From Cafeteria roenbergensis (Eukaryota > Sar > Bigyra > Bicosoecida > Cafeteriaceae), in contig VLTN01000028.1 of assembly GCA_008330645.1 (NCBI GenBank), positions 124,001 to 188,000 on the forward strand: DNA of 64,000 nucleotides, written 5' to 3'. Numbering within the stretch: the first letter of the stretch is position 1; each line of letters begins with the position of its first letter. This document shows positions 1-64,000 of the stretch, in pieces. The notes below the pieces were generated by a model, which had not been told where the DNA came from, did no database searches, and saw only the letters and a program-made list of their open reading frames with translations. The position numbers were made by a program, and so were the translations under genes.

Positions 1-51
1 TGCCGGGGAAACCCGGCTCCATCAGCGATTCCTCTGAACCACTGGCCGACC

Positions 52-3000
52 ATGGCGGGTGCAGGCAGGTCACCCGATGCCGGCCTGGCGAACGCCCTTG
101 GTCGGTTGCGAACTACCGACCCGGACTGGCAAGGTCGGATCAAGGCTCTGGGTCGGATCCGGGTGAGCGGGCAACGCGCACCAATTTGGTCAAACTGCAG
201 CGACGCTAGCGCCGTGCTTGGCGAACGAGCCATCGCTTCGCAACCCAGCCCGACTGGCAGCGGGTTCATCGTATAAAGATGCGTGTCCCTGGGGTGGCGG
301 CGCGCCGTGCTGGCCCTTGGGCCGCGACCATGGCAGCGCTTCGGTCGCGATATCGCCTGCGCTTGCGGGCTGCCGCCCTGGTCAAGCCCGCCCCCCTCGC
401 GCTGCGTTCGCGTGCACGCCCAGGTGGAGTGCGAGTCGCTTGGCTCCGACGCTTCCGCCCACATGCTCCGGCGGCTTGAGCCGGCCTTGTCCAGGCAGCT
501 TGGCGACCTGCGGTCGGCTGTCGTGAAATGCGCAGCAGACACCATCACGGCCATTGCAAGCGCCTGTGGGGCGCCTGCCCGGTCTATGGTCACGGGCCTG
601 CTCCCGGTGCTGCTGGAGCGGACTGGGTGCGGCAACAAGACCATTGTGGGGCACGTGCGCGCCTGCCTGGACGCGCTCAACCCCGCCTGCCCGCTGTCAT
701 CGCTCTCCGCCAGGCTAGCGCCCTGGCTCAAGCACGCCAACACCCACGTCCGGGAGGCGGCTGTGCGGTACCTCCGAGGCCACCTTGCCTGTGCGAGCCA
801 GTCTGCAGTGACGCGCGAGCGCACGGAGCTTCTCTCGCTCGTTCGCTCTACGCTTGACGACGCCTCCGAGGCTGTGCGGGCTGTGGGGAGGGGCGCCTTC
901 TGGCTCTGGGTCCTGCACTGCCCGGACGACTCCGAAGCTGGGGGGGCGTGGGTTTCGCTGGCAGCGCGGCTGCGCAAGCAGCTCGACGAGGACCCTCTTG
1001 CCGGCGCTGTTGCGCTGCCCGAGGCGCGTGCCATGCTGGGGCTGCCCGTCGAGCTCCACGAGGTGGCCTTGGGCGCTACAGGCGCGTCAGCGGGGAGCGC
1101 GCCGGGCGGAAGCACCGTCGGCAGCAGGAGCGTGCACCGAGCAGCCAGCCCCGGGGCACTCAGCAGCGCTTCGGGACGCAGGCGCGGTGGCCACGGCACG
1201 CCGGCCAGCAGCCGCAAGCCCGAGCGCACCTCCAGCAGCGGAAGGCTCCGCTCGCCGCGGCGACGCGCCAGCACTGCCGCCAGCGCGGGCGTGAGGGCCC
1301 TCAGCGGCTCATCGGGCGACGACGACGCCAGCGCCGAGCTCGACGAGGAGGCGGCAGCCGCGCACATAGGAAGTGCTGGACGTGCGTCTGGGGCCACAAG
1401 CAGGTCGCCATCGCCAGTGCCTGGTGGAGCTGGTGGGGAGGGGCTGCAACCTGGCGCAGCGAGCGCGCGCGCGAGCCGGCGCCACTCCTCGTCCAGCCGT
1501 CGCCGCAGCGGGCACCACCACCACCACCACCACTACAACCACCCTGGACCAGCAGCGGCAGAAGGGGCTGAGTTCTTTGAGGCATCCCCCACAGCGTGGC
1601 TTGGGGGCTCAGGCACGTCTCACCGGCTCCACCGTCGGCACGCCCGCCACGAGCATGGCCGCGTCTCCCTCTCTGGCTCTGCGGAGGACCCTGACGCGCG
1701 CAGCGCTGGACAGCGCCGCGAGCGCCGCAGGGCCAGCGCCGGGCGCAGCCACCGAGGCGGACAGGAGGACGCCAGCGCCCTCGAACACGGAGTCCACTCG
1801 CTCGCCAGCGGTACCAGCGCGCTGGACGCGGCTGCGGCGGCGGCAGCCGGCGGAGAGGCGAGTGGGGGCCTAGTGCGCGGACTGCTTGGCGGGGATGAGC
1901 TGTACGGCGAGGGGATCGATGGCGCGCGGTTCAGGCACCCCGCCGGCGCGCCGGGGACGGCGGCGGCTGCGGCGGCGGCATCGGAGGCGGCACGCCGCGG
2001 ACTGAGGGCCCACGCGCATCGTGTCCATCGCAGCGTGTCCGTGTCAGGGGAGAGCGAGTCTGCGTTCAGCAGCGACGATGAGAGGAGCTCTGCCGGCCTC
2101 CCGGCAGGGCCGTCGGGCCAGCGACGCGCGAACCGCGCTCGCAGCGCCAGCCGCTCGAGCAATGACAGCCGAAGCAGCAGCGGCCGAGACAGCTCGGTGT
2201 CCGGGGCAGTGCTGACCGTAACGCGGCGCGTGTTTGGCGCCGGGGGCCATCTCTCCAAGGTTGAGAGCAGGCACGCCGTGCCCGCCAGCCGGCTCGCTGC
2301 CACTCCACCGGCTCCTCCGCCGCGGGGCGGGCAGCGGCGCCTCGCCGCTCCAGGCAGGGGAGGGGCTGCTCCCCCAAGCACAGGCGGGTCACATACGCCA
2401 TTGCCGTCTCATCGCTCCGCCCACGCCGACCCGCGCGAGGCCGAGGAAGCGCGGCTGGACGCCGCTGCGCGTCTGGCCGCCCCTGACCTGGAAGCGACTC
2501 CCGCGCTGCCTCTCGATGACGTCATCCGCCGCTCCATCCTGGAGCACCGCTCCTTCCTGTCCGGCCTCGTCGTCTCGCTGCGCGGGGAGCTGTCGCTGCT
2601 TCGCCGGGCTGAGGAGGCAGCCGGGACGGGGCTGTTGGGCCGAGCCGCGCTCGACGCGTACCTGCGAGAGGCGTCGGAGATTGCCGCCATGAGGGCAGCA
2701 GACAGCGAGCAAAGGGCGCTTCGGGCACGCGCTTGGTCGATCGCGGCCATGGGGTCCGCGTGGCCGGCGCACGAAGCTCCGCCCGTGGTTGGTCTGCCAG
2801 CGTCGGTATTCGAAGCGACGAGTGCCCCAGCCGGGAGCGCCCACCCGGCGTCTGCAAGGGCACCGGACAGTGCATCCCGAGCTGTGACCGCCAGGAGCGA
2901 GCGCTCGACGCCGGTGCAGCCCAGGCGCAGGCACCGAGCGCAACAAACGCCGCTTTCTGACACGGGCAGCAGCGATGACTCTGGGCCCTCAGGCGACGAC

Positions 3001-3147
3001 GGCACCGCGGCCCAGCCCCGTGCTGAGCAAGCAGCCGAGCGACCTCGCCCACCTCAGGCCGAGGCTGCGGAGCCGCGGGCGCCCCAAGGCAGAGACGGCG
3101 GCGGCGAGAGCGGCTCAAGCATCGCGTCGGGCGGCTTTTTGTACTGA
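52..3147 (+). CDS. CLASP-family TOG-domain protein
   Basis: Two exons, 52-162 and 424-3147, give 944 aa. The intron 163-423 is GTGAGC..CCCAG in phase 0. Exon 1 encodes the first TOG helix (DPDWQGRIKALGRIR), and exon 2 continues the same HEAT fold with LSRQLGDLRSAVVKCAAD, the conserved CLASP loop. The TOG domain fills roughly residues 10-240. CLASP TOG domains bind tubulin and stabilise microtubules; that role is inferred from the family. A basic Ser/Arg/Ala-rich disordered stretch (about residues 250-720, with a seven-His run) follows. A short helical segment near nucleotides 2490-2720 could be a dimerisation or cargo region. Animal CLASPs have two or three TOG domains, whereas only one is visible here. 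The stop is TGA at 3145-3147. The call is good for TOG/CLASP and weaker for the exact orthologue. Confidence 0.75.
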
Positions 3148-3369
3148 CTCGCCGCATTCCTCGATTCGAATGCGTATTAATGTTGTTGTTGTTGCTTGCG
3201 CGTCGCCCTTGGTGCACTAGGGGCTCATTCCCGCCGTGTTGAAGTCGCCCGCGCGTTGCCTGCCATGGCTGAAACGGCGCCCGCGATGTTTGCCTGGATG
3301 CAAGCATTCCGGCGTTTCGGCAGCTCGAGCGCCCTGCACAAGCACTGCGAAGACGCGAGCGCGAGCACG

Positions 3370-4470
3370 ATGTCCGATGTGGCAGTTACCAAGAGCATGG
3401 TGCTCGGGCGCACGCGGGCTCCTGACCTGGGAAGCGTGCGAAAGCTCAACCTTTTCGGGAGTGGCGTGAACGCTGCTGGCGTTTTGGCCGAGGGAGGTAT
3501 GACCTCGCTGCAAGCCCTGTCGGCTTCGTGCAACGAGCTTGACGATGAAGCGCTTGCAGGCATCTGCAAAGGCTGCCCAGGGCTAGAGGAGCTGTATCTT
3601 CGCGGGAACCGGGTTTCTCAGCTAGCGACCCTCGGAGCACTTGCGGGACTGTCGCGCCTGCGAATCGTGTGGCTTGCCCACAACCCGGTGTGCACCAAAC
3701 TCAGCGAAAGGGACTTGCGCACCTTTCTTTGCCATATTGCTGGCCCCGGGCTCGAAATTCTTGACAACGAAGGTGCGTGCGCTGGCGTTTCGGTCGCCAC
3801 TGAAAACTGCTGCGCTGCGTGCCGCTGGGCCCACGCAGCCCTAGGCATCCCCCGCCGTCCCCCTCTCGCCGACCCCAACGCCCGGTCTGTCGCAGCTGTT
3901 TTGGATGCGGAGAAGGACGGCACTTGCCCCCGTGACGACTCCGCTTCGCTCGAGGAGGCAGTCAAGGCGGCGGCGTCGCAGTTTCCCTCGCTGGCCATCC
4001 CGCCGCTCCCGCGGCTGCCTCAGTCTCGACGGGTGCCCGCGGCTGGGATTGGCTCCCCTGAACCCGTCTGCGCCCCTTTTCCCGCCCACGCGGCTGGTCG
4101 GTCGCCGGCGGTCGCCCGTCGGGACTTGATTCCGACAGCTCGCGACTCCTCGAAGCAGACGCCGATGGCCCCGCCAGCCTTCCCCACTGGCCGCCCGGCA
4201 GTGCCAGTGCCCGGGGCGTGGGCTGGACCGGGACCGACTGGTGCTGCCAACGGCGGCCGAGATGGTCTGGACTCGGCCGCGAGCCGCGCCCTCGCGCGAT
4301 CGAGCGCCGTGAGGGCTGGCCCGCGACAGCACGACGACAACCCTGCCCGTGCGATGCTCACCGCGGTGATGGCTCTCGTTGATCACTTGGATGGTGGCTC
4401 GCTGCGGACTGTTCGCGCACGCTGCGATGCCTTACTCTCTGCGGGTGGCGCAGGCCGACCCTCAGAGTGA
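3370..4470 (+). CDS. CFAP410: CFAP410 (C21orf2) homologue, ciliary LRR protein
   Basis: Two exons, 3370-3772 and 3896-4470, give 325 aa. The ATG at 3370 places TKSMVLGRTRAPDLGSVRKLN in register with the N-terminus of animal CFAP410; an upstream in-frame ATG at 3265 is possible. Leucine-rich repeats follow (LEELYLRGNRVSQL, LRIVWLAHNPV) with an LRR cap (LEILDNE). Removing the 123-nt phase-1 intron joins LEILDNE directly to AVLDAEKDG, matching the family's LDNQAV segment. The C-terminus (ARAMLTAVMALVDHLDGG) resembles the CFAP410 helical oligomerisation domain. Known family members act at the basal body and cilium with NEK1. The middle is Pro/Ala-rich and disordered. The gene lies 222 bp after the TOG gene and is convergent with the next one. 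Confidence 0.85.
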   Translation: MSDVAVTKSMVLGRTRAPDLGSVRKLNLFGSGVNAAGVLAEGGMTSLQALSASCNELDDEALAGICKGCPGLEELYLRGNRVSQLATLGALAGLSRLRIVWLAHNPVCTKLSERDLRTFLCHIAGPGLEILDNEGACAGVSVATENCCAACRWAHAALGIPRRPPLADPNARSVAAVLDAEKDGTCPRDDSASLEEAVKAAASQFPSLAIPPLPRLPQSRRVPAAGIGSPEPVCAPFPAHAAGRSPAVARRDLIPTARDSSKQTPMAPPAFPTGRPAVPVPGAWAGPGPTGAANGGRDGLDSAASRALARSSAVRAGPRQHDDNPARAMLTAVMALVDHLDGGSLRTVRARCDALLSAGGAGRPSE

Positions 4471-4770
4471 TGGTCGTGCTCGTGGCGGTCAAGAACACGG
4501 CGATGGGCGAGGAGGCGTGGGGGGAGGGGGCGGGGAAGACGGGGCAGGGAAGTGGCGCTGTCCATGCGCGCGCAAGTCTACCTCGAGCGCCGCTGTGACT
4601 TCTCTGTATTATGCGTGCTGCTTGCGTCATCAAGGCCATTTCACGCGCTCGCAAATCTCAGCCGCTGCGGTTGGTTCGAGACGGTGAGCAGCACACATCT
4701 GGCCCCATGCGCAAGCGGTGCCCGTTTGGACGCAGGGGCCGGCGTTGCGGCATAGTACCAGACGACCGTC

Positions 4771-7733
4771 TCACGACACGGCAGGCTTGGGGGCAGGGGT
4801 AGGGGCTCCCGGAGGGGGGGCCATCGTCTTGGGGGTTCTGGTCTGCTTGTCTGTTTCAGTTACCCGCACGCCGAAACCGCATTCTGCAATGTCCTTGGAG
4901 CCCTCCGGTGGCGACCCTGACCGGGTGTTGCACTGAATGTTGGTGTCCAGGCTGATCGGAAGGTGAAACCACAGGGAGGGCACATAGAGGGAGTCTCCCG
5001 GCTCGATGATGACCTCGAGCGCCTTGGCTTTGGCAAGCGTCTGCTTGTAGTCGGACGGGTCCCCCCAGTCGGTCTTGGAGTGACGAGCAGACGCTCCGGT
5101 GAAGAGAAGGTTGTAGTTGGGGCACTCGCTGGGCGGCGAAAGGATGTACCGCTTTCGCCCGCGCACCATTGAGATGAAGTTGCGACCGCCGTCGTAGTGG
5201 GACTCGGCCACAATGCCAGCTTGCCCGAAGCGGCAATGGATGCCGCGCTGGGCGGCAGCGTCGAGGATGAAGAAGTCCGACTTGGCAACGTCCTCCTCGT
5301 CGCCATTGTCGGGCTTGCTTCGGTCGTAGATCGTGAGCGACTTGGTGATGAAGGAATTTTCGCCGCGGATGCCTTTGGTGGGCGAAGCATGGCGGGAAGA
5401 GGCACGGAAGTACCAGTGCTCAGTCTCCCTGTTGGTGGCTTTGCCGCTGAGCACTTCCTCGTCGATCTGCCTGGCGTGGTCGAGCCACTCCCGGAAGGTC
5501 TTCCTGGCAGAGTGCGTCTGGATCGGGTACTGGGCAGTGGCGCCGGACTGCCTGCTGCCACCCTTGTGGTAGAACATGAAGTGGTTCGTTGGGCTGATCT
5601 CCGTGGGCCGGGCGCCGGGGAGATTCCGCTCAAGGTACTCGTCAGTCCACTCCCTGTTCGCCCGCAGCAGGTTGGGCACACCCCTGGCGACGAAGGGCAC
5701 TTCCGCCTCCCTGTAGGACTTGGCAAGCTCCACCTCCTCCGAGCTGGTGAAGTCGAACACGCGGAGCGACGCGTACTTGCCGTAGTCACTGGGCACGCGA
5801 GGCTCGTCCACCGACCAGGCGTCCAGCATCTCGGGCAGGGAAAAGAGTTTTGGGTACTCGGACAGCCCTGCATCTGCCGTGTTTGCTTGTGGCGGGACCA
5901 GCTCGATGGCCTCCTTCCCGTCATTTAGCCCTTTCGAGACGAGGGAGAAGCCCTTCTTGGAGGAGTCAGTGGCAGACTCGGGGCCGTTGCCAGACTTGGA
6001 GAGCTCCGAATGCTTTTCATCGCCGCTCTCTTTGGCAGCCTGGAGCTCTTCAACCGTTGGAACCGCCGGCAGCGCTGCGCTGCCAGCGGCCGTCTTTACC
6101 AGGTTGATGGCGGCGTCCACAGTGAACTGCTCCAGCGCCTTGCGACGGGGAAGGATGTACTTCTCCGCTGCTTCGGCCAGCTGTGGGGGCGCTGTCCTGA
6201 CCTTGGCCTCCGAGTCTGACTTGAAAGTGCCGTCCTCATGCGCTGACGTCTTCTTGGCTCGCTTGTTGGTCCCCTTGCTGTACACTGTTGCAACTTCCAT
6301 CATGGTGGCCTCGGCCGCCTTGTCGACGGGCACCCGGAACATCTCCCGGATGATCCGGGGCACCGCGGATGGGAGCTCCTTGTAGTCCACGGCCGCGCCG
6401 ACGCCAGCGCCCTTTCCGGCCATGGCCCGCTTCGCGGCCGCCTTGAGCGACTCCGTGGCGCGGTACTCGAGGTAGCCTAGGTGGGCTGCGCAAAAGGCTT
6501 CCGTCCCCCCGTTCCGCAGCTCGTCTTGGGAAGACGCGCCAAGGGCGGCGGCCATGTCCTCGGGAGGGGCCCTGATGGTGCGGGTGCACGGCGTGCCAGC
6601 GCCCTGGGTGGTCTTTCCGACCTCCGCGCCAGTCCTCACCGCGTTGGAGAAGGTGCCGAGGAGAGACGCCATCACCTCGACGGGCTCGCGCTTCAGGAAC
6701 ACCCAAGGCGTGTCGGGGAAGGCGTCGACAACAAAATCCATGTGCGCGACGGCGCCTGACTGGAACTTGAAGAAGAGATAGTTCAAGTAGGGTACGCGGC
6801 CCATGGCGCGAACGACGACCCGGAACGCTTGGATGCGATCCTCGCGAGGCAGGTTCAAGCCCCGCGAGATGAAATCCATGGGCGGGCTGGACTCTGAATA
6901 GCTGGTGGAGTTGGGCAGCGACTGCAGCATGTTGGAAACTAGCGTTGAGCCGACGCGAGCCTCGTGGAAGACGAACCCAGCCGGGCGCCAGACGGCCGAC
7001 TTGGTGTCCGCGTTGCCGAATCGCCGGGCCCAGTCCAGCTCAGTTCGCTCCAAGTAGGCGCGGAGCTCACCAAGGCGGACCGTTTTGGAATACCCGATGG
7101 TGCCAGGCTTGGCGTTGCCGTTGCACCCCGACTTTTGCACCAGGAAGCGGAACATGGGCACGCCAGACGGGTCCTTGTTGCGCAGCTCCTGGTCGAGGAT
7201 GCAGAGGCCCACCTTGATCTCCCACACAGAGCCCTGGCCCGTCGGGTTGAGGCTGATGGGCACGAGCCCGATGTCAGAGTCCTTGAGCGTCTCCGTTCCG
7301 TAGTACCCGTTGGCGTCGGCGCCCCAGATTTCGGCCTCGCTCATGCCCTTCTCGGCCCGCAGGGCAGCACGAACACTCCACCCATTCGCGGCAAGGACCA
7401 CAAGCATCCACGCAACAAGCGCAACCATGGCTGTCCCGGTGGTAACGCCAAAGACAATAGCCCACCAGTTGGGCCCGCCGGGCGAGGAGTGCACGCGTCC
7501 CTCGAGCCGAGGTTTGGCAACTTGCTGTCGCGGCGAGCGCGGCGCCGATGCTGCCGCCTCAGGCCAGGCCTCGGGTTGCTCGCGCTGGGAGGGCTGAGCG
7601 ACCCGGGTTCGCAACTGTTCCGCCGTTGCAACAAACGAGGCCTGCGGCCGGCGTGCAAGGACGGGCCGGGGGGGCGAGTCGAGTGAATGGTCGCGCGGGA
7701 GTCAGGAATCGGCACACGCTGAGACGCGTCCAT
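4771..7733 (-). CDS. Membrane sulfotransferase-like / JmjC (cupin) fusion protein
   Basis: The main exon is 4771-7641. The open frame has no ATG before the membrane segment. An 18-nt first exon at 7716-7733 (MDASQR, donor GTGCCG, acceptor CCGCAG, phase 0) supplies one and gives 962 aa. In main-frame numbering from 7614, one hydrophobic helix lies at about 50-76. A sulfotransferase-like P-loop fold follows: FVFHEARVGSTLVSNML (about 215-230) and WVFLKREPVEVMASLL (about 304-319). The C-terminal third is a JmjC/cupin-8 domain with an apparently intact Fe(II) triad: His806 and Asp808 in SHYDGGRNF, and His884 in WFHLPISL. Predicted topology is type II, with both catalytic domains on the lumenal side. 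Substrates are unknown. A PAPS-dependent transferase and a 2-oxoglutarate hydroxylase are inferred only from fold motifs. Confidence 0.7.
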
Positions 7734-8294
7734 GACCCGGCTATCGAGCCTCAGACTGCGCGAGCACGGCCCGGCGTGCCCGCGGCCCGCAGAGGGAGCG
7801 CGGCCGACGCGGGGCGCAATGCGCCAGCGGCCTCGTTTTCGCGACGAAAGTCTCGTTCTCGGCGCTGTGGGCCGCTGGCGCGCCGCGAACAAGTCTGGCG
7901 TGCATCTGCGCCCATCGCCGCAGCAGATCCGCCCCCTGCCGGCCCAACGTGCCGCACGAGCGGCTACATCCAGCCAGCGGGGCCGTGTAAGATCGCGCGA
8001 TGGGCGTCGGACGGCGGACGGGCCTCACCCTCGATGGCCTCGTGGCTTGCGAGCGTGCTGTCGCGGCAGATTCCCGGCGCGCTGGCAGAGCTGGCAGTCC
8101 TATTTGGAGCACAACTGCGCATGCGTTAAAATTTGTCGCTCGACGTCGGTCTGCGAGAGGGCAACTCCGGCAGGTCCGAACCAGCGCTTTCAGACGCCGG
8201 CGCGCGCACCCAGCCGACTTGGAACCGGACTGCGCGTCTCGCGCGAGGGGTCTGTCAACGGGGGTGCGGTCTCCCGCTGCTGGCCGCCTCGGCC
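7734..8294. promoter_or_regulatory. Divergent intergenic region, JmjC fusion / Ca channel
   Basis: These 561 bp separate the starts of two divergent genes and must hold both promoters and 5' UTRs. No TATA box or repeated motif stands out. The short ORFs here are not supported by any recognisable protein. Confidence 0.4.
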
Positions 8295-11200
8295 ATGAGC
8301 CAGCATGCTGGAGGAGCTGGCATTGGAGGGCTGGGCGACCTGGTGCAGGTGACGGCTGCTCAGGAGCAAGCCAAGAGGGACCAGGCCAAAAACAAGCCCA
8401 ACTTCGCCGTCCACGATAAGAAGCTCAAGGTTAGGCGCTGTGTGGGCAGCCGGCCGGCGCCGAGCGACTGCGGTGCCAGACTCGGTCCGTCTTTGCATTT
8501 CGCCGCCGGCTCCCGCGGCGCCTCTGGCCCAGGCCGGGGGCAGCATCGCTGCCACAGCATCTCGTGTGTCGTGGCAGCGATGCTGCGAGCCCTCCCCGGG
8601 CGCCGCGCCGGGGGGGGCCGCGGGGGCGCTGGCGCCACGGCCGGTCGTGCCGGACGCTCATTGCCGTTGCTGTCCGCGGTAGCGACATTCGCTCGGCCGC
8701 GGGGCATCCCCGACGCGGGCGCGCACCGGCTGCCGCAGGGTCGGTTGCTTGGTTGCTTGGGGGGCTGTTAGCCTTGGCGTTTGCGCGTGCGGGCCAAGCG
8801 GCGGGGCTGGGCCGAGGCCAGCCAGGCGCCGTCCAGATGCTGCGGCCGGAGCGATGCCGCTTCGACCAGCCTGGCGCCCGGCCTGCTCGCGTGCGGCTCG
8901 CGCTAGCTGCCCCCTTGCCGTGTGCAGCCCGCCGCTGTGGCTAGCGAGACTTGGTGTCTGGTCTTTGCGTGCGGCGCGGGCGCGGGTGCACGGCGACCCG
9001 GTCCGCGCGGACGAGTGCTGCGGTTGGAAGGCGACTGCTGCCCGGCGTTTGCCACTGCCCCCCACCCCCGCTCCAGTGCGGCGCACGCCCACGTTCTGCT
9101 CGGCCAGCTATTGAATGTCGCGCCGCCGTCGCGCTCTCGACTCCCTGGCCCCGCAGTTTGCCAAGAACTCGCTCTTCTGCTTGGACGAGTCCAGCAGCTT
9201 CCGATGGTCCGTCGTCTGGCTCATCGCTCACCCCGTGTTTGAGCTGGTCATTCTGTGAGGCTTTGGTTGGCATGTGGAGGTGTCGGAGCCGTCGTGGGCG
9301 CGTCCAGGCGCTCGGTGTCGGGCGCCAGCTTCTGACCGTGCGTCTCACGTTTGGCTGCTGCGGCGCGCTGTCTTTCCTGCTCGATTCGCCCTGCAGCCTG
9401 CTCATCATTGCGAATAGCATTGTGTTGGCGATGACCAACTACTCTGAAGTGACGGCGAACGGGCAGCTGGACACCTCAGACCCGTTCAACCGCGCCGTTG
9501 ACGAGTCCGAGCTGGTGTTCACGACGCTCTTTGCGATCGAAATGGTGCTCAAGATCATCGCGATGGGCTTTGTCCTTGAACGGGGGGCCTACCTGCGCGA
9601 CCCGTGGAATGTGCTGGACTTCATCGTCGTGATGGCGGGGTGAGTCCAGTGCCCGCCTCCCCAGCTGCCGCGCGCCCGCCGCGCGCGCGCCCGCCCATCA
9701 AGGGCGCCCCCCCCCCCCCCAACACGCAAGGCCTCCCTTGCCTTGAATGGCCTGGTGTCCGCGACGCCCCCGAGTCGAAGAGTCCATTGTGGGACGGCTC
9801 TGTGTTGCGCGGGCGAGCATCCCACGCTTCCCCACGCCCCGTGTCACGCCCTGCAAGCTTTGCCCACCCGCGGCGCTCTCTGCTCTTCGCCCGCAGCTTG
9901 CTCGGCCTCATCCCCGGCCTGCCCAACGTCTCTGCGCTGCGAGCGATCCGCGTTCTGAGGCCGCTGCGGTCCCTCACCATCGTCCCAGGCATGCGGCTGC
10001 TGGTCATGTCCCTGCTGCGCTCCATCCCCGCGCTGCTTGAGGTGTTGTTGCTGCTCCTCTTCGCCTTTGCCATCTTCGGAATTCTCGGCTTGCAGCTGTG
10101 GGCGGGGCTGTTTCACGCGCGCTGCAGGCTCACTGAGGCCCCCGTTCGCATGGTCGGGGCCCCGCAGGGGTTCCCCTCGGAGTGCCTGCTGCCCATCGAG
10201 CAGTGCTCAGCGCTTTTCATGTCCAACGCGTCCGGCGCTGCGGCTCTGGCTGCGGCAAAGGCCAGCCTCGAGGCCGGCGCCGACGGAGCGGCCGCCGCGT
10301 ACCTCGCCAGCGCCGTGCGCACGGACGCCGGACTGGGCATGCGGGTGGCTGCCGAGTTTAACTCGACGGGACTCGTGGCCTGCTTGCCGGGCCAGCCCGT
10401 CGAGTCCGGGGAATGGTCAGTCCGAGAGGACTCGCCTTGGTTCACGCCGCAGCCCTGCTTCTGGCCAGTGGACGCCGAGGACGAGCGCATTTGCACGCTG
10501 GGCGGCCTCGGCGAGCACACCTGCGGTGCGGGCCGCTTCTGCGGCAGCAACTACGACTCGGTGCAGAACCCCCGGTTCGTCAACGAACTGCTGACGCGGT
10601 GGGACAATCGGGTCGCGGGGCTCAACTGGGGCCTGACGTCGTTCGACCACATCCTTGTGGCTGTGCTGAGCATTTTCCAGAGCATCACGATGGAGGGGTG
10701 GACCACCATCATGTACATGGTGATGGACTCGTACAACGGCGTGGTGGGCGGCGTGTACTTTGTCGTGCTGATCCTCTTCGGCTCCTTCTTCCTCCTCAAC
10801 CTGCTCCTGGCCGTGATCTGGGAGCAGTTCAGCGAGTCGCAGAAGCAGGAGGAGGAGGACAAGGCGCGGCTGCTGCAGGAGAAGGAGGACAGGGACATCG
10901 AGGACCTCCGCAACGCAGGCATGCGGCGGGACTCTGGCCACGGCCACAGCCACGGCGACCCGACAGCGCGCTCGTCGGGTGCAGACGCCAAGACGGTTCC
11001 GTCGGGCCATCCAGCCCACGGGGACGGCGCTGGCCTTGGGGGTGGCGGCGGCGGCCGTGAATCCAACGACGACTCCGCGAGCGGCGTGCGGATGGGAGAC
11101 ATTGGCGGCTGCGGCGATGCCACCGAGGGCCGCCGCATGGGAAACCCCAGGCCATCGGGGTCTGACCCAAAGGTGCCGGACCCCAACCACAGGCGGCCCG

Positions 11201-13166
11201 CTGGGTCCAGCAAAGTTGCGCCCATGCCCATGGCCCCGGCCCCGGCGCCGGCTGCCGTGTCGGCCACCGGGGCCCGCGCTGGCGGGGTGGCTGAGCAGCT
11301 TCCCGTGGACGGCGCGGTGGGCGGCCAGCGCTCCGCGCAGCCGCTGCGGCAGCCTCACAGTGTCGTATCTCCCGGGACTAGCCTTGGGACGGATGGCTTC
11401 GCGTCCGATGTGCTCGCTGGCGGCGCCTCGCCGGCCATGGCGGGCCACCGCGGGGGGCCGGCCGTGGTGCCCGTCCGTCGCGGATCGGCTCCGGAGGGGG
11501 GGCGGGCAGCGGCCGGCAGCGGCTGGGACCAAGCAGGCGAGCCCAAGGCGTCGCCTGACGCGTCGGCGGCAGATGCGGAGGAGGAGCGGCGGCGTCGGCG
11601 TCGCGGCCCCAGGCTATCGGCCAACGCGACCATGATCGTGTCCGACGAGATCGCCCCAGAGGACCGGGAGCGGGCGATGAGGGCGCGGGAGCTGGAGGCG
11701 CAAGTGGCAAGACACGAGATCACGGTGGACGAGGCCCAGTCGGAGCTGCGGCGAATGAACTCTGCCACTCGGATCCGACGCATGCCCGCCTGGCAGCGCT
11801 TCTTCCACGACCTCGCTGTGGCCCCCATGGTGAACTTCCTGGTCATGGTGGCCATCATCGTCAACACCAGCGTGCTGGCGGCGGACCACCACCCCATGGA
11901 GCCGGACGTGGCGGCCGCGCTGGAGGTGGTCAACTTCGTGCTGACAGTGCTCTTCACCCTGGAGATGATCGTCAAGGTGGTGGGGCTGGGGCCGCGGCGG
12001 TACGTGCGCGACCCCTTCAACGCGTTCGACGCTCTCATCGTCATCACCACGCTCGTCGAGGTGGTGGTGATCCCGCCCTCCTTCCTCACCGCCACCACCG
12101 AGGACATTGCTGCTGGCGGAGGTGGCATCTCGGCCCTGCGCACCTTCCGCCTGTTCCGAGTCTTTGCCCTCGCCAAGCAATGGACCAGCCTCCGCGTGCT
12201 GCTGCACACCATCCTGCGCACGCTCAAGGACGTGGCGTACTTTGCGGTGCTGCTGCTGCTGTTCATGTTCATCTTCAGCCTCATCGGCATGCAGTTCTTC
12301 GCCAACCAGCTCTGCTTCGACCCGGTGACGGGCCTCAAGGCGGAGCAGTTCCAAGGCACCGGCCACTGCCCCGAGCCGTTCGAGCGGCCCCGCGCCCACT
12401 TCGACGACCTTCTCTGGGCCTTCGTCACGGTGTTCCAGGTCCTCACCGGGGAGGACTGGAACTCCGTCATGTACCTGTGCTGGCTGGCGGTGGGGTGGCC
12501 TGCCACGCTCTACTTCATCGCCCTGGTGATCATCGGCAACTTCATGATCCTCAACCTCTTCCTGGCCATCTTGCTGGGCAACTTCGAGGGCATGGAGGAG
12601 CTCGTGGCGCAGCCGGACGAGGACAGGAACGCGAGCGTGTCCGACGTGGGGTCCGGCTCCAACGCGGGCATCGGGCGGGTCTTCTTCCGCCTGCGCAACG
12701 CCCTTACGGCCAGCAAGACCTCCGTGCGAGTCGGCGTGACGGACTCGCAGAATCTGGATGGCGCGGAGGGTGCGTCGGGCGCAGCCCTGAAGCAGCCACC
12801 CATCATGCTGGAGAGCTCCACGGGCAGGTCTCAGGCCCGGCTGCACGTCCGAGAGATCCCCTCAGCGTCCCAGGCCGGCGCGGTGGCGCCCGCCTCAGGC
12901 GGCGACGCGCCAGGAGCCTCCCCGTGGCAGGCGGCAAAGTCCGCTCTCTCGCCCCCCGTCACAGCGGCGGACGTTGGACCGGAGGCTGCGGACTCCAAGG
13001 CGCACATGCTGGGCGCCTCGCAGCGGGCTGGGGCTCCCTCCACGGCGGCAGGCCGTCGCGCGGGGCAGGGCGGCCGGGCAGGCGCCACGTCTCCCGCCGG
13101 CGGGACCACGTCGGCCGCCCGCCGAGCCGCTCCCGGGCGCAGGAGCAGTGAACCGGGCGGTGCCCA

Positions 13167-13197
<31 letters not shown>

Positions 13198-16100
13198 CAA
13201 CAGCAGACGTCTGGTGCAGCTGGTGGCGCGGTCACGGGCGAACGCAGCCCCGGTGCCCCGGCCCCCCGTGACGCGGGCGCCTCCGCCCGGACGCGCATCC
13301 CCGACGAGGTGCTGAGCGAATTGGACCCGCCCATCAGCTCCCTGGGCCCCCCGATGACAGCATCAGCCGGCTTCCGTGCTGGGGATGGCGGGGTCGTCGG
13401 CGTTACCAGCGGCAAGCGCCGAGGGCGAGACGGCGCCGGCCGGGCCTCGCCGCGCCACGGCGTCGTGGCGCCCGCGCTTCCCTCTTCCGGAGGTCCCGGC
13501 ACCGGCGGGGCTGGGGCAGGCAAGACGAGGCAGAGCGGGTCGCGAGCTGCTGGCGCCGCGCAGGAGGGCGCGACTGCGCCGGAGGCGGCAGCGGCTGCCA
13601 AGGCGACGGGGGGTCCGGAAGGCGGTCGAGAGCGCGCCTCTCCCGCCCAGCAGCGCGGCCGCGACGAGGGGGGTGGTGGCCAGGCTGGCGCCCCTCGGCC
13701 TGCCCGTGCAAGTGTCGGAGGCGGCGGCGCCGCTGGGGGCCCTCCCGCCCTTGGCGTGACGCAGTCGCAGGGACCCGCCCGCGGGAGACGCGAGAGCGAG
13801 GCCAGCTTGGAGGGCGGCCCCGACGGCGCGGCCGCCGGCCCTCGAGACCGCGCCGCATCACGCCACGTCCAGTTCGGGCCCGGGGGTAAGAGCGGGGACG
13901 CGGGGGCGGGGCCGCCTCGCCTGGGCAGGTCCAAGACCGACGGGCAGCAACCGGACGCCTCCGCCGGGAGGGGTTCGCGCGATGGCGTGGACGGCAGCAG
14001 GGGCGAAGGTGCCTCGCTCCAGAAGATGTCGACCTCCGCCATGCTGGCCCGGTCCGGTTCCGTGGGCGGGAGCGACCCCTCTGTGGTGCGCCGCCTGCGC
14101 GAGAAGAAGCGCCTCTTCGGCAACGCGCTCTTCTTTCTGCCGCCCACCAACCCATGGCGCCAGCAGCTTGGAAAGCTGGTGCAGTCCGACCGCTTCGAGA
14201 ACATCATCCTGGTGCTCATCGTCGTGTCTTCCATCGCGCTGGCCCTGGACACGCCTCTGGCCGACCCGACCAGCGACTTCTCCGTCTGGCTGCGCATCCT
14301 GGACATCGTCTTCACCGCGCTCTTCACGCTGGAAATGGTTCTGAAGATCCTGGCCTTCGGCTTCGCGCTGCACAAGAACGCGTACCTGCGGGACCCGTGG
14401 AACATCATCGACTTTTGCATCGTCATCGTGTCGCTCGTGTCCATCGCTGCGGTCGACAACCCCGCTCTCAAGTCCCTCCGCACGCTCAGGACGCTTCGCG
14501 CCCTGAGGCCCCTTCGCATGGTCTCGCGGAACAAGGGCATGCGCCTCGTGGTGAACGCCCTCTTCTCGTCCATGCCTGCCATCCTCAACGTCCTCTTCGT
14601 CTGCCTCCTCTTCTTCCTCATCTTCGGCATCATCGGCGTGAGCTACTTCAAGGGGGCGTTCGGCCAGTGCGGCGGCGATGTCTACGACGCCGCCCCGCCC
14701 TCCATCCAGTCGCTGGTCTTCCAGCCTATCAAGTGGCCAAGCATCAGCAACGCGACGCGAAACGACGTCTTGGCCATAGCGGGCACTTCGGGCGCGGAGG
14801 CCCTCCAAGCCTTTTCCGCCGCCAAGGGCGACCTGACCAGCGAGGAGGTGTGCGCGGCTCTGGGCATGGACTGGTCGCTCGTGGTGCCGAGCAACTTCGA
14901 CAACATCTGGTTCGCGACTGGCACCCTGGTCGAGATGGCAACAACGGAGGGGTGGATGGACGTCCTGCACGCGGGCGTGGACTCCCGCGGCTTGGGCATG
15001 CAGCCCCGCCGCGACGCCAACCCCGGCTGGGCGGCGTTCTTCGTGGCCTTCATGGTCGTCGGCAACTTCTTCGTCCTCAACCTCTTCGTCGGCGTGGTCA
15101 TCGACAACTTCAACCGCATGAAGGTCAAGCTGGGCGTGGAGGCGGGGCAGAGCATCTTCGCCACCCCGGAGCAGCGCGAGTGGCAGAAGACGCGCAAGTA
15201 CGCCCTCCTCATCCGCCCCTTCAAGAAGGAGGTCGGGCCCACGAACCCCTGCCGCAGGGCGACGCTTGCTCTCGTGAGAGACCCGCGCTTCGAGTGGTTC
15301 ATCGTCGGCTGCATCCTGCTGAACACGGGCGCCATGGCGGCCACCTTCTTCGGGCAGCCCACAGCCTACTCCACGGCCATGGAGATCATCAACTATGTCT
15401 TCGCCGGAATCTTCACCATTGAGGCGATCCTGAAGATCAGCGCCATGGGCTGCAAGTACTTCCGCGGGTCCGAGGACTCGGCCTGGAACATCTTCGACTT
15501 TGTCATCGTGCTGGGGACCAACATCGGCATCATCCTGCAGCTGGCGCTAGGGCTCAACGTGGGCTCCGTCGCCACGGTGGTGCGGACGTTCCGGGTGGGG
15601 CGCATCTTCCGCCTCGTGCAGCGGGCCAAGAAGATTCAGTTCTATTTCAGCACGCTGATCCAGACGCTGCCTTCTCTGGGCAACATCGGTGGCCTCCTCT
15701 TCCTCCTCTTCTTCATCTACGCCGTGATGGGCGTGCAGCTCTTCGCGGAGGTGCGCCAGGGCGACAGCCTCGATCAGCACGCGAATTTCCAGTCGTTCGG
15801 CCGGGCCCTGCTGACCCTCATGCGGGCCTCCACGGGCGAGGCGTGGAACTACATCATGTACGAAGCGGCCGCCACCACCCCGGGGTGCCGCGTCCTCAGC
15901 GACGTGCCGTACTCGGAGAAGCGTCACCTGTGCGGGTTCAACCCCGATCCCCGCACCTGCGTCCCCCTGGACGGCTGCGGCAACAGCGCCGCCTACGTGT
16001 ACTTTTACTCCTTCACCGTCATCGTCACCTTCGTCTTCCTCAACCTCTTCATCGCCGTGGTGCTCGAGGCTTTCAGCGACACGTCCGAGGAGGAGGCGAT

Positions 16101-17163
16101 GAAGCTCAAGAAGGCGGACTTCGCCACCCTTGCCGACGCTTGGCTCAGCTTCGACCCCGGAGCCACGTGCCTCATGCCTGCCTCCAAGTTGCCGAGCTTG
16201 ATGCGGAAGCTCCGGCCGCCCCTGGGCTTCGAAATGGCCGTCCGCAACAGCGACGCCAGGCTTCGCCGCGCCATTCGCGGCCTTGCCATCCAGATCCACC
16301 GCCCCGCCGGGCAGGAGGCCGAGGCGGCCAGCAGCCCCATGAACCGCTCCGAGGGAGGCAGCGAGCGGATCCTCATGGTCCACTTTGCCGACGTGGCCCA
16401 GTCGCTCTCCCAGCGCGTCTTCGACGAGGCCGCGAGGACGGAGGGCAAGGAGGGCTTCGTGCCCCCGCCGCGAACCAAGCAGGACGAGCGGGAGCTGCTT
16501 CGGGCCTTTGGCAGGGCCAGCTTTGGTCACGCCACAGCGTTTGATTTTGAGTCCTACGCTGCGGCCGAGGCCATTGAGAGGCTCTTCAAGGCCTACAAGT
16601 TCCGGAAGAAGATTGATAGCCGCATCGAACCCGACCCGGCCGTGCCTCCCGTGGCGGGCGGGAGCGTCAACGACGACATCACCGGCCGCTCCAATGCGGC
16701 CAGCTTCCATGGCCAGCGCGGCGCCCCACAGGGGGCGGCCCGCAAATCGCCCCGCGCCCCGTTGGCAAGCGACTCCAACACCGGCGCCGCGACCCAGGTG
16801 GGGATTTCGCGCGCGGTCGCAGCCGGAGCTCGTGCGACCAGCCGCCGAGGCGTCGCAGCGCCGCACGTGGCTCGGCCGAGCGCCACCGGCTCCGCGGGGG
16901 GGAGCTTGTCGGACCGCCCCGCCGGTCAAGGCCCCGCCGCCAACAGCGGTCACGCGCGGGACGGCCAGCTCAGCGGTCGTGGCGGCAGCGGCCACAGCGC
17001 AGCCACGGGCCCCGCGGCGGGGGTGTCGTCGGCAGCAACGGCTGCCACGGAGGACGACGACGGGGCTCGGCGGGCACGCATGGCCGGTCCCCCGACTCGC
17101 CTGGCTGGCGGTGATGATCACGATGTTGGGGTGGACGACGCGGCTGGAGCTCCGATGCCCTGA
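8295..17163 (+). CDS. Four-domain voltage-gated Ca2+ channel alpha-1 subunit
   Basis: Four exons (8295-8429, 9157-9254, 9397-9639, 9897-17163) give 2580 aa. All junctions are GT-AG and phase-consistent, and splicing restores DI S1 (FELVILLLIIANSIVLAM) and the DI S3-S4 join (VVMAGLLGLIPGLPN). The four repeats sit at about 9200-10830, 11790-12620, 14160-15130 and 15290-16070. S4 voltage sensors are clear (LRAIRVLRPLRSL, LRTFRLFRVF, LRTLRTLRALRPLRM, VRTFRVGRIFRLV). Pore loops read TMEGW, TGEDW, TTEGW and TGEAW, an EEEE selectivity ring typical of Ca2+-selective Cav channels. After DIV S6 come an EF-hand-like segment and an IQ-like helix (IERLFKAYKFRKK). The II-III linker is about 500 residues, disordered, with a 14-residue polyGln. 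A plasma or ciliary membrane site is inferred. All introns lie before DI S4. Confidence 0.92.
13165..13206 (+). repeat. CAG/CAA microsatellite (polyGln) in channel II-III linker
   Basis: This 42-nt run of eight CAG, four CAA and two CAG codons encodes 14 glutamines in the disordered II-III linker. The interruption by CAA suggests the amino-acid run rather than a pure DNA repeat is kept. Confidence 0.9.
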
Positions 17164-17501
17164 TCTCACTCCAGGCTCTCTTGACACTTCTGCGCCCATC
17201 TGCACATCTGGATGCGGGCGCCAGCAACGCCACTTGTCAAACTATGCATGTTGCCCGCGGAATGGCGGGCGCATTGATGCTGCTTGAGTCACCTGTTGCA
17301 CGTCTCGGCCGCCCAAAGGCACCTTTCGTTGTCGCTCGGTCTCTCAATTTGTGGGCCACTTCTGCCTCTGCCCAACCTTGCTGGTTTGCTATGGCACGGG
17401 CAGCACTGCACGCGAGGCACAGCTTTGGAAACGCAGCGCACCACGGGGCTGCGTGCGTGTCGAGCGAAGGCAGGAGGAGAAACAAAACCACAAAAAAGGG
17501 T
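17164..17501. other. Intergenic region after the Ca channel
   Basis: These 338 bp contain the channel 3' UTR and the 3' flank of the first tRNA. Short ORFs show no recognisable domain. Nothing else is seen except the T-run noted separately. Confidence 0.4.
17493..17498 (-). terminator. Pol III terminator of tRNA-Gly copy 1
   Basis: A run of six A on the + strand (six T on the tRNA strand) begins a few bases past the tRNA 3' end, as expected for RNA polymerase III termination. Confidence 0.75.
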
Positions 17502-17572
17502 GCGTATCCAGGGAATCGAACCCTGGTCGATGCCTTGGAAGGGCATCATTCTACCACTAAACTAGATACGCG
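17502..17572 (-). tRNA. trnG-UCC: tRNA-Gly (anticodon UCC), copy 1
   Basis: This 71-nt cloverleaf reads on the minus strand. Acceptor GCGTATC pairs with GATACGC. The D-arm carries GTTTAGTGGTAGAAT, covering box A. The anticodon stem ATGCC/GGCAT encloses loop CTTCCAA with anticodon TCC, and the T-arm is CAGGG-TTCGATT-CCCTG (box B). The discriminator is A and CCA is not encoded. No intron. The sequence is identical to copy 2, 750 bp away, but the flanks differ apart from the T-run. Confidence 0.95.
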
Positions 17573-18251
17573 TTGTGATGGCGAGGGCAAATTTAGACAT
17601 TCTATTTACATTTGTGGGGCAACAGCAGCGCCTGCCTTGGGCGTTGTGCGCTCGACGCTGTCTGAGCGCTCGGCTTCGAACCCAAGAAAGCAACGCCTCT
17701 GGAACCAGTGTGGGAGAGTTTCTCTGAGCAAGTGCGACCAGGCGGCTTTGGTGGCGCCACGACCGCGATGAGCGCGCCCCAGTGGTGAGACAAAAATACA
17801 AACGCACACGGCTGCACCGGGAGGGGGCTGGGTCCAGGGGTGTGGGCCAGCCAGCACCGAGCGCTAGGCGCATACTGCTCCACTTTGCTTGCGGGGCGGT
17901 GGCTGCGTGACTGTCGTCGTGTGCACGAGTGGCAACGGCGCGAGGCCGCAACAGCAACTCATCCACCGCAGGCCGGGTGAGTTCGAGTGCACCTTCGCGC
18001 CATGCCGGCAAGCTTTCTCGCATGTGTGGCATCGATGGGGAGGGGAAGCTCAACGTAGAGATGTCAAGGTCGGCTCGCAGCTGCGAGCCGCACGTGCCAT
18101 GCATGCCATGCGCGTGCGATGCATTCTCCCGCAGCCTCAAATTCAATCGGTTGGCAAGCTCTTCTTTCGCCTCCTCGCTCCGACGACGTGTCGAGAGCCA
18201 CGGCTGCAATGAGCGTGGCTGGGTCTTTGCCACGGGAAAACCAAAAAAGGG
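17573..18251. other. Spacer between the two tRNA-Gly genes
   Basis: These 679 bp of less GC-rich DNA hold no ORF with recognisable protein content. Apart from the tRNA promoter flanks I see nothing I can name. Confidence 0.4.
18243..18248 (-). terminator. Pol III terminator of tRNA-Gly copy 2
   Basis: Six A on the + strand (T-run on the tRNA strand) follow the tRNA 3' end at the same distance as in copy 1. Confidence 0.75.
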
Positions 18252-18322
18252 TGCGTATCCAGGGAATCGAACCCTGGTCGATGCCTTGGAAGGGCATCAT
18301 TCTACCACTAAACTAGATACGC
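18252..18322 (-). tRNA. trnG-UCC: tRNA-Gly (anticodon UCC), copy 2
   Basis: This is a second, identical 71-nt tRNA-Gly(UCC) gene in the same orientation. It has the same acceptor (GCGTATC/GATACGC), anticodon loop (CTTCCAA) and T-arm as copy 1. Internal box A and box B are intact and a T-run follows, so both copies look functional. Confidence 0.95.
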
Positions 18323-18916
18323 TGTGTGGCAAAACAGGGAATTTTAGGGTATTAAATCTTAAATTGGCAGTTCTCGGTTCGTGCCCGACTGCGTCCCTGC
18401 TATCTACTTCAAGCATTGCACGCCCGTGGCCCCGAGCCACAGTCATCGTCCGCGAGACCACTTGGGATTCCCTCAAGCAAGCTTCAAGCTGAAGTGCCAG
18501 GAGAACGTGCGCAACCCGGTGCGTGGCCAAGAATCTGGGCGCTCGGCATACTAGCGGGCACTTTGCGAAGAGAGCGGGTCTGTGGGTTGCCGACGTTCCG
18601 CGTTGCGTGGGGTCACAGCGGCTACGAATGTGCTGTGTAGCAATCTGTGCTCACTTCTGCTGTGAAACTTGCCGAGCGGAGGGAGCCTGCGTTGCAAGCT
18701 TGTGCGCCAGCAACCGGCAAGAGCCTGCGCGAGTCGAAGCCGTGGTAGGTTGTGCGCGCTCACGCATCTCCCAAAACGAAACGCTCGGGGTGTCCCGTCG
18801 CGTGCTCCGCGTGGGCCAGGCCACCTCACGACTCGCTTGAACCGCCAGCAAGAGCCCAATACAACCACCACACCTCGGCCACGGGTGTACATGGCGTCCC
18901 AGGCAGCATTGGGCGG
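18323..18916. other. Intergenic region, tRNA to HAD gene
   Basis: These 594 bp include the upstream flank of tRNA copy 2 and the 3' UTR side of the HAD gene. No convincing gene or repeat is seen. Confidence 0.4.
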
Positions 18917-19929
18917 TCACATGCCTGCCGAGCCAAAGCCCAAAGTGCGCAAGAGAGGAACGACGTCGGTTGCGTGACCGACGACAGCGTCAGCGCGCTC
19001 CTCCTCGGTGGCTGCGAGCTGGGCGTCCGCAGCCTGCCGCACGCGCTCTGCATGGGAGCAAGTGCCTCCTTCGTCGTGTTCAGGGGGCACTACTAAGATG
19101 GCCCGCATCCCCGCCCTTTTTGCTCCTCGTACCTGCGCGTGGACCGCCACCAGCGTCGCGCAAGCCAGCGTGCGCATTCGCACCGCAGCATACAGAGGCA
19201 GTGCGCGCAACGGAAAGGAAGCAGACCAGAGCAGTGCCAAGGCTCCGTCGCTGCGCCACTCCTCACATCGGCCTCCGGGTCGTCCCCCACGTGGAGCGTG
19301 CTGCCAGCCATGGCGCGCCCTGCCTTGGCCGCTGCCTCAAACATGGCGCGATCCGGCTTGGCCGACCCCACCAACGCAGGGCTGACAGATGCGTCTACCA
19401 GCCCCGCAAGTGGCGTTGCCTCAACGTCGGCGTTGCCATTTGTGAGGGTCACGACTCGCAAGCCGCCGTCTCGCAACGCGGCCAGCATCTCAACCACCCC
19501 AGGGTAGGGGGTCACCGCGCTGCGCGCCCGACGGAATACACGAATGCCCGCACTCGCGACAGCCTCCGGGTCGGCTGCATCCGCCCCCGCGGCCCGTGTA
19601 GCGATTGCCGCTTGCCGGAGCGTTTCCGAACGCAGTGCCGTGTAGCAGTGCGAGATATCAGGCCTACGCTTCGCCACTGCCCCCATCAGCGTGTCGAGCC
19701 CGACATCCCCTCCGTGGTGGGCGGCAATGGCAGGGTGCTCCTTCAGCAGCCAGTCGTTCAGAGCAAGGCTTGCCTTGGCCAGCGCGGGTCCAGCCGGCGG
19801 CCATAGTGTTCCGTCCAGGTCGAAGCTCACGCACGCGCCTCTCGTCACTGCAATCGCCCCCAAGGCGGCTGCATCGATGATCACCGGGGGGGTGTCGGGG
19901 TCCGCCCATGTGGCGGCGGCGGCGGCCAT
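18917..19929 (-). CDS. HAD-superfamily hydrolase
   Basis: Two exons, 19267-19929 and 18917-19132, give 292 aa. The intron 19133-19266 (GTGAGG..CGCAG, phase 0) is supported because it joins GDDPEAD to VRGAKRAGMRAILV, restoring the usual motif IV and following helix. HAD motifs appear in order: FDLDGTLW (nucleophile Asp and acid/base Asp), TLTNGNADV (motif II Thr), SAKPDRAMF (motif III Lys) and HVGDDPEAD (motif IV acidic pair). The cap between motifs I and II is helical, as in subfamily I enzymes such as small-molecule phosphatases or dehalogenases. The substrate cannot be told from sequence. The ATG at 19929 was chosen because the frame upstream of it shows no conserved character. The gene is divergent from the karyopherin gene. 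Confidence 0.85.
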
Positions 19930-20257
19930 GCAGGTGCGCCGCGGAGCGGCAATCGCTGCGCTCGCCCGGCTGCCGCAAAAAAGTGCCGGATGCCACTGCC
20001 TTCCCCACGCAGGTGCACCAAGCCCTCGCGCGCGTCCACCCTTCGGGAGTCTGGTGGTGTTGGTCGTCTGCTCGCGCGCACGTGGGCGGCGCAGACCCCC
20101 GGCAGAGCTGGGAGGATGCCGCGGCCTGCAAACCTGTTCATGCACCACCTGGCCGCCCTCGCGCGCCCGGTCCGTTGTTGGCGGGAAGAAGCCAGCTCGC
20201 TATACACGCACACCCCCACAGACAAGCAGGGGCGGAGGGGCTTCAGGCACCGCCGCA
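19930..20257. promoter_or_regulatory. Divergent promoter region, HAD hydrolase / karyopherin
   Basis: These 328 bp lie between two oppositely transcribed start codons. No specific motif is recognised. Confidence 0.4.
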
Positions 20258-23200
20258 ATGGACGTGTCTCGCATTGTCGAGGTGCTTCAGGCGGTAAACA
20301 GCCCCGACACGGCGCCAGACCAGCGCCGTGCAGCAGGTGAGCGCTGCAGAGTGCCAACAGCGGGTGTGACCGGCGCGCAGGACTGCAGCGAGGGCGTGAG
20401 GCAGCGGCCAGGGCCGCCGCTGTCCTCGTGGCACAGTCCCTTTCAGCCTTGTCCGAAAATGCGAGTCCGCGCCTTGCTCGGCTCGTGGCCAGGTGCTCGC
20501 GGCAGCGACGCCAGTGGCCGAGTGGCAGTCTACACCAATGTGTGTTTCGCCCGCGACCGTCGCTCGCAGAGTCGTGGCTGGTGGAGCTGCGCGACAGCGC
20601 GGAGGCGTGGCGCTCGGCGCCTGAATGGCTCGCCATGTGGTGAGGAGAGCAGGCAGCAGCAGCGCTGGCGGCTGTAGCGCTGGCAAGGTTCGCAGCAGCC
20701 CCGCCACCGCGTCACCCTCGCTGCGTCTGCTCGCCCCCCGTGACTCACCGCACGGCAGCCTGTCGCAGGATCAGGCGTCTGACTCCGTGCAGGCATTTGC
20801 GTTCTTCGCCCTGGCAGTGGTGGAGGAGGGGGCCAGGTCGCGGTGGCGCCACCTGCCGGCCGCCGAGCGCGCGGCTGCCCGGGCGGCCGTTGAGGGCGTG
20901 CTGGCGCCTGCTGCAGGCGCGGGCGGGCCGGCGCTTCAGCTGACGGGTAAGGCTGCTGGGGCCCTGGTGGAGATGGCGGTGTGGGAGTGGCCGGAGTCTG
21001 ACCCCGGGCTGCTGGCGCGCCGCGTCGCGTCGGCGAGAGACGCTGTCGCTGGCCTCATTGGCGGGGCAGACCCAGCCACAGCGGTGCGCCGTGCAATGGT
21101 CGATGTGGAAATCGTATCCGCGCTGCTGGGCGAGGCTGTGGCCGCGGCGGCAGCGTCCGCAGCGGCGGGGCGCGTTGCGTCGGCGGGGGGGACGCCGGCC
21201 ACGACTCTCAGCAAGACCTCGGCGGCCGTGAGGGGCGCGGCGGCCGCTCGGAGGCGCCGCGGCTTCGACGCAGCTGGCCGCCCTGCAGCGCTCCGCCGCG
21301 GTCTGCGGGAGCAGGGCGCTGGCGCCGCGCGCGCCCTCGTGCAGCTCGCCAGCGACACCGTGGCTGCGGGCAGCAGCGTGTCTGAGACGGTGGGGGCGCT
21401 CGCGCTGTCGGCAGTGGCTGACGTGATGGCCAGCGGCGCCGTCGACGTCGGCGCCGACGTCATCGAGGCCGTCGGCAAGCTGAGCGACTCCCGTATCGCA
21501 AGAGTGGTCGCCTCTGCCCCGCAGGCCCTGGCCGGGGGTCGCTCGTCCAGGTCGGCAGAGCTCGATGTGGCACTGACCGCCCTGCACGCGGTCCCGGCGC
21601 CGTGCCTCGCGCACGGCGTCGCGGCCGTCGCCGCCGCTGCGGCCGCTGCCTGGCAGCTTGCGGCCTCGAACGAGGTCGACGACGCACTGGCGGAGGACCC
21701 GGCCTGCGGGGTTGCCGACGGGGCCTGGCAGTGCCTCTCCGCCGCAGCGGGAGCGGACGACGGCAGCCAGGCGGCGGCCGTGGCGCTCCGGCTGGCCGCC
21801 GCCGTCGAGGCGCTGGCAGAGCCGGTGGCGGTGCCGCCGGGCTCAGCCCCCGCCACCGCGGTGAAGCTGGGCAGCCTCTCGGCCGCGAGACCGCAGGCAG
21901 AGGCGCTGCGCGTTGTCGTATCTGCCGCGACGGTTCCAAGGTGGTTTGCAGCCACCGACGAGGTCACGGAGGCTCTGTCTGAGTGTCTCTCCTCCCTCTT
22001 CGTGAGGCACGGCGCCGCTCTGCTTGGCTCTGCCGGGACCGGAGGGGGCCCCGTGAGCAGGCTGATGGGCCCGCTGGCAGCGGTTTCACGCCAGTGCGGG
22101 GACGCGCGCCGCTCGAGCCTTCTGTTCCCGGTGTGGGCGGCCGTGGCGCGGGCGGGGTCAGGGGCGCTCGGCGCTGCCGCAGCTGCCGGTGCGGCGCCTC
22201 TTGGCGGGGGGGTGACCTCGGTCGTGCTTGGCCTGCTCCGGTCGGCGCTGTTTTGCCCAGGCCTTCTCGATGCCGCGGCCGGCCCTCCTGGGAGCCCCGG
22301 GGCGCTGGCGGACGAGCCGCGGTCGCAGCCGTGGCCGGGGCTGGGGCTCGGCCCCTGGGGGCTCGCTGACGGGGGCGGTGACGCGGCGCCGGGCCGCAAG
22401 GACGGCGGGGCCGTCGCTGGCTCGGAGGCGGCGTGGGGGCGGGACGGCGTGACCGACGCGGAGGCGACGGCGTCGGGAGAGACGGCCGACGATGCGCCGG
22501 CGAGCGCCTGTGTGAGCGGGTGTAGCGGCAACGGGGGCTTTGCCGGCGCAGGCGGCGGCAGCGGTGGCGGCGGCGGTCAGAGCGCGCCGAGTGCCTCTGC
22601 TGCCGCGTCTGCCGCCGCCCCCATCCATGCGTTGCTCAGCGGCGCCGTGGCCGTGGGCGACGACGTCGACACCGACGACATCGGCCTCGCCACGTCCTGG
22701 CTTGGCGCGGGGGGCGCCGCGACGGGCGGAGGCGCCGCGGGGGGCGCGGGCGGGGGCCGGTCCGAGTACGAGGGCTATGCCGCTGCGGTGTCCGCTCTCT
22801 GCGGGATGGCCGTTGCAGCCTTCCCGGAAGGCTCGGCAGTGCTTCTTCCGGCTCTGCCAGACGCGCTGGAAGCAGCCTGTCGGGGAGCGCTCGCCGTGCT
22901 AGAGAGTCCCGCCGGCGTCTCGGCAGCAGCAGCCGTCACCATCGCCGGCGCTGAGGTGGTCGCCGCCTCCGGCGCCTCCGTCCCGTCGACGGCCGGCGCT
23001 TCCGCTGAAACCGCAGCCGAAACCGCAGCCGCGGCATTCCCCTTCGCCCTCGGACCTCGCTCGCCGTGCGGTCTGGCCAGCAAGGCCGCCACAGGCAGGC
23101 CCATGGCGAGAGACGCAGCGTTCCTCCTCAGGGTGGCCGCAGCGGTCACTGACGGGGTCACTTGGCGCCTTGCCAACGGAGGCAGCCCAGGCGCAACCAC

Positions 23201-25196
23201 CGCGACCACCACCGCCTCAACCTCACCTGCAACCGCAACCGCAACCGCAACTGCAACCACGCAGTCGCTGTCGCCGGAGCTTGCGGCCTTGCTCGAGCGA
23301 ATGGGCACCGCCGCTTCGTCGATCGCAAGCGCGCTGGCCGAGAAGCGCGCGTTTTCGCGAGGTCACGACTGGCTGGACCTTCACTGCAGCGCCATCGCCG
23401 CGGTTTCGTCGCACGCTGGACTGAGAGCCGCGGCGGGCGCGCCAGTGGCCGCGCCGCTGCTTGCCGTCGTGCGGGGCGTGTTGGTGAGTCCGCTGGCTCC
23501 GCCGCCGGAGCGGCTCGCTCGCTGCGCTGTGTCGGCGCTGTCAGGGTCTCTGGCTGCGTCGAGCGTGAGGGATGTGGCAGCGGCCGACGGCTCGCTCGCC
23601 ACGCTGATGAGCGACGCCACGTCCCTCACTGCGTCGCTCTCGCGGCCCGGCAGAGCCGAAGTCCTCGCCGTGCTGGCCACAGGGGCAGCCGTCGCAGCAG
23701 CAGCAACAGGCTCCGCGGGCGCCGCCGCCGCCGTCGCCATGGTGCTTCGACCTGACGTCACAGCCTGCATGGAGGCTGCAGCTGCCGTGGCCGCAGCGGG
23801 CGACGACGTCAGCGCGGCCTGCAGAGCCGTCGCGCTGGTCCACCGCGCTCGCATCCACGCCGCAGCAGACACTCTGGGCGCCGTCGCAGCGCGCGCGGCC
23901 CGGTGCCCTGCGGGCGCCAGGGAGCTCCTGTGGGCGGAGGTTAGCCCCTGCCTGAGCGGGCTATCCTTCGCTGCAGTGGCGTCGTTGCGCCCGGACCGCT
24001 GGACTATGCGGTCGGCCAGGTCGGCCGCTGGCGCAGGTGCTCCGGCCGCCGGCGGCCACCCCGGCGCTGCCGCAGCGCCGGCGGCGGCGTCGCTCAAGCC
24101 GTCGTGCCTCGCCCTCGCAGCCGCTTGCCTGGCCTCTCTGGCAAAGTGCGTTGGCTCCTTCCCTGGGCTCTGCCCGGCAGGAGCGGCGGGGTCGCTGGTC
24201 GGGACGGCGTGGCCTGCGGTGCTGACAGCGCTCGATGCAGGGCTGATTGGCGGGCCAACCCCCGACGAAGCAGAGCACGCGGCAGCGGCGGCGGCTGCAG
24301 GGGCGGCGGCCGTTCGACGCGGCGGGCGCGTCGCAGCGGGAGGCGGCGCCGGCAGCGCTGCCGGAGCCGGCAGGGTGGCGGCAGCAGTGCCTGGCCCGGG
24401 GGCGGTCGGCGGCGGCGAGCCGGGTGCCGCGGTGCTTCGCTGGTGGGTGAGGCTGGTCGGCCAGGTGGTGAGTCTGCGCGAGGGGTCTGGCTCCCCCGCG
24501 AGCGCCCATGCGGCACTCCACGCGCTGGTGGGGAGCGTAGGTTCGCGGGGGCTGTCGGCCAACGCGGCTGTGCCGCTGTGCCTGGCGGTGAGGGACGGTC
24601 TGAGCGCCGCCTGGGGCAGCCTCACCGCCCGAAGAGGAGATGTAGCCGGGGGGGCCGCGCCCGCGGCAGCGGGGGGCAGGGCAGGGCTTGCCGCAATGGC
24701 GGCAGCCGCTGCGGCAGCCGCCACGGCGGGCGGCGGAACGAGCGACTTCGTCTCCGCGCAGGCCCAGGAGACGGCGCTGATCGGCCTGGCCTTCCTGCAC
24801 AGGCAGCTCACGCACGAGCGGGTGGAGCCGCGGGCAGCGAGGGCGGCCATCGCGTGCCTCTCCCACCTGCAGAGGTTCCACCGCGCGCTGTCGCACCCCG
24901 CAGTCGTGGCCTCGGGGGCCACCAAGCAGTGCCTGACTGCCGTGCTGCGGTGCGCGCTGGGTCCGAGGCACCCCACTTGCTGCGAGGCGGCGGCCCAGCT
25001 GATCCGGCAAGAGGGTCTGCGGGACCCTCGCATGGCCGAATTCGTGGCGCGCAGCGTCGCGCACGAGGCGATCGCCGGTGCCGTGGTGCCGCCGGAGCGA
25101 GCTCAAGCCGCTGCGGAGACGGCTTGCAGAATCTTTTTCGACCCAGCTTCCGGCAGCGACGGGGTTGCGGCGCGTGTCCTCATGGCCATTGAGTGA
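20258..25196 (+). CDS. Karyopherin-beta (importin/exportin)-like HEAT-repeat protein
   Basis: Three exons (20258-20336, 20570-20639, 20759-25196) give 1528 aa. Introns of 233 and 119 nt are GT-AG, and both phases fit. The spliced N-terminus runs from MDVSRIVEVLQAVNSP through RRAAESWLVELRDSAEAW to DSVQAFAFFAL, the helix pattern of the importin-beta N-terminal region seen in transportin-3/importin-13 and exportins. VEMAVWEWPES resembles the exportin-type EWP motif. The remainder is Ala-rich helical repeats with long Gly/Ala inserts (for example around 22260-22770). Known relatives carry proteins or RNA through nuclear pores with Ran-GTP. Whether this one is an importin or an exportin cannot be decided. 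It is longer than the usual 900-1150 aa, mainly because of low-complexity inserts. Confidence 0.7.
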
Positions 25197-25606
25197 CGCG
25201 ATTGCCTGCCCTAGTTGCGGGCCATGCCAATCCTCGTTTCCTCGCGTGAGTGAGAAGGCTGCCACGGCAACTCTGTCGACTTGCGCAAAGCAGCCCAGCA
25301 GATTTTCGCTGACACGAGCTGGACGGCCCCGTGCATCCACCCGAAGCTGCCCGCAACTGCTCAACGCGGCGAGAATCGCCCTACACAGCCCAGCCTCGCC
25401 ATCGTTGCAATTGAGGCGGCGCCCCGACGCGCAGAGCCGCAAACGAACCGCTTGTGCTGCTGCGCCTGGCCAAGCGGCCACCTTGCAGCCTCGAGACACA
25501 GGCTGGGTCGCCAGGCGCCCGAGAAAACAGGCGAGAACAGGCGTGTGTTTTGCCACCCAGTTTCCCAGACCCGCATCCGGCCCACCTGTCATACGCGCGA
25601 GCAAGC
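25197..25606. other. Intergenic region
   Basis: These 410 bp separate two co-oriented genes, so they should contain a 3' UTR and a promoter. No gene or repeat is recognised. Confidence 0.35.
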
Positions 25607-28600
25607 ATGATGCTGGGAGCTCAACGGCGGCAGCGGGCCGATCACGCGCCCCGCGCCGCTGGCCCAGGCTTCAACCACGCCGTGCTGCTCCGGAATAGCT
25701 TCATTAGATCCTACCTTTCCTCCTTCCCCGAGAGCCAATGGGACGAGCGCGTCAAGGTGAGGAGCAAGGCGGGCCATGCCGCCATTCGAATTTTGCCGCG
25801 GCTGTCGCGAAAGCCATTTTCGTGCGTTGCTTGCACCCCCCCCCCGCCTCCCCGCCCATCAAGTCCCCACCCCTTCGTGCTTCCTTGTCTCATACCGCAG
25901 CTGCTGGTCATCCTGGGCATCCAGCTGTCCCAGGCACACCTGGGCGCCGGCCCGACCCACTCCACGGCCGACCTGCAGAGCCTCGCCATGCAGTCCGCCG
26001 CCGCAAGAGTCGCCCTCGCCTCGCTGGACGGCGTGGAGACCCTCGTGGCCAAGGTCAAGGGATCCGCGAGCGCTCTTCGCGATGCCCTCACGTCCTCCTC
26101 AGCGGGGGGCGCTGCCGACGCAGGCGCCTCTGCGACCGGACCGGCAGCAGCCCAGCCAGTCTCGCACGCCCGCCAGCTGCAGCGGCTTTGCCAGCACCCC
26201 GCAGGGCGGGACCAGCGCGCCGCGAGAAGCAGCTCTGCGGGCTGCAGGGGCAGGCGCAGCCTGAGCTGCTCGTTCCGGCACCGCGGTGGCGGTCGGCGCC
26301 CATGCTCTCCCCGCCCCGCGGCCGCGCCGCTCTCCCAGCTGGAACGGTACGAGTCCGTTGCGGCGGCGCTTCCGAGGGGAGAGTCTGGCCGCGAGGGTGC
26401 AGGCCGCGGCGGAGCGGAGTGCCCTGGAGAGGCCTTGCTGTGGGGCGATGACCTGGTGACAACTCGCTGGCTTGGGGTGCGGGGCTCCGGATACGGTCAG
26501 AGTGAAAGCGTGAAACAGCGGGATCGGGCCTCCTCGCAAGCGGGTTCGGCCGGAAGCCACGGGCCAGTGTCGGCCGGCCATGACGGGCATTCGGCTCCGC
26601 AGGCATGCACTGGCGCCTCTGGCCACCCAGGTGCGGTCGCCGGATTGGCAAATCGCTGCTCCGGCTCACCCAGGCTGCTTCGATTGACCGATGCGCCTGC
26701 CCGTGCGCGTGCCGATGATGCCGGTGGCGATGCCGATTTCGCCGGTGCCGCGAGCGCTGGGCCCTCCCAAGAGGGCGCCCAACTGTCGTCCGGCGCTCTC
26801 TCGGCGGAGCAGGCTGCCGGAGACATCGCGCAGGGGACCCTGCTGCAAGCCGTTGCCGAGCGCCGCGCCGCCGCTCGGGCCAACGCAAGACGCCAGGCAG
26901 GCGAGCTGGCAGCGCTGGAGCGCAGGCAGGCCGAATCGGAGAAACATTCCGCCGGATTTGGCCGGGGCGATCAGCGTGACGGCTCGACTGACGTCATGCC
27001 CTGCTGCCGTTGCAGCGGCACCCGCCGGAGGGTCGGCGACATCGGCCACCGCGACGCCAGCACGGCCGATAGCCATCACCATGACCCGCAACGCCGTCAG
27101 ACGCATCGCTGCAACGGACACAAGCAGGAGCCCACCACCCACCCGTCTTCGACAGCGATCGACGAGTGCAAGTCCGACAGCTCGGGCGCCACCCCGCCTC
27201 GCCATGGCGGCCCGGCGCTCCCCGCACCGCTTGCCAACCCCAGCCGCGGCTCTGCCCGCCACTGTGGGGGGGGCGCCGCCTCTGGGCCCCCCAGCCGCGG
27301 CCCCGGGCGCTGGACCGGCTTGCGCTCACGGGCGGGCCACAACGGGCAAGTACCCCGGCCTGCGTCCGGTCCGGAAGGCGGCTCTGCTGGCAGAGCCAGT
27401 GCGATGCGGCGCCGAGGCAGCGTGGGGAGCGCGTCCACGGGCTCCGGCCACGGACCCCGCACCCCGCGACGCGGGGTGTCCTGGCTTGGGAGCGCGAGCA
27501 GAGCTGGTACCGGCAGAGCCGGTGTGAGCCGCGGGGCCGGCAGCAGCCGCGTTCCAGGGCGAGGCGGCGTCTCTGCCGGTGGGCTTGCTTGGACGGTGAG
27601 CCCGCAACAGGGGCCTGCGCGCCTCGGAGCGGCTGTGTCGGGGCGCGATCCCGGGAGGGCTTCCAGGCATGGCATCGGCAGAGCCAATCCTGCCTTTTTT
27701 GCTGCTGCAAGGGCGCCCCCACCGTTCAGCAGCGTTGCCGCAGCGTCAGCAGGCCGTCCGGTGGCTGCAACGGCTCCATCGAGTGGCGACAGCCACAACG
27801 ACGGTTCTGGAGGCGGTGATGCCGGCGGTGACTGGGCGGCTCACGGCCCGCCTCAAGCAGCCCGCCACCACGCTGAGGCTACGGCTGGTGGTTGGGACGC
27901 GGTCGGTGCGCACGATGCTCCGGAGCGCGGAGCTGCTTCCAGGAGACAGCTGAGAGCCGAGCACAACCAAGGCGGCGGGTGGCAGGACGCCGAGGAGGAG
28001 CTCCGCAAAGCTGCCGTTGCCGCTGCAGCGGGAGGGCGAGGTGCAGGCCGTCGCGGAGGGCGACGCGGCGGCGGCGGCAGCAGCAGCGGCGAAGAGTCCA
28101 CTGCGCTGAACACGGCGCTCGGTTTCATCTCGGGGGGCCTGTTCAGGGCGCTTCAGACTGACGAGGAGGCCGACGCCATGGGTCCGCTGCGCGCCGCCGC
28201 CACGCCGCCATCCAAACCATCCGGGCCGGAGTGGGCGGCTCCCAGCGCCCACAGGGCTCACCGGGACGCGTCGGTCCTGTGGCGGGTGCGCCAGGCGGGG
28301 CTGCGAGCGGGACAATCAGCGGAGCCTGGTGCTTCCGGTGGGCGCGAGGATGTGGGTCACAGCCCTGCGGAGGACACGGCCGAGGACGAGGACCGCTGGC
28401 TGGAAGGCGATGCATCTCCCCGAAGCGGGACCGACGGCTCTGCCATGGCTCTGCCGGGCCCATGGGCCGACAGCCGGGAATGGGGAGCGTCTGCCCGGAC
28501 AGCGCGACAGGCACACGCGCTGCGGAGCGCCGCCGCTGCGGCATCCGAGGCTGCCGCTGCCATGGCTCGAGAGCGACGTCGGCGGGAGGCCGCCCGGACA

Positions 28601-29233
28601 TGGGTGGGAGAGGTCCCTCGTGGGAGGCCCGCGGGCGTGCGTGGGGGCGGGCCACGCCATGGAGGCACCCAGGAGGAGTCCTCTGGGACTGCGTCTTGGG
28701 GCACACCACGCCAGCCTCCAGCGGCCTCAGGCTACGCCGTGGGGAGGCAGGGTGTATGGACGGAGCCAGCATCGTCGTCAGCGTGGACGCCTGAGTCTGG
28801 AAGAACTGAAGAGTGCAGCTCATCGGGCGACAGCGGCACCCCGCTCGTGCGTAACCGCGGGTTCAGGCCGCCAGCTGACGATCGCGGGGTTCCATCTTCG
28901 GAGTCGGATTCACGTGGCGGGGCGGGACGCTACTGGGAGCCGGCCGCCTGGCGACAGGACGGCCGGGCAAGCGACAGCGCTGAGGCAGACTGGACCGTGT
29001 CGAGCAGCGAGGCGGGCGGAACAGGCTTTACTGGCGACTCAGCTGACAATAGCTGGAGCCCTGAAGACCAGCGTGGGCCCGTAGGGCGTAGTGGCATGCG
29101 AGCATCCATTCATGCAGGCGTCAGTGCTGCAGACGGATCGGCCTCTGTCACGTCGTCGGTGTCAGGATCCACGTCGGGGGAAGCCAGCAGAGATGTTTTT
29201 GACGGAACCCTGAGGGGCGCGCGCCATGAGTGA
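25607..29233 (+). CDS. Unidentified low-complexity protein with short coiled coil
   Basis: Exon 1 is 25607-25756 (ATGATG start). Intron 25757-25900 (AAG then GTGAGG; acceptor TACCGCAG) is 144 nt, phase 0 and stop-free. Exon 2 runs from 25901 to the stop at 29233, for about 1160 aa. The best-ordered part is the N-terminus, residues 20-110: LLRNSFIRSYLSSFPESQW, then after the splice LLVILGIQLSQAHLG and a helical segment. A likely coiled coil lies near 26810-26950 (AVAERRAAARANARRQAGE). The rest is Gly/Ser/Arg-rich. Between about 26100 and 26660 the frame looks less protein-like, and an alternative frame carries a helical stretch (SLAARVQAAAERSALER). A further intron or a sequence error is therefore possible there. 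I do not recognise the family and propose no function. Confidence 0.5.
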   Translation: MMLGAQRRQRADHAPRAAGPGFNHAVLLRNSFIRSYLSSFPESQWDERVKVRSKAGHAAIRILPRLSRKPFSCVACTPPPPPRPSSPHPFVLPCLIPQLLVILGIQLSQAHLGAGPTHSTADLQSLAMQSAAARVALASLDGVETLVAKVKGSASALRDALTSSSAGGAADAGASATGPAAAQPVSHARQLQRLCQHPAGRDQRAARSSSAGCRGRRSLSCSFRHRGGGRRPCSPRPAAAPLSQLERYESVAAALPRGESGREGAGRGGAECPGEALLWGDDLVTTRWLGVRGSGYGQSESVKQRDRASSQAGSAGSHGPVSAGHDGHSAPQACTGASGHPGAVAGLANRCSGSPRLLRLTDAPARARADDAGGDADFAGAASAGPSQEGAQLSSGALSAEQAAGDIAQGTLLQAVAERRAAARANARRQAGELAALERRQAESEKHSAGFGRGDQRDGSTDVMPCCRCSGTRRRVGDIGHRDASTADSHHHDPQRRQTHRCNGHKQEPTTHPSSTAIDECKSDSSGATPPRHGGPALPAPLANPSRGSARHCGGGAASGPPSRGPGRWTGLRSRAGHNGQVPRPASGPEGGSAGRASAMRRRGSVGSASTGSGHGPRTPRRGVSWLGSASRAGTGRAGVSRGAGSSRVPGRGGVSAGGLAWTVSPQQGPARLGAAVSGRDPGRASRHGIGRANPAFFAAARAPPPFSSVAAASAGRPVAATAPSSGDSHNDGSGGGDAGGDWAAHGPPQAARHHAEATAGGWDAVGAHDAPERGAASRRQLRAEHNQGGGWQDAEEELRKAAVAAAAGGRGAGRRGGRRGGGGSSSGEESTALNTALGFISGGLFRALQTDEEADAMGPLRAAATPPSKPSGPEWAAPSAHRAHRDASVLWRVRQAGLRAGQSAEPGASGGREDVGHSPAEDTAEDEDRWLEGDASPRSGTDGSAMALPGPWADSREWGASARTARQAHALRSAAAAASEAAAAMARERRRREAARTWVGEVPRGRPAGVRGGGPRHGGTQEESSGTASWGTPRQPPAASGYAVGRQGVWTEPASSSAWTPESGRTEECSSSGDSGTPLVRNRGFRPPADDRGVPSSESDSRGGAGRYWEPAAWRQDGRASDSAEADWTVSSSEAGGTGFTGDSADNSWSPEDQRGPVGRSGMRASIHAGVSAADGSASVTSSVSGSTSGEASRDVFDGTLRGARHE

Positions 29234-29407
29234 ATGCCCCGGGCTGTGTGGACACAACCAAGAAGGTTGGGTCCAACGCCGAGGCGCATGTCTGCAGGGT
29301 GGCGATGCTCTTCTCGTTTTGCTGGGGCCGGCCAAAGATGTTTGCGAGCCAGACAACATTCGGAAACTCAGAGCCAACCACACCCGCTGCCCAGCGCCGC
29401 ACGAAGC

Positions 29408-32400
29408 ATGGCTGCTGGCGCACCACGCCTCGATGAAATCGGCACAATGCTGGTTGCAGCTGTCTCAATGGGCGATACGGACGAGACATCGCGGCTGCTG
29501 GACGCAGGGGCGCCAGTGGAGCTGCGCGCAGGCGTGAGCCATAGCGGCGCCACCTCCGCGCAAGCCTGGCCGGTGCTTGCTCGATGAGAGTGTTGGAAGG
29601 GATGCCAAAGAGGCTGTCGTTGTTGCTACATTTGGTTCCCCGGGCAAGGTCGCGGCAGGGCGGAGCTTGGCCCGGCTGGGCCTGCAATCACTCCACAACC
29701 GCATGTCTCCCTGTGGGCCACAGGGCTTGCCTGGACGCCAATGCCCCCCTGGGTTAGGGGTTGCTGGCCTCAGCTGGTGGGGTGCCACGATGCTGTCAAA
29801 AGCTAACGCGCAACAGGAATGTCTCGTCGGTTTTGCTTGTGTCTTGGGCGCTCCGGGGTGCACGCATGTGCCGCAGGAGGGCGGGACACCGCTCATGTAT
29901 GCCGCGTTTCACGGTCACACCGATGTGGTGTCGCTGCTGCTGGACCGCGGGGCCGACGTGGGGGCCAAGGACAACGTGGGCTCCGCTGCGCCGCCTGCGT
30001 CGCGCGGGGGGTCGCGCGGGGTGGGATGGCGGCGCGTCCCGAGTGCTTGCATTGCTTGGGCGCGCTGGAGTGTGAGAGCGTCGCGCCTGGAGAGCCTCGA
30101 TCCGCCGGGTGGGGGCTGGGGCTGCGTGTGTGGTCGCAGGAAGGGCGATCACCCATCTTCGTCGCCATCGTCGAGCGCCAAAGCAAGGCGGTGTCGCTGC
30201 TGCTGGACCGCGGGGCCGACCTGGAGGCCAAGGACAACGTGGGCTCCGTCGCGCCGCCTTGGCCGGGCGGGGGGTCGCGCGGGCTGGGAGGGGCCGAGCG
30301 CCCCGACTGCCTGCACTGCGCGCGCGCGCGCCCGCGCTCGAGTGTGAGATTGGCGCACTTGGAGAGCTTCGATCTGCCGGGTGGGGGCTGAGACTGCGTG
30401 CGTGGTCGCAGCAAGGTGGCACACCACTGATCGCTGCCGCATGTCATGGCCACACCGATGTGGTGTCGCTGCTGCTGGACCGCGGGGCCGACCTGGAGGC
30501 CAAGGACAACGTAGGCTCCGCTGCGCCGCCTGCGTCGGGCGGGGGGTCGCGCGGGGCGGGAGGGGCGGCGCGTCCCGAGTGCTTGCAATGCGCGCGCGCT
30601 CGAGTAAAAGAGTGTGAGAGCGTCGCACCTGGAGGGCTTCGATCCGGCAGGTGAGGGCTGGGACTGCGTTCGTGGTCGCAGGAGGGGCGACCATCGCTCA
30701 TGTATGCCGCGTTTCATGGTCATACCGATGTGGTGTCGCTGCTGCTGGACCGCGGGGCCGACCTGGAGGCCAAGGACAACGTAGGCTCCGCTGCGCCGCC
30801 TGCGTCGGGCGGGGGGTCGCGCGGGGCGGGAGGGGCGGCGCGTCCCGAGTGCTTGCAATGCGCGCGCGCTCGAGTAAAAGAGTGTGAGAGCGTCGCACCT
30901 GGAGGGCTTCGATCCGGCAGGTGAGGGCTGGGACTGCGTTCGTGGTCGCAGGAGGGGCGACCATCGCTCATGTATGCCGCGTTTCACGGTCACACCGATG
31001 TGATGTCGCTGCTGCTGGACCGTGGGGCCGACCTGGAGGCCAAGGACAACGTAGGCTCCACTGCGCCGCCTGCTTCGGGCGGGGAGTCGCGGGGGTTGGG
31101 ATGGCGGCGCGTCCCGAGTGCTTGCATTGACCGCGCCCGCGCTCGAGTGTGAGATTGGCGCACTTGGAGGGCTTCGATCCGGCAGGTGAGGGCTGGGACT
31201 GCGTTCGTGGTCGCAGGAAGGGCGATCACCGCTCATGTATGCCGCGTTTCATGGTCATACCGATGTGGTGTCGCTGCTGCTGGACCGCGGGGCCGACCTG
31301 GAGGCCAAGGACAACGTAGGCTCCGCTGCGCCGCCTGCGTCGGGCGGGGAGTCGCGCGGGGTGGGATGGCGGCGCGTCCGGACTGCTTGCGTTGCTTGGG
31401 CGCGCGTGATTGTGAGAATGTCGCAACTGGGGAGCTTCGATCCGGCCGGTTCGGGCTGGGGCTGCGTGCGTGGTCGCAGGAAGGGCGATCACCTATTTTC
31501 GTCGCCATCGTTGAGCGCCAAAGCAAAGTGGTGTCGCTGCTGCTGGACCGCGGGGCCGACCTGGAGGCCAAGGACAACGTAGGCTCCACTGCGCCGCCTG
31601 CGTCGGGCGGGGAGTCGCGCGGGGTGGGATGGCGGCGCGTCCGGACTGCTTGCGTTGCTTGGGCGCGCTGGAGTGTGAGAGCGTCGCACTTGGAGAGCTT
31701 CGATCTGCCGGGTGGGGGCTGAGACTGCGTGCGTGGTCGCAGGAGGGCGGGACACCGCTCATGTATGCCGCGTTTCACGGTCACACCGATGTGGTGTCGC
31801 TGCTGCTGGACCGAGGGGCCGACCTGGAGGCCAAGGACAACGTGGGCTCCGCTGCGCCGCCTGCGTCGTGCGGGGGGTCGCGCGGGCTGGGAGGGGCCGA
31901 GCGCCCCGACTGCCTGCACTGCGCGCGCGCGCGCGCGCGCTGGATTGTGAGAGCGTCGCACTTGGAGAGCCTCGATCCGCCGGGTGGGGGCTGGGACTGC
32001 GTGCGTGGTCGCAGGAAGGGCGATTCGCGCACATTGCTGCCGCAGACCAAGGCTGCCCTGACGTGATGTCGCTGCTGCTGGACCGCGGGGCCGACCTGGA
32101 GGCCAAGGACAACGTGGGGTCCGTCGCGCCGCCTTGGCCGGGCGGGGGGTCGCGCGGGCTGGGAGGGGCCGAGCGCCCCGACTGCCTGCACTGCGCGCGC
32201 GCGCGCCCGCGCTCGAGTGTGAGAGCGTCGCACCTGGAGAGCTTCGATCCGCCGGGTGAGGGCTGGGACTGCGTGCGTGGTCGCAGCAAGGTGGCACACC
32301 ACTGATCGCTGCCGCATGTCATGGCCACACCGATGTGGTGTCGCTGCTGCTGGACCGCGGGGCCGACCTGGAGGCCAAGGACAACGTAGGCTCCGCTGCG

Positions 32401-33003
32401 CCGCCTGCGTCGGGCGGGGGGGCGCGCGGGGCGGGAGGGGCGGCGCGTCCCGAGTGCTTGCAATGCGCGCGCGCTCGAGTAAAAGAGTGTGAGAGCGTCG
32501 CACCTGGAGGGCTTCGATCCGGCAGGTGAGGGCTGGGACTGCGTTCGTGGTCGCAGGAGGGGCGACCATCGCTCATGTATGCCGCGTTTCACGGTCACAC
32601 CGAAGTGGTGTCGCTGCTGCTGGACCGTGGGGCCGACCTGGAGGCCAAGGACAACGTAGGCATGCTTTTCCAGTCCCGTGTGCCTTTGTGTCCGTCACGG
32701 AAAGCAGCCTGGGAGAAGGCGGGAGAGAGTGCGCCGGGCACGATCGTCGCTCTGGGCGTCCCGACTTGCATTCAAGGCTGGTTCAGCGTGCTCTATTGCT
32801 TTGAATCTCTTGCCGGAGCGACGCAGGAAGGTTTCGACGCAGAGAGGGTGTGCGGAGACCCTCAGTGCAGGACGATGATTGGCAATTGTGAAGCCATCCA
32901 GCGCTGGCTCCGTCGCCGCCAGCTTGCTGCCTGGAGACTTGGTTTTTCCAATTCTCGCGTCCCTTTGCCGACGAGGGCGAGCGAACCCGCCGCCGAGCTG
33001 TAA
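29408..33003 (+). CDS. Ankyrin-repeat protein, one repeat per exon
   Basis: Twelve exons are predicted: 29408-29533, 29877-29975, 30140-30238, 30412-30510, 30682-30780, 30952-31050, 31217-31315, 31480-31578, 31743-31841, 32015-32113, 32287-32385 and 32557-33003. They give about 520 aa. The first exon holds a degenerate N-terminal repeat (MLVAAVSMGDTDETSRLLDA). Each of the next ten is exactly 99 nt, phase 0 on both sides, and encodes one 33-residue ankyrin repeat such as GGTPLMYAAFHGHTDVV followed by SLLLDRGADLEAKDN. The last exon holds an eleventh repeat and a tail without known domain. Introns start GTGGGC, GTGGGG or GTAGGC and end GGTCGCAG; several contain stops in the repeat frame, so splicing is required. 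The ankyrin scaffold suggests protein binding, but the partner is unknown. The 3' end is the least certain part. Confidence 0.75.
29877..32655 (+). repeat. Tandem array of eleven ankyrin exon+intron units
   Basis: Units of 263-272 bp (99-bp exon plus a 164-173-bp intron) repeat head to tail; the eleventh consists of its exon only. By exon type the order is A-B-C-D-D-E-B-A-F-C-D, so units 1-4 resemble units 8-11. Units 3 (30412-30681) and 10 (32287-32556) differ at one base in 270, introns included. Introns contain a variable GC dinucleotide run. Such identity in introns points to recent duplication or gene conversion. Confidence 0.9.
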
Positions 33004-33205
33004 TTTTCATGCCTCTGCGCTCATGACAGTGGCGCTCCCGGTGGCTGTGTTTGCGAGTGCGTGATGGCTCAAGGGGATTCAAGCTCACGTCCAGCGACTT
33101 TGTCGAAAGAGCGCAGGCGGGCTGCTGGTCTCGCGAACGTTCCACAATCAAATACATCTGCACCGGCTGCTCTTGCTCTCGCGAACGGTCGAGCTCAGCA
33201 GCCTC

Positions 33206-34816
33206 TCAACTGGATAGCTCTCGCGAGTTCCGCAAGCCTCCCCCCCGTGTGACGGCTCCCAGGCCTTGGCGGAGCGCGCTGACTGCGAGTGGCGACGAGG
33301 CAGGAACGCCTGCCGGACGTGCAGGCGACAAGGATGGCGGGTTCGACCCAGCGCTGGATGCTGCGGGACTCCCGCTTGGTCGACCCGCGCGAGAGGGCGG
33401 CGGGGACCACAGCGCATCGGGGAAAGGGCTTGCTGCGCCTGGCGGGGAAAGCGACACAGTGAGCTGGTGCAGCGCCGCTCGCTGGGCAGCTGGGCTTAGG
33501 AAGGCGAGAGACGCATGAGCCGGGGCCCTGTGCGGCGCGGCAGGGGTGCGGGGCGCAACTGGCGCGCCACATCGATCTGCAGGGGCAGCACCAGGCGATG
33601 ACGAAGAGGATGGAGCCGAGGGAGCCTGGTCGCTGCCGCAGATGTGCTTGTCCGAGCTCCGATCGCTGCCTGCTGCAGCCGCCTCTGCCTCCGCAAAAGA
33701 TGCTTGCGCTGCAGCGCGAAACGCGGATTGCGCCCACGAGTCAGACAGCTCGGTGGACCAACTTTGTGCGCGTGGGTCAATGCCCAATGCTGCCATGCGG
33801 TGGAGAAACCGGCTTTGTCTGAAGAGCGCCTGGTCCCTGTGCCACGCCTTGAGGTCCCGGAAGTATGTGAGGTGGTTGTGCAGCAGCGAAGGGAGGCTGG
33901 GACGGGGGGAGTCCAGCCCCAGGATGTGCGAAATTGAGAGCTCACGCCTGACAGGGCGCACGCGGGCGAGGGACGCCTGGGTGTGAGGCAGCGGCGGCGG
34001 CAGGCTCTGCGGGGCAGGGGAACAAGGGCACTGGTGGCAATCACGTTTACAGCCGTGGCCCTCCCAAGCTGCCAGAGGAACGAGGTGAGGAGTTCGGGGC
34101 AACACAGCGCGCATGTCACAACACCACGCCGCTGCGCTGTGGCTCACCCCAGGCCCGAAAATGTTAAAGGCGTCCTCATCCTCCTCATCACCAGCGTCCC
34201 CAGCAGCCTTTGAATCAGAGACAGCGTGCCCCGCCTGCGCCGCCGACGACGGCCGGCCTTCTGGGTAGCATTGCGCCCACCTGTACATGAGATCTCGCAG
34301 GGAACAGTTTTCCGTCGGGCAGAGTGTCACTCGTCTCCCCAAAATTTCAAACGTCGCGGGGGCAGTGGCAGGGCTCTCGTCCTCAAGCATGTCCGCAAGA
34401 GTGCTGCCGCCATCTCCCGACACTGCGCGGATCGCCGCTGCCATGGCCAAATCGTGGGGTCTTCCGGTTCGCGAGACTGCCGCAGAGCCAGCCGAACTTG
34501 TTGTCGTGTCGCCTGCATCGCCTTCATCGTCGCCCGCCGCCTGGCTCCACGATACCGCCCACCCGGAGGGCAGCCCCGGGCCGATCGCACGCGAAAACGC
34601 TTCGGAGCGCCGCCCTCCCTGCAGGGCGGCGTCCGGGCGCAAGATCAGCCGGTTGCGACCCATCTCCAGCGCCAGCGGCTCGCGAAGCTGACCCATGGAC
34701 GCCACGGGTCCGTGCCACGACCTTTGGGGGGAGTCTGAGGCCGGAGGGCCTCGTGTCCCGCTCTGGCTGCTCTCCCAGGCGCGCGTGGAGTCCGCAGTTC
34801 CGGGCTGTAGTTCCAT
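33206..34816 (-). CDS. LIN37-like protein (candidate MuvB/DREAM subunit)
   Basis: Exons 34148-34816 and 33206-33976 give 479 aa from the first ATG of the frame. The 171-nt intron (GTGAGC..ACCCAG, phase 0) is stop-free. Two segments align by eye, in order, with animal LIN37: TLCPTENCSLRDLMYRWAQ (animal: AQFSENTPLYPICRAW) and, after an acidic stretch (EEDEDAFNIFG), a basic helix from LLHNHLTYF to RFLHRMAAL (animal: LIYRNMQRW to SMKILREM). LIN37 is a structural subunit of the MuvB core that represses cell-cycle genes. The match rests on pattern, not on a search. The C-terminal half is Ser/Pro/Ala-rich and disordered. The gene is convergent with the ankyrin gene, 202 bp apart. Confidence 0.5.
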   Translation of the reverse strand: MELQPGTADSTRAWESSQSGTRGPPASDSPQRSWHGPVASMGQLREPLALEMGRNRLILRPDAALQGGRRSEAFSRAIGPGLPSGWAVSWSQAAGDDEGDAGDTTTSSAGSAAVSRTGRPHDLAMAAAIRAVSGDGGSTLADMLEDESPATAPATFEILGRRVTLCPTENCSLRDLMYRWAQCYPEGRPSSAAQAGHAVSDSKAAGDAGDEEDEDAFNIFGPGVSHSAAAWCCDMRAVLPRTPHLVPLAAWEGHGCKRDCHQCPCSPAPQSLPPPLPHTQASLARVRPVRRELSISHILGLDSPRPSLPSLLHNHLTYFRDLKAWHRDQALFRQSRFLHRMAALGIDPRAQSWSTELSDSWAQSAFRAAAQASFAEAEAAAAGSDRSSDKHICGSDQAPSAPSSSSSPGAAPADRCGAPVAPRTPAAPHRAPAHASLAFLSPAAQRAALHQLTVSLSPPGAASPFPDALWSPPPSRAGRPSGSPAASSAGSNPPSLSPARPAGVPASSPLAVSALRQGLGAVTRGGGLRNSRELSS

Positions 34817-35241
34817 TTGGCCCTCACGCAGCCTCGGCAAGCCCCCCACCAGGCGCCTGCTGAATGCAGCCCGATCTGGCGTAACACGTGGTCGTCTGGA
34901 TGCAAGCGGGGCGGGCTTGTCCTTCTGGGCGGGGCTGCAGGTGCCAACGCCCCATTCAAATCTGCCGGCAGAGCAAAACGCCCCGCGACGAACTCAGCCC
35001 TCCGGCACGCCGCCAAATGTGCTGGCAATGACTTGGGCGCTGTTGTGTGGTCTGCAGCTGTCGCGGGGCTCTCGTCCACGTTCGAGCACCTGGCGTGTGT
35101 GAACGCGTGCTCGGGCCAACGCAGGCGTCGGCACAGATTGCAGGCGCGCCTCGACGCCAAGGCCCACGGCGGCCAAGAGCGTCGCAGTCGAAGCTGGTGT
35201 CACTCATCTGAGCTGCGTTGTGCTGCTTGCGCAGGTGTTGC
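34817..35241. other. Intergenic region, LIN37-like to MFSD5
   Basis: These 425 bp should contain the promoter of the LIN37-like gene and the 3' UTR of the transporter gene, both on the minus strand. An upstream extra exon of the LIN37-like gene cannot be excluded, since its frame stays open to 34849 with only a GTG. Confidence 0.35.
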
Positions 35242-36928
35242 TCACGTGTGCCTGACGTCTGCGGAGTCGTCCTCCGCAGCTCCGTCAGTGCCGTCGTCGT
35301 CCTTGGCAGCCTCGGCCACTTCGCTGGCGTTGCGGAGCATTGCCTGCGGCGCCATTGCTGCGGCCAGGAGGGTGGCGCAGAGGGCGAAGCTGGCGGTCCC
35401 GCCGAGCTCGTCGGCCCGACCAAGGACGAGCAGCACGATGATGTTCAGGCCAACTCTGAAGAGGTTCATCAGCGTTGAGCGCACATCCTCGGGAATGTAC
35501 TTGCCGCGCAAAACAGCAATGAGAGGGAAGTACACGCCGCAGCAGCCCTCGAACACGCAGAGGGCGACCACCTGGGTCCAGTGGTGGCTGACGAACACGG
35601 GGGTCGCGAGGGCTGCGGAGGCCAAGAGGAAGACCCAGAGGCCCCACTGTTCAACTGGCGCGCTCGCAGAGAAGGACTCGAACATCTTGGACCCGATCAT
35701 GACGGAGACCATGAAGGCCGCGAAGACGATGCCGTGGGGCAGCGAGGAGGCGGGCGCGACTGCTCCCTCGGGGAGGGGCGGCGTGCCCGCCGCTGCTGCC
35801 GCCGCGCTCTCGTCCGCAGCCAGCGAGGACTCGAGGGTGGGTGTCCAGTAGAAGACAAAGATGTACATGGCGGCTTCAAACAGGCTCTGCGTGGCACCCA
35901 CCGCCACAACGCGGCCGTTGCTGGTGAGAACGCCGATAGCGCGCGTGAAGCTCGCCATCGTCGAAGTGGGGCCGTCGCCCTCGCTGCGGCTTCCGTAGTT
36001 CTCGTTCCAGCGCAAGAGCACCACTCCAGCGCCGATGCAGAGAACAATTGCCGACAGATCGAATGGGGCCGTCACGCCGAACCGGGACACCAGCGGCGCG
36101 GCAACCAGGCCAGCCGAGATCGCAGCGACACCCGACCCAAAGATGGCAAAGGAGAAGGTGGAGCCGAGCCAGGCCCCGTTGAAGCCGCGGGAGTTGTGCT
36201 CAGAGACCATCCAAGCCTCAAACGCCGTGTTCAGGATGGACCCCGCGATGCCGCCCAGAATGCGCCCTACGATGAGAAGCTCAAACGACTCGCTATGGGT
36301 GAGCATGCAAGACACGGAGTACACGACGGCGAAGGCCAAACAGTTGAGGCGGCGGCCGGTCTTGTCCGCCAGCGACCCAATGAATGTGCCCAGGATCAGT
36401 GCGGAGCCGAAACCAGCCACGAACAAGATGCCAATCTGCAAAGGCGCAAGACACAGGGGCAGCCGCCCGCAGGTAGTTGATGGCTTCAGGCACGCCCAGC
36501 CAGATCCAGGCGAGACGCTGTGACCGACGCCGCTCACCTGGCCCTGCGTAAACCCCCGTGCTCCGTACAGCGCATAGATGTATGGGCCCTGCAGCCAGTC
36601 GGCGAATTGCATGGTCCAGTAGACCGCAAGGTAGTCCCACTGGAACGCCTTGAACTCGGCTGCGTGAAGATCAAGGGACGCAGATGCAGGCAAGGCGAGC
36701 GGAAACTGGCCTGGCCGGCGATCCCCTTCGCCACGCGGCCCGGGCCGAGGCGCCGCCTGCCCCGAGCCTGGTACGGATCGTCAGCGTCGCACCGCCGGAC
36801 TCACGCGAAGTTTGGACCGCCGTCACGGAGGCGTTGCGCACGTACAAGACAGCGCAAATGACTGCAAGCGCCACAAAGAGGCCCAAATACGGCAGGGACT
36901 CGGCCGCGATGAGGGCATCTTCTGACAT
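35242..36928 (-). CDS. MFSD5: MFSD5-type major facilitator transporter (molybdate family)
   Basis: Three exons (36793-36928, 36538-36659, 35242-36435) give 483 aa, near the family length of about 450. Exon 1 carries TM1 (LPYLGLFVALAVICAVLYV), missing from the larger open frame. Its donor (GGCG then GTGCGA) is the best of two phase-1 options. The second intron (36436-36537, 102 nt, GTGAGC..TTGCAG) is stop-free, and its removal joins GFTQGQ to IGILFVAGFG. Signature stretches match MFSD5: MQFADWLQGPYIYALY, LGTFIGSLADKTGRR, FEAWMVSEHNSRGF. About twelve membrane helices are expected. Members of this family import molybdate in algae and animals; that substrate is inferred from family. A Ser/Asp-rich acidic tail ends the protein. 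Confidence 0.88.
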
Positions 36929-37526
36929 GGCGCAATACCGCCAAGTGTGCCCTGGGCGGTGCTCGCCGGGTGCTGTCGCTCCCGCTCCTCGCTGGCTGTG
37001 GCCAACGGCGCAAGACAATGCAGAGCCACCGAGCTTCGTGATCCAACGGCAGCGCCTGTTGTCGGCTCCTGATTGCGCAAACGCGCACACCACCGCCAGC
37101 AGGCCAATCCTTCGCAACGAGCACGACTGTAGCCTTGCCTTCGGGCGCTTTGCGGGGTTAAGTTGGGTCATGCGGGCGAGACCCAACAGCTGGGGCCTGT
37201 GAATTGCTGCAGTTGTAAAATTGTGCAAAGTTTGAGTCTCGAGATTTTTGGCCGGACCGAAGCTAGCCTGGCACTGGGACGCCAGGAGCGCGGTTGGGGG
37301 GGGGGCTGCGCACCCTGAGACGAGACTCATAGCTTGTTTCGGGATGCCGGGCAAGTACCTGTGTGTGAGGGGGAATGGGGGCCGCGCGGCAATCGCTAAA
37401 CAATCAGGTTGGGCCCCGCTCGGCACACGCAGGCAACGGCGCCGTAGACGCCCCAGTGCAGAGGCGTACAGCAACACCAGGCCCTATCGCTCTGCAGGCT
37501 ACAGCAGCTTGTGCTGGGCAGCATGC
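36929..37526. promoter_or_regulatory. Upstream region of MFSD5 gene
   Basis: These 598 bp lie between the MFSD5 start and the stop of the next minus-strand gene. They hold the MFSD5 promoter; no motif or RNA gene is recognised. Confidence 0.35.
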
Positions 37527-40500
37527 CTACCAAGTGGTTGGACCGCTCAGGCTGGGAGCGAAGACCCCGCTCAGCCCTCCTGCCGCAGCTCCGGCGGACG
37601 ACGACAGCGCCCCGAACAGCGGTGACGCGGCGTCATCTGAAGGCGCTCCCTCGCCAAGCTGGAGGCCACCAAGCCCGCCATGGGAGACAGGCAGGAGACC
37701 TGAAGACTCTGGCACCGCCAAGGAGGCAGCCGGCGCCCCCCCGAAATGCAGGCGAGGCTCTTCCTGAGCCAGCGCTGAGCGGCCAGCTTGCCCTGCCGTG
37801 GTGGCGCCGTACTCTGCCCCAGCGAAACCGTTGGACGTTGCGTGCGCGGGCGCATGCCCAGCGTGGGGTGGAGGAGCCGACAAGTCCTGCACGCCGGCCG
37901 CAACCACCCTGGCGAGGTCGCGAGCCTTGGAGAGCACGGCAGCGGCGTGCGCCTCCCGCTGAGCCAAGGCGGCCTCCCGCGTCTGGAGCTCACGGGCAAA
38001 CCAGTCGAGCTCGGCCTTGCCTTGCGCCAGGGCCGCTTGCCCTTCGTGAAGCTGCTGGAAGGAGGCGCGAAGCCAGTGAAGCAGCTCCCCTTGCTCGTGC
38101 ATCAGCCGCTGCTCCACCGGAGACGGAAGGCCATGGGGGTGAGGCAAGGGGGCGTGCGCGGCAGCTGGAGCTGTGGGCGCAGCAGTGGCTGCTGCGCCAA
38201 GGGTTGGCAACGACGGCTCGGCGGATGCCGGAGCGGCGCGGCAAGCAGTCGCTGCACTGACTGAGCCCGCAGAGGCAGCAAGGGCGCCCAGGGTGGTGGC
38301 CGTGGCACCCAGAGACGCGCCAGGCATGCCCCCTGCCGCAGAATGTGCCACGACCACGGGCGAGTCGCGATCAGACTCGTGCCTGCTGACCACCGGCGTC
38401 GCGCTGGCCTGGGCCTCCAGCTCAACAAAGGGCGACCCCGAACCAGACAAGGGGGCCACACTGACACGCCCAGCAGAGGCACTAGGAGCAGCTGCGGCGG
38501 TGTTGGCAGCGGCGGCAGGGACGCCGGCGGCCTGGCGCGGCCCGGCTTGCTCCCCCTCGGACCGGGCGCCACTGGCGACGATGCGCGCTGTGCCCGCTCC
38601 GCCGTCACTGCCCCCGCTGTCGGACTGGCACTGCTCGCTTCCGGCTGCGCTGGCAGCCGGCTCGAAAACCCAAACCTGACAGGCCACCTCCTCCTCCTCC
38701 TCCTCCTCCTCGTCGGCGTCGGACATGCCATCGATGGCACCGCCATGGCCCAGCACTGCTGCACGAACGTTGCCTGGACCGACAGTCCTGGGGCGCGCCG
38801 TGGTCTGGTCGGGATGCGTGCCAGCGGCACCGTGGCCACGGCTGCCGCCCCGATGCCAGGCTCCCCGCGTCCCCGGGCCGTCGACGGAGCTTGCGGCAGG
38901 GAGATGCCTAGAGGACGCGGTGACGTCATCATCATCATCGTCGTCATCATCCTCCTCCTCCTCCTCGTCCTCGTCCTCGCCCTCGTCCTCGTCCTCGTCG
39001 CCGCCGATGTCGTCGTCGCCGCCGATGCCGTCGTCGTCACAATGATCACCACCATCGTCGTCGTCATCGTCGGCAGCAGTTTCGGCAGCGTCCTCCTTGT
39101 CCTGGCCCGTACCACCCGCTTCCGCCTTGTGGCCGTCGTCTCTGGCGTCATCGGCATCGTCAGGATCGGCAAGGCTGAACTTGCTCTCTTCGTCCAAGGC
39201 CCCTCCCGCGCGTTCGCCGTCGACCCCCAACCCGAGTCTGACCACCCCCGCTGAGATGCCAAGGCCACACTCCCCCCCGCCGGGCCTCGTCGACGGCACC
39301 CCGGCCCAGCCATGACCACTGCCTAGCCCCAATCCGTCGCCCAAAGGGAGAGGAGGGGCGCTCGGGAGGCCGCGCAAGCCTGCCCGGTGCCCAGCCTCCC
39401 CAATGGGAGCGCTGGTAGCAGCGGCACTGTTCACCAGCGGCCCAGCGGGCGCGGCCGCAGGCGCTGCCGCTGCTGCGGCTCCCGACATCCCGAACCAGCT
39501 CGCCCCAATCCGGCCGTGAGGGGTTGGCGTGGCCTGGAGTGCGGGGAGCTTGGGCGGCTGGTCGGCGCGTGGCGCGGGGGCGGCGACTGGCAAGCCAGGA
39601 GGCACGCCCAAGGGCGTGCTGGTGGTTGATCCGGCACCTGCGCTGGACCATGCGCCGGCGACGACGGTTGCCGGTGCCGGGCTTCCGGAGAGAGACACGG
39701 AAGCTGTCGCTCTCTCGGTTTCGCCGTCACTGACCGGAAGCACGAGCTCGGGAGAGCCGGCCTCCCGGTGCGATGCTGTCGCGCTGGCTGGCGCTTTTGT
39801 GGGGGCGGGAAGGCCCGGTGCTGGCTTTGCGGGGGATGCAGCCGGGAGGGCTGACATGAGCGCGGCCGAGCCCCTTCCACCCCAAGCCGTGGCTGCGGGA
39901 GGCTGAGCCGGCCCTGACCCCCCAAGAGCCCTCAGCGTGTCGCTCGCATGCGGCGACTTGCCAGTGCCGGGGGATCCTCCCAGAACTGGCAGCGGAACCG
40001 GGTGCGCAGGCGAGCGGGGCGGCCTCGCCGCCACCGCCGCCGAAGCTGAGTCGCTGGCGGCCGCAGCGTCCGCCGCGAGCATGTCGGCGACTTTTGTGTC
40101 CGACGCCCAAGCGTTTAGGGAGGGTTCTGCTTGCTCGGGAACCCCTGCCCCGGGACGCAGCGGAACGGCGCTGGAGGCTCTGGACTTGGCTCTCTTGCTC
40201 TTGGCTTTAGGCCTGGCGGCTGTCGCAAAGCCAGGCATCAGCTGGGAGGCTAAGCTGTCCTTCGACCCCACGCTCCGTGCGTCGGAGCCTCGGCCGGACA
40301 CAAACGCCGTCCCAGACCCAAGCCCGCCTGTAGCAGCGTCGAGAAGAGGACGGCCTGCCCGCGACGCAGCCGAGCCGCCGGCGATCCCAATGTCGTCCGT
40401 TGAATCGACCGACGCAGCGATGTCTGCCGGACTTCTGCTGGCCGCGGCCCGTTTGAGCTGCTTGGCGCGCACCTTGGCCTGTCGTTCCGCCAGCTCGCCC

Positions 40501-40910
40501 TTCTTGGGTTTCCGCCTTGTGCTGCTTCTCGACCGCCCGGAGGGGGCTTCCGAGCCGCCCGCGTCACTTTCGTCGGAATCGTCGTCGCGTGCGCCGACTG
40601 ACCTGACAGCTTTGAGCTGCTTGGGGAAAACCAGATTGTGGAGTTTGAGGGCAGGCGCCAGCGCCTCCGCCATAGCAACCATTGAGCTCTCCGTCTTGAC
40701 TGTCTTGGCCAGCTTCTTGCACCCTTCCAAAGGGCATTCCATGTAATTCTTTCGCTTGCTTGCCGATTTCTTCTGTACAGCCTTCTCGCCGAGCTTGAAG
40801 GACCTGGCAGTGAGGACAACCTCATGGCCGTCATCGCAACGAATCAGGACTGCGTCCTCGCCCCGCTTCCCGGCAGAACCAGACACGGCACATTCAAGGC
40901 CACACGCCAT
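37527..40910 (-). CDS. Unidentified protein: Cys/His N-terminus, acidic run, C-terminal coiled coil
   Basis: This single exon starts at an ATG (40910) and ends with TAG, giving 1127 aa. Residues 1-100 look folded, with spaced Cys residues (MACGLEC, IRCDDGHEVVLTARSFKLG, NYMECPLEGCKKLAK) that could bind a metal; I do not recognise the family. A basic region with KPKKGELAERQAKVRAKQL follows, then long Ala/Ser/Pro/Gly-rich disorder. A run of Asp/Glu is encoded around 38925-39060. Near 37880-38130 a Gln/Glu/Ala-rich helix, from EQRLMHEQGELLHWLRASF to LARVVAAGVQDL, should form a coiled coil. A nuclear regulatory role would fit this composition but is only a guess. It is divergent from AK2 across about 1 kb. 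Confidence 0.6.
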   Translation of the reverse strand: MACGLECAVSGSAGKRGEDAVLIRCDDGHEVVLTARSFKLGEKAVQKKSASKRKNYMECPLEGCKKLAKTVKTESSMVAMAEALAPALKLHNLVFPKQLKAVRSVGARDDDSDESDAGGSEAPSGRSRSSTRRKPKKGELAERQAKVRAKQLKRAAASRSPADIAASVDSTDDIGIAGGSAASRAGRPLLDAATGGLGSGTAFVSGRGSDARSVGSKDSLASQLMPGFATAARPKAKSKRAKSRASSAVPLRPGAGVPEQAEPSLNAWASDTKVADMLAADAAAASDSASAAVAARPPRSPAHPVPLPVLGGSPGTGKSPHASDTLRALGGSGPAQPPAATAWGGRGSAALMSALPAASPAKPAPGLPAPTKAPASATASHREAGSPELVLPVSDGETERATASVSLSGSPAPATVVAGAWSSAGAGSTTSTPLGVPPGLPVAAPAPRADQPPKLPALQATPTPHGRIGASWFGMSGAAAAAAPAAAPAGPLVNSAAATSAPIGEAGHRAGLRGLPSAPPLPLGDGLGLGSGHGWAGVPSTRPGGGECGLGISAGVVRLGLGVDGERAGGALDEESKFSLADPDDADDARDDGHKAEAGGTGQDKEDAAETAADDDDDDGGDHCDDDGIGGDDDIGGDEDEDEGEDEDEEEEEDDDDDDDDDVTASSRHLPAASSVDGPGTRGAWHRGGSRGHGAAGTHPDQTTARPRTVGPGNVRAAVLGHGGAIDGMSDADEEEEEEEEVACQVWVFEPAASAAGSEQCQSDSGGSDGGAGTARIVASGARSEGEQAGPRQAAGVPAAAANTAAAAPSASAGRVSVAPLSGSGSPFVELEAQASATPVVSRHESDRDSPVVVAHSAAGGMPGASLGATATTLGALAASAGSVSAATACRAAPASAEPSLPTLGAAATAAPTAPAAAHAPLPHPHGLPSPVEQRLMHEQGELLHWLRASFQQLHEGQAALAQGKAELDWFARELQTREAALAQREAHAAAVLSKARDLARVVAAGVQDLSAPPPHAGHAPAHATSNGFAGAEYGATTAGQAGRSALAQEEPRLHFGGAPAASLAVPESSGLLPVSHGGLGGLQLGEGAPSDDAASPLFGALSSSAGAAAGGLSGVFAPSLSGPTTW
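38925..39060 (-). repeat. GAC/GAG-type acidic codon repeat
   Basis: Imperfect trinucleotide repeats (TCA/TCC/TCG on the + strand) encode a mostly uninterrupted Asp/Glu tract in the protein at 37527-40910. Confidence 0.85.
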
Positions 40911-41908
40911 TGCACTGGGACGGTCCTATGCTTGGGGCCTGCGGGCGAGGGGCGGGGCGCGGGGCGCGGGTTGTGGCCTCGATTTCTCGCGCTCGTCGCC
41001 CGCCGGCTGCGCTGCGCCGCCTGGAACGAGGCCGCAAAGCAGCCTGGCAATCCGACAGAGCGGGCGCTGGGCCCACTCACTGGGCCTTTGTGGGCAGCTA
41101 GTCCGCTCACTGCGGGCGCTTGGAGAGTGGGCTTCTGCGCGCTGCCGACAGGGACCGAGCAGCTCTGCGCCGAGTGATGCGCAAGACGCTGAGGCGCGCC
41201 CTGGGAGGACCACTCTGGTTTCATCCAGCGAAGACTAGGCCACAGTACTACGTAAATCGCGTTGGCGATGGGCACGGCTGGGGAACGCGGCCGCAGAAAG
41301 CGGAAGCGCGCGCAAATCCAATTTTTCGCTTCAAATTTGGCACGGACCCAATGCGCTGACCGGTCCGCCGCTTGCACGCACCCGGAACGGACTCCGTTCC
41401 GTCTATGCGCCAAGGGGGGCGCCCAGGAGCGATTCCACGCTTGCCTGCCCTCTGCCGGACCACGCCGCTGTCTGCCTCGGGCACACGACACAGCTGACGA
41501 TGGAAAACCGACTTCGGGCAGAGCCTGGACCTCAGACCGACACGCGCGTGTCCCGCGCCCCAGGTGGCGAAGGGCGCCCGTATGGAGGCCAAGCAACCGC
41601 ACGGCCACGCGGAGGGGGGGACCCGGAGGGTCGCTGTGGCCCGCACAGGCTGCGTTTGGCCACGCGGCTTGGTTGCTCGCGGCTGCAACGCGTTGTGACT
41701 GGTTCCAAGCCGCGCCACACACCCTGCGTGCTCGCAACCGAACCCAGGCCACGGGAAGGTGCGAGTACACTCAGCGCTGTCGGCCCGCGCCACCCTCGGC
41801 CCACCGCAAACTGCAAAATCAGTTGCGTCGCCGAGCTCGCTCGATCTGCGTCGGCAGAGCCGCGGACGAGCAAGGACTGCCAGCGCCACACGCTTCCCCT
41901 TGCTCAGC
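40911..41908. promoter_or_regulatory. Divergent intergenic region before AK2
   Basis: These 998 bp are the longest non-tRNA gap in the window, between two divergent start codons. Short ORFs on both strands look like chance in GC-rich DNA. No RNA gene or repeat is recognised. Confidence 0.35.
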
Positions 41909-43137
41909 ATGGCAGCCTCCCTTCGCGCCATCCCGACCCGCGTCATCCTGGAGGAGATCCAGCGCCGCGTGTTCTGCGTGGACAAGGAGGAGAAGCGCGT
42001 CATTCTTGTTGGTGAGGCAGCCAAAGATTGACTCCCAGCGTCCGACCGACAGCCGGCCAAATGGCCAGGCCTCGGGCTCGCCCCACCGCGGCCTGGTCGC
42101 TGCTGACGCGCGCGCATGCCAACAGGGGATGTGACAGCTGCGTGCAGGCGGCGCAGGGCCATCTCCAGACTCCAGCCTGGATGGTTTTTGGCGGCCGGAC
42201 CGTCGGCGGCTGACGGTGCTTCTCCGGTTCCGCCTGCTCGCGGCGACTCGCAGGTCCTCCCGGCTGCGGCAAGGGCACCCAGGCCCCCAAGATCGTCGAC
42301 AACTACTGCCTGTGCCACCTCGCCACCGGTGACATGCTCCGTGCGGCCGTGACTTCTGGTAGCAAGATGGGCAAGGAGGCCAAGAAGATCATGGACGCCG
42401 GCAAGCTTGTCAGCGACGATGTCGTCGTGGGCATCATCAAGGAGAACCTCGACCGGGAGGATTGCAAGATTGGCGTGGTCTTCGACGGCTTCCCGCGCAC
42501 CGTGAAGCAGGCTGAGATGGTGAGCGTGCTCTTTCAATTGCCCCATGGCTCGCGCGGAGCTTTGTTCGGCCGCGAAGCCGCCGGGCCCCAAGGGCTGGGC
42601 CACATCGAAGCCGCGTTGTGTGACTGCTTTGTTCGGAAGGCCCGCGTGGGACCGACCGGGCCATGCTCTGAGGTTGCGGCAGCCGCAGCGGCGACGCTCG
42701 GCTCGGGTTGAGAGGCTGCCACGCGTCAGCGCCCCGCCTGCTTCTGCGCTCGCTCGTCGTCGCAGCTCGACGAGGTCCTCAAGTCTCGCGGCGAGGGCAT
42801 TGATGGCGTGATCCAGATGGACGTGCCCGACGAGCTCCTTCACGCCCGCATCACCGGCCGCTACATCCACAAGGCGTCCGGCCGCAGCTACCACACCGAG
42901 TTCAACCCGCCCAAGGTGGCCGGCAAGGACGACGTCACTGGCGAGCCCCTCATCCAGCGCTCGGACGACAAGCCCGACAACGTCGCCCGTCGCCTCGCCA
43001 CCTTCCGCGAGCAGACGGAGCCCGTGATCGCCTACTACGCCGCGCAGGGCAAGGTCGTCAAGGTCAACGCCGACCAAAGCATCGACGCCGTCTGGACCGA
43101 CATCACCGCCTCCATGGACAAGGTCGGCCGTGCCTGA
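41909..43137 (+). CDS. AK2: Adenylate kinase, AK2 type
   Basis: Three exons (41909-42011, 42254-42519, 42766-43137) give 246 aa. Introns of 242 and 246 nt are GTGAGG..GCAG and GTGAGC..GCAG, in phases 1 and 0. The first splice completes the P-loop [15 protein letters not shown]. Next come the NMP-binding region ([13 protein letters not shown]), the DGFPRT loop, and a long LID domain ([20 protein letters not shown] to [10 protein letters not shown]) characteristic of AK2-type enzymes. The protein interconverts ATP plus AMP with 2 ADP. The LID has no zinc-binding Cys set, as usual in eukaryotic AK2. There is no obvious targeting peptide, so cytosol or mitochondrial intermembrane space is inferred. 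Catalytic Arg and Asp positions appear intact. Confidence 0.95.
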
Positions 43138-43541
43138 GTGCTTTGGCAAGGGCCCGTCACTGCCCGCCGCGCTGCCCGAGCGGCAAGGCGGGGGGGTGAG
43201 GCAGGACCAAATGGGCTGGCCGGCTCGGGGCTTGCGATTACCCTGCTTGCCTGGAATCGGCCCTATACCTTGACACCAGCTTGGTCGTGCATCTCGCTTG
43301 CTGTTCTTACTTCGGCGCGCGGCTTACAGAGGCGTGGACGAGGCCCACCTGCGCCCACCAACGCGGTTTTCGCTATCCAGTCCACGCCCGCCCCACGCAA
43401 CGACACACGCTGGCACGCAGTCAGCGTCGGGCGTCGCAAACTGCGCGGCACCGCGACACGCAACCGCCCCAACGGGAGAGCGGCAAAGCGTCCGTCTTGC
43501 TTGGCGCCACATTGCCTCCCAAACACGCTGCGTCGTGGACC
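43138..43541. other. Convergent intergenic region, AK2 / USP
   Basis: These 404 bp should hold the two 3' UTRs of convergent genes. Nothing else is seen. Confidence 0.4.
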
Positions 43542-46500
43542 TCAATGCCCGACGACTGACTTGGCGAGTTGCATTTCGGTCTGCTCCAGCGCCTGCGCGC
43601 AGTCTCGCCGAACGTAGAAGAGAAGAAAGGCTTGCTGTTCCCGCACGAGGTGGTCGCTCACCCGCTGCACTCGGCTGTCGTCCACGCGGTACCAAGAATA
43701 CGACGGGATCCAGTGTGCCGCGGTGTTCACGGGCTCGTCGTCGTCGTCGTCGTCGTCTTCTTCTTTGTCGTCGTCGTCGTGCTCCTCCTTCCCCTCGCGG
43801 CCACTGCTCCCGGCCGCCGCGGCAACAGCCGCCTTGGGCGAGGGTGAGGCGGCTCCCACCGCCTCGCTGCCAGGACCAGAGCACGGAGAGTCACGCGCAC
43901 GCCCCGCTTGAGGGGCGCGGATGGCCGAAAAGAATCGCTCCGCCTCCCGGACCTCGGCCAGCCGCGGTGGGGCGCCCTTCGCAAGCTCCCGCAGCCGCGC
44001 CAGCTCTGCCGCAGAGTCCCTGGCACGCACGAACGCAATGTAGTGGCCAGACGAGAGCGACCCAGAGTGGGTGACCATCTGCAGGCAGAGCAAAGGAGCA
44101 GAGGCGGGCGGAGGGGGGTGGGGTCAGTGGGCATGCGGCGGCGGTGCGAGGAGCTGTGACGCCTCCGACGCCTTTACGGGCTCGCGGCCCGTACACCAGG
44201 GGAGCACCTGGCACCAGGGGGGGGGCAACGCACATGCTTTCATAGCAACGACACGGATGCAGAGGCAAATGGAGATGCACGAGCAACGGAGAGTTCGGGC
44301 CAGGCGATTGCTCTCACCGCAAACATATCGAAGAGATGTGACACATCGGTAGGAGCCAAGGGGTTGGGACGCCCTGAAACAGGCGCAGTTGCACCCGACC
44401 CTGTTGCAGCCGATGCCGCCGTGCCAGGGGCGCCGCTGCTAGGGGCGGCTGCGGCCGTGGCTTCCGTTGCAGATCCGCTCCCAGCGCCCACCGACACCCC
44501 CTCCGCCGAGGCGGCCTCTTCTGCTGCCGTGGGCGTGGCCTCCTCGCCTTCCACGTTGGCGAAGAAGGTCCTGCTCTCCGTGAAGGGCCTGAGGTCTAGG
44601 CCCGTGAGCGGGAACTCCACATGCCTGTCGCTTTTCTGGTGCACAACCTCCTTCTGGACAGAGCGCCACTGCTGGGTGAACCGCTTCACGTGCAGGCACA
44701 CCACGGGCGGAACGGTGGCAAGGGCGTCCCTCTTGGAGTGGGGGTGTCTCTCCTGGCAGGCGTCGCAGGTCAATCCGTCATCCTTCGCGCCGCCACCCAC
44801 AGTCTGTGGGGCAATGAGCCGGCGAAGGCACCCCTCGACAGTGGGCGGGCCCAGGTCGGCTGACACAGCACCTGCCTCTGCAAGAGCCTGGCGAGCTCGG
44901 CGGGCCTCCGACGACGTGGACTTGTCCCTCCTCTCGCGGTGCTTCAGGTCCAGCGACAGGTACGTGCAGGCCGCCACGCTAAACCGCACCGCGCCGCACC
45001 CGGCGCACCGAAGCTGCGTCCGCATCCACCCGCCGAACACGCGGCGCACCAGCGTCGCGGGCTCGGGAACCACGTCGGGGTCCTCCTCGTCGGAATCGGA
45101 ACCGGAAACGGAGAGCTCCTCCGCACGCGCTGAATCGTCAGGGGCGGGCTCGCCGGTGGCCCCACTTGTGACGGTCCCGCTGTGCGCGCCAGCGACCACG
45201 CCCACACCCTGGGCCGAGTCTTGGGCTGTTGTGGGCGCCAGATCCCGGTGCGCGGGCTCCCCGGCGAAGGCTGTGCTCGATGCTGACTGAGTGGGCTTTC
45301 CACGGTCCGTTGCAAGTGCGCCTGGTGCAGGGCAGGCCGTTGCGGGAAGTGTCTGTCGCCAAGACGTCTCAGCTGGCGAGGCACCGTCGGGCGAAGCGGC
45401 CAGGTCAGACAGCTCCGGGAGCGGCACGGAGGACGACGCCGCGGCTGGCGTGAGACCACGCTCACCCTCCACCCCACCCTTGGACTGAGCACCGCGTGAA
45501 GACGCAGGCTTGCCCTGTTCGGCGAGGGGCTCGCCTCTGGTTGGCGCTGGAGCAGATGCCGCTGCACGTGCTGGCGGCATAGCTGCGTCTGCCGGAGCTG
45601 AGGCGACCGCAGGATCTGAGAATGCCAGAGCAGCAGCCTGAGGCGCCCCTCCGCCCTCCCCACCAGCCTGCCCCGCTGGGGACGGCGCCTTCACAGCTTG
45701 CGAGTCTGAAGCACGCACTGGCTGTCCCCCGGGCGGACCATCGGAAGCAAGCAGATTCGCGGGCGGCGACTCTTCCCCCGAGAAGGGCTCCTCGCTCAGG
45801 CCGGCGAAGGAAGCGTCCACCAAGTCAGAGGGCGATGCTGGCTTGGGTCGCTTCGCTGCCGGCATCTCCTCGGGCTCCCGAGACCCAGCCGCCTGGCCCT
45901 GTTGCTCCAGCGGCAGGGGCCACTGGTCCACCTCGGGCGGCGGAATCGGCACTGCCTGGCTCGCCTGAGACGAGGCCGCATCCAAGGCCCGAGCGCCGCA
46001 CGAATCTGACCGCGGCCGCTTGAGAGGGTTCACAAGCGCGGCCCCCGTGTCAGAGGCAACAGGCAGATGCGGTCCGGCCGAGAGAGCGCTCGTGGCGACC
46101 GGGTCAGCGGTGGGCCGACCCGTGCCGCTTGCCAAAGCTGACGAGGAAGAGGACGAGGACGAGGACGAGGACCCGTCGCCCACGACCGCAGCTGGGACAT
46201 TGGCACCGGGCTCGGCACTCAGGGGTCCTTCCCCGCGGATCGGCTCTGCTTGAACGTTGCCGGAGTCACCCCCGATGCCCCCCTGACAGCCAGCGCGGGC
46301 CGGCGGCGAGAGCTCAGCGGCTCTCGGGGAGCTCTCTCGTCCGAGCGTGGCCGGGGACGCTGAAGCGACACTCGTGGGAGCGCGTGACGTTGCAGCAGCA
46401 GCTGTGCCGATCAAACCGGTCAGACCAGCCATGTCAGTGGCAGCCGCAGGGAACAGCGAGCCAGCGTTGCTGCTTCCGTCCTGCGCGCTCTTCGCTGACC

Positions 46501-47315
46501 CCTCCCCGGCGGATGGCGTGTCGGCTGGAACTGATGCCGGCGGGCCAGCACCAGCACCGGCACCAGGACCAGCACACGCTTCAGGTGGCTGTTCAGCCGC
46601 TGCCAGAGGCAGCGACAGCGCGACAGAAGGCGGCTCTGCCGGCGTGGTCGAGCGAAAGCTCTCCCCGTGTGTCGTGTCAGCCCGGGCCCCACCCACACCG
46701 CCTGCAGCCCGCCTCTGCCGCCGCCGGATTCGCCTGAGGCGCTTGCAGGCCCACGCGGGGAGCGGCGGCGGGGCGTCCGGCCTGGTTGCGTCAAACCGCC
46801 CAGCAGCTGCCTCCTCTGCGTGGACGGTGTCGAGGAAGCACGTGAGGAACTCCTGGGCGTCTTGCTCCTCCCCCGTGGTCAGGCTGCGGTGGCGCTTTCC
46901 GAGCGATTCGTAAAAGTCCGTTGGAGCCACAGCGGCGATGCGGCCGGAGCTCAGCTCCCCAGGCAAGAAACAGCGACCGAAGAGACGCGCCGTGGCTCCG
47001 ATGAGAGACTTGGGGTCGAGGGGAGGCATCACGACGTCGGCGACAGGGGCTTCAGGCGTCAGCACAAACCCAGCGTGAGGGAGAGCCCGTTTCAGCTCTG
47101 CTGGTATCGGCCTGGCAGAGGCGCTTCCGGCGGTACTGCTGCCTGCAACGCTGCTGCTGCTAGAGCTGCTGCCGATTCCGCTGCGGCGCTTCCCGCTCCG
47201 CCTGGCCCTGCTGCTCCTGCTCCTCCCGTTGTCGCGGGAAGATTCCTGCTCCTGCAGCAGAGGCGGTTGGGGCGCGGCAGGACTGGCCAACGATGATGCC
47301 GCAGCATTTGAGCTG

Positions 47316-47380
<65 letters not shown>

Positions 47381-48748
47381 AGTTCCAGCTTCGGGGGCTG
47401 GGGTGGGTGAGCCCGTGGCAGAGTCCTCGTTATCAGCGGCATGCTCGATATCGGCCCGCTTCGCTCGAAGATACGCCACCACGTCGGGATGGAGGTGGCC
47501 GGGGTGGCAGCCCTGCCTGGGCAACCCGTGCGGCAGAGGCCGCGCCAGGAGGAAGAAGAGGAGGGGGTTGTGGAGCAAGGCCTGCACGGAGGCGTTGAGG
47601 AAGCAGCTGTTTCCCAAGTTCTCCAGGCCTGCGAAGCGGGCGCGGGACGGCGGCGCCTGCTGCCCGAGGCGCCGGGCCAGCGAGGGCGGCGCGAGGGCTG
47701 CGCAGAGCCGGCGGAACGACGAAGCCGCCCTGTAGCGCCGCACCACCCTGGCAAGGCGCCGGTGGCGGGCGATTTCCTCTTCGGTTGCGCCCGCAGGCGG
47801 CGGCGTGTTCGCCGTGCTCGCATCGATGAGCGACCCCCGCACGCGACCGCTGGGCCCGTCTTCCTCAAACGCCACCAGCATGGGTGCCATCACCTTGTCT
47901 GTGGAGTCAAAAGGGGGGCAGGGAGGGGGGTTTGAGTGGTGGCATTCATTCCGCCGGGAGGGGCGCGGCGGATGGGGGCAGGGGGGGGGGGGGGACCAGC
48001 GGCAGCGGGACAAGCAGCGGCTGAGGCGGCAGCAGTTGGAGGGTGGCGGGGCGGGGGAGGGCGGGGGGGAGGGGCGGGGGGGCGGAGCTCACTCTCCATA
48101 TGTGCGGCGATCCCCTCGATGCTGGGCTCGAAGATATAGTCTGCTGCTGCGGCCGACCACACGAAGAGCGTTTCAGCGTCGACGAACAGACCCACAGGCT
48201 GGCGCACTGAGGCCGGGGCAGCGCCGGCAGCGCCTTCGGCCGCGGTCCCGTCTGCGTCAGCTGCCGCGATCGGCATGGGCGTTGAGGCTCTGGCCCTTGG
48301 CGCGTCGGCTGCGTCAGCCGAGGCTCCGGACGGCCCCGGCAGCTGGCTGGCATGCGCTCGGACCGGCCGGTCCAGTTTCGACAGCGCGCTCAGGCTGGCT
48401 GCCTCGAGCACATCAGCGGGCGGACTCCCGTCGTAGGCCGCACAGACCTCGCAAAACGCGGAGGCTTCGGCTGCGGCGGCGGGTCCTGAAATCGGGATCA
48501 GAGTGGCACATGGCGCGCCGCAGCTGTAGCACCCCAGGGGAGGAACTCCCGCCTGCGGCAGCACGCAACGCATCACCGGATTGAGCAGCAAGTCGAGGAT
48601 GCAGCCCGCGCGTCACGGGTCGCCTGGGCGCGCGCGATGAGCGGACCAAACGCCGGCTCACCCCCGGCTGCTCCAGCCACCGCAGCACCAGCGCGCCGCG
48701 CACGCAGCCGATCAGCGCGGCCGCGTCTGGCGAAGCCATGGAGGACAT
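43542..48748 (-). CDS. Ubiquitin-specific protease (USP/UCH family), split catalytic domain
   Basis: Four exons (48662-48748, 48093-48552, 44318-47898, 43542-44078) give 1554 aa. All introns (109, 194, 239 nt) are GT-AG with matching phases 0, 1 and 0. The Cys box is LENLGNSCFLNASVQ (catalytic Cys near residue 280). The QQ-type box reads EEQDAQEFLTCFLDTVH. A zinc ribbon is formed by CAGC and CDAC, with FGGWMRTQLRCAGCGAVRF resembling USP36/USP42. After the last intron comes the His box THSGSLSSGHYIAFVR, then WYRVDDSRVQRVS. The domain, usually about 350 aa, is stretched by about 900 disordered residues between the QQ box and the ribbon and by a shorter acidic insert after the His box. An N-terminal CYSCGAPC..CEVC pair may bind zinc. 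It cleaves ubiquitin from proteins; substrates are unknown. Confidence 0.9.
47311..47382 (-). repeat. CTG/AGC repeat encoding polySer in USP
   Basis: A near-pure trinucleotide repeat of about 24 units, read as AGC/AGT serine codons on the minus strand, lies just after the Cys box. Confidence 0.9.
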
Positions 48749-49094
48749 CAGCCTCCGTCCTCTGCTGCGGCACGGCCGTGCGGCTTCGCGTGGCGCCACC
48801 CCCGTGTGGTGCACGGTTGGTGTTTACAATTTTGCTTGAAATGGCGCTGGTCCAGGCAGCTCTGCCAGTCGCACACGACCGCCGCCACTCGCGTCCATCC
48901 CTGGCGTGTGGGCAGTCATTCTCTGCAACATCAAGTCGTGGTTTGTCCGTAGGCCGGGGCGCTGCACACACATGCCCGGCGCTGAGCCGCGCCACGACGC
49001 ACTGCACTCAAACGCAGGCCCAAGCGAAACAAGCAGTCCGGGCTCCTGTCCAAGTCCTCCCTTGGGAGGCAGAAGGCGCGCCCTGGTATCATGT
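48749..49094. promoter_or_regulatory. Upstream region of USP gene
   Basis: These 346 bp contain the USP promoter and the 3' UTR of the next minus-strand gene. No motif is recognised. Confidence 0.35.
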
Positions 49095-49967
49095 CTAGAG
49101 CTGGGACGAAGTGTACCGCACTCCCCGCAATGCGGGGTCGCTGACGGAAAGCTTGGGCTTGAGGTGCTTGACCGAGGCGGCCTGCGGCGTGTTGATGAGA
49201 GTGCGGTTCATGGCCCGGCGCGAGCCGTCCGTGTCGAAAACTCCCGACCCGGGAGCACCGCCGGTGAGTACCTCGCCCGTGTAAGCCGAGAAGGACACCC
49301 CGATCGGCCTGCGATGCCACAGCGGGCGAGAAAGGGGGAGGGGGAGGGGGGGGAAAGGGCCGCAGGTCGCACAACGACGGCCAGGGTCAGGCGAGAGACG
49401 ATCAGGCAACAGCTGGGAGAGCAACATGGACACTCGTTCGACGCGCAGCTGGCGGGCAGCGGAAGGGGCGAAAGGCTGCCGGCTGCAGCTTTGTTGAGGC
49501 ATCCGGAGCGCCAAGGGCAGTCCCCCCCCCCAAGCCCTCTCCGGGGCCAGCCCAGCGCAAACTCACGCGTGCTTGACGCCAGTAACATGGCCCGTGTATC
49601 CCGGGATGTGCTTGGTGGCGGTCATGGCGGCCGTGACCTCGTTGGGCTTGGCGCGGGTGCCGGCGCTGTGCACTGCCGACTGGGGGTCGGCGGGGAGGGA
49701 GTCGGACGAGAGCAGCTCCACGACCTCCGTGGTCAGCGCACGATCCGCGCACTTGCTGTAGCTGGCGCCAGCGACCTCCTTGATGTTGGGAACGAACCCG
49801 GCGTAGCCCCGGATCAGGCGCGGGGCCGGCGGGCGCTCGGCGCCGGCCGCCGCAGCGCCGTGCTTTCCGGTGAAATCGCCGTGCATGGGCGCCGTGGGGT
49901 CGTCGATAGCAAAGGGCGGGGACTTCTTGGCGGTCGTGGCGCCGCCGCGCACGAGGAAGCTGGCCAT
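49095..49967 (-). CDS. FAM166/CIMIP2-like protein (candidate ciliary microtubule inner protein)
   Basis: Exons 49567-49967 and 49095-49308 give 204 aa; the 258-nt intron (GTGAGT..TCGCAG) fits in phase 2. The protein carries the repeated Gly-Tyr motifs typical of this family: RGYAGFVPNIKEVAG, then HIPGYTGHVTGVKHAPIG and FSAYTGEVLTGG. In FAM166/CIMIP2 proteins such motifs pack against tubulin inside ciliary doublet microtubules. The N-terminus (MASFLVRGG) is chosen because the ATG at 49967 begins the conserved-looking part, although the frame is open further upstream. No membrane segment or signal peptide is seen. The motif match is by eye, so the family call is moderate. Confidence 0.65.
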
Positions 49968-50455
49968 TGTCAGCGGCTGGGAGCGCCAGAGTGCGGTTGG
50001 CGCAGCCGGCAGAGCGATCGGTTGCTGGCGCAACGCTCTCTCGGGCGAGTCGCTCTGCTCGTGCCCGCTCGGCCGCCGCTGGGCGCGAGCCCCCGACAAC
50101 GATGGGGCGCCCCGCCGGCCGGCTGCGCTCATTGCACTAATGCAGAGGACTGCGCGGGCCGCCGCCAAAGGGCGCCGCTACTATTGGGAGCGCGAGGCTG
50201 ATGCTCGGCCCGCGCGAGCTAGAATTGCGCAGCGCCCGCAGGCCAAACTCGGTCTCAGCTCGCAAGAGCCCGGCGGGCTGATCGACCTGGCGCCAAGGTG
50301 CGACAGAAGGGCGCCCCAGCGCCGCCTTCGGGGCAAGGGCTTGGAACCGAACGGCAACCAGATGCGGCTCTGCCAGGGCCGCGCAAGCCAGGCGAGGGCT
50401 GCGCCGCACCAGGGCTCCCGCCGAGCCGGAGGGCGGGCCATCGCCCGTGGGTACG
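49968..50455. promoter_or_regulatory. Divergent promoter region, CIMIP2-like / secreted protein
   Basis: These 488 bp separate two divergent starts. No conserved element is recognised. Confidence 0.35.
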
Positions 50456-52169
50456 ATGCCGTCTCCGGCTGTGGGCGGAGTGCTGGCGGTGCTGGTTGCG
50501 GCCGCGCTGCTGCCGGGGGCAGTGGTGGCCCGGTTCCACCTGCCCATTCGGCTGCCTGAATGCGTGAGCAGCCTGTGTGGCGCGCGGGCATGCTGCATTT
50601 GGCTCCACAGCGCGCAGGAACTCGCCCACGAGCCTGTCGCCCCATGGTTTCGTGCGTGGTCCCGGTCGCTTCGTGCCGCAGTTCCTGCTCGCGGCCCGCC
50701 TGGACATTGCCTACAACCACGGCGTCGAAAGCACCTATGCCACGTACGCCGTGGACGGCTGGCACGCCCGGCTGAGGGAGGACGTGTATGCTCACGCGCA
50801 CGACCACGCGGCCGTGCCGGACATGGTGGCGCTGGGTCTGCAAGAGCGCCGCATGGAGCGCGCGCACACCGCGGTGAAGCACCTCGACAGCCGCACCCAC
50901 ACGCTTCTCAGCCCGAGAGCTGCTCGCGGAGACCTGCGCGCGCCGTCGAGTTGCATGTTCCTGCCGCTGCAAGGGACGGACGAGGCGATGCTGCGCGCGG
51001 CGGCGCGGCTGGACCCGGCGCCCACCGTCGCGAACCGCAGCGCACAGTCGGCGCCGCCGCCGCCGTCACGGCCGTCAGGGGCGTCCCCAGGTGCCTCCGG
51101 CTCGGACTCCGGCACCCCCTCTTCCCGTGCCGCGGCCGCTGGCGTCGCCGGCGGGCGGTGTGCCGGGGCAGCTGCTCTGCCGCCCGCCCTCACTGTGAAT
51201 GAGGCCGAAGTGGCCCTTTCATCCGAGCGACTGCTGGGCGTGGTTGCAGGATCCGCACCCTTCCGGCTGAGGACGTCGGCGTCGCACAGCGGCGACTCCA
51301 GGTCGGTCCCTCAGCCGGAAGGGCCAGGCTCTGGCCCGAGGGGGCTGGCAGTGCCGGGCGCCATCGTGGTGAACCTCACACTTCACACTTCGACGGCGTC
51401 GCCTGCAGGGGTATCGTCGCACCTAGTGCTGGCCCCGCAGCCGGAGCCGGGCCGTGCTGGGCGGGGTGCTGGCGGTGAGTGGGCGCAAGACAGCGTGTCT
51501 GGTCCTGAGGTGTGGGCCCGCTGGAGGGAGCTGCTGCGAAGCCGAGCAGAGCCCTCCGCTCACGCCGAAGCGGAGCCCGCAGCAGCGCGGACAGCGGCAC
51601 CGGCGGCGGCGGCGGCGGCGGCGGCGGCACGGGCAGCGCTGGAGGAGTGGGAGGGTGTGGTGTCCACGGCTGGGCCTTGCCTCCGCTTCCTCCCGCCCCT
51701 TGTGACGGTGGACGCCTCCAGCCAGCACCAGCACCAGCACCAGCACCAGCACCACGACAGCGGCGCTGGCGGGAGTGACGCTGGCGCTGAGGCTTGCGAC
51801 GGAGCCGACGGCCAGCGCAAGCGGCAGAGGCACCAAGCATGGGCGCAGGGCTTGCCGGCCGGGCTGGAGCTGGGCACGGAGGCCGCGTGGCAGGCGGCGG
51901 CGGAGGCTGAGCTGCCGCGCCCCCACGCGGTTGTGGAGCTGAGCGATCGGTGCCTCCCGGTGTCGCTGCTGGGCTTGCGCTTCGAGGCTGTTGTTGCGGA
52001 CTTTGAGAGCCTCGAGTGCGAGCAGGCGTGGACCAGGGACGAGGACGACGTTTGCGAGGCAGACGACGCGCCGAGGGCGTGCCGGGCAGGCGTGCTCAAG
52101 CAGCTCCTCGGCCCGGATGCGTGGACGCCGCACGAGGACGTGGACATGGGCTGCGAGCCGCTCGGCTGA
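50456..52169 (+). CDS. Unidentified secretory-pathway protein
   Basis: Exons 50456-50563 and 50682-52169 give 531 aa. Intron 1 (118 nt, GTGAGC..GCCGCAG, phase 0) joins a clear signal peptide (VLAVLVAAALLPGAVVA) and RFHLPIRLPE to a lumenal-looking domain (DIAYNHGVESTYATYAVDGW). The middle is Ser/Pro/Gly-rich. A QH repeat lies near 51723-51755 and an Ala run near 51600. The C-terminal 80 residues look folded (VVELSDRCLPVSLLGLRFEA) with several Cys and end acidic without a membrane anchor or clear retention signal. I do not recognise the family. Secretion or ER lumen is inferred from the signal peptide only. Confidence 0.6.
51723..51755 (+). repeat. CAGCAC repeat (Gln-His)
   Basis: Five CAG-CAC hexamers plus one CAC encode alternating Gln-His in the secretory protein. 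Confidence 0.9.
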
Positions 52170-52506
52170 GGGGAGCGTCTGCGCCGGCAGGGCAGGGCGA
52201 GAAGGCCTCTGACGCGAATGAGGCCTCGCCGGGGGGTTGTGATGTGTGTGTGTGCTTGCGTGCTTGCGTCTGTGCTCGTGTGTGCTTGCGCTTGCTTGGG
52301 CGTTCAAGGCGGGCGGGCGCTGCCAAGCACGCGGTGGCCTGGAAGCGCGCGTGCGGCCGGCGGAACGCAGGGCCGGAACGCCATGGCTGAGCGGGCCGCG
52401 CCACAACTCTTCGACTCCGGCCGGCGGTGCGGCGGAGCGGCGGTGCGGGCTCTGCAGGTGCTGCCGCGCGCCTCGCGGGCGCGAACCGCACGCTCACAGG
52501 CCGAGG
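52170..52506. promoter_or_regulatory. Upstream region of ABCB transporter
   Basis: These 337 bp include a TG/TTGC-rich stretch at 52240-52310. The transporter frame is open from 52246 but has no ATG until 52507. Confidence 0.35.
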
Positions 52507-54543
52507 ATGCGAGCGGCCCGGGCAGTGCGCGTGCGGCTCTCGCCCTCACCGCTGCCGCGGGCGACGGCCCAGGCGCGGGTGCCCGCAGTCGTGGCGAGGC
52601 ACGCGTTGCCTGGCATCGCCGTTTCCGCCGCGCGGGCAAGCCACGGCGGCCGGGAATGGAAGCTCCGCGACTTCATGGGCGCGGGTTCTGTTCTTGCAAT
52701 GGTGGCGGCCGTGTCGGCGGCGCGGCAAGAGTCTGCAATGGAGGCGGCGACGATGCGCGTGTCTGTGCCCCGCCCGCGCTTGAGGAAGCAGGCGGAAACT
52801 CGCGGACGGTCAATGGTGACGCACTTGTGGGAATGGGTCCGGCCGGAGCTGCCCTGGCTGGTCGCGGGCGCTGCCCTTGCGGTGGGGGCGGCCGCGCTGT
52901 CCGTGCTGGCGCCGGGCGCGGTGGGCCGGTTGCAGGACTCCGCCGCGTCGGGGAGCAGCCCCGTTCCTGCGCTGGTCACCCTCGGCGGCCTGGTCCTGGG
53001 TCGGTTTGCGCTGGAGTACGGCGCCTCGACCGTGATCACGGCTTCGTGCCAGAACGTCGCCGATCGCATGCGCATGGAGCTCTTCTCGCAGCTGCTGCGA
53101 TCGGACATTGCGTTTTTCGACGCGTCCTCCACGGGCCAGCTGGCCAAGCACCTCGACTCGGACGTCAAGCAGGTCCGCGACGCTATCAGAGACGTTGCGA
53201 GCAAGGGCGTGAGAGCGGCCGCCACCACGGTGGGCGGTCTGGCCACGCTGCTGTGGCTCTCCCCGACGCTTACAGGCGGGCTGGTGGTGCTGCTGGCGCC
53301 GCTGGTGCTGGCCGGGAACCTCTTCGGGGCGCACATGCGGAGGCTCGCCTCTGCGTCGTCCGACGCGTCGGCAGCCGCCGCCGGGGTCGCGTCCGAGTCG
53401 CTTGCCAACGTGCGCGTGGTGCGGGCATTCAACGCGGAGCCCGCGGAGCAGCGACGCTATGGGGACGCGCTCAAGGTCGCCTCCGACAGGTCGAGAGACG
53501 TCGCCCAGGCGGTGTCCTTCTTCGCGGGCGGAGCAACGCTGGCGCTCAACGCCGTGACCGGGGCAGTCCTGGCGGGCGGGTCGGCGCTGGTGGCAGCGGG
53601 CGCCATGACCCAGGGCCAGGTGGGCACATTCCTCGTCCACACGCTGGGGCTCTCGGGGAGTCTCGAGGCGGTGTCACTGCAGGTGAATGGCACGAACAAG
53701 GCGCTGGGCGCCGCCACTCGCCTGAGCAACATGCTGGACGCCAAGCCCACCGCAAACGCGCCGGGCGGAGCCCAGCCGGGCCCGCTTGAGGGCGACATCG
53801 AGTGGCGCGGGGTCGGGTTCGCGTACCCGAGCCGGCCGTCCGCCAAGGTGCTCGACGACCTGTCCCTCTCGGTGAAGCGAGGGTCCACGCTGGCCCTGGT
53901 GGGCGGCTCGGGGGCCGGAAAGTCGACGGCGGGGCAGCTGCTGCTTCGGTTCTACGACCCGGACGCCGGCGCAGTGCTGGTGGACGGCCACGATCTGCGC
54001 GACGTGGACCCGCGCTGGTACAGGGAGTCCGTTGCTGTGGTGCCGCAGCACCCCCTGCTGTTTGCCGCGTCGGTGCTCGACAACGTGCTGTACGGCAAGC
54101 CGGACGCAACTCGCGCGCAGGTGGAAAACGCGCTGCGCGAGGCCCAGTGCGACTTCGTGTTCGACCTGCCCGAGGGGCTCGACACGGTGCTCTCCGAGGG
54201 CGGAGGGTCGCTCTCGGGCGGGCAGAAGCAGAGGCTGAGCCTGGCCAGGGCGCTCGTGCGCGACCCCCGCATCCTGCTCCTGGACGAGGCAACTGCCGCG
54301 CTCGACGCCGAGTCGGAGGGCAAGGTGCAAGCGGCGCTCGAGCGCGCCTGCCAGGCTCGCCGCAGGACAGTTGTGGTCATCGCCCACCGGCTGTCCACGG
54401 TGCGCATGGCCGACTCCATCGCCGTGCTGCAACGCGGTCGCGTGGTGGAGCAGGGCACCCACGCGGAGCTGCTCCGCAGGGGCGGCGCCTACGCGTCGCT
54501 GGTGCAGAAGCAGCGCGGGGCCGACCACGCCAGTCTCGAGTGA
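52507..54543 (+). CDS. ABCB-type half transporter, likely mitochondrial
   Basis: This single exon gives 678 aa, the usual size of ABCB8/ABCB10-type half transporters. The N-terminus (MRAARAVRVRLSPSPLPRAT) is rich in Arg/Ala/Ser without acids, like a mitochondrial presequence. The transmembrane domain spans about residues 110-400 (SDIAFFDASSTGQLAKHLDS is typical of its first coupling region, and SLANVRVVRAFNAE of the next). The nucleotide-binding domain has Walker A GGSGAGKST, a Q-loop (VVPQHPLLF), signature LSGGQKQR, Walker B ILLLDEATAALD and H-loop VVIAHRLST, all intact. It should work as a homodimer. The substrate is unknown. The start was chosen as the first ATG in the frame. Confidence 0.9.
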   Translation: MRAARAVRVRLSPSPLPRATAQARVPAVVARHALPGIAVSAARASHGGREWKLRDFMGAGSVLAMVAAVSAARQESAMEAATMRVSVPRPRLRKQAETRGRSMVTHLWEWVRPELPWLVAGAALAVGAAALSVLAPGAVGRLQDSAASGSSPVPALVTLGGLVLGRFALEYGASTVITASCQNVADRMRMELFSQLLRSDIAFFDASSTGQLAKHLDSDVKQVRDAIRDVASKGVRAAATTVGGLATLLWLSPTLTGGLVVLLAPLVLAGNLFGAHMRRLASASSDASAAAAGVASESLANVRVVRAFNAEPAEQRRYGDALKVASDRSRDVAQAVSFFAGGATLALNAVTGAVLAGGSALVAAGAMTQGQVGTFLVHTLGLSGSLEAVSLQVNGTNKALGAATRLSNMLDAKPTANAPGGAQPGPLEGDIEWRGVGFAYPSRPSAKVLDDLSLSVKRGSTLALVGGSGAGKSTAGQLLLRFYDPDAGAVLVDGHDLRDVDPRWYRESVAVVPQHPLLFAASVLDNVLYGKPDATRAQVENALREAQCDFVFDLPEGLDTVLSEGGGSLSGGQKQRLSLARALVRDPRILLLDEATAALDAESEGKVQAALERACQARRRTVVVIAHRLSTVRMADSIAVLQRGRVVEQGTHAELLRRGGAYASLVQKQRGADHASLE

Positions 54544-54961
54544 CGGCGCGCGCCAGGCATGCGCAAGCGTGTGCCAAGCACTTGGTGGGCCCCCCATTTC
54601 GCCATTCGCAACCTCCGCCCACTCGAGTGCTCGCTCTCGCGGTGTGACGTTCTGCCGCCTCTGGCTCCACCGGACATGCTCCGGTGCAGCGGTGCGCCCG
54701 CACACGCAGCGTTTGCCCGAAGAAGAAGAAATACCCCCCCTCGCTTGCTTCCTGCGCAGCCTGTCGTGGCCCCTTGGCGCGTGCTCTGGGCGCGCCGCGG
54801 GCGACTTGTGGCTCCGGGCAGAGCCGCCCACGCCGAGGCACGAGCCCTCTCCTTGCTGCGGGTGAAGAAACTGACGCGCCCGCTGACGCCGCAACCTCAC
54901 ACCCCCGCCGGGCGGCCCCCGCCCGTCAGCAGCCTGCCGCGCAGGCAGGCCCGCTGCCGCT
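54544..54961. promoter_or_regulatory. Intergenic region, ABCB to DEP kinase
   Basis: These 418 bp separate co-oriented genes and should hold a 3' UTR and the kinase promoter. No motif is recognised. Confidence 0.35.
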
Positions 54962-57900
54962 ATGGCCACTGCCGGAGCTGCTGGCGGCTCCGGCGCCGAC
55001 TCGCCAGCTGGCGTCAGGGATGCGCCAGACACCAGGGGCTTGCAGCGGCTGGCCGAGGACCTGCACGCCTGCGTCTCCATCCAGGACCGGTGAGGCGAGA
55101 GAGGCAGGGCGGCGTGGCAAGGTCACAGCGCGGCTGTGCTGGCCGGACGCAGGCCGCGCTTGGCAAGGGCGGCGGGCCTGCGCGGCGATTCGCTCGAGCG
55201 CTCGGAGATTGCCAAGCCCGGGAAAAGGCAGCAGCAGCAGGCGGGAAGCTGTCGGCCCGGCGCGCGTGTGCTTGGCGCCGCGCTGGCTCGCCTGGCGCCG
55301 CGCCGCGCCAGGACGGGAGCTGCGCGGGCCCCGAGCGGGCGGGCATGGCCTCCCCCACGCTGCCGCAGGCACTCGGGCGCTTGCAGCTGCGCCGAGGCCG
55401 ACTGACTCGCTGCCGGCCAGGGCAGACCCACCCCGCTCCCCGCCCAAGCGTCTGCCCACCGCCCGCCCCCGCCGCAGGGCGTTCCGCCTGTTCCGGTACC
55501 GCGCATGCTTCGTGGCGAGCGAGGCCGTGGACTGGATGGTGGAGTCCCGGCGGGCTCCAGGGCGCAACGAGGCTGTGCAGCTCGGTCGCCTGTTGCAGGC
55601 GAGCGGCTACGTGCATCACGTGGTGGACGACCACGACTTCAAGGACGAATTCTTGTATTTTCGCTTCTACTGCGGTGAGTCGCCCTCCTCGAGCAGCTAA
55701 CTCCGAGCACGCGGCAGCTCCCGCTGCGACGAGCTGCGCGGTGAAAGGGCTTGGCGCTTGCCGCCGCTTGTTGAAGCTGGGCAAAGGCTGCAAAAACACC
55801 GCGTGGCGCGCGCTTTAAGCTAGGCTCGTCTGACTCCAGAGCCCCGTGATTGCGCCCTCGGCCCATTGCGCGGCGCAGACGAGCCCGAGAGGCAGCCCGC
55901 GGGCGAATACCCGGGCGTGGTGCCCCTCCGCTCCCTGGTGGCGGCGGCCTCCAGCCCCTCAGGCCGCCGCAGCGCGGTCGTGCCCGCGGATGCGCCTTCG
56001 CTTGGCTCCCCTGAGGCAAGGGCGCTGCTTGCGAGCTCCAGTGCGGCCAAGGAGCTGGACACGACTGCCGGCAGGTCTCAACTTGCAGACCGCTTGGCGG
56101 GCGACAGGTCGCCCCCGCTGTCGCCAAGAACCGTCTTCTCGGCGTCCTCGATCGCATCGACCGCTGCTTCCGCGGGACCGCGCGCCCCTCCGGCTGGGAC
56201 CGTGGCTGGGCTCAGGGCCGCGCTGATGCCGCTTGCGGTTCGCCTTCGGGCGCGCCTCGACACTCGGGACCGCGTGTTTCACCTCAGAACGTACCGCAAC
56301 TCCTTTGTGGGGTCGCAGTGCGTGGATTTGCTAGTCCGCTGGGGGCTGGTTCCCTCCCGGGTCATGGCGGTGGCGCTGGGCAGGCAGTTGCTCGCGGCGC
56401 GATTCATCCACCACGTCGTGAGTCCGCTCCCCGCCTCCGCCCCGCGCCTCTCCGCCGCGCCGCCCGCTCCGCCTCTGCGCTCCCGCTGCGGCCACGTGGT
56501 CACAGGCGTTGCCGCAGCCTCGCGACGCAAATCAGCGCTGCTGTCGGCGGCGGCGATCCCATGCGAAAGCACGAGCGCTGTGTCTCAAGCCCCATCATTC
56601 GTGTGTTTTTGTGAACCGGGAAGCTGGCTGTCCCGCTCCGCCCGCAGTGTGATGACCACGACTTCCGCGACGGCGAGCTCTTTTACCGCTTCTTCGCTGA
56701 CGAGGACGACGAGGACGCCGCAACGCGCTTCTTCGCCTCGCCCATCCTGGACATTCCGACCCTCGCGAGACCCTCGCCTGTCGTGCCCAAGCTCTCCCGG
56801 GCGCCCCGCGCTCGGGGAACCGACCGCCCCTCCTGGCGAATCCCCTCGCACGTGGCCTGCAACAGCCCCATCACGGGCCTGGCGGTGAGCGACGCCCTGC
56901 AGTGGGCCATCGGCACGGCTGACCCCCTCGCCACCGCCTGGTGCCTGGGCGTGATGCGCCGGCGCGCCCGCTTCCTCGCCCTCTCGCGGCCCGGGGCGCG
57001 CCGCACCATCGCCGGCGCCGCCGCCACCCGCTTCGCCGCAATGCCCCCGTCAGCCCGCCGCGCGGAGCCAGGCACCCCCGAGTACCTCTGGCAGCCCTTT
57101 CCCGAGGGAAACCCCTGGGAGGAGATCCGCGCCGGCGACGGCGGCGCCCGCTGCCGCGTCTGGCGCCTCTCCGGCGATCGGGTGCACCAGCTCTACCGGG
57201 CAGAGGCGGTGGTCGACGCGTCGCTTGGCGACGCGCGGCTCTGCATCGCCAGCCTGGCCAACAGAGGCGTCTGGGACACGGCTTGCGAGGAGCCTCGGGT
57301 CATCGGCAGAGTGGACGTGGACCGCCGGGCGCTGGAGGCGGCCACCTGGGAGCAGCCCGGGTCCGGGGGCGATCCCCGCGCGGACGCGCTGGCAGGGTCG
57401 GGGGCTGGGTCGGTGTCCACGGGGTCGTCCGGCCGCAACTCAGTGCGCCTCGGCGCCAGCGAGCGGCCGGACCGGCAGCGCTCCGGCAGCGCTGCTGGGT
57501 CGGTGGGCTCGAACCTCAGCGGCGCCAGCGCTGGTGGCAGGGTCGCTGGTGCCGATGTTGGCGTCTCAGTCGCGAGCTCTCACCTGCAGGGGTCCACCGC
57601 GTCGTCCTCGTCGCTGGCAGGATCTGACGCCGACGGGCTCGGCCCGCTGGTGTCACTACCAGTGCCCCGCCGCGCTGGCCGCTCCACCACCTCGCCCATG
57701 TCCGTTGGGCGCGGCGCCAACTCACAGCAAGCCGCCAAGGAGCTGCGCAAGGCGGCGGTGGGCGAAACGGCCCGCCTGGTGCGGCTGATCGGGGCGGCGG
57801 AGGTGCTGCGCATTCTCGAGGGGGCAGTGCGGGTCTCTGCGCAGCAGACCGGGGCTGGAGGCGGCGCTGGAGGGGCAGCCGCTGACTCTGCCCCGTCGTC

Positions 57901-60900
57901 GCCCTCCTCGTCTCACTCCGCGTCCCCCCGCCGGAGAGACTTGACTCGCCCTGCCTCCCGAGCGCCCGCCATGTCGCCCGTGGGCAGCGCGGCCGAGGTG
58001 TCCAGTCCGGCTTCGCCAGCTCCGCCGAAGCAGGCAGCGGTGCCTGCGCTCGCAGCCGACGTCAGCGGCCTCACCGGCCGCCAGGACGAGCCCCTGCTTC
58101 ACGAAACTGTCGGCAGAATGATTCGCCGGTTCTTCGGGGGGGGAAAGGACTCCTCCGCCTCCTCGCCGACGTCATCGTCAGGGGCGGGGACAGGAGCGGC
58201 GAGCGGTGCCGGCGCTCAGTCGTCGGGGTCCCGGAGCAGGGGCGGGGGCAGCGGCACCAGCCGGCGAGTCGCTCCCGCCGACAGCTCCACGTCGCACGGC
58301 GGGCGGCTGTCCCCAGCGAGCGGGCCTAGCGGCGCGTCCGTCGCGAGCGGCAGCGGCAGCGGCAGCGGCAGCGGCAGCGGCAGCAGCGCAGGCCGAGCTG
58401 GGGCCACGGAGCAGGGGACGGGGGGCGGAGCTGCCGCCGCCGCCAGGGCTCGCCGCGGGGTCGGCGCGGCCGTTGCCAGCGGCGACGGCAGCGGGCGAGC
58501 CGGCGGCTTCCCGACCGCGGCTTCTGCTCGGGCCGCGTCTGCCTCCGTGCTCCGCCGCCACCCGGCAATGCCGCTCAGCGGCCCGATGGTGGGCGGCTCG
58601 GGCCAGGGCGGGCTTCCGCTGTCGGGCTCTGCTGACTCGCTAGCGAGCCTTGGCCACGACGGGCTTGCTCTGCCGGGCGACGATCTCGGCATCGAGGAGG
58701 ACGCCCATCACCCGGGCAGCCGGAGGGGTCACGGCGGACGCCACGCCAGGCCGCGTGGCGGGTCGGAGACGCTGCGGCCCGGGTCGCCTTCGCACCGGGT
58801 GGGCAGAGACTCCGCGGGCGTGGACGCGTCGGCGGTACGGCGGCTGTCCTCGGCCACCGAGTCGTCGGGGAACTCGTCCGGCTCTGCCGGCGTGGCCACG
58901 TCGTCGTGGGGCTACCACGACGGCCCCACGGACCAGACGGTTCTTGCGTCGCTGGTTGGCGGCGGCGCAGGAGGAATCCAGCCTGCTGCGGGCGCGACCC
59001 ACTCGCCGTCCGCGGCGGCTGCTGCCGCGCTGGGCGCCGCAGCGAGGGGGGAGGGCCTCCCCCACTCGGGCCAGTGGCCTTCGGACACGCCCGAGGCGCG
59101 GGCAAGCAAGCTCGACAGCCTTGGCTCTGCCCGTCGTCGGAGCTTTCCGAGAATCATTCACCGGCGAATGCGCCCTCTTGCCATTTTCGTGGCGCCTCGC
59201 GACGCCGTCACCATCCAGGACGCTCACGCAGGCGCCATCCTCCTCGGGGAGGACGGAAGGGCCCTCGCGGGGCCCCCCCACGGGACCATCACGCAGCCAG
59301 GGGCCTGCGGAGGCGCTGCTCCCAGGGCCGGGTCGGCTGCGACGGAGGCGGCTGGATCGGCGTCGCAGCCGCGCGGCTCCACTGGCGAGGCCTCGGCCTC
59401 CACGCTGGGCCAGCCCCCCTGCCTTCCTGCGGCCTCGACTCCCTTCTTTACCCACTTGGAAGTGTCAGTGCAGCACTCGGAGCAGCGAAACCCCTCCCCC
59501 TCCAGGGCCGTCCGGGCCGAGGTCGTCCTTGAGTGTTGGTCTTTCTTCGACGTCAGCACGGGTGCCGTGGGGCCGGAGGGCGAGAAGCCCCGCACGCTGG
59601 TCGTGCTGACGTCCTGCTTGTTCCCAGGGCCGCTCCCCATGTGGCTGAGCAACACGCTGCTGGACGCACAGGCGGCGGGGCCCGTGGAGAGGCTGGCCGG
59701 TGCGCTGCGGATGCTTTCGAACGCGAGGCGCCGGCAGCGCGAGGCGGCGGGCGGAGGCAGGCACGCCGGCCGCCCCTCCCGCGGTGGTAGCGACGCGGCC
59801 GCCCGTGGCCGGCGGGGCCACCGGCCTGGCGCCTCGACAGGGGACAGCTCCGCCATCCGGTCGGACGCCTCGGCGGGCTCGCGCGGCTACGACCAGGACG
59901 GTGCGACGTCCGACGGCAGAGCGGTCCGCGGCCGCAGAGACGCAGCTGGCACAGGGGCCACGGGGGCGGAGCCCCCTGCGGCCGCCTCCGGCCGCGGCGG
60001 GCGCAGCCGCGAAGTCGCGACCGGCAAGAAGCGGCCGTCGAGCCCGGACGCCGCCGCTGTGTTCCGGCACACGAGCCACGCTGCCGCGCGGGCGCGGGAG
60101 GAGCTCGAGGCGGGAGGGGCGGCGGGCGACGCCGCGAGCCGCGCCGCATCCAGGGCCGTGTCGCCGTCCTCCGTGCCTGGCACCGAGGGCGGTCCCATGT
60201 CCGTGGCGGGCACGACGGGGCCCTCCAGCCTCCCCTGGGCCAACCCCTTCATGGCAAGCAGCCCCGGGACCGGGGGCGTGGACGTGCGTGCGGCCACGGG
60301 CTCGGAGGGCAGCAGCCTCAAGAGCACGGCCGACCCGTTGGCGGCGGCCGCCGCCGCCACTGCTGCCGGGAAGCGCGCGGCAGCCGCTGTGCTGGCTCGC
60401 TACGCGGAGGCCGAGGCGCCCACGTCGTCGGAGAGCGACCTCGGGTCGGACTCCGGGTCGGACACCGGCACGGGCCGTGGTCGTAGGGGCACCCGCAGCG
60501 GAGCCGGCGGCGACGACGAAGACTTCGACGATGAGGACAACGCGACGGAAGGCCGGTCGGCCGGGCGTGGCGACCGCGACCGTGACCGCAGCTCCCCCGC
60601 CTCGGGGGGCGTTTCCGAGTTTGGAAGGGGGGGCAAACGCATGAGCCGGGCCGCCAAGAGCCTCCTGGCGGACAACGCGATCAGGGACGTCACCGGGACC
60701 AGCGCGGCGCCCGTCGTCGCCCGCCGCTCTGCGCTGTCGGGCACGAGCTCTGCCGCCACCGGGGCTTCCTCGCAGCCGGGCTCGAGGCAGTCGAGCGGGG
60801 TGTCGCCGACGGCGGCTGCAGCAGGCGCTGCTGCAGCGGCTGCGCTGCCCGTCCCTCCCGCGCCTCGCCCTCCTCGCCTGAGCGACTTTGACGTTCTCGC

Positions 60901-62398
60901 CGTCCTTGGCAGGGGCGGCTACGGCAAGGTGATGCAGGTGCGCCATCGGCCCTCCGGCGCCGTGTTTGCGATGAAGGTCCTTCGCAAGTCATCGCTCGTC
61001 AAGCGAGGCCAGGTCGCCCGCACGCTCACCGAGCGCGACATCCTCGCCTCGGCCGCGCACCCCTTCGTCGTGGGGCTGCGCTGCGCGATGCAAACGTCGC
61101 GCAAGCTTTACCTCTGTATGGACTTTGTGGCGGGGGGTGACTTCTTCACGCTCCTCTCTCGCCGCGGAGCCGTGGCCGAGCGACGCGCCCGCGTCTACGT
61201 TGCGGAGCTGGTCCTGGCTTTGGCGTACCTGCACTCGCGGGGGGTCGTCTACCGCGACCTCAAGCCCGAAAACGTCCTGCTGGACGCAGAGGGCCATGTG
61301 AAGCTCGCCGACTTTGGCCTCAGCCGGCTCCCCGTGCGCCGCTCCCTCTCGGGTCTGCCGCTTGGCGTTGCCAAAGGCATGGGCTCGGAGCGTGAGCCGC
61401 CCGCGCCGTCGGACCCCGCCGCCGATGACGAGGACTCGGTTGCGGCCGCCGCGCTCGTCGCTGGACTCTCGCCTGGGCAGGTGGTGCGCTCAGTGGGCCC
61501 GACGGAGCAGTCGTTCAGCTTCTGCGGCACGGAGCAATACATGGCGCCCGAGGTGCTGCTGCAGTCCGGGCACACCGCCACGTGTGACTGGTGGTCTCTG
61601 GGAATCTTCCTCAGCGGTGAGCGCGGGCACGTTGCCGTCGCATTGTTCGCGCCGTGGGCAGCGCGCCACAGGTTGCCTCTCCCTGCGCTTGCCTGGCTCG
61701 CCGCCTGCGTGAAGCCTCGCCTTGTCCAGTTGCCCGGCGCCGCGCCCCTCCCCCCCCCCCTCTTCCCCAGCCCGCCGCGTCCTGTGCCAGCGCCTGCCAA
61801 CGGACGGCTCTGTCGCTTGTTTCCCCCTCCCTGTCTCGCAGAGCTCCTCACCGGCCAGCACCCGTTCCGTGGCGACAGCCACTACAACACCCTGCGCAAC
61901 ATGGTGCACCCTGCAGTGCAACCGATGACCCTCGGGCTCGTGTCCGCCGAGGCGGCCTCCCTCCTCGCAAGCCTCCTCACTCGAGAGCCCAAGCACCGGC
62001 TCGGCAGCCCCGAGTCCGGAGGCGCCCTCGCGATCACCCGCCACCCCTGGTTCGCGGGTCTCGACTGGCACGCCGTCTACCGCCGGGAGGTGTTGCCCGG
62101 CTACCGCCCGCCCACGGCGTCCCCAGCCGACACGTCCCTGTTCGATTCCGAGTTCACGAGGGAATCTCCCATCGACTCCGTGGCATCGTCGGTGGGCGAC
62201 GGGCTGGCGTACGAGCAGCGCCGCCTCCGGGCGCCCATGGAGGACGACGTGGCTGGCGGCAGCGCCCTCGGAGAAGCAGAGCCCCTCGTGCGAGGCGCCT
62301 CGCCGACGCCTGGCGCCGACGGTGAGGGCGCCTCCCTGTCGGCGGATGGCACCCCGCTGTGGTACTTCCCTCGCTGGGAAGTGGCTCTGCAGCCTTAG
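54962..62398 (+). CDS. DEP-DEP-START-AGC serine/threonine protein kinase
   Basis: Five exons (54962-55089, 55478-55674, 55879-56417, 56648-61616, 61842-62398) give 2129 aa, with every junction GT-AG and in phase. DEP1 covers residues 43-108 (FVASEAVDWMV, FKDEFLYFRFY). DEP2 covers about 230-305 and is itself split by an intron (FVGSQCVDLLVRWG, FRDGELFYRFF). A START-like lipid-binding domain is divided: first part about 430-515, second part about 1120-1313 (LAIFVAPRDAVTIQDA, LFPGPLPMWLSNTLLD). The kinase (about 1700-2020) has GRGGYGKV, AMKVL, YRDLKPEN, DFGLS and FCGTEQYMAPE, all catalytic residues present, plus a 60-residue activation-loop insert. An AGC tail (LFDSEFTRESP) follows, but no clear hydrophobic motif. 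Membrane-lipid-responsive signalling is inferred from the domains. Confidence 0.88.
58346..58385 (+). repeat. AGCGGC repeat (Ser-Gly) in DEP kinase
   Basis: About seven AGCGGC hexamers encode a Ser-Gly run inside the disordered insert that splits the START-like domain. Confidence 0.85.
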
Positions 62399-62857
62399 TC
62401 GCGGCCGGCGCGCTTGTCGGCGCGGCCGCTTTCTTCGCTGCTGCGTGAACTGCTCCGTGTGCCGCGTGCGGTGTGCCGGGTGGAACTGTGCAACTGTACC
62501 CGTTGCAGCTTCGCGCGGTGCGGGCGACATGCACGTGCTGCCGCCGTCTGTAGTTTGCTTGCCACTCGCCAGGCGCCGCATCGGGACTCGGAACGCGACG
62601 GCGCAGCGCACGTGTGCCGACGTCCGGCCGCGCATGGTGAGAGAGAGGCCCTGGGCGAGGCCTCAGCGGGAAACGAAGGCAGAGCCCGTCGCTCGTTGCG
62701 ATGAAACGTTGCTGCGCGATTGCGCAGAGCGCTGAGGCACACACACGAGCAAACGCAATCCACACGAACCAACGGCATGCAGCCGCAGGGTGCAGGCGAC
62801 GAGGCGAGGGGCGGGGCGAAGAGCAGGAGGGCCCACGCGCGAGATGGGCAGCGGGCC
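62399..62857. other. Convergent intergenic region, kinase / TPH protein
   Basis: These 459 bp should hold the 3' UTRs of two convergent genes. No gene or repeat is recognised. Confidence 0.4.
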
Positions 62858-64000
62858 TCACTCGACCATGGGCTTGCGCCTGCGATGGCCGTCGTCCTTG
62901 GGGGGCTCCGCGAGCAGCTTCTCCACGCGACGCTGGTAGCGCTCCTCCTCGCGCTCCTGCAGCTTGCCCTCGAGGTACTCGAGCTGCGCCTCGCGAGCGC
63001 GCATGGCCTCCCGCCGGGCGATCTGCGCTGCGTTGTCGCGGCGCTGCTGCTCCGCCCGCTCGCGGATTGCGCGCCGGCGGTTGTCGTCGTCGATCGCGAG
63101 GCGCCTGTCGCGCTCTGCCGTGGCCTGGCGCATGCGCTCGTCCTCCGCTGCCTCCGCCGCTCGCCTGTCGGCCAGCTCTGCCCTCTGCCGCTCCCTGGTG
63201 CGAGCGACCTCTTCATCGAGGAGCCGCTTGGCCTCCGCCTGCGCTGCCCAGACCGCCTCTCGCTTGGCCCACTCCTTCTCCTGGTACGCTGCGAAGAACT
63301 GGTCGAACTTGTCGCCGGCCTCCGCCTCAACGGCCATCTGCCGCTCCAGGGCCCCCCTGTGTGCCCTCGCCTCCGCCCTGCGAGCCTCTGCCGCAGCGCG
63401 CTCGGCTTCAGCCTGCCGCTGCTCGCGCTCCACAATGCTGGCGATGCGCGATCGGTCCCGGTCCGCCTCCTCTGCCGCCTGCCGCCTGAGGACCTCTTCC
63501 GCCCTGGCGTTGGCCTCCCGCGTTCGCGCCAGCTCCTCCCGGGCCGCTCGCTTGCGCTCCGCCGCCGCAGCCTCGGCCTCCTCCGCCTCTCTCCGCCACC
63601 GCTCCAACGCGTCTTCGTCTGCCGCGGCGGCGTGGCCCACCGCCCTCCGGTGGAGCTCCTGCTTCACCGCCACCTGCGCGTCAAGCTCGACCCGGAGGCG
63701 GGCCTCTGCGGCCTTGCGGGTGCGCAAGCGCTCCGCCGCCTTGGCCTCCTCCTCCTGTGACCTGGCCAGAATCGCCAGCTCCTGCGCTCTGTCGGCCGCC
63801 TTCTCTTCGCGGGTGCGCGTCACCTTGTCTCGGAGCTGCGCCACGCGGTCGTCGGCCATGCGCTGAGCGAGAATGGCCGAGTCGCGGGCGCGCAGCAGGT
63901 CGCTGCCCTGGCGGAAGCGCCTCATTTCGAGCTCTTCGGCCTGGCGGCGGCGCTCGGCCTCGTTGCGGGCCTTGAGTTCGCGCGCCTTGGCGAACAGCCG
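62858..64000 (-). CDS. TPH-type coiled-coil protein (CFAP53/CFAP45-like), 5' end outside window
   Basis: The frame is open from the right edge to the TGA at 62858, about 380 residues of the C-terminal part. It is almost pure charged coiled coil with Arg/Glu/Ala heptads (KAADRAQELAILARSQEEE, KRLLDEEVARTRERQRAEL, AQLEYLEGKLQEREEERYQR), as in the trichohyalin-plectin-homology domain of ciliary proteins CFAP53, CFAP45 and MNS1. A less charged stretch, GDKFDQFFAAYQEKEW, breaks the coil midway. Family members lie inside axonemal doublet microtubules. Coiled coils align easily by chance, so the specific orthologue is open. The tail ends HRRRKPMVE. Confidence 0.65.
   Translation of the reverse strand, partial: RLFAKARELKARNEAERRRQAEELEMRRFRQGSDLLRARDSAILAQRMADDRVAQLRDKVTRTREEKAADRAQELAILARSQEEEAKAAERLRTRKAAEARLRVELDAQVAVKQELHRRAVGHAAAADEDALERWRREAEEAEAAAAERKRAAREELARTREANARAEEVLRRQAAEEADRDRSRIASIVEREQRQAEAERAAAEARRAEARAHRGALERQMAVEAEAGDKFDQFFAAYQEKEWAKREAVWAAQAEAKRLLDEEVARTRERQRAELADRRAAEAAEDERMRQATAERDRRLAIDDDNRRRAIRERAEQQRRDNAAQIARREAMRAREAQLEYLEGKLQEREEERYQRRVEKLLAEPPKDDGHRRRKPMVE

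Follow-up and report, generated by a model that had tools for sequence, protein, structure and literature searches.

A Cafeteria roenbergensis gene predicted to join two DEP domains and a probable, remote START domain to an RSK/S6K-like AGC kinase in one chain

Lipid control of eukaryotic kinases is usually exerted via PH, C1, C2, PX or FYVE modules, which read membrane headgroups. A kinase and a START domain are found in one chain in wheat WKS1 (Yr36), a plant kinase of another group than the AGC kinase studied here, with the kinase first and no DEP domain. In Leishmania, LdBPK_281800 is reported as a lipocalin-FYVE-AGC kinase (PMC10341546), and in the stramenopile Phytophthora infestans, Table 2 of the kinome paper gives DEP domains for five AGC- and TKL-group kinases, START not being listed in that table (PMC3019232). 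DEPTOR, which is described as vertebrate-specific, has a DEP tandem with a reported affinity for phosphatidic acid (PMC8439649); in the solved complex this tandem touches mTOR, and the isolated DEPTOR DEP domains are reported to have no significant mTORC1 binding (PMC8439649, PMC8439657). Judging from that kinome table, DEP together with an AGC kinase is already known, and the new part of the gene described below is the whole combination. Within the open literature, we found no description of DEP, START and an AGC kinase (or any kinase domain) in one protein; the accessible literature on StAR-related lipid transfer with AGC kinases yielded no such fusion, and the accessible part of a paper on Entamoeba START proteins yielded no START-kinase fusion. 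The first-pass annotation of this DNA had held the combination to be uncharacterised, which agrees with the open literature for the combination as a whole but not for its DEP and AGC kinase pairing (PMC3019232).

The gene lies in a window of 64,000 nucleotides (C28:124001-188000), and the genome searched comprises 36,303,456 bases in 167 contigs. It is a single gene of five exons and four GT-AG introns at 54962-62398, with GTGAG at every donor, and it encodes 2142 residues; the start ATG at 54962 and the stop TAG at 62396-62398 belong to the same five-exon model. All features of the gene given here are on the plus strand. We read its product as one 2142-residue protein in which a pair of DEP domains of DEPTOR/P-Rex type, a diverged START domain interrupted by a lengthy disordered stretch and, at the C terminus, an AGC kinase resembling RSK and S6K would form a membrane- and lipid-gated enzyme, and we give this sequence-based reading about even odds (roughly 0.5). 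Exon 1 (54962..55089), defined by its open reading frame and a GTGAGG donor at 55090, contains the ATG and the start of DEP1; exon 2 (55478..55674), between a CAG acceptor at 55475-55477 and a GTGAGT donor at 55675, contains most of DEP1; and exon 3 (55840..56417), between a CAG acceptor ending at 55839 and a GTGAGT donor at 56418, contains a linker and most of DEP2, an alternative acceptor ending at 55878 being likewise in frame. Exon 4 (56648..61616) is a single open frame in which DEP2 is completed and the START-like parts and the linkers follow, together with the kinase N-lobe and activation segment. After the GTGAGC donor at 61617 and the CAG acceptor ending at 61841, exon 5 (61842..62398) completes the C-lobe, the AGC tail and the TAG stop. 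Upstream, an ABC-transporter-like ORF ends at 54543, and downstream, a long ORF occupies 62858-64000 on the opposite strand. The only tandem repeats are two arrays, one with a 17-base unit within intron 3 and one with a 6-base unit in the START-like insert.

Judged by profile matches, the presence of two DEP domains is certain. Pfam DEP (PF00610, cut-off 32.7) scored 132.2 bits over two stretches, and single exons were enough for detection (65.7 bits for exon 2 alone and 52 bits for exon 3 alone). DEP1 (55040..55674, residues about 27-108) is split by intron 1 and has DEPTOR/P-Rex relatives, and DEP2 (56220..56701, residues about 236-319, with the Pfam stretch at 250-316) is split by intron 3. 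The closest solved relatives of the pair in the PDB are DEPTOR (8.9e-25) and P-Rex1 (2.2e-22), followed by Epac-type Rap exchange factors. The two domains are about 125 residues apart, and therefore a rigid tandem of the DEPTOR type is not to be assumed. No PDZ domain appeared among the Pfam matches up to E 1, so the tandem DEP plus PDZ arrangement of DEPTOR is not found here. Genome-wide, five DEP matches were obtained at E 0.001 or better, two of them being DEP1 and DEP2 of this gene; the remaining three have no kinase match next to them, judged by position (97 of 242 kinase candidates scored). A search of viral contigs for DEP1 relatives, which may omit near records, gave 51 pattern matches and no confirmed case.

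The START-like region was delimited by eye before any profile was applied to it. Its N-terminal part (57110..57367, residues 456-541) matches positions 12-80 of our own START profile with residues 471-539, Pfam START being silent. A low-complexity insert of about 590 residues follows (57368..59143, residues 542-1133), composed of 18% each of G, S and A and with its coding signal kept. The middle part, with VAPRD (59144..59221, residues 1134-1159), matches profile positions 70-91 with residues 1137-1158 and is weak alone, and the C-terminal part, with VRAE and GPLPMWLSN (59447..59734, residues 1235-1330), matches positions 106-167 with residues 1241-1310. Pfam START (PF01852, cut-off 22) matched neither half nor the halves joined, and the same model detects three other places of this genome at 41-57 bits. 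Our own profile was built from eight domains, five from the PDB and three from this same genome. When PDB sequences were searched with it, 24 were retrieved at E 0.001, and 14 of these carry StAR, START or MLN64 names, the profile having been built from five of these families. The remaining 10 we take to be START proteins: four of CERT (one under a collagen-binding name), four of carotenoid-binding protein, PCTP and ACOT11. The profile thus behaves properly.

With the eight-domain profile, the joined halves scored 29.1 bits, the N half 14.4 bits and the middle plus C half 18.2 bits (E-values for one sequence), and the uncut protein gave three collinear segments, only the first of which is clear alone. 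As controls, 1000 shuffled sequences were searched, of which hmmsearch reported 657 with a best score of 7.8 bits; the reversed sequence went unreported in the search with this profile, and when the pieces were put together in a wrong order, the score was still 21.3 bits, as the sum of three separate segments. Among the 494 ORFs of the window, the exon-4 ORF ranked first with 11.5 bits, the next scoring 2.3 bits. A profile made from the five PDB sequences only gave 10.3 bits for the joined halves and 1.3 bits for the uncut exon-4 ORF, which thereby ranked second behind an ORF unrelated to it that scored 2.4 bits. A comparison by hhalign with our own profile gave a probability of 90.5%. In phmmer searches of the PDB, the joined halves found no START domain. 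All 29 matches up to E 10 were weak (lowest E 0.063); apart from YrbA they were chromoproteins, fluorescent proteins or a sensor derived from one. The middle plus C part likewise found no START domain. AlphaFold2, run on residues 413-1337 with single-sequence input only, gave a model whose mean pLDDT of 35.3 is too low for a helix-grip fold to be read from it, and a genome search up to E 10 found no paralogs of the START part outside this gene.

The silence of Pfam START and the weak response of the uncut ORF to the PDB-only profile would suit a simpler protein, with DEP-DEP-AGC kinase only, in which the DEP domains alone localise the kinase and the middle serves as an extended disordered linker whose START-like motifs arose by chance or are a dead remnant without lipid binding; linkers of 593 and 376 residues, rich in G, S and A, also fit such a protein. 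We consider it unlikely, since both halves score in order on the START profile and above the best of the 1000 shuffles, and since the eight-sequence profile places the uncut ORF at the top of all 494. Taken together, the profile results favor a remote, diverged START domain that is split by about 590 low-complexity residues, and we regard this domain as probable. The START-like pocket in two halves that had been proposed earlier is rejected by the Pfam model but accepted by our own profile and by hhalign.

The AGC kinase catalytic domain (60878..62059, residues about 1712-2030) encloses the intron at 61617-61841 and scored 216.3 bits with Pfam Pkinase, in two stretches that flank an activation-segment insert of 53 residues (61325..61504); the distance from DFG to CGT is 71 residues here versus 18 in RSK2. 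The catalytic motifs are intact, with the G-loop GRGGYGKV, the lysine in AMKVL, YRDLKPEN and DFG, and alignment to RSK2 gives a serine as the T-loop residue (SFSFCGT). Among the best matches in the PDB are RSK2 (1e-81) and S6K1 (2.7e-76), with RSK chains on top of the best 60 of 203 matches, and the identity to RSK2 is 48% over 298 columns. In a tree of 12 rows, the kinase grouped with RSK2 (support 92/97), RSK2 being the only named reference in our kinase trees. When a paralog from contig C45 was added, the kinase, RSK2 and the C45 paralog grouped at 88/91, with RSK2 and the C45 paralog as the closer pair (80/80). The AGC C-tail was recognized by Pkinase_C at 24.9 bits (cut-off 20.9). No second, C-terminal kinase domain of CAMK type was found in the Pfam search, about 110 residues following HPWFAGLDW, and TOS and RAIP motifs were not found in the protein. 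Of the order DEP-DEP-START-AGC proposed for one chain in the first-pass annotation, the DEP-DEP-AGC part stands on these Pfam scores, and the START part is only probable and remote. That membrane recruitment, lipid sensing and phosphorylation would be linked in one chain may fairly be inferred.

The turn-motif region FDSEFTRESPIDS (62141..62179, residues 2058-2070) is supported by this Pkinase_C match and resembles the tail of paralog L026 (FTRETPVDSV); the tail sequence FTRESPIDS we take to be S6K1-like. The strict hydrophobic motif F-x-x-[FY]-[ST]-[FY] was absent from the kinase tail in a pattern scan, as had been claimed from the sequence before, but the scan also gave the acidic FPRWEV near the chain end (62366..62383, residues 2133-2138), a possible degenerate hydrophobic motif. 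In 10,000 shuffled tails, F..[FYW][STDE][FYVIL] occurred in 0.25% and the loosest pattern in 5.2%, these look-alike patterns having been defined after the motif was seen. Paralog tails were scanned at 13 of 18 kinase loci, the pattern for a kinase ORF not fitting at the remaining five, of which L028 was read separately. F-x-x-[FYW]-[STDE]-[FYV] was present at six of the 13 (L014, L015, L016, L018, L020 and L026), WGGFSF was seen by eye at L017, FRGFSF occurs at L028, and the other six of the 13 are without the motif, at least one of them being cut by an intron. In the C45 paralog (L028/L042), a long distance separates the turn-motif region from the hydrophobic motif that follows it, and this paralog also has an activation-segment insert. 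Given this displaced motif together with FPRWEV, a displaced, phosphomimetic motif is therefore possible in the window kinase. The hydrophobic motif is not universal among AGC kinases. The earlier suggestion that activation does not use the usual C-tail switch is a possible one, to which FPRWEV and the paralog with a displaced motif leave an alternative.

In the membrane- and lipid-gated kinase that we propose, the DEP pair would bring the protein to a signalling partner or to acidic membranes, and at that site a lipid would occupy the START pocket; either docking or lipid binding would then release the tethered kinase or position it. A PDK1-type kinase would phosphorylate the serine of the T-loop, and the usual hydrophobic-motif step would have been lost or replaced. 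The two linkers, being long and G/S/A-rich, suggest that the modules are tethered and not rigidly arranged. A more specific version is doubtful: a single-chain lipid-gated kinase of the S6K/RSK class, in which DEPTOR-like DEP domains would sit on phosphatidic-acid or TOR-bearing membranes and the split START domain would read a lipid, lipid reading thereby replacing hydrophobic-motif phosphorylation as the activating step. The same kinship with DEPTOR could also indicate a TOR-pathway kinase, in which the DEPTOR-like DEP domains, acting in cis, would take the place of a TOS motif in docking a kinase of S6K/RSK type on TOR or on membranes with phosphatidic acid. DEPTOR is the best relative of the DEP pair, the kinase is nearest to RSK/S6K with an S6K-like tail, and the TOS motif was not found; P-Rex is, however, nearly as close, which may make the kinship of the DEP domains a generic one, and the protein lacks both a PDZ domain and the strict hydrophobic motif, the site that TOR would phosphorylate. 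The vertebrate-specific distribution given for DEPTOR and the binding results reported for its isolated DEP domains also argue against a TOR-pathway kinase, which we hold to be improbable. Cafeteria is reported to be a cultured giant-virus host, and a test is therefore possible.

Exon 4 comprises 4969 bases and 1656 codons in one open frame from the end of DEP2 through most of the kinase. With a codon-usage model trained on 2528 codons from other genes of the same genome, this frame outscored the other two plus-strand frames in 20 of 20 blocks and all five other frames in 18 of 20, a minus-strand frame being higher in the remaining two blocks. GT[AG]AG sites occur twice in the 4969 bases compared with a mean of 3.96 after codon shuffling. 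We read the whole exon 4 stretch as coding. Introns within exon 4 were considered and rejected, the coding-frame result being against them. That two or more genes were wrongly joined, one for a DEP protein and another for a kinase with its start inside exon 4, could be proposed from the great length of this exon and from the gene model being a prediction, but is very improbable given that the end of DEP2 sits in exon 4 and that its reading frame continues into the kinase, uninterrupted over 1656 codons and with its coding signal kept.

If the START pocket is true, an AGC kinase could read a buried lipid, for example a sterol or ceramide, and a tandem DEP on a kinase of the RSK/S6K class unites two parts that are separate in vertebrates, around TOR. 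The protein shares with DEPTOR the tandem DEP, and differs in having a kinase and well-separated DEP domains where DEPTOR has a PDZ domain and no kinase. It resembles the N-terminal kinase of RSK, and S6K1, in its catalytic sequence and S6K-like tail, and differs from them in the activation-segment insert, in the lack of a strict hydrophobic motif and of a C-terminal CAMK-type kinase, and in its DEP-DEP-START-like N terminus. Compared with the START domains of STARD3, STARD10 and StAR, the motif order fits the START profile, whereas the sequence here is below Pfam detection and is split by the long insert. The Leishmania protein likewise combines an AGC kinase with a membrane domain and a fold that binds lipid, but both the lipid fold and the membrane domain are other ones. 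The DEP-bearing AGC and TKL kinases of P. infestans, compared by domain list, also have DEP and kinase in one chain in a stramenopile, and differ in that no START is listed for them in the table, where the Cafeteria protein has its probable START domain.

Immediately upstream of the DEP-DEP-START-like-AGC kinase gene lies an ABC-transporter-like ORF (window 52243-54543, + strand), in which Walker A and signature motifs were recognized by eye. Elsewhere in the same genome, G000, another DEP gene (L002, G000:C44:266399-269566, - strand) is flanked by a response-regulator-like ORF on one side and a pyridine-nucleotide-disulphide-reductase-like ORF on the other. Inspection by eye suggests that its protein perhaps starts with MGTTQ, which would make myristoylation possible.

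A START domain (37.7 bits) was found in the locus L008 (G000:C5:656242-659664; feature span 1501-3422 of the locus), where a sequence resembling the 2-oxoacid dehydrogenase acyltransferase catalytic domain lies in the same reading frame; at 22.7 bits, this second match is slightly below the cut-off of 23. A hydrophobic stretch separates the two, and a PH-like stretch was noted, by eye only, upstream.

The paralogous locus L042 (G000:C45:42000-51500, - strand) encodes an RSK/S6K-like kinase whose activation segment carries a long insert and whose hydrophobic motif, FRGFSF, is displaced well past the turn-motif region. As judged by eye, L019 (G000:C65:126548-130513) is an AGC kinase with an RGS-like N-terminal stretch and a GRK-like appearance.
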